The notes below the pieces were generated by a model that saw only the letters and a program-made list of their open reading frames with translations, was not told the origin of the DNA and ran no database searches. DNA of 48,805 nucleotides. Origin: Methylotenera oryzisoli. GTDB lineage: Bacteria; Pseudomonadota; Gammaproteobacteria; Burkholderiales; Methylophilaceae. Shown here one piece after another: positions 1 to 48,805 of the stretch. The stretch spans positions 1-48,805 of the forward strand of contig CAMDXI010000009.1 in the NCBI GenBank assembly GCA_945878695.1, given 5' to 3'. The stretch's first letter is position 1; the number at the start of each line of letters is the position of its first letter. The translations under genes were made by a program, and so were the position numbers.

Positions 1-16
1 ATTGCCAATTTCCTTC

Positions 17-31
17 GCGGTCGCAGACCGC
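17..31. repeat. REP-like palindrome at the left edge
   Basis: Perfect hyphenated palindrome GCGGTC-GCA-GACCGC followed by CTCCTACA. This is the look of REP elements known from many proteobacterial genomes. It is non-coding and lies about 80 bp upstream of the haemoglobin gene. Only one copy of this type is visible in the window, so its repeat status is inferred from resemblance. Confidence 0.5.
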
Positions 32-111
32 TCCTACAAAAGCAAAAATTAGAACAAAACCAATTTGAATTAAACCCATGTTGAATAAACCCATGATTAT
101 GCAAACAAGCC

Positions 112-531
112 ATGTTAAATAAGATAGAAGAAGCGGGTAGCGCGAAAGCCACATTTTTCGAGTTGTTAGGTGGCGAGCTGGATGGGGCAATCAAAATCCG
201 CGCTTTGGTGGAAGCGTTTTATGATGTCATGGACACGGACCCTAAAGCCGCACCGATACGCGCCATGCACGCGGCCGACTTAAGCTCTGCCCGTGAGAAA
301 TTGTTTATGTTTTTGGTCGGCTGGACCGGTGGCCCGCAACTCTACATAGAACGCTACGGTCACCCCATGTTGCGTAAACGCCATTTGCCTTTTGCCATTG
401 ATGAATCCGCCCGCGATCAGTGGATGTATTGCATGATACGGGCCATGCACCTGCAGGGCATGGACGATGCCTTGATGACAAAATTGGCCGAGCAACTCTA
501 TGGCGTGGCCGATTTCATGCGTAACCAATAA
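112..531 (+). CDS. Group II truncated haemoglobin (trHbO/YjbI-like)
   Basis: A 139-residue protein that is a truncated haemoglobin of group II, a cytosolic haem protein that binds O2 or NO. The diagnostic stretch YGHPMLRKRHLPF is at about 82-94, where H91 fits the proximal F8 histidine. W104 in RDQWMYC fits the G8 tryptophan of group II, and Y37 after F36 fits the B10 tyrosine. Length is normal for a 2-on-2 globin with a short N-terminal extension. The ATG has no clear Shine-Dalgarno, and the leader carries a small tandem repeat that also contains ATGs. It is followed 9 bp later by a phosphoribosyltransferase gene, probably in the same transcript. Likely roles are O2 supply or NO/oxidative stress defence; that part is family-based inference. 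Confidence 0.88.
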   Translation: MLNKIEEAGSAKATFFELLGGELDGAIKIRALVEAFYDVMDTDPKAAPIRAMHAADLSSAREKLFMFLVGWTGGPQLYIERYGHPMLRKRHLPFAIDESARDQWMYCMIRAMHLQGMDDALMTKLAEQLYGVADFMRNQ

Positions 532-540
532 CGATTTCTG

Positions 541-1083
541 ATGACCACTAGCCACTCCCCATCTGCCTTATTAGCCCAAGCCGACTGCTTACACAGTGCG
601 GCTGCCGTCGATGCGGCCATTAGCCGTATCGCTAAGGAATTGACGGCTGCCTTGGCGGAGGCCGAACCGGTGGTCATGTGCGTCATGACCGGTGGCTTGT
701 TTTTCTCCGGGCAATTGTTGGGCCGTTTGGCCTTTCCCTTGCACTTAGACTACGTGCACGCCAGCCGTTATCAAAACAACACCGCTGGCACTGAATTAAG
801 CTGGCAGGCTCAGCCAAAATTGGATTTAACTGGCCGCACGGTCTTGCTGCTGGACGACATCTTGGACGAAGGCATTACCTTATTGGCCATTAAACAACGC
901 TGCTTGGCCTTAGGGGCTAAAGCCGTGTTGACGGCGGTCTTGGTGGAAAAGAGCTTGCCGCATGCCAAGCCCATGCAGGCTGATTTTGTTGGGCTTACTG
1001 TGCCCAATCGCTACGTGTTCGGTTGCGGCATGGATGCCTATGGCTGGTGGCGCAATTTGCCGGCCATTTACGCGCTAAATTAG
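541..1083 (+). CDS. Hypoxanthine-guanine phosphoribosyltransferase family protein
   Basis: 180 residues, cytosolic, type I phosphoribosyltransferase fold. The PRPP-binding motif VLLLDDILDEG lies at 101-111. The N-terminal part has the VMTGGLFF segment (about 48-55), matching the loop of HGPRTs that contacts pyrophosphate. It should transfer phosphoribose from PRPP to hypoxanthine or guanine in purine salvage. Exact base preference cannot be read from sequence. ATG 9 bp after the haemoglobin stop, with no strong ribosome site, suggests translational coupling. ispD follows after 52 bp. Confidence 0.82.
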   Translation: MTTSHSPSALLAQADCLHSAAAVDAAISRIAKELTAALAEAEPVVMCVMTGGLFFSGQLLGRLAFPLHLDYVHASRYQNNTAGTELSWQAQPKLDLTGRTVLLLDDILDEGITLLAIKQRCLALGAKAVLTAVLVEKSLPHAKPMQADFVGLTVPNRYVFGCGMDAYGWWRNLPAIYALN

Positions 1084-1135
1084 GCACTGGCCTATGTTAA
1101 AATTCAGCCATGTTTAGTCTGGTCTTAAATTAACG

Positions 1136-1822
1136 ATGCCGCGTTTTCACGTCATTATTCCCGCTGCCGGTAGCGGCAGTCGCATGGGTGCGGAAGCGCC
1201 TAAGCAATACTTACGCTTAAACGGCAAGTCGCTTATTCAGCACGTGATTAAGGTGTTTGATCAAGCCACTAAAATTAACAGCATACACATTGTCTTGAGT
1301 GAAGGTGACACGCATTGGCGCAGCACCTATTTGAATTTAAGCAGCAAGGCGCAAGTGCACCATTGCGGTGGCGAAACCCGCGCCATGAGCGTGCTCAATG
1401 GCCTGCATGCGATTGCCAGCCAAGTCGATGAAGACGATTGGATCTTGGTGCACGATGCGGCCCGACCAGGCTTGAGCAATCTCTTGTTGAGTCAGTTGAT
1501 TAACAGCTTAGAAAACGACGCCGTGGGCGGCTTATTGGCGCTGCCCTTAGCCGACACCTTAAAGCGTGCCGACAGCGAGCAATGCGTGGCCGCCACGCTG
1601 CCGCGCACGGGTCTATGGCAAGCACAAACCCCGCAAATGTTTAGGTACGGCACGCTTAAAACCGCCTTAACGGATTTTAAAGGCGCCGCCACCGATGAGG
1701 CGGAAGCGATTGAGGCCATGGGCTTAAAACCCAAGCTGGTAAATGGCGAATTGCGCAACCTGAAGGTGACTTACCCGCAAGATTTAGCGGTGCTCAGTGC
1801 TTTATTAAATAGCAAACCATAA
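1136..1822 (+). CDS. ispD: 2-C-methyl-D-erythritol 4-phosphate cytidylyltransferase
   Basis: 228 residues, the usual IspD length. The N-terminal nucleotidyltransferase signature AAGSGSRMG is at 10-18 with the catalytic lysine K23 in APKQY. VHDAARP and the TQTPQMF-like segment (here QTPQMF) are also conserved. It forms CDP-methylerythritol from MEP and CTP in the non-mevalonate isoprenoid route. ispF follows 22 bp downstream, the classical ispDF pairing, so the two are almost certainly cotranscribed. Confidence 0.95.
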
Positions 1823-1844
1823 ACGGCCAATTGAGGATGAAACG

Positions 1845-2318
1845 ATGCGTATAGGACACGGTTTTGATGTGCATGCCTTGGTGGTAGGGCGCCCCTGCAT
1901 CATAGGCGGGGTGAACGTGCCTTATGCCAAAGGTTTGGATGGGCATTCCGATGCCGATGTGTTGCTGCATGCCATATGCGATGCCTTGTTAGGAGCCGCT
2001 GCCTTGGGCGACATCGGTCAGCATTTTCCGCCTACGGATGCGCGCTATCAGGGCATCGATTCCAGGCAATTGCTGCGCCACGTGGTGGCCTTGCTGCATG
2101 AGCGTGGCTATAAGGTGGTGAACATAGACAGCACGGTGATTTGCGAGCTGCCTAAGTTGTCGCCGCATACGGCGCAAATGCGCGCCTTGATAGCTGCCGA
2201 CTGCCAAGTTAGCTTGGATGCGATCAATGTTAAAGCCACCACCACGGAGAAGCTAGGCTTTACCGGTCGTGGTGAAGGCATTGCAGCGGAAGCGGTATGC
2301 CTGATCGCGCAAGCCTAA
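1845..2318 (+). CDS. ispF: 2-C-methyl-D-erythritol 2,4-cyclodiphosphate synthase
   Basis: 157 residues, normal for IspF. The metal ligands D8 and H10 (GFDVH) and H42 (LLHAICDAL) are present, and the C-terminal [16 protein letters not shown] motif is intact. It converts CDP-ME 2-phosphate to MEcPP as a homotrimer in the MEP pathway. A GAGGA ribosome site lies about 8 bp before the ATG. Paired with ispD. Confidence 0.96.
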
Positions 2319-2381
2319 GCTTGCTCTGACTGCGCCAACCCATCTCATTTACCCGTACGCATTAAGTTAAGTCACCTCAGC

Positions 2382-4205
2382 ATGCTCGCTTGGTTCGAAA
2401 AACAATTAAATCCATTTCCTGATAAAGAAATAGACTCGCCGCCCAAAGCGCTGTGGCCTTTTGTTTGGGCCTGCAGCAGTGGCTCGCGGCTGTTTATATT
2501 GGGCATGACCTTGTTTACTGCTCTCATAGGCGGTTTTGAGGCCTTGTTGTTTGCCGCCATGGGTAAAGTGGTGGATTGGCTGGGTAAGAGTTCGCCAGAG
2601 ACTTTCTGGAGCACCCAGCACGAGCACCTATTACTCTTGCTCACTTTGTTGTTGCTCAGCCCTTTGCTGATTGCCATGCAAACTTTGATTAAGCATCAAA
2701 CCCTGGCCGGCAACTTCCCCATGCGTTTGCGTTGGCATTTCCATAGGCTGATGCTCAGTCAAAGCATGCATTTCTACCAAGACGAATTCGCCGGTAGGGT
2801 ATCAGCCAAAGTGATGCAAACCGCATTGGCGGTGCGGGACATTTGGTTTATCGTGGCCGATATCTTGGTCTTCGTGACCATTTACTTTGTCACCATGGTG
2901 GCGGTAGTCGGCCATTTCAATAGCACGGTGATGCTGCCATTTTTAGTGTGGGTGGTGTGTTACTTAGGCTCCTTAAGTTACTTTGTGCCGCGTTTGGCCA
3001 AGGTGTCGCAAACGCAAGCCGACGCACGCTCCCTGATGACGGGGCGCATTACCGACGCCTACACCAACATCAGCACCGTTAAGTTGTTTTCTCACGCCGG
3101 TCGTGAGGCAGCTTACGCCAAATCCGCCATGCAGGAATTTTTGCACACCGTGCACGCGCAAATGCGCTACGTGTCTGGTGTGGAATTGATGAACCACGTG
3201 CTCAATATGCTGTTAATCATTGCCACCAGTGGCGTGGCTTTGTTGCTCTGGACCCGCGGCGAAGTCAGCGTAGGTGGGGTGGCGGCAGTCACCGCCATGG
3301 CGCTGCGTTTAAACGGTATCTCGCATTGGGTGATGTGGGAGATGACCAGCTTGTATGAGCAGATTGGAACCGCGCAAGACGGCGTTAATACCTTGTCGAT
3401 TAGCCAACAGATTAGCGATAGCGAAGGTGCGCAAGATTTACGGGTCAGTGCCGGGCGCATTGATTTAGAAAACTTGGATTTTTCTTATGGTGGCACTAAG
3501 CCGGTGCTGCAGGGATTGAACGTCAACATTCAGCCCGGCGAGAAGGTCGGTTTGGTAGGCCGTTCCGGGGCGGGTAAATCCACCGTGGTGAATTTATTGC
3601 TGCGGTTTTATGATGTGGAACATGGCCAAATTTTAATTGATGGCCAAGACATTAAGCAGGTCACGCAAAACAGCTTGCGCAGTCAGATAGGCATGGTCAC
3701 GCAAGACACTTCCTTGTTGCATCGCAGTGTGCGTGACAACATTTTATACGGCAGGCCCAATGCCACCGAAGCCGACATGGTGACGGCGGCCAAGCGTGCT
3801 GAGGCACACGATTTTATTTTGGGTCTGGTCGATGCCAAAGGGCGCAAGGCTTACGATGCGCACGTCGGCGAGCGTGGTGTCAAGTTGTCCGGTGGTCAGC
3901 GTCAGCGCATTGCCATTGCCCGTGTGATGCTCAAAGACGCACCCATATTGTTGCTCGATGAAGCCACCAGTGCCTTGGATTCAGAGGTGGAGCAGGCCAT
4001 ACAAGCCAGCTTGTATAGCCTCATGCAAGGTAAAACTGTGGTGGCCATTGCCCATCGCTTGTCCACCATCGCCGCCATGGATAGGTTGATTGTGTTGGAT
4101 CAAGGACGCATTGTTGAAGAGGGCACGCACCGCAGTTTGCTCGCCAATAAGGGTTTGTATGCCAGCCTGTGGGCCCACCAAAGCGGTGGTTTCCTAGGGG
4201 AATAG
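2382..4205 (+). CDS. ABC exporter half-transporter (permease fused to ATPase)
   Basis: 607 residues. The N-terminal half (to about residue 330) is a six-helix ABC exporter membrane domain. The C-terminal half is the nucleotide-binding domain, with Walker A GRSGAGKST near 393, signature LSGGQRQR near 502, Walker B ILLLDEATSALD near 522 and the H-loop AHRLSTI near 556. The family works as dimers in the inner membrane exporting lipids, drugs or peptides. Sequence alone does not reveal the substrate. It resembles MsbA/multidrug-type exporters but has an unusual long N-terminal segment before the first helix. The gene follows ispF by 63 bp and is convergent with the Smr gene. Confidence 0.85.
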   Translation: MLAWFEKQLNPFPDKEIDSPPKALWPFVWACSSGSRLFILGMTLFTALIGGFEALLFAAMGKVVDWLGKSSPETFWSTQHEHLLLLLTLLLLSPLLIAMQTLIKHQTLAGNFPMRLRWHFHRLMLSQSMHFYQDEFAGRVSAKVMQTALAVRDIWFIVADILVFVTIYFVTMVAVVGHFNSTVMLPFLVWVVCYLGSLSYFVPRLAKVSQTQADARSLMTGRITDAYTNISTVKLFSHAGREAAYAKSAMQEFLHTVHAQMRYVSGVELMNHVLNMLLIIATSGVALLLWTRGEVSVGGVAAVTAMALRLNGISHWVMWEMTSLYEQIGTAQDGVNTLSISQQISDSEGAQDLRVSAGRIDLENLDFSYGGTKPVLQGLNVNIQPGEKVGLVGRSGAGKSTVVNLLLRFYDVEHGQILIDGQDIKQVTQNSLRSQIGMVTQDTSLLHRSVRDNILYGRPNATEADMVTAAKRAEAHDFILGLVDAKGRKAYDAHVGERGVKLSGGQRQRIAIARVMLKDAPILLLDEATSALDSEVEQAIQASLYSLMQGKTVVAIAHRLSTIAAMDRLIVLDQGRIVEEGTHRSLLANKGLYASLWAHQSGGFLGE

Positions 4206-4227
4206 GATTTTTTATTTAAATTTCTTC

Positions 4228-4403
4228 ACCACAGAGGCACAGGGACACAGAGAAAACCTAAAAACAAGCTTAGGTAGGTCGGGATTTATCCCGAAAAAAG
4301 CCATAAAACTGTCTCAGCTCAACAATCGTAACTCCACCCCGGTTAGCCTGAAGAGCGACATCACCAGTTTTTGACCTTCTCCTTGCCTCAGTGTCTCTGT
4401 GGT
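4228..4403. repeat. Inverted-repeat element enclosing a REP-like palindrome
   Basis: The gap between the convergent ABC and smr genes has an outer imperfect inverted repeat (4228-4256 versus 4377-4403). Its first nine bases, ACCACAGAG and CTCTGTGGT, pair perfectly. Inside is a second palindrome TCGGGAT-TT-ATCCCGA at 4279-4294 preceded by GTAGG. Both motifs resemble intergenic repeats common in proteobacteria. There is no ORF inside. It could be a REPIN/MITE-like unit or an mRNA-stabilising or terminating structure for the two convergent genes. Confidence 0.6.
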
Positions 4404-4409
4404 CGGGTT

Positions 4410-4958
4410 TTAGGCCTTGAGTAAGACAATCACGGCGCCGCTGCCACCGTCTTGTTTTTTGGCTTCAGCGTAGGCGATCACCTCGTCTTTTTGCATCAAC
4501 CAACCACGCAATTTATGTTTGAGTATGGGTTCGCGATTGCGTGAGCCCAAGCCCTTGCCATGCACGATGCGCACACAGCGTATGCCGCGTTTTTTACAAT
4601 CGCTGATGAAGTTAGAGACCAGTAACCTTGCCTCGTCACTGATTAAGCCATGCAAATCCACGTGGGCTTGCACCACCCATTTGCCTTTGCGCAGTTTTCT
4701 TAAGATGTCTGGGGTGTGGCCGTCACGTAAATACAGCAGCTCTTCACCCGTCTCCAATTCGTAGGCAGGGATGTAATGGTCAGACAGGGAGTCCACCAAA
4801 GCTTGTTGTTCGTCGCGCAAGAATTGCTTGGGGATGGGCTTGGGTTTTTTGGCCTGGTGCACGGCTCGCACAGGCACGCTCAGCGGCCTAACGTCTTGCA
4901 CCGCAAGTGAAAATAATTCCGCTGAGTCGTCGTCTGATTGCGCCACTGCACTACCCAT
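4410..4958 (-). CDS. Smr-domain protein (putative endonuclease)
   Basis: 182 residues. The C-terminal Smr domain (about 93-180) shows VDLHGL near 97-102, followed by RCVRIVHGKGLGS, the hallmark of Smr proteins (small MutS-related; MutS2 C-terminus, YdaL/SmrA/SmrB type). The family nicks DNA or cleaves mRNA at collided ribosomes. Which applies here is unknown. An in-frame TAA lies only four codons upstream of the ATG, so this start is the first possible one. The ATG lacks an obvious ribosome site. The N-terminal 90 residues are charged and carry the FxxAVxDVRPL-like segment found in this family. Confidence 0.85.
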   Translation of the reverse strand: MGSAVAQSDDDSAELFSLAVQDVRPLSVPVRAVHQAKKPKPIPKQFLRDEQQALVDSLSDHYIPAYELETGEELLYLRDGHTPDILRKLRKGKWVVQAHVDLHGLISDEARLLVSNFISDCKKRGIRCVRIVHGKGLGSRNREPILKHKLRGWLMQKDEVIAYAEAKKQDGGSGAVIVLLKA

Positions 4959-4999
4959 ATACTTGATTTATTGACGATAGTTACATCGCCCATAGGCAC

Positions 5000-6082
<1,083 letters not shown>

Positions 6083-6102
6083 CTACTAAGCGACTTTGAT
6101 AC

Positions 6103-6111
6103 TGCTATAAT
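6103..6111 (+). promoter_or_regulatory. Extended -10 promoter candidate for ftsK
   Basis: TGCTATAAT (TG-N-TATAAT), a perfect extended -10 element, lies about 36 bp upstream of the ftsK TTG start in the trxB-ftsK divergent gap. No good -35 is seen at the proper distance, which extended -10 promoters tolerate. Confidence 0.55.
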
Positions 6112-6146
6112 TAAATTTAACGACTAATTTGTAAGGTTTTACTATC

Positions 6147-8453
6147 TTGTTTTTCAAAAAAAAATCCACTCCAGTGAATGCGCGTCGCGCCGTTGAAGTC
6201 GCTGCAACCCCATCCATCAGTAACAAATTAGTAAAAGAAGCATGGTGGCTGGGTTTGGTCTTGGCTGGCCTTTACATAGTCGTCATTTTGGCCACTTACC
6301 ACCGGGAAGACCCCTCTTGGTCACACATGGCAGCCGAAAATGCCATTGTGCAAAATGGCGGTGGTTATGTCGGTGCGTGGGTGTCGGACATGATGCTGTA
6401 CCTATTCGGTTTTTCCGCATGGTGGTGGGCAGTATTGGCCTTTTACGCCATGTGGTTGGTCTATTTAAAACTGGAAGTGGTGGAGGGCAGCAACAAACCC
6501 TTTTTACTGTTTAATTTTATTGGCTTTGCCATATTGTTGACGGCCTCCAGCGCCTTGGAGGCCGGCCATTTAGTCAGCTTGCCTGCGTCTGTGCCGGATG
6601 AGGCGGGTGGTATGTTGGGCGTGGCCGTGGATGGCTTGTTGCGCAGTCTATTTGGCTATACCGGTTCTACCATGATGTTGTTGGCCATGTTGGTGGTCGG
6701 CTTTAGCTTATTTACCGGTTGGTCATGGATCATGCTGACGGAAAAATTCGGTGCCGGCTTGATCAATAGCTACCAATGGGCTATGTATAAATGGCAAGAT
6801 TGGCAAGACCGCAAAGCCGGTAAAGCGGTGGAGTTGGAGCGTGCTGAATTCGTTGAAACCGAGCGCAAGCGGGTGGAAACCCGCGAGCCGGTGTTTATAG
6901 AACCGCCGGTGGTTGAGATTGCCCAAAGCGCCCGTGCGCAGAAAGAGAAGCAAGCACCGTTATTTGAAGCCTTGCCCGATTCCGCTTTGCCACCTATCCA
7001 TTTGTTGGACGAGCCCACAGGCAGCGTCGAGTTGCCCGCTGCTGAAACCTTGGATTTCACCTCGCGATTGATCGAGCGCAAGCTGATGGACTTTGGCATA
7101 GAGGTTAAAGTCTTGACTGCGCAACCCGGCCCAGTGATTACCCGTTTTGAATTGGAGCCGGCAGCCGGAGTGAAGGGCAGTCAAATTACCAATCTGATTA
7201 AAGATTTAGCACGGGCCTTGTCGGTGGTGAGTGTGCGTGTGGTGGAAACCATACCCGGCAAAACCTGCATGGGTTTAGAGATACCCAATCCTAAGCGGCA
7301 AATTGTTTACCTGTCTGAGATCATGGGTAGCCAGGCCTATGCCGATGTTAGGTCACCTTTAGCCATTTGCTTGGGTAAAGACATTGCCGGCAACCCAGCG
7401 GTAGCGGATTTAGCCAAAATGCCGCATGTCTTGGTAGCCGGTACCACTGGTTCAGGTAAATCAGTGGCCATTAACGCCTTGATCCTAAGTTGGCTATACA
7501 AGGCCGATGCCAGCCAAGTGCGTTTGATATTGATCGATCCGAAAATGTTGGAGTTGTCGGTCTACGAAGGCATCCCGCATTTGTTGGCGCCAGTGGTAAC
7601 CGACATGCGCCAAGCCGGCAGCGCCTTAAATTGGTGTGTGGCGGAAATGGAGCGGCGCTATAAATTGATGTCCATGTTGGGTGTGCGCAACTTGGCCGGC
7701 TACAACCAAAAAATACGCGATGCCGAAAAAGCCGGTGAGAAAATTCCGCACCCATTCAGCCTAACCCCGGATGAGCCAGAGCCCTTAACTGAATTGCCTT
7801 TGATTGTGGTGGTGATTGATGAGCTGGCCGATTTAATGATGGTGGTGGGTAAAAAAGTAGAAGAACTGATTGCGCGCCTAGCGCAAAAAGCCCGTGCTTC
7901 CGGCATACACTTGGTGTTGGCTACCCAACGCCCATCGGTAGACGTGATCACCGGTTTAATTAAAGCCAACGTGCCTACCCGTATTTCATTCCAGGTTTCC
8001 AGCAAAATTGATTCACGCACTATCCTAGATCAAATGGGCGCTGAAGCCCTGCTGGGTCAAGGCGATATGCTGTATATGCCACCGGGTACGGGGTACCCAG
8101 TGCGTATCCATGGGGCTTTTGTTTCCGATCAAGAGGTGCATAAGGTAGTGAATTACCTTAAAGCGCAAGGCGGACCGAATTACGTGGACGGCATTTTAAC
8201 CAATGAAGCGGAAGAAGGCGGGGCCGATTTTGGCGACAGCGCTGGGTCTAACGAAGTGGATCCCTTGTACGATGAAGCCGTGGCCATCGTGCTTAAAACC
8301 CGTCGCGCCAGCATTTCCGGTGTGCAGCGTCAATTGCGCATAGGTTATAACCGCGCTGCTCGTCTAATTGAAGACATGGAGCGAGCCGGTTTGGTGTCCA
8401 GCATGCAAAGCAATGGCAACCGTGAAGTCATTGCGCCTCATCACGAAGCCTAA
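6147..8453 (+). CDS. ftsK: DNA translocase FtsK
   Basis: 768 residues. The N-terminal membrane region has about four helices (roughly 33-220). A linker follows, then the RecA-like motor with Walker A GTTGSGKS near 431-438 and Walker [15 protein letters not shown]. The C-terminal gamma winged helix (about 705-768) binds KOPS to orient translocation. It pumps DNA at the septum and activates XerCD resolution at dif. The start is TTG with an AAGG ribosome site about 10 bp upstream; no ATG is near. Codons 4-6 form a run of nine A bases (6156-6164). The linker is short compared with E. coli FtsK, as usual in betaproteobacteria. Confidence 0.95.
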
Positions 8454-8495
8454 TGGCTGGTGATTTCCTACCGTAGTTAAATTGAGTTTTCAGCC

Positions 8496-9116
8496 ATGCA
8501 TAAATTAAACACCAGCTTATTCTTAAGCCTGATGCTGTTGCCATTAATTGGGCTGGCAGATGGCATCAGCAGCCTGACTAAGTTTTACCAAGAAACGCAA
8601 GCCATGCAAGCCGATTTTTACCAGGTGGTGACGGACAAAAAAGGCAATAAGATTCAGGAAGTATACGGTCACATGCAATTGCAACGCCCAAATAAATTTC
8701 GTTGGGATTACGACCGGCCTTTTGAGCAGCAAATCATCAGTGACGGCAAGCAGGTTTGGTTGTACGACACCGAGTTGGCGCAAGTCACGGTGCGCGCCTT
8801 AAGCAATGCTTTAGGCTCCAGCCCGGCGGCTTTATTGGCCGGCGAGCGTGGTTTAGAAAGCAGCTTTAAGTTGGTCAACGCCTACCGCAAAGATAAGCTG
8901 GATTGGGTGAGCAGTCAGCCCAAAGACAGCGACGCCGGCTTTAATAAAATTTCATTGGGTTTCAAGGACGACAGCCTGCAAGCCATGGATTTGCTGGACA
9001 GTTTTGGCCATCAAACCCGCATCGTGTTTAGCCAGGTTAAAGTTAATCCTAAAATGGACCCGCGCGCTTTTGTCTTTAAGGTGCCTAAGGGCATCGATGT
9101 GGTGGGGGATAAGTAG
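8496..9116 (+). CDS. lolA: Outer-membrane lipoprotein carrier protein LolA
   Basis: 206 residues with a Sec signal peptide (about 1-21, cleavage near GLADG). The mature part shows LolA features: FYQxTxxMQADFxQ near the N-terminus, RPNKFRWDYDRPFEQQIISDGKQVW written here as PNKFRWDY and ISDGKQVWLYD, and the conserved late FVFKVPKGIDVV. It ferries lipoproteins across the periplasm from LolCDE to LolB. The ftsK-lolA-rarA-serS order is widely conserved in proteobacteria. Here a FecR-like gene is inserted between lolA and rarA. Confidence 0.93.
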   Translation: MHKLNTSLFLSLMLLPLIGLADGISSLTKFYQETQAMQADFYQVVTDKKGNKIQEVYGHMQLQRPNKFRWDYDRPFEQQIISDGKQVWLYDTELAQVTVRALSNALGSSPAALLAGERGLESSFKLVNAYRKDKLDWVSSQPKDSDAGFNKISLGFKDDSLQAMDLLDSFGHQTRIVFSQVKVNPKMDPRAFVFKVPKGIDVVGDK

Positions 9117-9118
9117 CG

Positions 9119-9799
9119 TTGACCTGGCAAAAATTGCTGTTGGCCAGCTTGCTGGCGTGCTTGCTAAGCAGTCCTGCGCTGGCTGATGGCCAATTGACCC
9201 AGTTAACGGGTAAGGTGCGTGTGAAAAAAGCCATTGGTAGTTTGGTCGATGCGAAGAAGGGCATGGCCGTGCGGCAAGGTGACAGCCTAATTACCGGCGA
9301 CGACGGTTACGTGCGTGTGTTGATGAGCGATGGCGGGCAAATGGTGCTGCGTTCAAACACAGAGATTAAAATTGACGCCTACCATTTTGAGCAAGAGCAA
9401 CCCGATCAGGATCGCTTTGTTTTTTCTGCATTGAAAGGTGGCTTGCGGGCCGTCACTGGCTTAATCAGTAAGCGCGGCAAGCGCGATGCCTATCAGGCCA
9501 ATACGCACACGGCGACCATAGGCATACGCGGCACTGAATACGACCTACGCGTTTGCGAACCAAGGCCGGATAAAAAGAACGATTGCGATGGGCTGGCGGA
9601 AGGGGCGTATTTGGCCGTGATAGTTGGCGCCATCGTGGTAACGAATGAGCTAGGTTACGTGGATTTAATGACCGGCCAATTTGGCTTTGCGCCACCGAAT
9701 TTACCACCTGTCATTCTAACGCGGGACCCTGGCGTGAGTTTTATGTTGCCAGCCGGTTTGGATGGCGAGGATGACGGGGCCTTAGAATGCAGCATTTAA
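9119..9799 (+). CDS. Exported FecR-domain protein
   Basis: 226 residues. The start is a TTG two bases after the lolA stop with a GGGGGA ribosome site, so it is translationally coupled to lolA. Signal peptide about 1-22 (LLLASLLACLLSSPALADG). The mature N-terminus contains a FecR domain: LTGKVRVKKA, then VRQGDSLITGDDGYVRVLMSDGG in parts, LRSNTEIKI, and TATIGIRGTEYDLRVCE. There is no transmembrane anchor, sigma factor or TonB receptor beside it. That argues against a classical anti-sigma FecR role and for a periplasmic protein of unknown function. It has two cysteines near 144-153 that could form a disulphide. Confidence 0.85.
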   Translation: MTWQKLLLASLLACLLSSPALADGQLTQLTGKVRVKKAIGSLVDAKKGMAVRQGDSLITGDDGYVRVLMSDGGQMVLRSNTEIKIDAYHFEQEQPDQDRFVFSALKGGLRAVTGLISKRGKRDAYQANTHTATIGIRGTEYDLRVCEPRPDKKNDCDGLAEGAYLAVIVGAIVVTNELGYVDLMTGQFGFAPPNLPPVILTRDPGVSFMLPAGLDGEDDGALECSI

Positions 9800-9841
9800 A
9801 GCAAGGCTACAATAGGAGCTTGCATAAAGTGACGACACAGC

Positions 9842-11152
9842 ATGTCCATTGATTTATTTGCAGCCCCTAGCCCAGTTGCACCGCTGGCTGAACAGTTGCG
9901 ACCCACTACCCTAGATGAGGTGGTGGGGCAATCGCATTTGTTGGCAGCCAACAAGCCGCTGCGCTTGGCTTTTCAGTCCGGCAAACTGCCGTCCATGATA
10001 TTGTGGGGGCCGCCTGGCGTGGGTAAAACCACTTTGGCTAGATTGATAGCCAACACCGCCGATGCCGACTTTATTCCTATTTCAGCGGTTTTATCCGGCA
10101 TTAAAGACATCCGTGAGGCCGTGGAGCGGGCCGAGCACACCTTGCAGCAATCCGGTCGCAAAACCATTTTGTTTGTGGACGAGGTGCACCGCTTTAATAA
10201 GGGTCAGCAAGATGCCTTTTTGCCGTATGTGGAGAGTGGCCTCATTACCTTTATCGGCGCCACCACAGAGAATCCCTCGTTTGAGGTCAACAGTGCGCTA
10301 TTAAGCCGTTCGCAAGTGTTTGTCTTGAACGCTTTGTCCGATGAGGAATTAGGCGTTTTGCTGGATAGGGCGCAAGCCTTGGTAGCGGCTAAAGTTGATG
10401 TGAGTGCGGAAGCGCGCGAGCAGATCATCTCTTATGCCGATGGCGACGCGCGCCGATTGCTAAACTTTTTAGAAGGTTTGTTCAATGCGGCAGACAGTGC
10501 CGGGGTAACGGCCATCGATCTGGCCTTTTTACAAACCACCATGGCCAGCAAGATGCGTCGCTTTGATAAGGGTGGCGAGGCATTTTACGATCAGATTTCG
10601 GCTTTGCATAAATCGGTGCGCGGTTCCAATCCGGATGCCGCCTTGTATTGGTTTTTACGCATGCTAGATGGCGGTGCCGATCCCTTGTATTTAGGCCGAC
10701 GCATAGTGCGCATGGCCATAGAAGACATTGGTTTGGCCGATCCACGGGCACAAAGCATGTGCTTGGAGGCCTGTCAGATTTTTGAGCGTTTGGGCACGCC
10801 TGAAGGCGAGTTAGCCTTGGCTAACGCGGTTATTTATTTGGCCGTGGCACCGAAAAGCAACGCGGCTTACCAAGCTTACAATCAAGCCAAGGCTTTTGTC
10901 GCCAACGGCGACTCCAGCCCCGTGCCTTTGCACCTCAGAAACGCGCCCACCAAACTCATGAAAGACTTGGACTACGGCAAGGCCTACCGTTATGCCCATA
11001 ATGAACCGGAGGCTTATGCGGCTGGGGTAGATTATTTCCCGGATGGATTAACGCCGCCGCCATTTTATATCCCCACGCCGCGCGGCTTAGAAGGTAAAAT
11101 TACGGAAAAATTAGCGCACTTACGTGATTTGGATAAAAAAGCAAAAAAATAG
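9842..11152 (+). CDS. rarA: Replication-associated recombination ATPase RarA (MgsA)
   Basis: 436 residues, AAA+ clamp-loader family. The N-terminus MSIDLF is typical. Walker [10 protein letters not shown] lies near 55-63 and Walker B LFVDEVHRFNK near 110-120. Sensor 1 IGATTENPSFEVN follows. The C-terminal half contains the MgsA tetramerisation region (VRGSNPDAALYW, EDIGLADP). It acts at stalled replication forks with SSB. It lies between lolA/fecR and serS, a conserved neighbourhood. Confidence 0.94.
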   Translation: MSIDLFAAPSPVAPLAEQLRPTTLDEVVGQSHLLAANKPLRLAFQSGKLPSMILWGPPGVGKTTLARLIANTADADFIPISAVLSGIKDIREAVERAEHTLQQSGRKTILFVDEVHRFNKGQQDAFLPYVESGLITFIGATTENPSFEVNSALLSRSQVFVLNALSDEELGVLLDRAQALVAAKVDVSAEAREQIISYADGDARRLLNFLEGLFNAADSAGVTAIDLAFLQTTMASKMRRFDKGGEAFYDQISALHKSVRGSNPDAALYWFLRMLDGGADPLYLGRRIVRMAIEDIGLADPRAQSMCLEACQIFERLGTPEGELALANAVIYLAVAPKSNAAYQAYNQAKAFVANGDSSPVPLHLRNAPTKLMKDLDYGKAYRYAHNEPEAYAAGVDYFPDGLTPPPFYIPTPRGLEGKITEKLAHLRDLDKKAKK

Positions 11153-11191
11153 CTCAATTGGCCGCTTAGAGCCAAGTGATATCAGGTTTAG

Positions 11192-12478
<1,287 letters not shown>

Positions 12479-12491
12479 ATTGGCCGTTTTC

Positions 12492-13928
12492 TTAAGCAGC
12501 AAAGGCCAATTTAAACAGGTTTAGATCGATGCCATTTTTAGGTTGCTGGCGTTCCAATATGCGCTGGTAGCTGCGCACCGATTCAACAAACACCACTGGC
12601 GCACCGCCACTGGCATAGCCGTATTTCACTGTATTGTAGTATTCCGGATGCTTTAATAAAACCAAGGTCTTTTTCACGTCTGCCCAGCTGTCTGGGTTAA
12701 GGTTTAGGCGTGCAGCCAGCACCCTGGCGTCTTCAACGTGGGCATAGCCTATGTTGTAGGCTGCCAAGGCCATGTAAGTGCGATCCGGTTCGGGTATCCT
12801 ATCGGGCACGGTGTCTATCAGTTTGAGCAAATATTTAGCGCCAGCTGGGATGCTTTGTTTGGGATCCAGCCTATCGGTCACACCCATTAAGTCAGCCGTT
12901 TCTTCGGTTAGCATCATCAAGCCACGCACGTTGGTGGGCGAGGTGTTGTAGGTGTCCCAATGCGATTCGCGGTAACTCAAGGCGGCCAGCAAACGCCAGT
13001 CTATGCCGGTGATGTTTTCCGCTTGTTTAAATAAGCGTTGGTATTTGGGTAGCAAGCTGTTGCAATCCTTGAGGAAAGTGCTGACATCCAGGGTGTTGAG
13101 CCGCTCATTGTGACCGTAATAGCGGTCCAATAAATTGCGTAAGCTGCCGTCGGCTTTAATCTTGGCAAAAAAAGCCTGCACATTGCGCACCAAGCGTGGG
13201 TCGGCATTTTTCGACATGGCCCAAGCGATGCGATCGCTAGGACCTATGTTCATGGCCACGTCTAGGTTGGGGTAATGGTTTTGCATTAAGGCCGCTAAAT
13301 GGCTATCAGCCACGGTGTAATCTAGTAGGCCATCCGCCACTTCTTCTAGCAGTGATTCGGTATTGGTTTGATTTACTTCTGCCCATTTCAGCCCAGGGTG
13401 GCTTTTTTGCAATTGCATTAAGCGTTCTGCGTAGCTTGTGCCTTTGGGTACGCTGATTTTTTTACCCAGTAGCGCATTGAAATTCTGCGGTTTTTTATTC
13501 AATTCATTATTGAAAATAAGTTGCTGCTGGGTTTCTTGGTAAGGGATGGAAAACTGCACTTGGTGCTTGCGTAATGGCGTGATGCTTAGGTTGGCCGCCG
13601 CAATGTGGGCTTTATTTTTTAATACGCTGGGTATGACTTCGCTGATGCTGTTGGCTAAGACAAAGCGTATCTCGTGGTTAGGGTAGTAGTCGCGAACAAA
13701 CATCACCGCCAAGTCATATTCTATGCCAGCCGGTTGGTTATCGTTGCCTAGGTAATAGGTAGTGGGGCCATTGTGCGTGACAAAGACTAATTCTTTTTTG
13801 TTTGGATCGATGCGCGGCGCGATATCCACGGCATTGCGTGGCAGGTAGGCCAATAGCAAGGCAAAAGCCAGCAACAGGCATAAAACAGCCAAGTTGCGGG
13901 GTTTGCTGAAAAAGTTACCTAAGCCCAA
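12492..13928 (-). CDS. mltF: MltF-like lytic murein transglycosylase
   Basis: 478 residues. An N-terminal membrane segment (about 12-28) is followed by a type 3 solute-binding-like domain (about 48-270). The C-terminal SLT domain contains ALSYRESHWD near 315-325 (catalytic Glu in YRES), then GLMMLT and ALAAYNIGYAHVEDAR. This domain order is that of MltF, which cleaves peptidoglycan glycan strands in the cell envelope. The start is TTG and overlaps the end of rpiA by 10 bp, implying coupling. No better start is seen before the hydrophobic segment. Confidence 0.88.
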   Translation of the reverse strand: MGLGNFFSKPRNLAVLCLLLAFALLLAYLPRNAVDIAPRIDPNKKELVFVTHNGPTTYYLGNDNQPAGIEYDLAVMFVRDYYPNHEIRFVLANSISEVIPSVLKNKAHIAAANLSITPLRKHQVQFSIPYQETQQQLIFNNELNKKPQNFNALLGKKISVPKGTSYAERLMQLQKSHPGLKWAEVNQTNTESLLEEVADGLLDYTVADSHLAALMQNHYPNLDVAMNIGPSDRIAWAMSKNADPRLVRNVQAFFAKIKADGSLRNLLDRYYGHNERLNTLDVSTFLKDCNSLLPKYQRLFKQAENITGIDWRLLAALSYRESHWDTYNTSPTNVRGLMMLTEETADLMGVTDRLDPKQSIPAGAKYLLKLIDTVPDRIPEPDRTYMALAAYNIGYAHVEDARVLAARLNLNPDSWADVKKTLVLLKHPEYYNTVKYGYASGGAPVVFVESVRSYQRILERQQPKNGIDLNLFKLAFAA

Positions 13929-14596
13929 TGCTCGCTAACCTTGCCGTTTTCTGCAATCAATAAGGCGTCACACAAGCCACAAAAAATGCCGTGCTCGACG
14001 ACGCCTGGGACGTTGTTAATCACTTGGTTTAAGGCGACGGCATCTTGCCTGCGCTCAAATTGCATGTCCAATACCAAGCTGCCGTGTGAAGTGACCCACA
14101 GTCCGTCTTTGTTGGTGTTGGGGCGTAGGTCGCCCACCCCACCAAAGGCTTCTAAGCTACGCTTGGCTAATTGCCAAGCATTGGGCATGACCTCTATGGG
14201 AATGGCAAATTTTTGACCTAGGTAATCCACCCGTTTGCTGGCTTCGGCCACGGCGATAAAGGTTTTGGCGGCTTGCGCTAGCAATTTCTCTTTAACTAAA
14301 TCGCTGCCGCGGCCTTTCAGCAAGCATCTATCACTGGTGAATTCATCGGCGCCGTCTACGTATAAATCAATCGTGCTTAATTGCTCAATGGCGATGCTGG
14401 GTAATTGCAAGGAGTGGGCATAAATGGCGCTGGTCAACGAACTGGCCACGGTGGTGATTTTTAAGGCCTCTTCGCGTTGGCGTCTAGCCAATTCGGCGAT
14501 GAAGTAATTGGCTGTGGAGCCAGTGCCTAAGCCAACCAGCATACCACTTTTAACGTGTTGTGCTGCCGCTAGGGCAACAGATTGTTTATCGTTCAC
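13919..14596 (-). CDS. rpiA: Ribose-5-phosphate isomerase A
   Basis: 225 residues, normal length. GLGTGSTA is near 22-29, DGADEF near 81-86 and LKGRGSDLVKEK near 93-104; the last two hold the catalytic acidic residue and lysine. It interconverts ribose 5-phosphate and ribulose 5-phosphate. In this organism it belongs to the regeneration branch of the RuMP cycle as well as the pentose phosphate pathway. Start codon GTG. A palindrome lies about 40-50 bp upstream. Confidence 0.95.
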   Translation of the reverse strand: MNDKQSVALAAAQHVKSGMLVGLGTGSTANYFIAELARRQREEALKITTVASSLTSAIYAHSLQLPSIAIEQLSTIDLYVDGADEFTSDRCLLKGRGSDLVKEKLLAQAAKTFIAVAEASKRVDYLGQKFAIPIEVMPNAWQLAKRSLEAFGGVGDLRPNTNKDGLWVTSHGSLVLDMQFERRQDAVALNQVINNVPGVVEHGIFCGLCDALLIAENGKVSEHWA

Positions 14597-14632
14597 GTCG
14601 CTTTATCTCCAAGCTAAGGGCTTTTCTAGTTA

Positions 14633-14647
14633 GCGTTATGATAACGC
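14633..14647. promoter_or_regulatory. Palindrome upstream of rpiA
   Basis: GCGTTAT-G-ATAACGC, two perfect 7-bp arms around one base, centred about 44 bp upstream of the rpiA start codon. The position suits an operator or part of the promoter. No regulator is identified. Confidence 0.35.
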
Positions 14648-14668
14648 GATTAGGCTGTTTTAGGCATT

Positions 14669-14697
14669 AAAAAAGGAGCTTGTTCGCTCCCTTTTTA
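14669..14697 (-). terminator. Intrinsic terminator downstream of efp
   Basis: Read on the minus strand: GGGAGC, loop GAACAA, GCTCC, then a run of T. The hairpin begins about 30 bp after the efp stop and separates efp from rpiA. Confidence 0.8.
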
Positions 14698-14729
14698 TCT
14701 GCATTGCTACGGCTTTATGAAGCCGACAT

Positions 14730-15290
14730 TTATTTTAAAACGCGGTTTCTGTATTCGCCGGTACGGGTGTCGATTTCAATCTTGTCACCTTGTGCACAGA
14801 ATAAAGGTACTGGCAATTCAAAGCCTGAAGCCAATTTAGCCGGTTTCATTACTTTACCTGAGGTGTCGCCTTTAACCGCTGGTTCGGTGTAAGTGATTTC
14901 ACGCACTACGGTGGTTGGCAATTCAACAGAGATGGCTTTTTCGTTGTAAAAACGGATGTCTACTGGCATGCCGTCTTCTAGGTAGGGAAGCACGTCTTCC
15001 ATGAATTCCGCATCCACATCGTATTGGTTGTAATCGGCATCCATGAACACATAGCTTGGATCGGCAAAGTAAGAGTAGGTCGCTTCTTTTTTCTCTAAAA
15101 TAACGACTTCAAATTTGTCGCCGGCACCGTAAATGGTTTCGCTAGGCGTGTCGGTTAACAAGTTTTTAAATTTCATTTTTACTACAGCCGTGCTACGACC
15201 AGATTTGGTGTATTCGGCTTTAACCACGACCAATGGGTCACTGCCGACCATAATCACATTACCGGCGCGAAGTTCTTGTGCTGTTTTCAT
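14730..15290 (-). CDS. efp: Translation elongation factor EF-P (Arg32 type)
   Basis: 186 residues with the three-domain EF-P architecture (KOW-like N-terminus, two OB folds; C-terminal [13 protein letters not shown]). It relieves ribosome stalling at polyproline stretches. The loop that reaches the peptidyl-transferase centre reads YTKSGRS, with R32 at the tip. Arg32 marks the rhamnosylated EF-P class rather than the lysine class modified by EpmA/B. The modifying enzyme EarP is encoded immediately upstream on the same strand. A separate promoter lies in the 117-bp gap, so efp can be made independently of earP. Confidence 0.97.
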
Positions 15291-15319
15291 AAATTTTCCC
15301 TGCCAAAATAAGGGGTTAG

Positions 15320-15348
15320 TAAATAGTTAAGTGCTGCGCTTATGTTAA
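15320..15348 (-). promoter_or_regulatory. Candidate sigma-70 promoter of efp
   Basis: On the minus strand TTAACA (15343-15348), a 17-bp spacer, and TATTTA (15320-15325), about 30 bp upstream of the ATG. Both hexamers are imperfect but the spacing is ideal, and an earP terminator-like hairpin lies just upstream. Confidence 0.45.
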
Positions 15349-15351
15349 GAA

Positions 15352-15373
15352 AAAACCATTTAAAAATGGTTTT
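15352..15373 (-). terminator. Terminator-like hairpin after earP
   Basis: AAAACCATTT-AA-AAATGGTTTT, a perfect 10-bp stem followed on the minus strand by further T bases. It lies 35 bp past the earP stop. The stem is A/T-rich, so termination may be partial. Confidence 0.6.
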
Positions 15374-15407
15374 AAAAAGATCGTAGGCTTAGCAACAAAG
15401 GCGCGAA

Positions 15408-16568
15408 TTATACCTTATTTTCTGTTAATTTTTCATTAAAACTCAGCAATTTGCTGAGCAAATCCGGCTGCTTGGCCAGCCTATTCGCTTCCGCTAGCGC
15501 ATGCTCCTTAGCTAGGCTTAGGGCCTGCATGAGCTCAGTAAAAATCGTGCTGTCGTGGGTTTTGGCCTCCGACCAAGCATAATGGGCTGCAGTCAATAGG
15601 GTGCTTAATTCTGGGTTGGCCTGCTTGCTGTAGCGATCTAAAAAAGCCTGCATTTTCTTTAAATGCGTGCCTTCCTCTTGTATATAGGGCTGCCAAATAA
15701 AGGCTTGTCCTGCCCAGATGGCGCGCACCCAACTGTCTTCGCCGCGCACAAAATTGCAGTCGCATGACCAAAGCAAGCGATCGTAATTGGCTTGGCTTAA
15801 GAAGGGTATAGGCTGCACGGTGATGTTGTGCTTATTCAAGCTTAGCCCAGCACCCCGTGCGAAATCCGGGAAGAGGTCGGCTGTGCTGCGTAGCAGGCTG
15901 GTTGGAAAGAATAGGGTGACCGCTTGATCCAAGCTATGCAAGCCGGTTAGCAAGCATGGGACGTTGGCTTGCGGGTAGCAAAATAATGAAATCTTAAGGC
16001 TGTTTTCTATGGCTGCCGTGCCTTGCTCACAGCCCAGTGCTTGCCAAAATCGGCTTTGTGCCTGGGTGTCCTTGCTGTAAGCGATGCGCTTAGCGATAAG
16101 GTCGCGCTCGCGTAGTAAACCGCCGGTGTTTATTTCAAAGCCAGGAAAGAAAAAATGCTTGGTGATGGGCATTTGCACTTGCGGGGAGGGTTTGCCATGA
16201 AAATCGGCCACCCAGTCCTCGGCGGACAAGTAATCTAGGTTAATCCAATGCGATTGCTGCGACAACATTTTTTCCAGATAAGCTAGGGGTAAGCCGCATG
16301 AAAAAGTCTCTAGCACGGTAGCGGCTGGCATGATGGCCTCGTTTGGCCAAGTGCAGACCGTCACGCCGGCAATGTTTTGTTGCGCTAGCTTGGTGTTTAA
16401 TTGCGGCACAATGTGGGCGGCAGCCTGCATGTCGTCTATGAATAGGCGCACCCTAAATGCTTGTTCATTTGCCAATTGCTGGCATAAGCGCCAACACACC
16501 CCAATGTCGCCATGGTTGTCGACAATCTTGCAAAATACATCCCAAGTTTGTAAGGCGGATTTGTTCAC
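15408..16568 (-). CDS. earP: EF-P arginine rhamnosyltransferase EarP
   Basis: 386 residues, the single-domain EarP family (GT-B glycosyltransferase). It moves rhamnose from dTDP-L-rhamnose to Arg32 of EF-P. The N-terminal motif VDNHGDIGVCWRL carries D17 and D21, corresponding to the conserved catalytic aspartates of the family. The nucleotide-binding region FVRGEDSWVRAIWAG lies near 273-287. Start codon GTG, only 3 bp after the greB stop, so greB and earP are coupled. dTDP-rhamnose synthesis genes are not in the window. Confidence 0.93.
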   Translation of the reverse strand: MNKSALQTWDVFCKIVDNHGDIGVCWRLCQQLANEQAFRVRLFIDDMQAAAHIVPQLNTKLAQQNIAGVTVCTWPNEAIMPAATVLETFSCGLPLAYLEKMLSQQSHWINLDYLSAEDWVADFHGKPSPQVQMPITKHFFFPGFEINTGGLLRERDLIAKRIAYSKDTQAQSRFWQALGCEQGTAAIENSLKISLFCYPQANVPCLLTGLHSLDQAVTLFFPTSLLRSTADLFPDFARGAGLSLNKHNITVQPIPFLSQANYDRLLWSCDCNFVRGEDSWVRAIWAGQAFIWQPYIQEEGTHLKKMQAFLDRYSKQANPELSTLLTAAHYAWSEAKTHDSTIFTELMQALSLAKEHALAEANRLAKQPDLLSKLLSFNEKLTENKV

Positions 16569-16571
16569 GAT

Positions 16572-17084
16572 TTAAGAGGGTTTGCTGCCATCTAGTTCTG
16601 CCGCTTGGTAGCTCACTTCGACGATCTCGTATTGTTCATCACCGGCTGGCGTGCTGACCTTGATGACATCGCCTACTTGTTTGCCTAGCATGGCCTTGGC
16701 CAGTGGCGAGACCCAGCTGATGTAGCCTGCGGAGGGATTTAATTCGTCCTTGCCGACGATGCGGTAGCGATGTTCGCTGTCGTTTTTGAGAGCGAACAAG
16801 CTGACCCAGGCGCCAAAAAATACTTTTTCTAAGCCTTGTTGGGTGGCCGGATCAACAATGACGGCGGCGTCCATGCGCTGCATCAAGAAGCGTAAGCGGC
16901 TGTCGATTTGCCGTAAGCGGCGTTTGCCGTAAATGTAATCGCCGTTTTCGCTGCGGTCACCATTGCTGGCTGCCCATGACACCACCTTAACCAAGGCCGG
17001 TCGTTCCACCTTGAGCAGGGCCTGAAATTCCGCTTCAAGCGCGGCATGCCCTTGTGGGGTGATGTAATTTTTTTCGTCAGCCAT
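16572..17084 (-). CDS. greB: Transcription elongation factor GreB
   Basis: 170 residues: N-terminal coiled coil followed by an FKBP-like domain. The tip region NGDRSENGDYIYGKRRLR (about 41-58) holds the acidic residues that enter the RNA polymerase secondary channel. YIYGKRRLRQIDSRL favours GreB over GreA. It rescues backtracked polymerase by stimulating transcript cleavage. It sits between a small membrane protein gene and earP on the same strand. Confidence 0.92.
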   Translation of the reverse strand: MADEKNYITPQGHAALEAEFQALLKVERPALVKVVSWAASNGDRSENGDYIYGKRRLRQIDSRLRFLMQRMDAAVIVDPATQQGLEKVFFGAWVSLFALKNDSEHRYRIVGKDELNPSAGYISWVSPLAKAMLGKQVGDVIKVSTPAGDEQYEIVEVSYQAAELDGSKPS

Positions 17085-17099
17085 GGCTATGGGTATGGC

Positions 17100-17477
17100 T
17101 TACTTTTCCAGCACGATTAAGTCGTCGACAAAATAAGCCGTTTCGCCAAAGCAAGAAGAGGGGATGCCTTTGTGTTCTTGGTAGTGAATTTTGACCCTTA
17201 GGCCCATTGAGTCGTTTACTTTTTTGGCTACCGCGTCATCATGAACCGTGAAGAAAAACTTTTCTGCTTGGGTGCCTGGCATGGACACCAATACAATCTC
17301 GCCTTCCCAGGTTTTGCATAGGTAGCCTTTCAGCGAAAATTTTTGCACGTAGCCGGCACGCTCGCCTGAGGAGTAGACCCAGTTTAGGCTAGCCCAGGTG
17401 TATAAACTAAATAGCAGGGCGGGTAAAACGATTAGCCCAAGGCCGAACTTGATGGTGTTTTTAATTTTTAGGGACAT
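17100..17477 (-). CDS. Small membrane-anchored protein of unknown function
   Basis: 125 residues. One N-terminal membrane helix (about 10-30, GLGLIVLPALLFSLYTWASL) is followed by a soluble, probably periplasmic domain. SSGERAGYVQKFS and GYLCKTWEGE are its most striking motifs. I recall similar conserved proteins in betaproteobacteria, some carrying a misleading 6-phosphogluconate dehydrogenase label; nothing here supports that enzyme. Two cysteines (in YLCKTW and SSCFGE) could pair. It precedes greB by 15 bp on the same strand. Confidence 0.7.
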   Translation of the reverse strand: MSLKIKNTIKFGLGLIVLPALLFSLYTWASLNWVYSSGERAGYVQKFSLKGYLCKTWEGEIVLVSMPGTQAEKFFFTVHDDAVAKKVNDSMGLRVKIHYQEHKGIPSSCFGETAYFVDDLIVLEK

Positions 17478-17647
17478 GATTAAGCGTGTAGTAAACCTTG
17501 TTTGTTAATGCTTAGCGTATGCGACTGATAAGCGGAAGGGACTGGCTGAGTGAACCTTATGCATGGTGCCTAGTCAGTTACATTGAATTTAATTTTAACA
17601 CCTTAGTGCATTACTTGATCAAGCCTAAATTTTATAAGGGTGACATA

Positions 17648-18178
17648 ATGAAAAAACTGCTTTTATTCTTACTATTACTAGGAGCCACCAGCATGGCCAG
17701 TGCCGCTTGTAATGAGCTCTACAATCATGAGTTGACCACTCTGCAAGGTGAAAAAATCAAGCTGTGCGATCACCAAGATAAGGTTATTTTGGTGGTGAAT
17801 ACGGCTAGCAAATGCGGCTTTACCCCTCAGTTTGACGCCTTGGAGGGCTTGTACAGCAAATACAAAGACAATGGCTTGTTGGTTTTGGGTTTTCCTTCCA
17901 ACGACTTTAGGCAAGAGCCGGGTAGCGATAAGCAAATAGGCGATTTTTGTAAATTAACCTACGCGGTTAAATTCCCAATGATGAGCAAGAGCTCGGTAAC
18001 CGGTAGCAATGCCCATCCTTTATACAAGCAGTTGTTGGCTAAAACCGGTGATGCGCCGCAATGGAATTTTTACAAGTATTTGATATTGCCTGGTGGCAAG
18101 CAGGTGTATGCCTACGGCAGCATGACACAACCGGATTCGGCTGAAATTTTAAATAAAATCAAAGCCAACTTGAAGTAA
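17648..18178 (+). CDS. Exported glutathione peroxidase (Cys type)
   Basis: 176 residues from the ATG at 17648, which has an AAGGG ribosome site and begins a clear Sec signal peptide (about 1-19, ending SMASA). The open frame extends 43 codons further upstream, but that part looks non-coding. Peroxidase motifs: NTASKCGFTPQ with peroxidatic C56, FPSNDFRQEPGS with Q89, and WNFYKYL with the conserved Trp. A cysteine replaces selenocysteine, as usual in bacteria, so thioredoxin may be the true reductant. It is expected in the periplasm, detoxifying peroxides. A strong terminator follows. Confidence 0.92.
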   Translation: MKKLLLFLLLLGATSMASAACNELYNHELTTLQGEKIKLCDHQDKVILVVNTASKCGFTPQFDALEGLYSKYKDNGLLVLGFPSNDFRQEPGSDKQIGDFCKLTYAVKFPMMSKSSVTGSNAHPLYKQLLAKTGDAPQWNFYKYLILPGGKQVYAYGSMTQPDSAEILNKIKANLK

Positions 18179-18186
18179 GTGTGCAG

Positions 18187-18219
18187 CAATAAAAAAGGCG
18201 CTATAAAGCGCCTTTTTTT
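18187..18219 (+). terminator. Intrinsic terminator (gpx, possibly shared with ppsR)
   Basis: AAAAAAGGCGC-TATAAA-GCGCCTTTTTTT, with a strong GC stem and T-run. It lies between the convergent stops of the peroxidase and ppsR genes and is symmetrical enough to work in both directions. Confidence 0.85.
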
Positions 18220-18231
18220 CGTTTTCGGCAC

Positions 18232-19044
18232 TTAGCCCTGTGTTAGGTTGTGGGTCTTTTCCATGATGATGGCGGACAGCTCTTCTACTGAGCGGCTGGT
18301 GGAGTCTGCCCATGTGATCCCGGCATTACGCATGAGGTTTTCTGCGGTGGCAATTTCCTTACGGCAGTTCTCAAGCGAGGCGTAGAAGCTACCAAATCGG
18401 CGTTCGCTGCGCACGGCATGCAAACGTTCTGGTTTGATGGTTAAACCGAAGATTTTATCTAAATGCTTGTGCAAAATTGCCGGTAGGGTGCCGCGTTCAA
18501 AGTCTTCAGGAATCAAGGGGTAGTTGGCGGCTTTAATGCCAAACTGCATGGCCAAGTAAACGCTGGTGGGGGTTTTGCCGCAACGGGATACGCCGACCAA
18601 GATGACTTGCGCTTCCTCTAAGCCAGAATTGGTCATGCCGTCATCGTGGTTTAGGGTGAAGTTAACCGCTTCCATGCGGTCATTGTATTTGCTGCCCATG
18701 ACGCTATGGGCAATGCCGGCGCCAGTTAGGGGTTGTTGGGCTAATTCCACCCCAAGTGGATCGATAAAAGTGCTGAACAAATCAATAAAATAGGCGTTGG
18801 ATTTCTTTAAGGCATTGCGTAGCTCTATGCTACCAATCGACATGATGACCACAGGCCGGCCGCCATTGACTTCCGCTGCTTGCAGAATGGCCTCTTGCGC
18901 CAGCTTGATTTTATCTAGGGTGTCGGTAAACGGCATGCGCACTTGGGTGAAGCTGGTGCTAGGAAAATGCTCCAGTAATTTACCCAAGGCGCCGGCGGTG
19001 ATGCCGGTACCGTCTGAGATGAAAAAAACGGTCCGATTGATCAT
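18232..19044 (-). CDS. ppsR: PEP synthase regulatory protein (bifunctional kinase/pyrophosphorylase)
   Basis: 270 residues, DUF299 family. SDGTGITA is near 10-17 and the P-loop GVSRCGKTPTS near 151-161. It inactivates PEP synthase by ADP-dependent phosphorylation of a threonine beside the catalytic histidine, and reactivates it by Pi-dependent dephosphorylation. It lies 28 bp downstream of ppsA on the same strand, so target and regulator are coexpressed. Confidence 0.93.
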   Translation of the reverse strand: MINRTVFFISDGTGITAGALGKLLEHFPSTSFTQVRMPFTDTLDKIKLAQEAILQAAEVNGGRPVVIMSIGSIELRNALKKSNAYFIDLFSTFIDPLGVELAQQPLTGAGIAHSVMGSKYNDRMEAVNFTLNHDDGMTNSGLEEAQVILVGVSRCGKTPTSVYLAMQFGIKAANYPLIPEDFERGTLPAILHKHLDKIFGLTIKPERLHAVRSERRFGSFYASLENCRKEIATAENLMRNAGITWADSTSRSVEELSAIIMEKTHNLTQG

Positions 19045-19072
19045 GGCTGCCTAATAAGCTTGCTGTGCACGC

Positions 19073-21445
19073 TTACTTTTTGGTGAGGCGTTGCCAAGTA
19101 CTGACCACGGTATCCGGGTTGAGTGACATCGATTGTATGCCTTCAGCCAATAGCCATTCAGCAAAGTCTGGGTGGTCAGATGGGCCTTGGCCGCATATGC
19201 CCACGTATTTACCCAAGCGGTTGCAGGTTTGAATGGCCATTTTGATTAAGGCTTTTACGGCGTCATTACGCTCGTCAAAACCGTCGGCTAAGATGCCAGA
19301 ATCGCGGTCCATGCCCAGTGTTAACTGGGTTAAATCGTTAGAGCCGATAGAGAAGCCGTCGAAATGCGCTAAAAATTGCTCAGCCAACAAGGCGTTGGAT
19401 GGAATCTCGCACATCATGATGATGCGTAAGCCATTTTCGCCGCGTTTAAGGCCATTGGCCGCCATGATGTCGATAACGGCTTTGGCCTCGTCTAGGGTGC
19501 GGACGAATGGAATCATCAGTTCCACGTTGGTTAAACCCATTTCATCGCGGACTTTTTTCATGGCCGTGCATTCCATGGCAAAGCATTCTTTAAAGTCTTC
19601 GGCCATGTAACGGGCCGCACCACGGAAACCTATCATTGGGTTTTCTTCGTCCGGTTCGTAGATGTCGCCGCCTACTAATTTTTTGTATTCATTGGATTTA
19701 AAATCCGAGGTACGCACAATGACCGGTTTTGGGTAAAACGCAGCGGCAATGGTGGCGACACCTTCCGCTACTTTATCTATGTAAAACTGCTTAGGATTGG
19801 CGTAGCCGCGTGTGCGGTTTTTAATGGTGGCCTTGACGGCTGTAGGCATGGCATCCACATTCAATATGGCTTTAGGGTGTATGCCCACCATGTTGTTAAT
19901 CACGAATTCTAAGCGGGCCAGGCCGACACCGTCATTCGGCGTTTTAGCAAAACCAAAAGCCATGTCTGGGTTACCCACGTTCATCATGATTTTGCATGGG
20001 GCTTTGGTCAGGGCCGCCGCCGCTTGTGTGTTGACTTCATAATCCAATGCACCATGGTAAACAAAGCCGGATTCGCCTTCGGCGCAAGATACCGTGACCA
20101 CTTCGCCTTCACGCAAGATGTCGGTGGCATTGACTGAGCCCACGATGGCAGGAATGCCTAATTCACGCGCGATAATCGCCGCATGGCAGGTGCGTCCGCC
20201 ACGATTGGTGACCAGTGCGCTGGCACGTTTCATCACCGGTTCCCAGTTAGGGTCTGTCATGTCAGCTACCAGCACATCACCCGGTTGGACTAAGTGCATG
20301 TCGGCTGGATCGAGCACGATACGCACCGGGCCCACGCCCACTTTTTGCGTTACCGCGCGGCCCACTACCAATGGGGTGGCTTGGTGCTTATTAAGCTTGA
20401 AGGTTTCCGTGACGTTGTTTAGGGACTCTTGCGATTTCACCGTTTCAGGGCGCGCTTGCAAGATGTAGAGTTTATTGTCTATGCCGTTTTTACCCCATTC
20501 TATGTCCATTGGGCAGCCATAGTGCGCCTCTATGGTCATGGCATAGCGTGCCAATTCTAAAACATCGTCATTGCTTAATGAGTAACGGTCGCTGTCAGCC
20601 GCATCCACGTCTATGGTGTGGGTGCTTTTACCGGCTTGGGTAGCGTCCGAGAACACCATTTTGATCAATTTTGAACCCATGGTGCGGCGCACGATGGAAG
20701 CTTTGCCTTGCGCCAAGGTAGGCTTGTGTACGTAAAACTCGTCCGGGTTGACGGCGCCTTGCACCACGGTTTCGCCTAAGCCATAGGACGATGTGATGAA
20801 GACCACGTCTTTAAAACCGGATTCGGTGTCTATGGTAAACATGACGCCGGCACAGCCGATGTCGCTGCGTACCATTTGTTGAACGCCAGCCGATAGGGCG
20901 ACATCAGCGTGCACAAAGCCTTTGTGCACACGGTAGGAAATGGCTCTGTCGTTGTACAAAGAAGCAAACACTTCTTTGATAGCGTGCAAGATGTTGTCTA
21001 GGCCGTGTATGTTTAAGAAGGATTCTTGTTGACCGGCAAACGACGCATCGGGTAAATCCTCTGCGGTGGCTGAGGAGCGCACGGCGAATGTCGCGCCTTT
21101 GCCGGATTTGGCAATCAGGTTCTCGTAGTGTTCGGCGATGGCTTTATCTAAAGCGGCTGGGAATGGTGCGGCCATAATCCATTCACGGACTTGTTTACCG
21201 CAAACCGCCAAGGCTTGGGTATCGTCTACGTTGAGTGTTTCCAACGCGGCATTAATTTTTACGTCTAATTCATTCACCTTTAAAAATTCGCGATAGGCAT
21301 CGGCTGTGGTGGCAAAGCCGGTTGGAACACGCACGCCCTTTGCTGACAGCTGAGAAATCATCTCACCTAAGGAGGCGTTTTTGCCACCAACAGAAGGTAC
21401 ATCGACGTTTCTTAATTTTTCAAATGGAATAACGTGGGCAGACAT
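19073..21445 (-). CDS. ppsA: Phosphoenolpyruvate synthase
   Basis: 790 residues, the standard length. The N-terminal ATP-grasp-like domain contains the [19 protein letters not shown] segment near 124-142. The phosphohistidine domain follows ([14 protein letters not shown], catalytic His near 420), then the C-terminal PEP/pyruvate TIM barrel ([11 protein letters not shown]). It makes PEP, AMP and Pi from pyruvate and ATP. In a RuMP methylotroph it feeds gluconeogenesis or balances pyruvate. It is divergent from the H4MPT operon across a 172-bp gap that holds a clear palindrome. Confidence 0.97.
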
Positions 21446-21508
21446 GTGAGTTCCTTAGGTGTTCTAACTACGGGTAAATTATGATTAATTAACATTTTGC
21501 CTAAATTG

Positions 21509-21526
21509 TCAGGTGCTGTCACCTGA
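21509..21526. promoter_or_regulatory. 18-bp palindrome in the ppsA-mptG divergent gap
   Basis: TCAGGTG-CTGT-CACCTGA: perfect 7-bp arms with a 4-bp spacer, about 63 bp upstream of ppsA. A candidate operator for ppsA, the C1 operon, or both. No T-run follows, so it is not a terminator. Confidence 0.5.
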
Positions 21527-21541
21527 AATAGCATACTAGGG

Positions 21542-21569
21542 TTGAAAATTAAGACTACAAAAGCATAAA
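21542..21569 (+). promoter_or_regulatory. Candidate promoter of the H4MPT operon
   Basis: TTGAAA (21542-21547), a 16-bp spacer and CATAAA (21564-21569). A further GTCTAA-AATGCA-TTAGAC inverted repeat at 21592-21609 lies just downstream. Plausible but not strong. Confidence 0.4.
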
Positions 21570-21689
21570 CCTATCAAAAATTAATCCGCTAGTCTAAAAT
21601 GCATTAGACCTTGGTCCGTGATGCCCGTGATGCCCGTGACCCAGCACCCTCTAGACAAAAACAGCAGACTAAAACAGCGATTAATACCT

Positions 21690-22667
21690 ATGCAATTAAG
21701 CCAGGCCAAGCAAGTTAAAGTGACCAGCCGTGCGCGTTTGCACATGGGTTTCTTTGATTTGCATGGGGGCTTGGGCCGCCTATACGGTGGCATAGGAGTA
21801 AGCCTGTCGGCACCAGTGCAAACCCTGACCTTAAGCTTAGCGGAGACTTGGTCGGCTGAGTCGGCAGCCAACGCCCGCGCTTTGGCCATGGCTCAATCAC
21901 TGATGGCTAAATTAAAGCTAAATTCCGCCCTTAGGCTTGATCTTAAACAAAGCTTGCCTGAGCATGCCGGATTGGGCTCGGGCACGCAGTTGGCTTTGAC
22001 TATAGGGGCGGCTATTAGCCATTTATTTCAATTAAATTTAAGCACTAAAGAGTTGGCGGTGTTAAGCGGCAGGGGGCAGCGTTCGGGCATAGGCATAGCG
22101 GCATTTGACCATGGCGGACTGTTGATAGACGGTGGTCGGCGCATGGAAGCTGGCAGTACAGGTATCCCACCCTTATTGGCGCGCTACGACTTCCCTGAAG
22201 ATTGGCGCATTTTGTTGGTGCTAGACAACAGCTTAGCCGGCGTGCACGGTGACCATGAGCGTGCTGCCTTTGAGCAATTGCCGCCATTTTCAGAAAGCAT
22301 GGCGGCGCATTTGTGCCGGCATGTCTTAATGCAAGCGATGCCGGCTTTGCTGGAGCGTGATCTGTATGCTTTTGGCCAGGCGATACAAGTGTTGCAATCA
22401 CACGTGGGGGATTATTTTGCTCCTGTGCAAGGCGGTCGCTATGCCAGTGCCGAGGTGGCAGCGGTGTTGCAGCATTTGTCGGCGTCTGGCGTGGCTTGCT
22501 TTGGCCAGAGCTCATGGGGCCCGACCGGCTTTGCGGTTTTTGCCGATGCGGCATCGGCCGAAGCGCACTTGAGTCAGTTGAAAACCAAGTTTGCCCAAAG
22601 TGGGCTTAATTGGATAATCTGCAGCGGCTATAATTGCGGAGCCCAATTATCCGATGCAGTCGATTAA
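21690..22667 (+). CDS. mptG: Beta-ribofuranosylaminobenzene 5'-phosphate synthase
   Basis: 325 residues from the ATG at 21690. The frame is open from a GTG at 21618, which would add 24 residues including a 9-bp tandem repeat. I prefer 21690 because family homology begins soon after it (VTSRARLHMGFFDLHGG). GHMP-kinase-like fold: PEHAGLGSGTQL (near 91-102) is the glycine-rich loop, and RGQRSGIGIAAFDHGG follows. It condenses 4-aminobenzoate with PRPP, releasing CO2 and PPi, the first committed step to the arylamine part of H4MPT. It heads the C1 island. pabB further downstream can supply the aminobenzoate. Confidence 0.92.
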   Translation: MQLSQAKQVKVTSRARLHMGFFDLHGGLGRLYGGIGVSLSAPVQTLTLSLAETWSAESAANARALAMAQSLMAKLKLNSALRLDLKQSLPEHAGLGSGTQLALTIGAAISHLFQLNLSTKELAVLSGRGQRSGIGIAAFDHGGLLIDGGRRMEAGSTGIPPLLARYDFPEDWRILLVLDNSLAGVHGDHERAAFEQLPPFSESMAAHLCRHVLMQAMPALLERDLYAFGQAIQVLQSHVGDYFAPVQGGRYASAEVAAVLQHLSASGVACFGQSSWGPTGFAVFADAASAEAHLSQLKTKFAQSGLNWIICSGYNCGAQLSDAVD

Positions 22668-22709
22668 GGTGTTATTTAAGCAGGCTAAACTACAAAGAAA
22701 CGGCAGACC

Positions 22710-23618
22710 ATGCAGACCATAAAACCCAGTATTTTGCATTTATTGACCACGGCTAAAAATGCCAGCCCATTTGACGTAAACATGGCTGTTGATGCTGGCT
22801 TTGATATTGTCATGCCATACACTAATTTGGAGCTGGCTGAGGTGGCAGGCTTGGCGCAAGACGCCATTTTTTCGCGCAGCCCATCGGGCGTTAAGCGTGA
22901 AGCCTTGTTCATAGGCGGGCGCGATATTGATCTGGCCATGGCCATGATGGCGGCCGCCAAAAACACCATGTTCCATCCTTTTGCATGTTCCATTTTTGCA
23001 GACCCGTCTGGCGCGTTTACTACCGCTGCGGCTATCGTGGCCAAACTGGAATGGCATTTAAAGCAGCAATTTGATCAAGCGTTGGCAGGTAAAACGCTGT
23101 GCATTTTTGGTGCCAATGGACCGGTTGGTGGTTGTGTGGCGATTATCGCTGCGCAATTAGGCATGCAGGTGCAATTGCTAACGCACAAATCGGTGTCGAC
23201 CTTGACGGAAAAAGTGGCGCGTTGGAATAGCCAATACCAATTGTCGATGCAGGTGATGGACGGTACGACGGAGCAGGCGAAAGAACAGGCCTTAGAGCAG
23301 GCGGAATTGCTGGTGTGCGCTGCGGCCGCTGGCGTGCGGCTGATTAGTCAATCGCAATTGCAGCAAGCAAAAAACTTAACAGGTTTGCTGGATGTGAATG
23401 CCGTGCCGCCCTCGGCGGTGGATGGCGTCAGTTCGGACATGGATGGTCAGCTTATATTAAACGGTAGGGCGTTCGCAGTAGGTGCCTTAGCCGTAGGCCA
23501 GCTTAAGTATCAAACGCAAATGCAATTGTTAAAACAAATGACCGCGGCAGACCAGCCTTTGTACCTGGAGTTTAATGCGGCATTTAAGCTTGCCCGCGAC
23601 ATCTTGCATTCGCATTAA
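22710..23618 (+). CDS. mtdB: NAD(P)-dependent methylene-tetrahydromethanopterin dehydrogenase
   Basis: 302 residues, the MtdB length. The N-terminal domain has FDVNMAVDAGFDIVMPY, the substrate-binding region. The Rossmann motif IFGANGPVGG lies near 131-140. It oxidises methylene-H4MPT to methenyl-H4MPT, the second step of H4MPT-linked formaldehyde oxidation, in the cytosol. MtdA/MtdC relatives share the fold. MtdB is favoured by its neighbours mch and mptG. The gene follows mptG by 42 bp. Confidence 0.92.
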   Translation: MQTIKPSILHLLTTAKNASPFDVNMAVDAGFDIVMPYTNLELAEVAGLAQDAIFSRSPSGVKREALFIGGRDIDLAMAMMAAAKNTMFHPFACSIFADPSGAFTTAAAIVAKLEWHLKQQFDQALAGKTLCIFGANGPVGGCVAIIAAQLGMQVQLLTHKSVSTLTEKVARWNSQYQLSMQVMDGTTEQAKEQALEQAELLVCAAAAGVRLISQSQLQQAKNLTGLLDVNAVPPSAVDGVSSDMDGQLILNGRAFAVGALAVGQLKYQTQMQLLKQMTAADQPLYLEFNAAFKLARDILHSH

Positions 23619-23636
23619 GCTGTTTCACCGCCGCAT

Positions 23637-24803
23637 TTGTTCAGCCCAGCCTTATTGATTATCGCGCTTTCTGCTCGGCCTTTTGTGTCTGCGGCAGTGC
23701 AGGCCGGTTTTAAGGTCACCGCCATCGATGGCTTTGCTGATAGCCAAACGCAGGCGATGGCCAGTCTGACAGCGGTGGCGCCTTTCGACCACGATGGCTT
23801 TCAAGTCAAGGCCTTGCTCGCTATTATCGATACGCTGGATACCAGTCGCTATATCGGTTTTGTTTACGGTAGTGGCTTTGAAGCGCAGCCAGCCTTGTTG
23901 GCTGAGATCGCTAAGCGCATCCCCTTGCTGGGTAACCTACCGGCGACGCTGGCCAGCGTTAAATCCCCACCGGTTTTTTTCTCCGCTTGTGCGCGATTGG
24001 GCTTGGCTCACCCGCAAACCTGGACGCAGGCTAATGCAAGCTTACCGTTAGATGGCTTAGTGAAGGCTGTAGGGGCCAGCGGTGGCAGCCATGTTCAGCC
24101 CTACAGCAATGCAAAAGTAACGCTGGATAAGCAACGCTATGTGCAGCAGAAACTGCATGGCTTGCCGGTGTCGGTATTGTTTCTAGCCTATGGTCAGCAG
24201 ACTGCACTGGTGGGTTTTAATGAATTGATGCTGGCGCCGACCGAGGCCTTGCCCTACCGCTACGGTGGGGCGATCAGTCAAATTGATTTGACCGAAAGTG
24301 AGCAAGATCAGCTCTTGAAGGCGGCGCAGCAATTGACGGCCGAATTTTCCTTATTGGGTTTAAACAGTTTGGATGCCGTGCTGCAAGATGGCGTGGCCTA
24401 TGTGTTGGAGGTCAATCCGCGCTTAAGTGCCAGTGTGGGCTTGTATGAAACGGTTGATGGCGAGTTGAATTTATTGGCCATGCACGTCGCCGCCTGCACG
24501 CAATCCCAAGCGTATGCATTGCCATCGTCCGTCGCCGTGAAATCCGGCAGTGTAGCGCAAGCAGTTATTTACAGTGCCTTGCCCTTGAGCGTCCCGGCCA
24601 ACTTTGCTTGGCCAGATTGGGTGCAAGATTGCCCGTCCCCTCAGTCATCGACCCAGATGCTGGCGGGTCAGCCCATTTGCACGGTGTTGGCCACAGCCGA
24701 CAAGGCAGACGCGGCAAAGCATTTGCTGGCAATTCGAGTTAAAATGCTCAACAATTTATTGGCTAATCGTTTGAAAGAAGATGAAGATGCAAGCCCCTTC
24801 TAG
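23637..24803 (+). CDS. ATP-grasp protein of the H4MPT island, function unassigned
   Basis: 388 residues. An N-terminal nucleotide-binding-like domain begins at once (LLIIALSARPFVSAAV). The ATP-grasp domain shows GASGGSHVQPY near 142-152 and AYVLEVNPRLSASVGLYE near 263-280, whose Glu and Asn bind Mg-ATP. The reaction should be ligation of a carboxylate to an amine or similar nucleophile. The mtdB stop codon is in the same frame 18 bases upstream and no ATG or GTG lies between, so the TTG at 23637 is the only credible start. It overlaps mch by 17-23 bp. Proteins of this kind sit in H4MPT clusters of other methylotrophs, and loss-of-function there points to cofactor synthesis. The substrate is unknown. 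Confidence 0.8.
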   Translation: MFSPALLIIALSARPFVSAAVQAGFKVTAIDGFADSQTQAMASLTAVAPFDHDGFQVKALLAIIDTLDTSRYIGFVYGSGFEAQPALLAEIAKRIPLLGNLPATLASVKSPPVFFSACARLGLAHPQTWTQANASLPLDGLVKAVGASGGSHVQPYSNAKVTLDKQRYVQQKLHGLPVSVLFLAYGQQTALVGFNELMLAPTEALPYRYGGAISQIDLTESEQDQLLKAAQQLTAEFSLLGLNSLDAVLQDGVAYVLEVNPRLSASVGLYETVDGELNLLAMHVAACTQSQAYALPSSVAVKSGSVAQAVIYSALPLSVPANFAWPDWVQDCPSPQSSTQMLAGQPICTVLATADKADAAKHLLAIRVKMLNNLLANRLKEDEDASPF

Positions 24804-25770
24804 CGCGTCCGTGCATGCGAGTGTGAACCAGTTAAGCGCGCCTTTGTTGGCTAGGCTGCTAGCGAATGCGTCGGCTTTAAACATCGGTGTGACGCAGCAC
24901 CTGCTCGGTTGCCGCATAGTCGATGCGGGCATAGCCCATGCGGGTAGTTTGGAAGCAGGGCGTTTAATTGCGGAAGTATGCCTAGGTGGCTTAGCCCGCG
25001 TGGAGTTTCAAACGGATCAGCGATTTAAGCCGTCTCTTAATTGGCCGACGGCGATCAGCGTGACATCCGAGCAGCCAGTACTGGCATGTTTAGCCAGTCA
25101 ATATGCAGGCTGGGCTTTGAGTCACGAGGGTTTTTATGCCTTGGGCTCGGGACCGGCCCGCGCCTTGGCGCAGCGAGAAGATTTGTTCGCCGAGCTGGCT
25201 TATAAAGATACGGCCACGTCCACCTGCTTGGTCTTGGAAACCGATCGCATGCCACCTGAGCAAGTGATAGCCAAAGTGCTGCAGGATACGCAGGTGCCGG
25301 CAGCCAATTTGACCATCATCCTAACCCCGACCACCAGCATTGCCGGCGTGGTGCAAATTGTCGCGCGGGTATTGGAAGTGGCCTTGCATAAAGCCCATAC
25401 CCTGCATTTTCCTTTGAGCAATATCGTCAGTGGCAGTGGCGTGGCGGTATTGCCGCCAGTGGCCAAGGATTTTATGACCGCCATGGGGCGCACCAATGAT
25501 GCCATTCTTTTCGGTGGCACGGTCAATTTGCTGGTCGATTGCGATGATGCGGCTGCGCAGTCATTGGCCAGCCATTTACCCAGTTGCGCCTCCAAAGATT
25601 ACGGCCTTACTTTTGCTGAGGTGTTTAAAGCGGCCAATATGGACTTTTATAAAATTGACCCCATGCTGTTTTCGCCAGCGCAGGTGGTCATCAGCAACCG
25701 TCAATCGGGCGCTGTTTTTGCAGCAGGCCAGTTAAATGCCGATTTGCTGAAGCAGTCTTTTTCCGACTAA
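24781..25770 (+). CDS. mch: Methenyl-tetrahydromethanopterin cyclohydrolase
   Basis: 329 residues; the second ATG, at 24787, is better spaced from the AAAGAAG ribosome site and may be the true start. Family features include GVTQHLLGCRIVDAG near 33-47, GGLARVEF, FYALGSGPARAL near 118-129, and the late GRTNDAILFGG. It hydrolyses methenyl-H4MPT to formyl-H4MPT, the third step of the pathway. It overlaps the ATP-grasp gene, so expression is coupled. The formyltransferase/hydrolase genes fhcABCD and fae are not in the window. Confidence 0.95.
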   Translation: MKMQAPSSASVHASVNQLSAPLLARLLANASALNIGVTQHLLGCRIVDAGIAHAGSLEAGRLIAEVCLGGLARVEFQTDQRFKPSLNWPTAISVTSEQPVLACLASQYAGWALSHEGFYALGSGPARALAQREDLFAELAYKDTATSTCLVLETDRMPPEQVIAKVLQDTQVPAANLTIILTPTTSIAGVVQIVARVLEVALHKAHTLHFPLSNIVSGSGVAVLPPVAKDFMTAMGRTNDAILFGGTVNLLVDCDDAAAQSLASHLPSCASKDYGLTFAEVFKAANMDFYKIDPMLFSPAQVVISNRQSGAVFAAGQLNADLLKQSFSD

Positions 25771-25780
25771 GGCTAGCTTA

Positions 25781-25816
25781 GACTAAATGCAAATCCCCGA
25801 CTGAATGCAAATACCC
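25781..25816 (+). repeat. 18-bp tandem duplication at the start of the RimK-like gene
   Basis: The unit GACTAAATGCAAATCCCC (25781-25798) is repeated as GACTGAATGCAAATACCC (25799-25816) with two differences. The first copy holds its own ATG (25787), opening a 5-codon frame whose TGA directly abuts the ATG of the real gene at 25805. Confidence 0.85.
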
Positions 25817-26716
25817 ATATTTACCGATGAGGCCGGTTGGCACGGCGCGCAATTAATTCAGGCTTTCAAGGTGCGCGGCGTGGATGCGCATTGTGTGCCT
25901 TTGCACGCGTGCATGATCAATATGTCGGGTCAAGGTCCGGCGATAAGCATTCCTGGCCACACGGCATTGCCACAAGCGGTATTTGTTCGCGGGGTGGCTG
26001 GCGGCAGCTTGCAGCAAGTGGTGACGCGTTTAAATGTGTTGCACATGCTGGCCATGCACGGCGTACGCGTTTACAACGACGGCAGGGCCGTAGAGCGGGC
26101 GGTGGACAAGGCCATGACCAGTTTCTTGCTCGGTATGCATGGCGTCAAGACGCCGGCTACTTGGGTGTGCGAATCCAGGCAACAGGCACAACAAATTCGG
26201 CAAGAGGCGCAGGCTAATCAACAGGAATTGGTAATCAAACCCTTGTTCGGATCGCAAGGCTTGGGCGTGCGTAAACTACCTTTTACGGAGGCGTTGCCGG
26301 TGCCCATGCAGCAATTTGTCGATGGGGTTTATTATTTTCAGCAATTGATTACGCCGCCAGGCGATGCCGATGGCAGCGCTAGCCACGATTACCGGGTATT
26401 TGTGATTGATGGCCAGGTGGTGGCTAGCATGAAGCGCAGCGGTGCGGCTTGGTTGAATAATCTGGCCTCCGGTGGTTTAGCCAAGGCTTATGTGGCCAAT
26501 CAAGCCATGACGGATTTAGCCTTGGTGGCAGCTTCGGCACTGAATATGGATTACTGTGGGGTAGACATCATGCAGGCGCAAAGCGGCGAATACTATGTGT
26601 TGGAAGTGAACAGCATGCCGGCCTGGAAGGGCTTGCAAAGTGTGACTGAGCAAAATATTGCCCAGTTGTTGGTGGACGATTGTTTGGCAAAATTACCGTG
26701 CGCTGCAAACCGTTAA
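25805..26716 (+). CDS. RimK-like ATP-grasp glutamate ligase (MptN-like)
   Basis: 303 residues. RimK family: DKAMTSFLLGMHGVKTPATWV near 98-118 in part, VIKPLFGSQGLGVRKL near 146-161 (ATP-binding lysine and glycine loop), RVFVIDGQVVASMKR, and the terminal YYVLEVNSMPAWKGL near 264-278. Members add glutamate to cofactors or proteins. MptN adds glutamate to H4MPT in methanogens. In bacterial methylotrophs the final cofactor differs, so either H4MPT or the polyglutamate tail of methylofuran could be the target. It follows mch after 34 bp, which contain a tandem duplication. Confidence 0.85.
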   Translation: MQIPIFTDEAGWHGAQLIQAFKVRGVDAHCVPLHACMINMSGQGPAISIPGHTALPQAVFVRGVAGGSLQQVVTRLNVLHMLAMHGVRVYNDGRAVERAVDKAMTSFLLGMHGVKTPATWVCESRQQAQQIRQEAQANQQELVIKPLFGSQGLGVRKLPFTEALPVPMQQFVDGVYYFQQLITPPGDADGSASHDYRVFVIDGQVVASMKRSGAAWLNNLASGGLAKAYVANQAMTDLALVAASALNMDYCGVDIMQAQSGEYYVLEVNSMPAWKGLQSVTEQNIAQLLVDDCLAKLPCAANR

Positions 26717-27579
26717 GTCCTGCTGTCGTTGCTATGGCCTACCGGAATGCCTGCATGGCAGAATTGCAGGCCATTAAGCCCGGCAACGTGCATGTGTTTG
26801 CCGATGGTCATGGCATGACGGTGCACGATTTTATCAAGAGCGCCGATGCCACGGCTGAGCTTATTTCGCAAGCAGGCTTGACGGTGGGTGAGCGCATATT
26901 GCAAGCGGTCAAGGCGACCCAGTCAGCGGTGGGCATGAACACCAATCTAGGATTGATTTTATTGTGTGCGCCACTCATACATGCGGCCTTGTCGCCAGCG
27001 ACGGAATTGGATTTGGCGCAAAATCTAGCGCGGGTATTGGAAGAGTTGTCAGTGGAGGACGGCGCAAGGGCGGCGCAAGCCATAGTGCTGGCTAAGCCGG
27101 CAGGTTTAGGGAGTGCGACTAAGCACGATGTGCAGGCTGAGATAGAGGTTAACCTGAAACAGCTGATGGCTACCGCCGCTGATAGGGACCTCATTGCATG
27201 GCAATACGCAAATAATTACGACACTATTTTTTGTGATGCCTTGCCGCGTTTTTTGACGGCCAAACAAGTTTGGCAAGATCAGGCTAAAGTAAATAGTGGG
27301 ATATGGGCAGCGACGGCAGTCTACCTAGACTTTTTAGCGCGGCACCCGGATAGCCATATTGTGCGTAAACACGGCATAGACATAGCGCAAGCGGTCTGTT
27401 TGGAGGCGCAAGCCATCGAAGCGGATTACGCAAAGACCGATAATCCCAAGTTAATGCAAGCGCCATTGCTGGACTGGGATGCGTCATTAAAGCGGCGTGG
27501 TATTAATCCCGGCACCAGTGCCGACCTAACGGTGGCCACGCTGCTGGCTTATCAATTGCAACAGTTAGGCACGGCCTAA
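26680..27579 (+). CDS. CitG-like triphosphoribosyl-dephospho-CoA synthase family protein
   Basis: 299 residues from TTG 26680, overlapping the ligase gene by 37 bp. GTG 26698 and ATG 26734 are in-frame alternatives, and conserved sequence starts at the last one (YRNACMAELQAIKPGNVHVF). CitG-type features: KPGNVH near 32-37, VGMNTNLGLILLCAPL near 86-101, KPAGLGSATKHDV, and the final NPGTSADLTVATLLAY. CitG joins a ribose phosphate from ATP to dephospho-CoA for citrate lyase. No citrate lyase genes are here, so a different acceptor is likely. It is a recurrent member of H4MPT clusters. Confidence 0.85.
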   Translation: MFGKITVRCKPLSPAVVAMAYRNACMAELQAIKPGNVHVFADGHGMTVHDFIKSADATAELISQAGLTVGERILQAVKATQSAVGMNTNLGLILLCAPLIHAALSPATELDLAQNLARVLEELSVEDGARAAQAIVLAKPAGLGSATKHDVQAEIEVNLKQLMATAADRDLIAWQYANNYDTIFCDALPRFLTAKQVWQDQAKVNSGIWAATAVYLDFLARHPDSHIVRKHGIDIAQAVCLEAQAIEADYAKTDNPKLMQAPLLDWDASLKRRGINPGTSADLTVATLLAYQLQQLGTA

Positions 27580-27649
27580 GCTTAAACTGCGTGTGGCTAA
27601 TGCAGCCAAGTAAAATGGGCTATGCTAACGCCTGCGGGTAAATTTCAGA

Positions 27650-27655
27650 TATAAT
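27650..27655 (+). promoter_or_regulatory. -10 element of the transaldolase promoter
   Basis: A perfect TATAAT about 70 bp upstream of the transaldolase ATG, in the first gap of the operon. No good -35 lies 16-18 bp before it. The gene itself has a full AGGAGG ribosome site at 27711-27716. Confidence 0.5.
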
Positions 27656-27722
27656 ATTGCACTAGATTTTATATAAGACTGCAGCATCAGCTGATTTCAA
27701 GTTAATTTTCAGGAGGCAAGTA

Positions 27723-28676
27723 ATGGCAAATTTATTAGACCAATTAAAGGCTATGACCACCATTGTGGCAGACACCGGTGATGTTGAAGCAATCAAATCA
27801 GTTAAGCCTGTGGATGCAACAACCAACCCATCATTAGTATTAAAAGCAAGCCAATTGCCACAATACGCCCCACTTATTGAAACGGCCATTGCCTACGCTA
27901 AAGCGCAAGGCGGCACTAAAGCCGAGCAAATTGATAATGCGGCAGACAAATTAGCCGTGTTAATCGGTACTGAAATCACCAAAGTAGTACCGGGTCGTAT
28001 TTCTACTGAAGTGGATGCGCGCTTATCATTCAACTTGGATGCGATGGTGGCTAAAGGCCGTAAATTGATCAAGTTGTATCAAGATTCTGGCGTGAGCAAA
28101 GACCGCGTGTTGATCAAATTAGCTTCAACATGGGAAGGCATCAAAGCCGGTGAAATCCTAGAAAAAGAAGGCATCCAATGTAACTTAACCTTGTTATTCG
28201 GTTTTGGCCAAGCACGTGCTTGTGCAGAAGCGGGCGTATTCTTAATCTCACCGTTTGTTGGCCGTATCTTAGATTGGTATAAAGCTAAAAACCCAGGTAC
28301 CGAGTACACACAAGAAACCGATCCAGGCGTGGTCTCAGTTCGTGCTATCTACCAATATTACAAAGAGCACGGCTACAAAACCGTGGTAATGGGTGCTTCA
28401 TTCCGTAACACCGGTGAATTGATTGCTTTGGCAGGTTGTGATCGCTTAACCGTGTCACCTAACTTATTACAAGATCTAGCGGCTACCGAAGGCAATTTAG
28501 TGCAGGTGTTGAAAGACAGCGGCGCAACTACAAAACCGGCTGCTAAGTTAACTGAAGAAGAGTTCCGTTTTGAGTTGAACCAAGATGCCATGGCCACTGA
28601 GAAATTAGCAGAAGGCATACGCGGTTTTGTGGCCGATCAAAACAAACTGGAAGCAGCTTTAAGCGAAAAACTATAA
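27723..28676 (+). CDS. tal: Transaldolase
   Basis: 317 residues, TalB type. [14 protein letters not shown] lies near 30-43. The Schiff-base lysine K132 is in [34 protein letters not shown] is largely conserved further on. It exchanges dihydroxyacetone units between sugar phosphates in the regeneration phase of the RuMP cycle. Consensus ribosome site AGGAGG. Codon choice (A/T-ending Ala, Val, Thr) differs from the upstream cofactor genes and fits very high expression. Confidence 0.96.
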
Positions 28677-28694
28677 ACCCAAGTTTAAGTTTGG

Positions 28695-28737
28695 ACTTAG
28701 TGTAAGTATTTTGTAATAAAAGCGTAATCCACTAAGT
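28695..28737. promoter_or_regulatory. Inverted repeat just upstream of the hps promoter
   Basis: ACTTAGTG (28695-28702) and CACTAAGT (28730-28737) are perfect 8-bp arms 27 bp apart. The second arm ends 6 bp before the -35 hexamer, a position typical of activator sites. Confidence 0.4.
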
Positions 28738-28743
28738 TTAGAA

Positions 28744-28772
28744 TTGACATATGTTTACTGGGCATTTACTAT
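28744..28772 (+). promoter_or_regulatory. Strong sigma-70 promoter of hps
   Basis: Consensus -35 TTGACA (28744-28749), exactly 17 bp, then -10 TACTAT (28767-28772). Predicted start of RNA is near 28779, giving a leader of about 150 nt before the hps ATG. Confidence 0.8.
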
Positions 28773-28778
28773 AAGTGT

Positions 28779-28927
28779 CCAGTTTTTTGTAAGGCAAGAA
28801 TTGCAGTGTAAAAGCCTTTATGACGGCCTGTAGCACCATCTGGGCTTAGGCCATTTTGAACGGCTTTTATTACTAAAATAGCAATAAATTTGTATCATTT
28901 TAAAAAATTATTAAACGGAGAAACACC
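28779..28927 (+). promoter_or_regulatory. Structured 5' leader of hps
   Basis: Long leader with a nested hairpin: AAAAGCC (28810-28816) pairs with GGCTTTT (28862-28868). Inside it, after an 8/9-nt internal loop, GGCCT (28825-28829) pairs with AGGCC (28848-28852). An A/U-rich stretch and the GGAG ribosome site follow. It matches no riboswitch family that I recognise. It may stabilise the mRNA or control translation. Confidence 0.45.
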
Positions 28928-29560
28928 ATGGCATTAACCCAAATGGCTTTAGATTCATTAGACTTTGACGGCACCGTTGCTTTAGCTGCATTAGTAGCAC
29001 CGCACGTTGACATTCTTGAAATCGGTACACCATGCATTAAGCACAACGGTATCAAATTACTAGAAACATTACGTGCTAAATTCCCAAAAAACCAAATCTT
29101 AGTTGATTTGAAAACAATGGATGCTGGTTTCTACGAAGCTGAGCCATTCTACAAAGCTGGTGCAGATATCTGTACAGTTTTGGGTTGTGCTGATATCGGT
29201 ACCATCAAAGGTGTAATCGATGTAGCTAACAAATACGGCAAAAAAGCACAAGTTGACTTGATCAACGTGGCTGATAAAGCGGCTAAAACTCAAGAAGTGG
29301 CTAAATTAGGTGCGCACATCATTGGCGTTCACACTGGTTTGGATCAACAAGCTGCTGGTCAAACACCATTTACAGACCTAGCTTTAGTAGCTGCTTTGAA
29401 ATTAGGCGTTGAAATCTCAGTTGCTGGTGGTGTTAAAGCTGCAACTACAGCACAAGTACGTGACGCTGGCGCTACTATCATTGTAGCTGGCGCTGCAATT
29501 TACGGCGCTACTGATCCAGCTGCTTCTGCTGCTGAAATCACAGCTATTGCTCACGCTTAA
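28928..29560 (+). CDS. hps: 3-hexulose-6-phosphate synthase
   Basis: 210 residues, orotidine-decarboxylase fold. The active-site motif DLKTMDAG lies at 60-67. EIGTPCI (31-37) and VAGGVKAATT near 164-173 (phosphate binding) are also conserved. It condenses formaldehyde with ribulose 5-phosphate, the carbon-fixing step of the RuMP cycle. It is predicted to be among the most abundant proteins of the cell, and the strong promoter and uniform A/T-ending codons agree with that. A strong terminator follows, before phi. Confidence 0.96.
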   Translation: MALTQMALDSLDFDGTVALAALVAPHVDILEIGTPCIKHNGIKLLETLRAKFPKNQILVDLKTMDAGFYEAEPFYKAGADICTVLGCADIGTIKGVIDVANKYGKKAQVDLINVADKAAKTQEVAKLGAHIIGVHTGLDQQAAGQTPFTDLALVAALKLGVEISVAGGVKAATTAQVRDAGATIIVAGAAIYGATDPAASAAEITAIAHA

Positions 29561-29603
29561 TTTAAGCGATTTCAATAAGCAATTATTGAAATGAGTAATT
29601 AGA

Positions 29604-29637
29604 AATCCCGACTCTTTATCGAGTCGGGATTTTTTTT
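29604..29637 (+). terminator. Intrinsic terminator between hps and phi
   Basis: AATCCCGACTC-TTTATC-GAGTCGGGATT: an 11-bp perfect stem with 6-nt loop followed by eight T. It should end most hps transcripts and leave phi at lower level or on its own promoter. Confidence 0.92.
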
Positions 29638-29683
29638 AATGGTCTATTAAATGCACTGTTATTAAATATATAAGGAAAAAATT

Positions 29684-30223
29684 ATGAGCAGCAGTCAAAA
29701 ATTAATTTTAGACAAATTAAGCAGTATATTGTCTGAAACAGACAACTCTAAATCAGCCGAACTTTTAAAATTGGTTCAAGGTGCTGGCCGCACATTCATT
29801 GGTGGAGCAGGTCGTTCACTATTGGTATCACGCTTCTTTGCTATGCGCTTGGTGCACGCTGGCTATAACGTTAGCATGATAGGCGAAGTGGTGACACCAG
29901 CCATTAAAGCCGGTGATTTGTTGTTATTGGTATCGGGTTCTGGCGGTACAGAAACCTTGTTGCCATTTGTTAAAAAAGCTAAATCAGTGGGCGCGAAATT
30001 GGTGGTGATTTCCATGAAGAAATCCTCACCCATGGCCGATGCAGCTGATTTAACCATACAAATTGGTAACGACAACAGCTTCCCATTAACCCAAGGTATG
30101 CCTATGGGTTCACAATTCGAACTTTCAACCTTGTTGTTCTTGGAAGCGGCCATTGCTGATTTGATTTTTGCTAAAAGTTTGACCGAAGAGGGCATGCGCG
30201 CCATTCATGCCAATTTGGAATAA
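29684..30223 (+). CDS. phi: 6-phospho-3-hexuloisomerase
   Basis: 179 residues, SIS-domain protein. FIGGAGRSLLVSRFFAMRL (near 38-56) and SGSGGTETLLPF (near 85-96) form the sugar-phosphate site. The C-terminal FELSTLLFLEAAIADL is characteristic. It isomerises hexulose 6-phosphate to fructose 6-phosphate, the second RuMP step. AAGGA ribosome site. A terminator precedes and another follows it. Confidence 0.95.
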   Translation: MSSSQKLILDKLSSILSETDNSKSAELLKLVQGAGRTFIGGAGRSLLVSRFFAMRLVHAGYNVSMIGEVVTPAIKAGDLLLLVSGSGGTETLLPFVKKAKSVGAKLVVISMKKSSPMADAADLTIQIGNDNSFPLTQGMPMGSQFELSTLLFLEAAIADLIFAKSLTEEGMRAIHANLE

Positions 30224-30249
30224 GCTAGCAAGTAATATGTCGTACGAAT

Positions 30250-30277
30250 AAAAAAGCTCGCCTAGGCGAGCTTTTTT
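30250..30277. terminator. Bidirectional terminator between phi and the HisA-like gene
   Basis: A perfect palindrome: AAAAAAGCTCGCC, TA, GGCGAGCTTTTTT. It has T-runs in both directions. The stop codon of the minus-strand gene lies within its right edge. Confidence 0.9.
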
Positions 30278-30989
30278 AGATGCCTAGCCTAGATAATGAC
30301 GCCCCGCTGATTTGTCGATTATGCAATGCGGTGGCCACCAGTACGCCGTGCACTCCCAATGCTTTTAAGCTAAGCAAGTCTTGCTCATCCCTTACGCCGC
30401 CAGCCGCATACCACCGACTGCCTTTATTAGACTGCGTAATTTGTTCCAGCCTGGTCTTATTAAAGCCTTGATTGGCTCCCACGTCGCACAGTGACATAAT
30501 AATGACCCGCTCTGGCCAATCTTCTGTTTGCTTAAACAATGCCAGCGGACCACGGAAGCCATCACTGAAAAAATCCAGTGATAAAATAAAGTCAGGCTGT
30601 TGCTGGCTAAGCGCCAGGTAATCCCGCATGTCATGGAAGTTTTCACTGGCTAAAATAATGCGTACATTAAGTTTTTGCCATTCAAGCAGATCCGCAGACT
30701 GCTTAAAGCCGGCATCCAGCCATAGTTCCAGTTCGGGGTAAGCGAGGCTTATCTGCGCTATGCTGGCGTAATTTGTACTGGTCTTATTCGGTAGTTTTTG
30801 AATGGCATTTAAGTCGGCGATATATAATTGCTTAAATGGGTAGATGGCCAGTAGCGCAGCGACGACAGTCAATGGATCACTAGACGGACAAAGTGGCGAG
30901 TGCATGCGTTGGTAAGTTTGCCTAAGGCCTTTTTTAGCATGCACCACTTCGCCATTCAATAAATCAATTACTGGGATTACTTGCATCAT
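30276..30989 (-). CDS. HisA/HisF-like TIM-barrel protein of the H4MPT island
   Basis: 237 residues. The N-terminus QVIPVIDLLNGEVVHAKKG resembles HisA, and YIADLNAI, LWLDAG and the late YAAGGVRDEQDLLSLKALGVHGVLVATAL keep the two half-barrel phosphate sites. It lacks the usual his-operon neighbours. It sits beside phi and is divergent from the methylofuran genes. HisA-related proteins of unknown role (COG1411-like) recur in methanogens and H4MPT-containing bacteria. The substrate is unknown; a phosphorylated cofactor precursor is plausible. Starts with two consecutive ATG codons. Confidence 0.8.
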   Translation of the reverse strand: MMQVIPVIDLLNGEVVHAKKGLRQTYQRMHSPLCPSSDPLTVVAALLAIYPFKQLYIADLNAIQKLPNKTSTNYASIAQISLAYPELELWLDAGFKQSADLLEWQKLNVRIILASENFHDMRDYLALSQQQPDFILSLDFFSDGFRGPLALFKQTEDWPERVIIMSLCDVGANQGFNKTRLEQITQSNKGSRWYAAGGVRDEQDLLSLKALGVHGVLVATALHNRQISGASLSRLGI

Positions 30990-32040
30990 CGAACAGCGTC
31001 AAAAAATATTAGTATGCGAGTTTATCACTGCTGGCGGCTTTGGTGATGCCCCATTGCCTTGCTCCTTGGCTAAAGAAGGGGCAATGATGCGTGATGCGCT
31101 GTTAAGAGACCTAAGTGAACTCAAGGCCTACCAACTGATTAGTCTGCACGATGTTAGGCTAGAGCCATCATGCATGGTGTCAAGCAGTACGGCAGTGGCC
31201 GCCGGCGAATTCATTAAGGTGTTTGAAGCATTACTCCTGCAAGTGGATTTGGTTTGGCTGATTGCACCGGAGTCAGACGGCCACTTGCTTAAGTTAACGG
31301 AGCTGTGCTTGCAAGCGGAAAGCAAACAGGATGGGCCCATATTGATAGGCTGTGGCTACGATGCCAGCTTAATTGGCACCAGTAAAACCTTAAGTTTTGA
31401 AGCCATGCAGGCTGCCGGCATACACACGCTGCCAGTGCATGCCGGAGAAGACGTCGTTCGCGATGATTATTTTGCCCAATTGGCGCAATCTAACGAAGCT
31501 TGGCTAGTTAAGCCCGAAGATGGCGCCGGTTGTGATGGCATACAGTATTTTGCTAGCATCATGTCCATGCGCGATTGGATGCAACAAGAGGATCGCAGCC
31601 AGCATTTTTTTGCGCAAGCATACCAGGCGGGGATTGCCGCTAGTTTTTGCATGCTCTGTCGGGATGGTCAGGCCTGGTTGCTCAGTGTCAATCAGCAACA
31701 CGTGAGCATGCAAGATAATGGATTTGTTTTGCATGGTATTAGCGTTAATGGCCTGAGCCAATATTGGTCTCGTTTTGAGACGCTGGCTCGCAAAATGGCT
31801 AAAATGCTACCGGATGCCTTGGCTTATGTAGGGGTGGATGTCATTATTGATACGCAGAACGACGCCCTCTATGTCATAGACATTAATCCGCGTTTAACCA
31901 GCAGCTACGTTGGCTTGCGTGAGGCCATGGCTTGCAACCCAGCCGAACTTATTTTGTCTTGCGTGTTGTCTGCGCGCTTTAAATTACCCTTAATAGAAAA
32001 AAACCGAGTGGGCATTAGCTTGCATGAAAACGACGCTTGA
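30985..32040 (+). CDS. ATP-grasp ligase, MfnD-like (aryl-amine-glutamate ligase)
   Basis: The obvious in-frame starts are TTG 31054 and ATG 31084. However, the frame is open back to a stop at 30913, and the translated stretch ILVCEFITAGGFGDAPLP just before 31054 looks like the normal beginning of this family. No ATG, GTG or TTG precedes it, so I place the start tentatively at ATC 30985, 9 bp after a GGG. An ATA at 31006 is another option. ATP-grasp motifs: WLVKPEDGAGCDGIQ and YVIDINPRLTSSYVGLRE. MfnD joins tyramine and glutamate in methanofuran; bacterial methylofuran carries tyrosine instead. It overlaps the mfnF-like gene by 17 bp. Confidence 0.75.
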   Translation: MIEQRQKILVCEFITAGGFGDAPLPCSLAKEGAMMRDALLRDLSELKAYQLISLHDVRLEPSCMVSSSTAVAAGEFIKVFEALLLQVDLVWLIAPESDGHLLKLTELCLQAESKQDGPILIGCGYDASLIGTSKTLSFEAMQAAGIHTLPVHAGEDVVRDDYFAQLAQSNEAWLVKPEDGAGCDGIQYFASIMSMRDWMQQEDRSQHFFAQAYQAGIAASFCMLCRDGQAWLLSVNQQHVSMQDNGFVLHGISVNGLSQYWSRFETLARKMAKMLPDALAYVGVDVIIDTQNDALYVIDINPRLTSSYVGLREAMACNPAELILSCVLSARFKLPLIEKNRVGISLHENDA

Positions 32041-33112
32041 CCATACTTCAGTAGAGCACGCCTTGTCGCCTGTTATAGGTTGGGATGTCGGTGGCGCCCA
32101 CCTTAAAGCAGTGCGCATCGATGCCGTGGGTAAGCTTGCCGTCATTCAGGTATATTGCCCATTGTGGCGTGGTTTAGATGCCTTGAGTGCAGCCATCGAT
32201 CAGGTATTGACGGAATTTTCTGTGTCAGCGATGGGGCATGCGCATTGCGTCACCATGACCGGGGAATTGGCGGATATTTTCCCCAATCGGGCTGCCGGCG
32301 TCCGGCAAATTGCCGACTTGTTAAGCGAGAAATTAGCCGAGCCCATGCTGTTTTATGCGGGCTACCAACATTGGCTAAGCCTGCCTGAGGTGGCAAGCCA
32401 AACCCATCGTATCGCCTCTATGAATTGGTTGGCCAGCATAGAATACTTAGCCAGCCATGTTAGCCATGCCTTGTTTATAGATATAGGCAGCACCACTACC
32501 GATTTGGCTTTAATCTGCGATGGCGAACCAAAAGTAATAGGCTTTAGCGACGCCACCCGCATGCAAACAAACGAATTAATTTACACTGGGGTGGTACGCA
32601 CACCCTTAATGGCCTTGGCACAAAAAATAGAGTTTCAGGGTCAATCGATTAATCTAGCTGCTGAGCATTTTGCTACCACGGCGGATGTCTACAGCCTAAC
32701 GGGCGATTTGTTGCAGAGCGAATACAGTGCAGAAACGGCTGATGGGTCAGACAAAAGCCTGGAGGCCTGCGCGCGACGTCTAGCGCGCATGATAGGGCGC
32801 GACGCCGACGATGCACCCTTAGCGGATTGGCAAGCCTTAGCGCAGGCCTTTAAGTTGCTGCAGTTACAGCAACTGCAGTTAGCTATAGAGCAGCATCTCG
32901 CTGCATTGACTGACAAATCGCAATGCGTATTGATTGGGGCAGGGGTGGGCGACTTCTTGTTAGCCAGTTTGGCTCAGCAATTAAATACGACTTACTCATC
33001 AGTGAACGATTTTATGGCGCTAGCACAGCAAGCTGGCGGATCCGCGCAGCGTATGGCTGCCGTGTGTTTCCCCGCATACGCTGTGGCCAGTTTGGGGAGG
33101 GGCCATGCTTAA
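32024..33112 (+). CDS. MfnF-like methylofuran assembly enzyme (H4MPT-linked C1 pathway protein)
   Basis: 362 residues, ASKHA (actin/hexokinase-like) fold. The phosphate loops are GWDVGGAHLKAV near 19-30 and FIDIGSTTTDLAL near 152-164; LIGAGVGDFLLASL is near the C-terminus. The family was long annotated hydantoinase/oxoprolinase-like. The methanogen member MfnF couples the furan unit to the tyramine-glutamate phenol in methanofuran. In this cluster the same step for methylofuran is likely. It overlaps the neighbours on both sides (17 bp and 8 bp), which implies tight cotranslation. Confidence 0.85.
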   Translation: MKTTLDHTSVEHALSPVIGWDVGGAHLKAVRIDAVGKLAVIQVYCPLWRGLDALSAAIDQVLTEFSVSAMGHAHCVTMTGELADIFPNRAAGVRQIADLLSEKLAEPMLFYAGYQHWLSLPEVASQTHRIASMNWLASIEYLASHVSHALFIDIGSTTTDLALICDGEPKVIGFSDATRMQTNELIYTGVVRTPLMALAQKIEFQGQSINLAAEHFATTADVYSLTGDLLQSEYSAETADGSDKSLEACARRLARMIGRDADDAPLADWQALAQAFKLLQLQQLQLAIEQHLAALTDKSQCVLIGAGVGDFLLASLAQQLNTTYSSVNDFMALAQQAGGSAQRMAAVCFPAYAVASLGRGHA

Positions 33113-34541
33113 GCACGCTATTCCTTATTGCGTTGATAGCAGCCGTTTATTTGAACGTATTGCCCACTTGCCTTGGCCTATGTTTCTAGACAGCGGCCAA
33201 CCCAAGAGTGAGTACGGTCGTTTTGACATATTGGTAGCGCAACCCTTTGTTACCGTCACCAGCGATGAAGTGCTAGACAGTGGCCGACCAGTCATCAAAA
33301 CCGAGGTCAATCAGCAGGGTGAAGTGACGGTGACTGATGAGGACGCCTTTAGCGTATTAAAGCGCCTATTGGCCGCCTACCCAGTCAATGAAAGCAGTGA
33401 ATGGCCCTTTGCTGGCGGTGCGCTAGGCTACTTTTCCTATGATTTAGCTAGGCAATTGGAAACCTTGCCCAGGCTGTCGGCTGGCGATAAGGCTAGCCCG
33501 CATATGCAAGTTGGTTTATACGATTGGGCTGTGGTGGTGGATCATCAGGAAAAGACCGCCGCATTGGTTTCATACGGGTTGTCGGCAAGCACTCATGACA
33601 ACTGGCCAGATTTATGCCGCTTGTTCGATGCGCAACCATCCGACCAGCACCAAGTCGTTGAGTCGGCTTTTCAACTAAAGGCCATGCCCAATAGCAACAT
33701 GACGTTTAGCCAATACAGCCTGGCTTTTAACAAAATTAAAGCTTACATCAAAGGCGGTGACTGCTATCAGGTGAATCTTGCGTTAAGGTTCGCTGCGCCG
33801 GCCGCAGGCAACAGTTGGTTGGTCTATAAACAATTGCGCGAGCTAAGCCCTGCGCCATTCATGGCTTATATGAAGTTTCCAAGCTGGCAAATATTGTCCG
33901 GTTCGCCTGAGCGTTTTTTGCAGGTGCGAAATCGGCATGTTGAAACGCGTCCGATAAAAGGCACCAGGCCGCGCGCCCTAAATGCCATTGAGGATGCGGC
34001 TTTGGCGGCGGATTTGCAAGGCAGCACTAAGGACCAAGCAGAAAATCTAATGATAGTGGATTTACTGCGTAACGACCTAGGCAAGAGCTGTGAAATAGGT
34101 TCGGTTCAAGCCGATCAATTATTTCGCTTACAAAGTTTTGCCAACGTACACCATTTGGTCAGCATAGTGCGCGGCCGTTTGGCACAGGGTAAGACCGCGA
34201 TTGACTTATTGCGAGCCTGTTTCCCTGGGGGCTCGATTACCGGTGCGCCTAAATTGCGGGCCATGCAAATTATAGAGGAATTGGAACCACACAGACGTGG
34301 TGTGTATTGCGGTGCCATAGCGTACATAGGCTTTGATGGCAATATGGACAGCAATATTGCCATTCGCACCGCTGTTTACCGTGAAGCGGATCATGGCGAC
34401 GGTGAAATAAGTTTCTATGCGGGCGGTGGCATAGTCAGTGATTCCTTGCTGGATCAGGAGTACACTGAAATTCAAGATAAGGCATCCGGTTTATTAAAAA
34501 CCATGCAACATTTCTTTAACGACAAGCAAGCGACACCCTAA
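33105..34541 (+). CDS. pabB: Aminodeoxychorismate synthase component I
   Basis: 478 residues. The chorismate-binding domain carries PIKGTRPR near 284-291; lysine in PIKGT marks PabB, whereas TrpE has PIAGT. GGSITGAPKLRAM is near 376-388 and GGGIVSDSLLDQEY near 441-454. It converts chorismate with ammonia to aminodeoxychorismate, the precursor of 4-aminobenzoate. The glutaminase PabA is not in the window. A very good GGGGAGG ribosome site lies at the end of the mfnF-like gene, which it overlaps. Its location suggests dedicated aminobenzoate supply for mptG. Confidence 0.92.
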   Translation: MLKHAIPYCVDSSRLFERIAHLPWPMFLDSGQPKSEYGRFDILVAQPFVTVTSDEVLDSGRPVIKTEVNQQGEVTVTDEDAFSVLKRLLAAYPVNESSEWPFAGGALGYFSYDLARQLETLPRLSAGDKASPHMQVGLYDWAVVVDHQEKTAALVSYGLSASTHDNWPDLCRLFDAQPSDQHQVVESAFQLKAMPNSNMTFSQYSLAFNKIKAYIKGGDCYQVNLALRFAAPAAGNSWLVYKQLRELSPAPFMAYMKFPSWQILSGSPERFLQVRNRHVETRPIKGTRPRALNAIEDAALAADLQGSTKDQAENLMIVDLLRNDLGKSCEIGSVQADQLFRLQSFANVHHLVSIVRGRLAQGKTAIDLLRACFPGGSITGAPKLRAMQIIEELEPHRRGVYCGAIAYIGFDGNMDSNIAIRTAVYREADHGDGEISFYAGGGIVSDSLLDQEYTEIQDKASGLLKTMQHFFNDKQATP

Positions 34542-34561
34542 TTTAAGCTAGGCAGACAGTC

Positions 34562-35200
34562 ATGCAGAACAATCAATTATGGGTAATTAAACTGGGTGGC
34601 AGCTTGTTAGGGTCGGCGGCCTTGCTGCATTGGCTATCGCTGCTGGCTAAGCACGGTAATGGCAAAGTGGTAATTGTGCCTGGTGGCAGTGTGTTTGCCG
34701 ATGCGGTTAGGCAAGCGCAAAACCTGTCAGGAGTGAGCGATGGCTTGGCTCATGAATTAGCTTTACTGGCCATGGATCAATTTGGCTTGTTGTTGGCGGG
34801 CATGCAGCCAGGTTTGGTGACGGCGACCAGCGAATTGGAAATAGCCGAACGTGGCTGGCAGCATAGGGCCGTGGTGTGGTTACCTAGCCAGATGGTGTTG
34901 GCTGATGCCACGGTTGAACAAAGCTGGCGAATGACATCGGATAGTTTGAGTGCGTGGTTAGCCAACAAATTAGCGGCAGATCAGTTGCTGTTAGTTAAAT
35001 CGGTGGATTTGAACTCTTACCAACAAAGTCAGGCAGCGCTTGCCAGAATCTTGCTTGATGACGGGGTGGTCGATGCCTGTTTCTTGGATGGCATAGCCGG
35101 ACAGCGCTATCAAACCCGCCTACTTAACAGAAACGATTACGTCTTATTTGAGCAGGGTTTGTGCACTCAAGGCTTACAGGAAAAAGCCAGACTACTTTAA
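34562..35200 (+). CDS. MfnE-like amino acid kinase family protein
   Basis: 212 residues. Amino acid kinase fold: IKLGGSLLGSAALLHWL near 9-25, VVIVPGGSVFADAVR near 36-50, and DQLLLVKSVDLNSY near 139-152. MfnE phosphorylates the aminomethylfuran phosphate to a diphosphate, the activated donor used by MfnF. Proximity to the mfnF- and mfnD-like genes supports that role in methylofuran synthesis. The gene is last in the plus-strand run; its stop is only 7 bp from the stop of the convergent RND gene, with no terminator visible. Confidence 0.82.
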   Translation: MQNNQLWVIKLGGSLLGSAALLHWLSLLAKHGNGKVVIVPGGSVFADAVRQAQNLSGVSDGLAHELALLAMDQFGLLLAGMQPGLVTATSELEIAERGWQHRAVVWLPSQMVLADATVEQSWRMTSDSLSAWLANKLAADQLLLVKSVDLNSYQQSQAALARILLDDGVVDACFLDGIAGQRYQTRLLNRNDYVLFEQGLCTQGLQEKARLL

Positions 35201-35207
35201 AAGCCCA

Positions 35208-38200
35208 TTAGCTAATGCGTTCTTTTTCAAAGCGGCCAAAGTGCAACATGATGGTAGGCAGGATGAGTAGATTGAGTAGGGTAGAGGTGATCAATCCACC
35301 GACGATGATGGTAGCCATGGGCCCTTCAATTTCTCTACCCGGTTGATCGCTGCCTAGGGCTAGCGGTAACAAGCCTAGTGCCGTGACCAAGGCGGTCATC
35401 AAAATAGAGGGCAGGCGTTCCGAGGCGCCACGTATGCAGGTCTCTAAACCCCAAACGCAATGCTCTTCATCAATTAAGTGTTGGTAGTGCGAGACCATCA
35501 TAATGGAGTTGCGCAGGGTGATGCCAAATAGAGTAACGAAGCCCACCAATGAGCCCAATGATATCCAGCCGCCAGTAAACATGGCGGCCACCACGCCGCC
35601 TATTAGGGCAAATGGCAGGTTGGCAAAAGTGAGCAATAGGTTACGTAAACGCCCAAAAGCAATGTAGAGCATTAAGAAAATGCCCACGCCAGCGAGCATG
35701 GAATGCACGATTAAATCTTCGCGCGATTGCGCATTGGCTTCGGCTTCGCCTGTGTAGGTGACAAAGTTGCCGGTGGATAAGCTTATGTCGGCATTCATGC
35801 GTTGCTTCATTTCCTTAGCAAAGCTGTTTAGGTCTCTGTCTTCAATGTTGCAAGTAATGGTTTGTATGCGTTTAGCCCCGGCGTGCAATATTTTTGAACG
35901 GCCATTTTCTTGGCTGATGTCGGCCACGTCGCGTAAATAAACAATTTTCCCATCTGGGTTTTTTAGCGGTAGGCTACCGATTTCTCGCAAATCGTCGCGC
36001 ACCACCTGATTAAACATGACGTTAACGCTGATGATTTGATTGTTTTGATAGATTTGCGTGGCTTGCACCCCTTCGTAAGCCGCTTGTATGTTTTCTAATA
36101 CATCCAGTGATTGCAGGCCGTATACCGCTAAGCGTTCTGGCCTTAAGCGTATGGCTAATTCCGGTGTGCCTGGGGGCGATTGAATTTGAATTTCGCTGGC
36201 GCCCTTAATGCCGCTTAATACGCCGGCAATTTTCCTGGCATCATGGTCTAAGGTGTCTAAATCGTGGCCATGAACATTGATGACCATGGCCGCAGTGTAA
36301 CCGGATATGGTCTCTTCTATGCGTTCAGTCAGAAAGGTATTGATGGCAAAATTAACCCCGATGAAGCCGGTTTCGGCTACACCATCACCATCGTCATCAA
36401 CCGCTTCGCCAGCCAGTTCTTCGCGGATACGCGCCAATATGCGGTCTTGTTCTGGCCCGCTGCAGGGCATTAATTCGACTTCAAACTCACTGTAGTGGGT
36501 GCCAAAGGTGTCCGCCGCATTGGGTGCTCGGCCTACCCATTGCGTAACCGATTTAACCCCATCAATGGCGCTGACCACCTTGGCCACATTTTTACCTATG
36601 CGCAAAGATTCTTGCGCTGAGGTGCCAGGGACGGCCGTCATGTGCATGATGTAGTGGCCTTCATGCAGGCTCGGTATAAATTGGCTTTTAAACAGGGGCA
36701 GCACACCTAAGCCTAAGGCAATGATCAATGCCACCATGCTGATGACTACCATGTAGTGCTGTTCTATATTTTTTAAGGCTGCTACATAATGTTTTTTTAT
36801 CCATACGATTAAGGGTGGATCTTGGCTTTCTAATTCGCCTTTTGAAAACAGCAGGTAGCAAAGTGCGGGGGTTAAGGTTAAGGCTACCACTAACGAGGCA
36901 AGGATGGCGCTGATGTAAGCGTAGCCTAAAGGGGCAAACAATTTACCGGCAACGCCGGATAGGGTTAATAGGGGTAAAAACACCATCACCACGATGATGG
37001 TGGCATACACCACCGAACTGCGCACTTCCATGGAAGCGTGATACACCACTTGGTAAGCCGGCAATGGTTGGGCCAGCAAGCGGTTTTTACGTAAGCGCCT
37101 AAAGATATTTTCCGTGTCTATGATGGCATCGTCCACCACCTCACCCAAGGCGATGGCTAGGCCACCTAGCACCATGATGTTCAGCCCCATGCCAAAGTAG
37201 GACAGCACTATGGTAGCGGTCAGCAGGGATAGGGGGATGGCGGTAGCGGAAATGAATGCCGTTCGGACGTTGAATAAAAATAAGAACAAGACCGCAATGA
37301 CTAGAACGGAGCCAACGAGTATGTCGGTTTTAACGCCATCGATGGCCGTTTCGATAAAATTGGCCGGACGAAATAAGCTGGGGTAAAAGTCGATTTGTTG
37401 TTCATTGAATTCTGGCGCTAGCTCTAACATGGCCTTCTCAACGGCTTCAGTTACTGCTTTAGTATTGGCCCCAAGCTGACTTTGGACGGAGAAATAAACG
37501 CCTTCTTTGCCATTGATGGCAGCAGCACTGATGGCTGGTGCAGCGCCTTCAACGACTTGAGCGATGTCCATCAGCCGAACCGTTTGGCCATCCCTATGGT
37601 AAATAGGCATTTGCGCTAGTTGTTTGGCATTCTTAGCCTGCCCCTCGGTGTTGATCAAGATGCGTTGGTTATTGTTTTCTATGTAGCCCGCACCGCGTAC
37701 GCCGCTGACCCTTGTTGTTGCGGCTAATACCTCCTGTATGGATAGGTGGTAGCGTATGAGTTTGTTGGGGTCGACTAATATTTGCCATTGCCGCACGTCA
37801 CCGCCCAGCACGTTGACATCGGCCACGCCTGGCACCGCCATAATATGCGGTTTAATGGTCCAATCCACCATGCTACGTAATTCCATGAGGCTGCGCTTGT
37901 TTGAGCTGATGCCCATGCCAAGAACGGTGCTGGCGCTGGATGCCAGAGGGGTGATGTTAGGGACGATGTTTTTTGGTAGTTGGTTGTTTAAGGTAGCTAG
38001 GCGCTCGGCAATAGCCTGCCTATTTTTATAAATGTCGGTTTTTTCATTGAAAATAATGGTAACGATAGACAGGCCTGGTATGGACTGTGAACGCATCGAT
38101 TCGACGCCAACCGTGCCAGATAAAGTGCTTTCTATGGGCTGCGTGACCAGTTGCTCAACCAGTTTGGAAGACAAGCCGGGTGACTCGGTCTGAATGACTA

Positions 38201-38339
38201 CTTGGGTAGGGGAGAATTCAGGAAAAACGTCTAAATTGGCTCTGGATAGGCCGTATAGCCCATAAATGACAACTAGGCAAGCTAGGCCTATGACTACGCC
38301 ATGAAATCGAATGGAGAATCGAACTAATGCGGACATCAT
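35208..38339 (-). CDS. CzcA/CusA-family RND heavy-metal efflux pump
   Basis: 1043 residues with twelve membrane helices, the RND layout of two large periplasmic loops. The helix-4 proton-relay region reads ALGEVVDDAIIDTEN. It differs from the DFG...DGA motif of Co/Zn/Cd pumps and from the Cu/Ag CusA pattern, so the metal is uncertain. The N-terminus (FPEFSPTQVVIQTESPG) and QSIPGLSIVTIIF are typical of the heavy-metal branch. It exports ions with the adaptor and outer-membrane factor encoded upstream on the same strand. Confidence 0.92.
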   Translation of the reverse strand: MMSALVRFSIRFHGVVIGLACLVVIYGLYGLSRANLDVFPEFSPTQVVIQTESPGLSSKLVEQLVTQPIESTLSGTVGVESMRSQSIPGLSIVTIIFNEKTDIYKNRQAIAERLATLNNQLPKNIVPNITPLASSASTVLGMGISSNKRSLMELRSMVDWTIKPHIMAVPGVADVNVLGGDVRQWQILVDPNKLIRYHLSIQEVLAATTRVSGVRGAGYIENNNQRILINTEGQAKNAKQLAQMPIYHRDGQTVRLMDIAQVVEGAAPAISAAAINGKEGVYFSVQSQLGANTKAVTEAVEKAMLELAPEFNEQQIDFYPSLFRPANFIETAIDGVKTDILVGSVLVIAVLFLFLFNVRTAFISATAIPLSLLTATIVLSYFGMGLNIMVLGGLAIALGEVVDDAIIDTENIFRRLRKNRLLAQPLPAYQVVYHASMEVRSSVVYATIIVVMVFLPLLTLSGVAGKLFAPLGYAYISAILASLVVALTLTPALCYLLFSKGELESQDPPLIVWIKKHYVAALKNIEQHYMVVISMVALIIALGLGVLPLFKSQFIPSLHEGHYIMHMTAVPGTSAQESLRIGKNVAKVVSAIDGVKSVTQWVGRAPNAADTFGTHYSEFEVELMPCSGPEQDRILARIREELAGEAVDDDGDGVAETGFIGVNFAINTFLTERIEETISGYTAAMVINVHGHDLDTLDHDARKIAGVLSGIKGASEIQIQSPPGTPELAIRLRPERLAVYGLQSLDVLENIQAAYEGVQATQIYQNNQIISVNVMFNQVVRDDLREIGSLPLKNPDGKIVYLRDVADISQENGRSKILHAGAKRIQTITCNIEDRDLNSFAKEMKQRMNADISLSTGNFVTYTGEAEANAQSREDLIVHSMLAGVGIFLMLYIAFGRLRNLLLTFANLPFALIGGVVAAMFTGGWISLGSLVGFVTLFGITLRNSIMMVSHYQHLIDEEHCVWGLETCIRGASERLPSILMTALVTALGLLPLALGSDQPGREIEGPMATIIVGGLITSTLLNLLILPTIMLHFGRFEKERIS

Positions 38340-38361
38340 GGTTTAATTAGCCATCTCTATT

Positions 38362-38484
38362 TGCATTGAAATGCCAATTAAGCTGTTAAATTTAATCGTC
38401 ATTTTAGCTCCGACCTAACGCCAACAATCCAGCATTAGTCTGCACTGAAATGCCAATTAAGCTGTTAAATTTAATCGTCATTTT
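38362..38484. repeat. 44-bp direct repeat at the 3' end of the RND adaptor gene
   Basis: Copies at 38362-38405 and 38441-38484 differ by one base, with starts 79 bp apart. The right copy covers the last codons and stop of the adaptor gene. The left copy, in the intergenic gap before the pump gene, therefore repeats that coding end. Confidence 0.92.
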
Positions 38485-39571
38485 CATTGGTGATTTGGTA
38501 CTTAAGTTCTTCGGACAACAACAGTTGTGCACCGCTGCTAACCAATTCATCGCCAGCAACAAAACCCATGTTGTTGAACCAACCGCTCATCTTCTCACCT
38601 TCGATTTCCACTTCGGTGCTAATTAATCGACGAACAAATTTGTCAGAACCTGGTTTGTCGGCAGCCAGTTTTTGGTATACCCATGCTTGGTTGGCGAACC
38701 ACACTACCGCCTCGTGAGGCACTATAACGCCTTTGCTGGATTGTTTTTGACTATCCAAGCGGGCGCTGACACGCATGCCTGCACGCAAATTTTTTGCGGG
38801 GGCTAGGTAAAAATAGGTTTTGCCTTGAAGGGCAGTGTCAGCTTGGGGCGCAGCTGAGACAAAAGTAGCCATGGCGATAGCTTGACCACCTATTTGACTG
38901 ATTTTTATTGTGCTTTTTGCATTAGGACTAACATCAAAAGGCAGGCTTACTTTTATTAAAACGGCTTGAAAATGCAAAAGTGACAGAAAGTCCTGCTTTG
39001 GGTTGGCTTGTGTAGCCCAATCAGTCAGGACGCTGCCCCATTGCTGATGCATGCTGTCGCGTATGCCTTTGGCTAAGGTTTGGCTGGCACTTAGTTTTGC
39101 CTGTTCGGCATGCAAACTAGCCCATGCTTCTTGTGCAGCGCTGTCAGAGATATTTTTGTCGTCTTGATTAAGCAATTGCATGCGCTGTGCATTTTGTTGT
39201 TTGCTGGCCATGCTGCTGCGTATTACATTGCTATCGGCCATGGCAGATAGGTAGCGTGTGCGCATTTCCAGTAAGCTGTCCACCGCTTCAACGCTGGCAA
39301 ACGAGGCCGTGGAAGCTTGGTGTTGCGTGCTGCTTAATGCTACCGTTTTTATGCCACTTTGTTGTTGTGAGGCTTTGCTTAGGAGTAAGGTGGCTGCGCC
39401 TTTATCCTCAGCACTATTGCTGCTAAGCAAGCTGGTGCTGTTGATGCTCTCTTCGGCGCCGCCGCTGGAAGCCGTCTCAAATTCATCTTTAGCAAAATAA
39501 ACCATGAACCAAAATAATAGAATAATCAGTATGGCCTGGACGGCAATAACCATCGTTGCTTTACGATTCAT
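38471..39571 (-). CDS. Periplasmic adaptor (membrane fusion) protein of RND efflux system
   Basis: 366 residues. N-terminal signal anchor (about 7-27), low-complexity Ser-rich segment (about 33-60), then lipoyl/coiled-coil hairpin and beta-barrel regions (RAGMRVSARL, GVIVPHEAVVWFANQAWVYQ). It links pump to outer-membrane channel. AGGAG ribosome site. It overlaps the upstream channel gene by 11 bp. The N-terminal portion is divergent from well-known CusB/CzcB proteins. I see no Met- or His-rich metal-binding extension. Confidence 0.85.
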   Translation of the reverse strand: MNRKATMVIAVQAILIILLFWFMVYFAKDEFETASSGGAEESINSTSLLSSNSAEDKGAATLLLSKASQQQSGIKTVALSSTQHQASTASFASVEAVDSLLEMRTRYLSAMADSNVIRSSMASKQQNAQRMQLLNQDDKNISDSAAQEAWASLHAEQAKLSASQTLAKGIRDSMHQQWGSVLTDWATQANPKQDFLSLLHFQAVLIKVSLPFDVSPNAKSTIKISQIGGQAIAMATFVSAAPQADTALQGKTYFYLAPAKNLRAGMRVSARLDSQKQSSKGVIVPHEAVVWFANQAWVYQKLAADKPGSDKFVRRLISTEVEIEGEKMSGWFNNMGFVAGDELVSSGAQLLLSEELKYQITNENDD

Positions 39572-40946
39572 AGGTAACTCCTGCGCTAGTCAGCGGTTTT
39601 TCCATTAAGTTTTCTAGCTTTCTGACCGCGTCATTATAGTGATACTGGGCTGCCGCTAAGTTTTTTTCTGCCAGCACGGTTTCTAATTTTGCTAAGGTGA
39701 AAGCGAGTCGGTCAATTTGACCGGCGGCCAGTAAGCTAGCCATGCGTTTTTCCTGTAACTGTTGTTCATTTAGCAGGGATTTCTGTTTAATTAAGGCCGT
39801 ACGCGCTTCACTTAGCTCACCGTGAGCGACCACTGTGTCAGCCATGATTTGGTTTTGCAGCACCTCGAATTGAGTCGCTTCCACTTCACGTAATTGGCTG
39901 GCTTCTGCAATGGCTAATTTATTTTTATGCAACAGGCTTAGCAAGCCAGATAAACCTAAGGACCAAACGCTGTCGCCAAATTCGTAAGCGTAACCCGGGC
40001 TGATAATTAGATCGGGGTATTGATTGGCTATTTCTAGCTTCAATTTGGATTCCATGCTGGCGTAGCGTAATAGGGCGATTCTTAAATCTAAACGATTCAA
40101 TAAGGCATTTTTTTGCAGCTCGGCCAATGGCCAATCTTGATCTGATTGCAGGCTAAGGTCGCTTTTCAGAATTAATTTATTAAACTGCACCAGCGGTAAG
40201 CCAGCCTGACTTGCTAGCTGGTTGTATAGCGTTGTTGACTGTTGCTGTGCTTGATTAAGCAGGGCTGCATTGGTCTGCAGTTGTAGGTTTGCTGTGCTTA
40301 ACACTACGTTAGATGCGGCACCTAAAGTCACGCGTTTTTTATAAATGGCAACGATGGCTTGGTGCTCAGCTTGTTCTTTAGTTAATAGGCGAATTTGATG
40401 CAACTTTGCTTGGTAGTCTAGCCAGGTTTGCGCGAGATTGCTGCGAAGTTCCCAAGCCGTCTGGGCTATTTGCAATTGGGCTATTTCGGCTAAGTGTTTA
40501 GCGTGGCCAACCCGTATTTCTCCTTTGTCAGCTATGTCTAAGGGCAGGTCTATGCTTAATCCTAATGCGTATGGTTTTTTTACCGGATCTGGATCGTTGC
40601 TGCGGGCAAGGTTGGCATTCAAGCTTGGAATAGCCGATTTGGCAGTGGTCGCCACGGATAAGGCGGCGGTTTGGTATTTGGCCTTGGCCAGGTCTAAACT
40701 AGGGTGAAAAAATAAGGCGCAATAGTTCAGGTCTTCTAGCCCCCAAACTTTTACAGGCAATTGATCGGATTTATAGCCATGTACAATGAGAAATGCTTGA
40801 AATGCTGGACTATTTGGGTCTTTTTTGGCTAACTTAGCTAAATTAGCTTGGGTGTCTATGGGTTTTGCTTGATATTGCTGAAAGCTGCAAGCACTCAACA
40901 TCAATGGAATGAGCATGAATCGCAAGGTGTTGAGTTTGCAACGCAT
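39561..40946 (-). CDS. TolC-family outer-membrane efflux lipoprotein
   Basis: 461 residues from ATG 40946; a TTG at 40976 would add ten. I prefer 40946 because MRCKLNTLRFMLIPLMLSAC is then a clean lipoprotein signal with cleavage before C20 (lipobox LSAC). Long helical repeats such as AELQKNALLNRLDLRIAL and LAEKNLAAAQYHYNDAV in two halves are typical of outer-membrane factors. First gene of the minus-strand efflux operon. Confidence 0.87.
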   Translation of the reverse strand: MRCKLNTLRFMLIPLMLSACSFQQYQAKPIDTQANLAKLAKKDPNSPAFQAFLIVHGYKSDQLPVKVWGLEDLNYCALFFHPSLDLAKAKYQTAALSVATTAKSAIPSLNANLARSNDPDPVKKPYALGLSIDLPLDIADKGEIRVGHAKHLAEIAQLQIAQTAWELRSNLAQTWLDYQAKLHQIRLLTKEQAEHQAIVAIYKKRVTLGAASNVVLSTANLQLQTNAALLNQAQQQSTTLYNQLASQAGLPLVQFNKLILKSDLSLQSDQDWPLAELQKNALLNRLDLRIALLRYASMESKLKLEIANQYPDLIISPGYAYEFGDSVWSLGLSGLLSLLHKNKLAIAEASQLREVEATQFEVLQNQIMADTVVAHGELSEARTALIKQKSLLNEQQLQEKRMASLLAAGQIDRLAFTLAKLETVLAEKNLAAAQYHYNDAVRKLENLMEKPLTSAGVTYES

Positions 40947-41029
40947 GTTAAATAATAAGGTGGTTGGCTTTTGCAAAATAATGGTATGACTAGGTCGGTT
41001 TGCGTTATTGGTAGATTTACCAACTGAAA

Positions 41030-41278
41030 TTATTCAATGATTTCTGCATGAACGGCGCTCAAGGCATCTTGCAAGGTTTCTTCACTTAATCCGTTGATGC
41101 TGGTGGCCAGCAGGTCCGCCGCTTCCACCGTGCTAATCGGCAAATCATGGCTATCCATTTCTGCAATTAATCCAGCCGCCGCCCCCGTTACTTTTAGTAA
41201 GGAATAACGCTCGCGCATGAGCAGTTCTAGCTCCGTGCGCAGCATATTAATTTCATTTTCATTGATATTGGTTTGCAT
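41030..41278 (-). CDS. Small hypothetical protein
   Basis: 82 residues from ATG 41278, which has an AAGAG ribosome site 7 bp upstream; an upstream in-frame ATG at 41326 is less likely. Helical and acidic, starting with a heptad-like segment (MLRTELELLMRERYSLLKV). It ends ...LSAVHAEIIE. I do not recognise the family. Its placement alone, between an efflux operon and tRNA-Leu, says nothing about its job. Confidence 0.6.
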   Translation of the reverse strand: MQTNINENEINMLRTELELLMRERYSLLKVTGAAAGLIAEMDSHDLPISTVEAADLLATSINGLSEETLQDALSAVHAEIIE

Positions 41279-41435
41279 GGCTGGACTCTTAAGTGGTTGT
41301 GGATGGCATAGCGCATCTTGTGACATTCTCGCACAATCATCCGATATTTTGCTAGTGAGGAATGAATAAGCCTTAGCCTACTATTTGCCTGCAAGTTCGG
41401 TGTATAAATATATGCCAATTTTCTCTTTTTTGCTG

Positions 41436-41463
41436 TTGCTAGCAGCGCGACTTGCGCTATAAT
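41436..41463 (+). promoter_or_regulatory. Promoter of tRNA-Leu
   Basis: TTGCTA (41436-41441), 16 bp, perfect TATAAT (41458-41463), followed by a GC-rich discriminator (GCCGGC) typical of stringently controlled stable-RNA promoters. Confidence 0.75.
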
Positions 41464-41507
41464 GCCGGCTTGTTTTTAAACAGCATTAAAAAGCTGTTTA
41501 CTTAAAT

Positions 41508-41592
41508 GCGAGAGTGGCGGAATTGGTAGACGCACTGGATTTAGGTTCCAGCGCCGTAAGGCGTGAGAGTTCGAGTCTCTCCTTTCGCACCA
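41508..41592 (+). tRNA. tRNA-Leu (anticodon TAG)
   Basis: 85 nt with encoded CCA. Acceptor GCGAGAG pairs with CTTTCGC. The anticodon arm CTGGA-TTTAGGT-TCCAG gives TAG at 34-36. The long variable arm (class II) and the T-arm GAGTTCGAGTCTC are evident. Confidence 0.97.
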
Positions 41593-41599
41593 AATACTT

Positions 41600-41630
41600 A
41601 AAGGCTTTCCTTAATCGGAAGGCCTTTTTT
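41600..41630 (+). terminator. Terminator of tRNA-Leu
   Basis: AAAGGCTTTCC, loop TTAATC, GGAAGGCCTTTTTT. One G-U pair in an 11-bp stem, then T-run. Confidence 0.85.
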
Positions 41631-41675
41631 GTGCCTGGCGCATTCTCCCCCGCTGAAAAAATTGTGTGGCGTCAT

Positions 41676-41704
41676 TTGTTTACAAAAGCCTAATATGCTA
41701 TAGT
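41676..41704 (+). promoter_or_regulatory. Candidate extended -10 promoter of the tig-clpPX operon
   Basis: TGCTATAGT (41696-41704) is an extended -10, with a weak TTGTTT (41676-41681) 17 bp before the hexamer. The 350-bp gap between tRNA-Leu and tig holds this, the tRNA terminator and about 240 nt of A/T-rich leader with no gene. Confidence 0.45.
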
Positions 41705-41944
41705 TTGCCGCTTAATTTAAGCGAAGCAGTGGGCCTTATTAACGCGTGTTTGGGTGGTGCGTCTAAAGTCGGTGAAATTTTTTAACAAAACACCGTCTAA
41801 TGCCATCAGCATGATTTTTTTGTTACCCATAATTCGTTCCAATTTAGCGAATAACGACCTGATTTTACAAACGATTTCCCTAAAAACGTTTGTTCATTTT
41901 CAAGCGTGAAATAATTTAGAAACTTGACCTTAGGAATAAACCGC

Positions 41945-43249
41945 ATGGCATTGAATGTTGAAACTATTAGCAAACTTGAGCGCCGTATTACCGTTACGGT
42001 TCCACTTCAACCACTGGAAGCGCAAATTCGTCAGCGCTTAAGTCAGATGTCACGCACGGCAAAATTTGCCGGCTTCCGACCAGGTAAAGCTCCGATGGGA
42101 TTGGTGAATCAGCATTATGGCGATCAAGTGCGCGATGAGGTGTATTCCAGCGCCGTTGAAAAAAGCTTTGGCGATGCCGTGGAGGAAGCTAAATTACGCG
42201 TTGCCGGCTACCCTAATATTGAGCACAAGCCTTTTGAGGCAGCCTCTGTTAATTTGGAATACACGGCTACATTTGAAGTGTTTCCTGAAGTCACGATAGG
42301 TGACTTAGCAAAAATCAAAATCGAACGCCCAGCATTAGAGGTCGGCGATGCCGATGTTAAAAATACCTTGGATGTGCTGGTCAAACAACGTGTGAGTTAC
42401 GTACCAGTAAAACGGGCGGCCAAAAAAGGCGATCGTATCAATGTGACCTTAACGGCATCGGTAGATGGTAAAGAGGTTGAATCCACTGGTGATACCGGCA
42501 TCGATTTGGTGTTGGGTGATGCGGGACGTGTGGCTAGCTTTGATGAGCAATTGGCCGGCGGTAAAGCAGGGGCTTCTAAAAAATTCGAAATAGCCTACCC
42601 AGCGGATCACAATCCGGCTCAACTTGCAGGTAAGACTGTTGCTTATGAAGTCAATTACATCAGTGTGTCAGAGCCAAGTTACCCTGACTTGGATGCGGAT
42701 TTTGCTAAGAGTTTAGGCATAGAAGACGGTGACGTGGCCAAGATGAAGGCGGAAATCACCGAAAGCTTAAAACAAGAAGTAGAAAAACGTGTCAGCGCTA
42801 AGGTTAAAGAGCAAGTGTTTCAAGCTTTAGTTGATCAAGCCGATTTCGAGATACCACGCGTATTGTTGGGCACGGAAATCAACCGCATGATGGAAACGAC
42901 CGCGCAAAATCTTAAGCAGCGTGGTGCTGACCTTAGCACCATCAAACTTGAGCCTAGTATGTTTGAAGAGCAAGCTAAACGCAGCACCAAGTTACGCTTA
43001 ATCCTTGGTGAATTAATCAATAAAAATGGTTTGCATGCTAATGCAGATCAGGTGCGTGCCATGGTGGATGTGTTTTCACAAAGCTTTGAGCGTCCTGCTG
43101 ATGTGGTCACTTGGTATTATGCTGATCCTAAACGTTTGGATGAGCCGGCAGCCTTAGCCACGGAAGAAAATGCCGTGGCTTGGGTCTTAGCGAAAGCTAA
43201 AGTCAGTGATAAGAAAGTTAAATTTGATGATTTAATGGGAAATGCTTAA
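41945..43249 (+). CDS. tig: Trigger factor (ribosome-associated chaperone)
   Basis: 434 residues from ATG 41945 (AGGA 9 bp upstream), not the earlier TTG. The ribosome-binding domain has the signature GFRPGKAP near 48-55. A PPIase (FKBP-like) domain lies about 155-235 ([17 protein letters not shown]), then the long helical C-terminal chaperone domain. It binds L23 at the exit tunnel and folds nascent chains with prolyl isomerase activity. Its stop overlaps the clpP start (TAATG). Confidence 0.96.
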
Positions 43250-43893
43250 TGAATACTTTGCCAGGGTCGCCGTTGCAGCACGATTTAAGTCCTCAAGGTT
43301 TGGGCTATATACCCATGGTAGTGGAGCAAAGCGGCCGTGGTGAACGTTCCTACGATATCTATTCGCGCTTACTTAAAGAGCGGGTGGTGTTTTTGGTAGG
43401 CCCAGTCAATGATATGTCGGCTAATTTAGTGGTGGCGCAGTTGCTATTCCTAGAAGCGGAAAATCCAGATAAAGATATTTCACTGTACATTAATTCCCCG
43501 GGTGGTTCAGTTACAGCGGGCATGTCCATCTATGACACCATGCAGTTTATTAAGGCGGATGTCAGCACGCTGTGCATAGGCCAAGCAGCCAGCATGGGTG
43601 CATTTCTTTTAGCGGCGGGGGCAAAAGGTAAGCGTTTTAGCCTGCCTAATTCCCGCGTGATGATCCATCAGCCTTCTGGAGGCTTTCAGGGTCAATCTAC
43701 TGACATTGCCATACATGCTAAAGAAATCATGTACTTACGTGAAAAATTAAACGCCATATTGGCTTACCACACTGGCAAAACAGCGGCGGAGATCGATTTG
43801 GATACCGAACGCGACAACTTCATGAGTGCCGAGCAGTCACTGGCGTACGGCATGATAGATAAGGTGATTACCAGTCGATCTGAAGCGGCATAG
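43249..43893 (+). CDS. clpP: ATP-dependent Clp protease proteolytic subunit
   Basis: 214 residues. The serine protease triad shows Ser in [11 protein letters not shown] (near 111), His in [10 protein letters not shown] (near 136) and a downstream Asp. A short propeptide precedes [22 protein letters not shown]. It forms the tetradecameric barrel used by ClpX and ClpA. Start overlaps the tig stop by one base. Confidence 0.97.
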
Positions 43894-43946
43894 TCATTTT
43901 GCTGGCATCCTACATACTGGCCTAACTGTTTTTAGAGGGAATATAC

Positions 43947-45227
43947 ATGGCTACTAAAGCTGACGGCGATAAATTACTTTACTGTTCATTCTGTGGCAAA
44001 AGCCAACACGAAGTTAAAAAACTCATTGCCGGCCCATCTGTTTTTGTTTGCAATGAATGCGTGGATTTATGCAATGACATCATTCGCGAGGAAGTAAAGA
44101 CCACGGATGGCCTCAAATCCACCGATCAAAGTCTGCCAACCCCACAAGAAATTTGTAAAATTTTAGACCAATACGTCATCGGTCAAACCCACGCGAAAAA
44201 GAATTTAGCCGTTGCGGTCTACAATCATTACAAACGCCTGGGTCATAATAATTTATCCGATGGCGGTCAAAAAGACGAAGTCGAAATTTCCAAAAGTAAT
44301 ATTTTACTTATAGGTCCGACGGGCTCAGGTAAAACCTTGTTGGCCCAAACGCTCGCGCGCTTGCTGGATGTCCCTTTTGTAATGGCTGATGCCACCACCC
44401 TTACTGAAGCCGGTTACGTAGGCGAGGACGTGGAAAACATCATGCAAAAATTATTGCAAAAATGCGACTACGACGTAGAAAAAGCCAAACGCGGTATCGT
44501 CTATATTGATGAGGTGGATAAGATTTCCCGTAAGTCTGAAAACGCATCCATTACCCGCGACGTTTCGGGTGAGGGCGTGCAACAAGCCTTGCTAAAATTA
44601 ATTGAAGGCACCGTGGCTTCAATTCCTCCACAAGGCGGACGCAAGCACCCTAATCAAGAATTCGTGCAATTGGATACCACTAATATCTTGTTTATTTGTG
44701 GTGGGGCATTCGATGGCCTGGAAAAAGTCATCCGTTTGCGCTCTGAAAAGGGTGGCATAGGTTTTGGCGCTGAAGTAAAAAGCAAAGATGATGAACGTCA
44801 GGTGGGCGCTGTATTAAGAGATGTCGAGCCGGAAGATTTAATTAAATTTGGCTTGATACCCGAGTTTATCGGCCGTTTACCGGTGGTGGCCACTTTGGAG
44901 ACCTTGGACGAGGCCGCCTTGATGACCATCTTGACCGAACCAAAAAATGCCCTGACTAAGCAATACATTAAATTATTCAAAATGGAAGGCGTGGAATTGG
45001 AGTTTAGGGACGCGGCCTTACTGCTCATAGCTAAGAAAGCCTTGGAGCGTAAAACCGGCGCACGCGGTCTGCGATCCATTTTAGAGCATGCTTTGCTCGA
45101 GATCATGTATGAATTGCCCACACTTAAAAACCTTAGCAAGGTGGTGATTGATGAAGGCGTGATTCGTGGCGACACGCCTGCCATCCTAATTTTTGCTGAT
45201 ACTCCTGCTGAAGAAGCCGTTGGATAA
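43947..45227 (+). CDS. clpX: ClpX ATPase, unfoldase subunit of Clp protease
   Basis: 426 residues. The N-terminal zinc-binding domain has CSFCGK and CNECVDLC (four cysteines). AAA+ module: Walker A GPTGSGKT near 119-126 and Walker [11 protein letters not shown] near 183. GYVGEDVE and [15 protein letters not shown] lie in the pore and sensor region. It unfolds tagged substrates for ClpP. AGAGGGA ribosome site; follows clpP by 53 bp. Confidence 0.97.
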
Positions 45228-45275
45228 ACACTAAACGGCTCATTTCTGCCCGTTTAGTAATGCGTAACGATTAGA

Positions 45276-45303
45276 CTTGAATCGCCGTTATTTGCCCCCA
45301 TAA
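45276..45303 (+). promoter_or_regulatory. Sigma-32 (heat-shock) promoter of lon
   Basis: CTTGAAT (45276-45282), a 13-bp spacer, then CCCCATAA (45296-45303). This fits the RpoH consensus CTTGAAA-N13/14-CCCCATnT closely, about 50 bp upstream of the lon start. Confidence 0.8.
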
Positions 45304-45354
45304 ATAACGCCTAGCTATTTGAGTTTAATGACTTAGTTTAATTTGGGACCCTCC

Positions 45355-47805
45355 ATGATCACATCTTTACCTTCCTATTCCTCTGATGAGGGCTTGTTAC
45401 CGGTCTTACCATTACGGGATGTAGTGGTGTACCCGCATCTGGTTATCCCTTTGTTTGTAGGTCGCACAAAATCCGTTAAAGCCTTGGAAATTGCATCCGA
45501 TGGCAATAAGCAAATTTTATTGGTTGCGCAAAAATCGGCCAATAAAGATGAGCCGGATGCAGAGGATTTGTATGAAGTGGGTACGGTCGCGACCGTCTTG
45601 CAGATGCTTAAATTGCCTGACGGCACGGTAAAAGTCCTGGTAGAAGGTGTGCGGCGTGCCAAAGTCAGCGGTTTTATTGAGATGGAAGAGTGCTTTGCTG
45701 CAAGAGCAGAGCTCATTCCTGAATCAGACAGCGACATAGAAATACAGGCTTTGATGCGTACTGTTTTTGCTCAATTCGATCAATACGTCAAGCTAAACAA
45801 AAAAATCCCACCAGAAATTCTGACTTCCTTAGCCGGTATAGACGAGGCCGGTCGTTTGGCGGATACCATTGCCGCCCATTTGACTTTGAAGTTAGATGAA
45901 AAACAAAAAGTATTGGAAATGTTTAGTGTGGCTGAGCGTTTGGAGCATTTGCTGCGCTTAATGGAAGCTGAAATTGATATTCTTCAGGTAGAAAAACGTA
46001 TCCGTGGTCGCGTTAAGCGCCAAATGGAAAAAACCCAGCGTGAATACTATTTGAATGAGCAGGTTAAAGCGATTCAAAAAGAGTTGGGCGAGCAAGACGA
46101 AAATGCGGAAATGGAAGAGCTGGAAAAACGCATAGAAGAAGCTCGCATGCCTAAGGATGCTTTGGCTAAAGTGTCCAGTGAGCTTAAAAAACTCAAACTC
46201 ATGTCGCCTATGTCAGCAGAAGCCTCAGTGGTGCGTAACTACATAGACACGCTGATTAATCTGCCTTGGAAGAAAAAAACCAAAATCAGCAAAAATTTAT
46301 TGGCCGCTGAGAAGGTGTTGGACGACGACCATTTTGGCCTAGAGAAGGTTAAAGAACGCATTGTTGAGTATTTAGCTGTGCAACAACGCGTGGATAAAAT
46401 CAAAGCACCTATATTGTGCCTAGTCGGCCCGCCTGGCGTTGGTAAGACGTCTTTGGGTCAAAGCATAGCCAAAGCCGTGAACCGTAAATTCATACGCATG
46501 GCCTTAGGTGGGGTGCGTGATGAATCTGAAATTCGCGGCCACAGGCGGACATACATTGGCTCCATGCCAGGAAAAATCCTACAGGGCATGGCTAAGGTTG
46601 GCGTTAAAAACCCATTATTCTTGTTAGATGAAGTCGATAAAATGGGTCAAGACATGCGTGGTGATCCATCTTCAGCACTCTTGGAAGTGTTGGATCCAGA
46701 GCAGAATCATACCTTTGCAGACCACTACGTTGAGGTTGAATACGACTTGTCTGACGTGATGTTTGTCGCCACAGCAAATTCCATGAACATACCTGCTGCG
46801 CTATTGGATCGCATGGAAATCATCCATCTATCTGGCTACACTGAAGACGAAAAAGTAAACATTGCGATGCGATATTTATTGCCCAAGCAATTGAAGTCGC
46901 ACGGTCTAAAAGAGGCGGAGGTCAACATTACAGAAGACACGGTGCGCGATATCGTGCGCTACTACACGCGAGAGGCGGGCGTGCGTAAGTTAGAGCAAGA
47001 GGTGTCCAAGGTGTGTCGCAAGGTGGTGAAAGCCTTGTTGACTGCAAAAGCCGATAATGGCGCCCAGTCTCTCAAGAAAATTGATGTCACACCAGTTACA
47101 CTTGAAACGTATTTGGGGGTGCAGCGTTACGATTTCGGTGTGGCCGCAAAAGAAAATCAAGTGGGTCAAGTCACCGGTTTGGCTTGGACTTCTGTTGGGG
47201 GTGAGCTCTTAACCATAGAGGCGGTATTGCTTGCCGGTAAGGGTAAGACCACCACCACAGGAAAACTGGGTGACGTGATGAAAGAGTCGACTCAGGCGGC
47301 CATGAGCGTGGTGCGCAGCCGCGCCAAGCGCTTGGGTATTAATGACGATTTTTATGAAAAAAATGACATCCATATCCATTTCCCTGAGGGCGCCACGCCA
47401 AAAGATGGACCAAGCGCTGGTATAGCCATCACTACTGCCTTGGTTTCCATACTGACAGGCATTCCTGTTAGAGCGGACGTAGCCATGACAGGGGAAATTA
47501 CATTGCGGGGTGAGGTGCTGCCGATTGGTGGCCTTAAAGAAAAATTGTTGGCGGCGCATCGTGGGGGCATTAAGACGGTATTGATCCCCCAGCAAAACGT
47601 CAAAGATTTAGCGGACATCCCAGAAAATATCAAAAATTATTTGGACATACACCCTGTACAATGGATAGATGAGGTGCTGACCCTGGCGCTAGCCTCACAG
47701 CCTATCCCTCTGCAGGAATCCGAAGCTCAGCTTGCCACCGATGTGGCGTTGGCAGATAAAACAGTAGATAAGGCAATTGCGCTAAATGATGAGGTAAAGC
47801 ACTGA
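45355..47805 (+). CDS. lon: ATP-dependent protease Lon
   Basis: 816 residues from ATG 45355 (GGGA 6 bp upstream); a TTG four codons earlier is in frame but unlikely. Domains: N-terminal substrate-binding LAN ([13 protein letters not shown]), coiled coil, AAA+ with Walker A GPPGVGKT near 357-364, and LonA protease with catalytic Ser in [10 protein letters not shown] near 680 and a following Lys. It degrades misfolded and regulatory proteins in the cytosol. It has its own heat-shock promoter between clpX and lon. Confidence 0.97.
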
Positions 47806-47831
47806 GGCTAAGCCAAACTTAATTCCAAGGC

Positions 47832-47861
47832 TTGACATGGGCTTTGTGACCTTGATATAAA
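47832..47861 (+). promoter_or_regulatory. Sigma-70 promoter of hupB
   Basis: Consensus TTGACA (47832-47837), 18 bp, TATAAA (47856-47861), about 70 bp upstream of the GTG start. It lies 26 bp after the lon stop. Confidence 0.75.
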
Positions 47862-47931
47862 GACAAATGGGAGCTTGCTACCCACATTACAGTAAGGTCT
47901 TTAATCAATTAAATTTTAGAGGGGATTACTC

Positions 47932-48204
47932 GTGAATAAATCAGATTTGATAGCCCGTATTGCCAGCACAGCTGGCATTTCAAAAGCTGCTGCTGGTCGT
48001 GCGCTGGATGCCACTACCGCTTCTATTACGGCTGCCTTGAAAAAAGGCGACTTGGTCACACTCATAGGATTTGGTACTTTCTACCTCGGTAAGCGTGCTG
48101 CCAGAAATGGCCGTAACCCACGTACTGGCGCAACAATTAAGATTAAAGCAGCGAATTCTCCTAAATTTAGAGCTGGTAAATCACTTAAAGATGCTGTAAA
48201 CTAG
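47932..48204 (+). CDS. hupB: DNA-binding protein HU-beta
   Basis: 90 residues, histone-like HU. The N-terminus [10 protein letters not shown] and the DNA-binding arm [20 protein letters not shown] (near 46-65) are typical. It bends and compacts DNA as a dimer. Start is GTG with a GAGGGG ribosome site. The lon-hupB order is conserved with E. coli. tRNA-Val follows within 20 bp without a terminator. Confidence 0.96.
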
Positions 48205-48223
48205 CGTTTTTGTTGGTTAAGCA

Positions 48224-48299
48224 GGGTGCTTAGCTCAGTTGGTAGAGCGTCGCCCTTACAAGGCGAATGTCAGCGGTTCGACCCCGTTAGCACCCACCA
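48224..48299 (+). tRNA. tRNA-Val (anticodon TAC)
   Basis: 76 nt including CCA. Acceptor GGGTGCT with AGCACCC. Anticodon arm TCGCC-CTTACAA-GGCGA gives TAC. T-arm GCGGTTCGACCCCGT. Confidence 0.97.
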
Positions 48300-48350
48300 T
48301 TATTTCAAACCACAAAAAAGTGACTAAGTCGTTCCTAATTGTAAAATTTG

Positions 48351-48385
48351 AGAGTGCTGGTAAGTTAAGCACTCTTTTATTTTGC
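48351..48385 (+). terminator. Terminator after tRNA-Val
   Basis: AGAGTGCT, 9-nt loop, AGCACTCT, then TTTATTTT. It separates tRNA-Val from tRNA-Asp, so the two tRNAs are probably separate units. Confidence 0.75.
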
Positions 48386-48447
48386 TAAAAATTTGAACGC
48401 AAAAATTATACGGATTTTATTTGTTTGATAGAATTCTATAAGTTTAT

Positions 48448-48524
48448 GGAGCGGTAGTTCAGTTGGTTAGAATACCTGCCTGTCACGCAGGTGGTCGCGG
48501 GTTCGAGTCCCGTCCGCTCCGCCA
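48448..48524 (+). tRNA. tRNA-Asp (anticodon GTC)
   Basis: 77 nt with CCA. Acceptor GGAGCGG with CCGCTCC. Anticodon arm CCTGC-CTGTCAC-GCAGG gives GTC. T-arm GCGGGTTCGAGTCCCGT. Confidence 0.97.
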
Positions 48525-48562
48525 AATAAAAATAGCGAGTCTTAGGACTCGCTATTTTTATT
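48525..48562 (+). terminator. Terminator after tRNA-Asp
   Basis: A long near-perfect hairpin with stem ATAGCGAGTC pairing GACTCGCTAT around loop TTAG, flanked by A and T runs. Symmetric enough to act both ways. Confidence 0.88.
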
Positions 48563-48776
48563 TGTAAATTCGCATTTTAGCCTGGTATTAATTGGCCTGA
48601 TTAAGACGAACCAAATGCAGGCTTATACAGTCCCAATGCGTGTTGCAAAAGATAAGCTGAAGCGCTATACAGTGAGCTCTTGTGGTATATTGTCATATTG
48701 ATAATTAGATGCGGTTTAGTTGGCTAAGCCAGCTTAAATTTAAACGTTAAACGCAAGCTTAAGGTGGATATTTTTT

Positions 48777-48805
48777 ATGTTAGATAGAATTCGTACGGTT
48801 GCCCA
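48777..48805 (+). CDS. ppiD: Peptidyl-prolyl isomerase PpiD, first codons only
   Basis: ATG at 48777 with an AAGGTGG ribosome site. The nine visible residues MLDRIRTVA match the conserved beginning of PpiD, a membrane-anchored periplasmic chaperone. The position after hupB is the same as in E. coli. The rest lies outside the window. Confidence 0.65.

Follow-up and report, generated by a model that had tools for sequence, protein, structure and literature searches.

The 48,805-nucleotide stretch analysed here (the window) derives from a Methylotenera-like methanol-eating bacterium and, with a probability of roughly 0.85, carries the Methylophilaceae form of the archaeal-like methylofuran and tetrahydromethanopterin cluster, with an mfnD gene that would start at an AUC codon. 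The gene order is ordinary, and the oddity of the locus is the very rare codon at which mfnD appears to start. By analogy with published enzymes, from which every reaction step and the amine are derived, the ATP-grasp protein MfnD would ligate an aromatic amine, most probably tyramine, to glutamate. The amino acid kinase MfnE would convert aminomethylfuran phosphate to the diphosphate, and the ASKHA-fold protein MfnF would couple the two products with loss of pyrophosphate. PabB presumably supplies the aminobenzoate of tetrahydromethanopterin, and the MyfA and MyfB candidates may lengthen the glutamate chain.

Homology and layout of the methylofuran genes

The original prediction saw homologues of MfnD, MfnF and MfnE, namely an ATP-grasp, an ASKHA-type and an amino acid kinase protein, in one methylofuran assembly operon, and both domain profiles and published clusters agree with it. 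The mfnD product, whose frame is open from 30916 to 32040, matched PF02655 (79 bits) and PF18301 (44 bits), both above their cut-offs. The mfnF product matched PF01968 (69 bits) and TIGR03123, the family of H4MPT-linked C1 transfer proteins (333.7 bits; cut-off 244), and the mfnE product PF00696 (48.5 bits). Searches with the MfnD, MfnE and MfnF profiles, proposed as a check, also gave clear matches, although all three stayed below the curated archaeal cut-offs: MfnD scored 61.4 bits against NCBIfam NF040722 (E = 9e-17; cut-off 400), MfnF 155 bits against NF040623 (E = 2.6e-45; cut-off 520), and MfnE 87.8 bits against NF040622 (E = 7.7e-25; cut-off 300), the latter over residues 7-149 of 212 only. 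At the sequence level the homology is thus far beyond chance, yet the proteins fall outside the archaeal equivalogs, and because all three miss these cut-offs their substrate identities are predictions. Among solved structures, MfnF is related to the archaeal 3c0b/3cet (E = 1.9e-33) and MfnE to 7qrh (E = 1.7e-15, residues 6-149). A single-sequence search of MfnD against the PDB gave no match, and a profile search gave 3df7, its best fold match. The AlphaFold2 model of MfnD (mean pLDDT 93.5) has its first strand at residues 6-12, and PF02655, PF18301, the model and 3df7 together show that the protein combines an ATP-grasp fold with the corresponding pre-ATP-grasp domain. None of the papers listed in the literature searches reported an assay of an enzyme from the genus Methylotenera.

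The operon runs mfnD-mfnF-pabB-mfnE, with orf17 diverging from it (Table 1). The three mfn genes had been described as overlapping or nearly touching. This is correct for mfnD and mfnF, which overlap by 17 nt, but the genes are not contiguous: pabB, which the original prediction did not mention, lies between mfnF, which it overlaps by 8 nt, and mfnE, from which it is separated by 20 nt. Methylorubrum extorquens cannot make methylofuran without its homologue of orf17 (PMC8141765). The myfA candidate was named from gene order and the published account, without a dedicated profile; in Methylobacillus its homologue adds the second glutamate (PMC8141765). The myfB candidate scored 184 bits against the MptN profile, below the cut-off of 350. 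Elsewhere in the genome are mfnB (PF04476, 213 bits, above the cut-off) and, at a contig edge, an FhcA fragment (382 bits, just below the cut-off of 393). The set that marks a bacterial archaeal-like H4MPT/methylofuran cluster is therefore present, with mch, orfY, orf5, orf17, orf1, orf9 and pabB linked, and MfnB and the FhcA fragment in the genome.

Table 1. Features of the methylofuran locus (positions in the window)
Feature	Position	Strand	Basis
myfA (orfY) candidate, ATP-grasp	23637..24803	+	PF02655 58 bits; place before mch as in published list
mch, methenyltetrahydromethanopterin cyclohydrolase	24781..25770	+	TIGR03120 390 bits (above cut-off)
myfB (orf5) candidate, RimK/MptN-like polyglutamate ligase	25805..26716	+	TIGR00768 162 bits (above cut-off 143); role from PMC8141765
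orf17, HisA/HisF-like protein, divergent	30276..30989	-	TIGR00734 100 bits (below cut-off 180); PF00977 70 bits
Probable mfnD start, ATC ATC (AUC)	30985..30990	+	no standard in-frame start upstream of TTG 31054
mfnD homologue (orf1), ATP-grasp ligase, 351 aa if from AUC	30985..32040	+	NF040722 61.6 bits; PF02655; PF18301
mfnF homologue (orf9), ASKHA fold, predicted coupling enzyme (aminomethylfuran diphosphate + glutamyl-amine)	32024..33112	+	TIGR03123; NF040623 155 bits
pabB, aminodeoxychorismate synthase component I, 478 aa	33105..34541	+	TIGR00553 352 bits (above cut-off 328); PF00425
mfnE homologue (orf21) with amino acid kinase fold, predicted to phosphorylate aminomethylfuran phosphate	34562..35200	+	NF040622; PF00696

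This arrangement is conserved throughout the family. Among 80 named loci, orf17 and mfnD are divergent in 79, the 80th (L175) beginning at mfnD. The run mfnD-mfnF-pabB-mfnE is unbroken in 70; nine of the remaining ten stop at a contig end, and one (L139) is without a detected mfnF. A promoter scan of positions 30200-35300 gave two matches versus 6.4 expected. Terminator-like sites in the same interval numbered 14 versus 5.8 expected and lay mostly within genes.

The start codon of mfnD

What is new in this analysis is an mfnD that lacks a standard start codon, for which initiation at AUC or AUU is the best inference. The start originally read at 30985 is an ATC codon, not ATG, GTG or TTG, and turns out to be likely the true one. 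From the stop before 30916 to TTG 31054 the frame contains no ATG, GTG or TTG, and hence none ahead of the first conserved beta strand. The second codon of the ATC ATC pair has its first two bases in common with the ATG of the divergent orf17 (30989-30987). The window belongs to a draft assembly of 53 contigs, and the missing start might be put down to a sequencing or assembly error. Such an error is hardly credible, however, because a standard start upstream of the conserved motif (VCEF) is missing in 15 of the 36 distinct sequences of the genus, including L103 and L097 from the one-contig, 99-100% complete genomes G078 and G006. Four sequences (L083, L086, L096, L100) have an ATG at codon -9 or -8, near the ATC ATC site. 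In L101, L011 and L013 a TTG stands immediately 5' of ATC ATC, and L084 has an ATG at -12, so that a standard start is possible in these last four.

Conserved coding sequence was found upstream of every standard start codon of mfnD. In the 15 start-less sequences, codons -3 to +8 are under purifying selection in the reading frame, with a pN/pS of 0.11, whereas the other two frames give 1.94 and 5.62. For codons -7 to -1, from ATC ATC to the motif, the values in these 15 sequences are 0.46 versus 0.55 and 1.01; with so weak a frame preference, initiation upstream of the strand is better supported than any particular initiating codon. An alternative explanation places the start of mfnD at TTG 31054, or at another standard codon further downstream, and holds that the upstream stretch does not encode protein. 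TTG is a permitted start and was chosen by the mechanical ORF list, and the motif valine codon is GTG, itself a standard start, in five of the 15 start-less sequences; in the window, however, this codon is GTA. The archaeal MfnD profile also gives the longer start no support, as the NF040722 score is nearly unchanged (61.4 to 61.6 bits) when the 23 residues before the TTG are added. The bacterial alignment, 3df7 and the AlphaFold2 model, by contrast, do support it: initiation at TTG 31054 would remove the first strand (model residues 6-12), where the alignment with 3df7 also begins, together with E12, G17 and G18, whose columns are invariant across 55 MfnD sequences. Together with the in-frame selection, this makes the downstream start quite improbable, and mfnD of the genus is most probably translated from AUC, or from AUU in a few sequences. 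Gene finders restricted to ATG, GTG and TTG would then truncate MfnD in the genus, and a ligase expressed from such a model would lack its first strand.

According to a passage in PMC6397469, AUU, AUC and AUA are rare but known starts in bacteria. Searches of the start-codon literature gave nothing on mfnD among the titles and abstracts listed; an earlier report may nevertheless exist. The tetranucleotide CATG with two overlapping annotated starts occurs on one Azospirillum and one Azoarcus plasmid. On balance we favour a scenario in which Methylotenera mfnD is translated from AUC (AUU in some species) and in which the earlier start may have been the ATG of such a CATG palindrome, shared with the ATG of orf17, until a change of its G produced ATC. 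The weak start would keep MfnD low; the genus would also be without MfnA, so that the amine would come from an unknown decarboxylase, or tyrosine would be used.

The amine of the methylofuran

The absence of MfnA from the window had been read as a sign of tyrosine-type methylofuran. This reading is not supported: Hemmann et al. 2021 (PMC8141765) detected tyramine-type methylofuran in each of the four betaproteobacteria that they tested, and two of these, Methylophilus methylotrophus and Burkholderia sp. Leaf177, yielded no MfnA homologue in that study. Absence from the window is moreover uninformative, because the candidate mfnA of Methylobacillus flagellatus adjoins the mxa cluster and lies outside the methylofuran cluster (PMC8141765). 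The archaeal MfnA profile TIGR03812 had matches with E <= 0.001 in 113 of 120 family genomes, none of them above the cut-off; many are short and weak and probably represent other PLP enzymes. PF00282 (MfnA-type decarboxylases) was therefore used instead. The best TIGR03812 scores reach about 119 bits (cut-off 299), so that even the PF00282 proteins count as MfnA solely through the naming in PMC8141765. Of the 52 genomes of the genus, one encodes a PF00282 decarboxylase above the cut-off; none was detected in the window's own genome (86% complete) or in the sampled genomes of genus g19. OKR decarboxylases (PF01276), considered as a substitute for MfnA, occur in 114 of the 120 genomes and hence do not discriminate.

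This near-absence would fit a methylofuran that carries tyrosine in the genus, with MfnD joining glutamate to tyrosine for want of a tyrosine decarboxylase. Methylomicrobium album indeed combines tyrosine-type methylofuran with an MfnD homologue (PMC8141765). The residue after the GGL loop, which follows the first MfnD strand, is Tyr in 17 of 19 MfnD from genera with PF00282 versus 1 of 17 from genera without, in a comparison of 36 author-chosen sequences with mfnA labels assigned per genus. However, one to three independent contrasts underlie this correlation, which lacks statistical significance. On the tree the mfnA label changes three times and the Tyr label four times, with one contrast on well-supported branches, and the Tyr was rejected as a mark of the substrate once the tree was considered. 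As the tested betaproteobacteria, including the two without a found MfnA, all have the tyramine form, tyrosine is an unlikely though not negligible alternative, and tyramine is preferred. Among the papers searched, none dealt with Methylotenera and methylofuran together, or with Methylophilus, Methylotenera and tyramine. That MfnA is so rare in the genus lends weight to a question raised in PMC8141765, namely from where betaproteobacterial methylofuran obtains its amine.

Comparison with known systems

Methylofuran clusters of Methylophilaceae and of further methylotrophs are already described (PMC4109929, PMC8141765, PMC5020050), and the main operon claim is thus known biology. The genes orf1, orf9 and orf21 have been described as methylofuran genes (PMC8141765), and orf1 has been equated with mfnD (PMC5020050). 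In a passage of PMC4109929, the list for Methylophilaceae comprises fhcABCD, mptG, mtdB, orfY, mch, orf5, 7, 17, 1, 9, pabB, orf22, 19, 20 and afp; orf21 (mfnE) is not named in this list, and hps is linked there with hpi and transaldolase. The window has mch, orfY, orf5, orf17, orf1, orf9 and pabB in common with this cluster of Methylobacillus flagellatus and other Methylophilaceae. In contrast to the window's genus, where mfnD often lacks a standard start and PF00282 proteins are all but missing, the M. flagellatus L1B locus (L180) has a TTG start candidate and the genome presumed to be that of M. flagellatus (G002) encodes a PF00282 protein. With the methanofuran pathway of methanogens (MfnA-MfnF) the bacterium shares homologues of MfnB, MfnD, MfnE and MfnF. 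It differs in that the latter three fall well short of the archaeal equivalog cut-offs and no MfnA homologue exceeds its own, and the bacterial product bears a long polyglutamate chain (PMC8141765).

If true, a genus-wide AUC start, often overlapping the start codon of a divergent gene, would offer an uncommon natural system in which to study non-canonical initiation. In Escherichia coli, infC and pcnB begin with AUU or AUC. The mfnD of Methylotenera would resemble such genes in using an AUN start codon that is not AUG. What sets it apart is that, both in the window and in many related loci, the putative start codon shares bases with the start of a divergently transcribed gene of this pathway, and that such a start recurs within a whole genus.

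Identity and neighbourhood of the locus

Profiles of archaeal MfnD, MfnF and MfnE matched proteins of the window with E-values of 9e-17 to 2.6e-45, but the scores (61, 155 and 88 bits, respectively) remain below the archaeal cut-offs of 400, 520 and 300. The MfnF-like protein exceeds the cut-off of TIGR03123 and has a solved archaeal relative (3c0b/3cet), whereas the match of MfnE to its solved relative, 7qrh, is weaker. As a single sequence, MfnD matched no solved relative. A profile built from 55 relatives retrieved 3df7 from Archaeoglobus (9e-25), and the fold comparison of the AlphaFold2 model likewise ranked 3df7 first. The operon was correctly recognized as encoding homologues of MfnD, MfnF and MfnE, but pabB, which separates mfnF from mfnE, had been overlooked.

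Features of the window and related loci
Feature	Position	Strand	Basis
orf17 (HisA-like), mfnD, mfnF, pabB, mfnE	together 30276-35200	orf17 minus, other four divergent	profile matches
mch, MyfB-like gene, CitG-like gene	5' of the locus	plus	profile matches
ATP-grasp gene in the place of orfY/MyfA	5' of the locus	plus	profile matches and place
mptG, mtdB, tal, hps, hpi	5' of the locus	plus	labels from gene order and by eye
Genes like a three-part RND efflux system	35208-40976, directly past mfnE	minus	by eye
mfnB, in a second island	G000:C4:38307-38969 (L185 9293-10009)		
PF00282 protein of one genus genome	G151:C10:3580-4689 (L187)		score over cut-off
Locus L139	2359-3417 and downstream		mfnF not detected between mfnD and pabB

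The operon is ordinary. Both it and its role are already known, because homologues of MfnB, MfnE and MfnF (Orf22, Orf21 and Orf9) have been described, together with a protein, orf1 (Mfla_1650), that is more closely related to MfnD and occurs in Methylobacillus and five further strains (Hemmann et al., 2021; PMC8141765), and orf1 is likewise equated with mfnD in PMC5020050. The Methylophilaceae cluster list in PMC4109929 includes the genes of the locus and those 5' of it except orf21 (mfnE), which that list does not name; the paper also reports that one hps copy, in linkage with hpi and transaldolase, is part of the cluster. The RND-like genes have matches at the corresponding place in many of the 80 loci from named genomes. 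Elsewhere in the window's genome (1.39 Mb, 53 contigs, 86% complete), mfnB lies next to frames resembling DUF447, DUF6513 and a flavoprotein (labelled by eye and from the Azoarcus annotation), and a fragment of FhcA at a contig edge scores just below its cut-off.

MfnD homologues occur in 51 of the 52 genomes of the window's genus (g1) and in 88 of 120 family genomes; none is present in any listed genome of genera g13 and g15, whose sizes are all about 1.1-1.4 Mb. Among named genomes, the top-scoring loci are mostly labelled Methylotenera (L105, 91%; L134, 92%), followed by M. mobilis 13 and M. oryzisoli La3113 (55-57%). By their coordinates, both latter strains match genomes assigned to g1 (G117, G040). 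Other strains that carry the name Methylotenera, M. versatilis 7 (G050, g22) among them, fall outside g1. In 79 of the 80 named loci orf17 and mfnD are divergent, and 70 show an unbroken mfnD-mfnF-pabB-mfnE order; nine of the others stop at a contig end, and L139 has no detected mfnF, which may reflect loss, divergence or a gap in the assembly.

The start codon of mfnD

Judged from sequence comparison, mfnD appears to start at AUC (window 30985-30990). Its frame is open from 30916, and the first ATG, GTG or TTG is the TTG at 31054, which falls 3' of the conserved stretch KILVCEFITAGG. This stretch contains the first strand of the AlphaFold2 model (residues 6-12) as well as three alignment columns, E12, G17 and G18, that do not vary among 55 sequences. 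The start region was surveyed in 36 distinct genus sequences from 39 loci, which represent the best matches in a genus where 51 genomes have one; more distant members lie outside this sample. With codons counted from the valine of the conserved motif VCEF, 26 of the 36 carry ATY ATY at -9/-8. A standard start is absent throughout the upstream open frame in 15 sequences, and in eight further ones it is confined to distant positions (codon -19 or farther upstream) or to -1, leaving 23 with none between -15 and -3. The other 13 have one in this interval: ATG occurs at -9 (L083, L096, L100), -8 (L086), -7, -12 or -13, and in L101, L011 and L013 a TTG at -10 immediately precedes ATC ATC. An upstream standard start is also missing from 12 of the 80 named loci, and in the family outside g1 the nearest start is often TTG or GTG. 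In L099 and L103, AGAGGA is followed after 6 nt by ATC ATC; In L099 there is additionally a GTG at -22, and L103 has no standard start.

Codons -3 to +8 have a pN/pS of 0.12 in all 36 sequences and 0.11 in the 15 lacking an upstream standard start; the other frames give at least 1.9. For codons -7 to -1 the contrast is smaller, at 0.41 and 0.46, respectively (0.55-1.42 in other frames), so that support for the precise initiating codon is weaker. In five of the 15 sequences the motif valine codon is GTG and could alternatively initiate translation, yet this would cut the first strand; in the window this codon is GTA. The probable AUC start of mfnD is worth following.

MfnA and the amine of methylofuran

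No protein of the window's genome exceeds the cut-off of PF00282, the profile of MfnA-type decarboxylases, and such proteins occur in one of 52 genomes of g1 and 42 of 120 family genomes. The sole representative in the genus, in G151, could be either a binning error or a genuine mfnA. None of the sampled genomes of genera g9, g19 and g22 has a PF00282 protein over the cut-off, with matches of about 18 bits in G070 and G050; genus g23 is a single genome of 75% completeness. From the lack of MfnA in the window, methylofuran built on tyrosine had been proposed. As stated, this argument fails: Hemmann et al. (2021) report the tyramine type in all four betaproteobacteria tested, and two of them, M. 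methylotrophus and Burkholderia sp. Leaf177, have tyramine in their methylofuran without an MfnA homologue having been found, so that absence of MfnA does not predict tyrosine. Tyr directly follows GGL in 17 of the 19 MfnD sequences that come from genera with PF00282 vs one of 17 from genera without, in a comparison of 36 chosen sequences labelled by genus that offers too few independent contrasts on the tree to call the correlation significant. The near-absence of MfnA from the genus also merits pursuit.

Overlap with orf17 and comparison with plasmid loci

In the window, the ATG of orf17 (30989-30987) and the second ATC of mfnD (30988-30990) have two bases in common and read CATC. The named locus L125 shares its stretch with L099; here 267 nt separate the orf17 start from the valine codon 3' of it, and the overlap therefore no longer forces the mfnD codon. 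Of 24 plasmid loci with a match, three (Thiodictyon, Azoarcus, Azospirillum) were inspected. Azoarcus and Azospirillum have CATG at the corresponding site, and their annotated starts overlap by two bases. That CATG is the ancestral state is only a guess, because the annotated starts of Thiodictyon do not overlap and those of many other Methylophilaceae are apart. The gene order of the orf17-mfnE locus extends as far as mfnF in Azospirillum and recurs without pabB in Azoarcus, whereas the Thiodictyon locus has the same order, pabB included.
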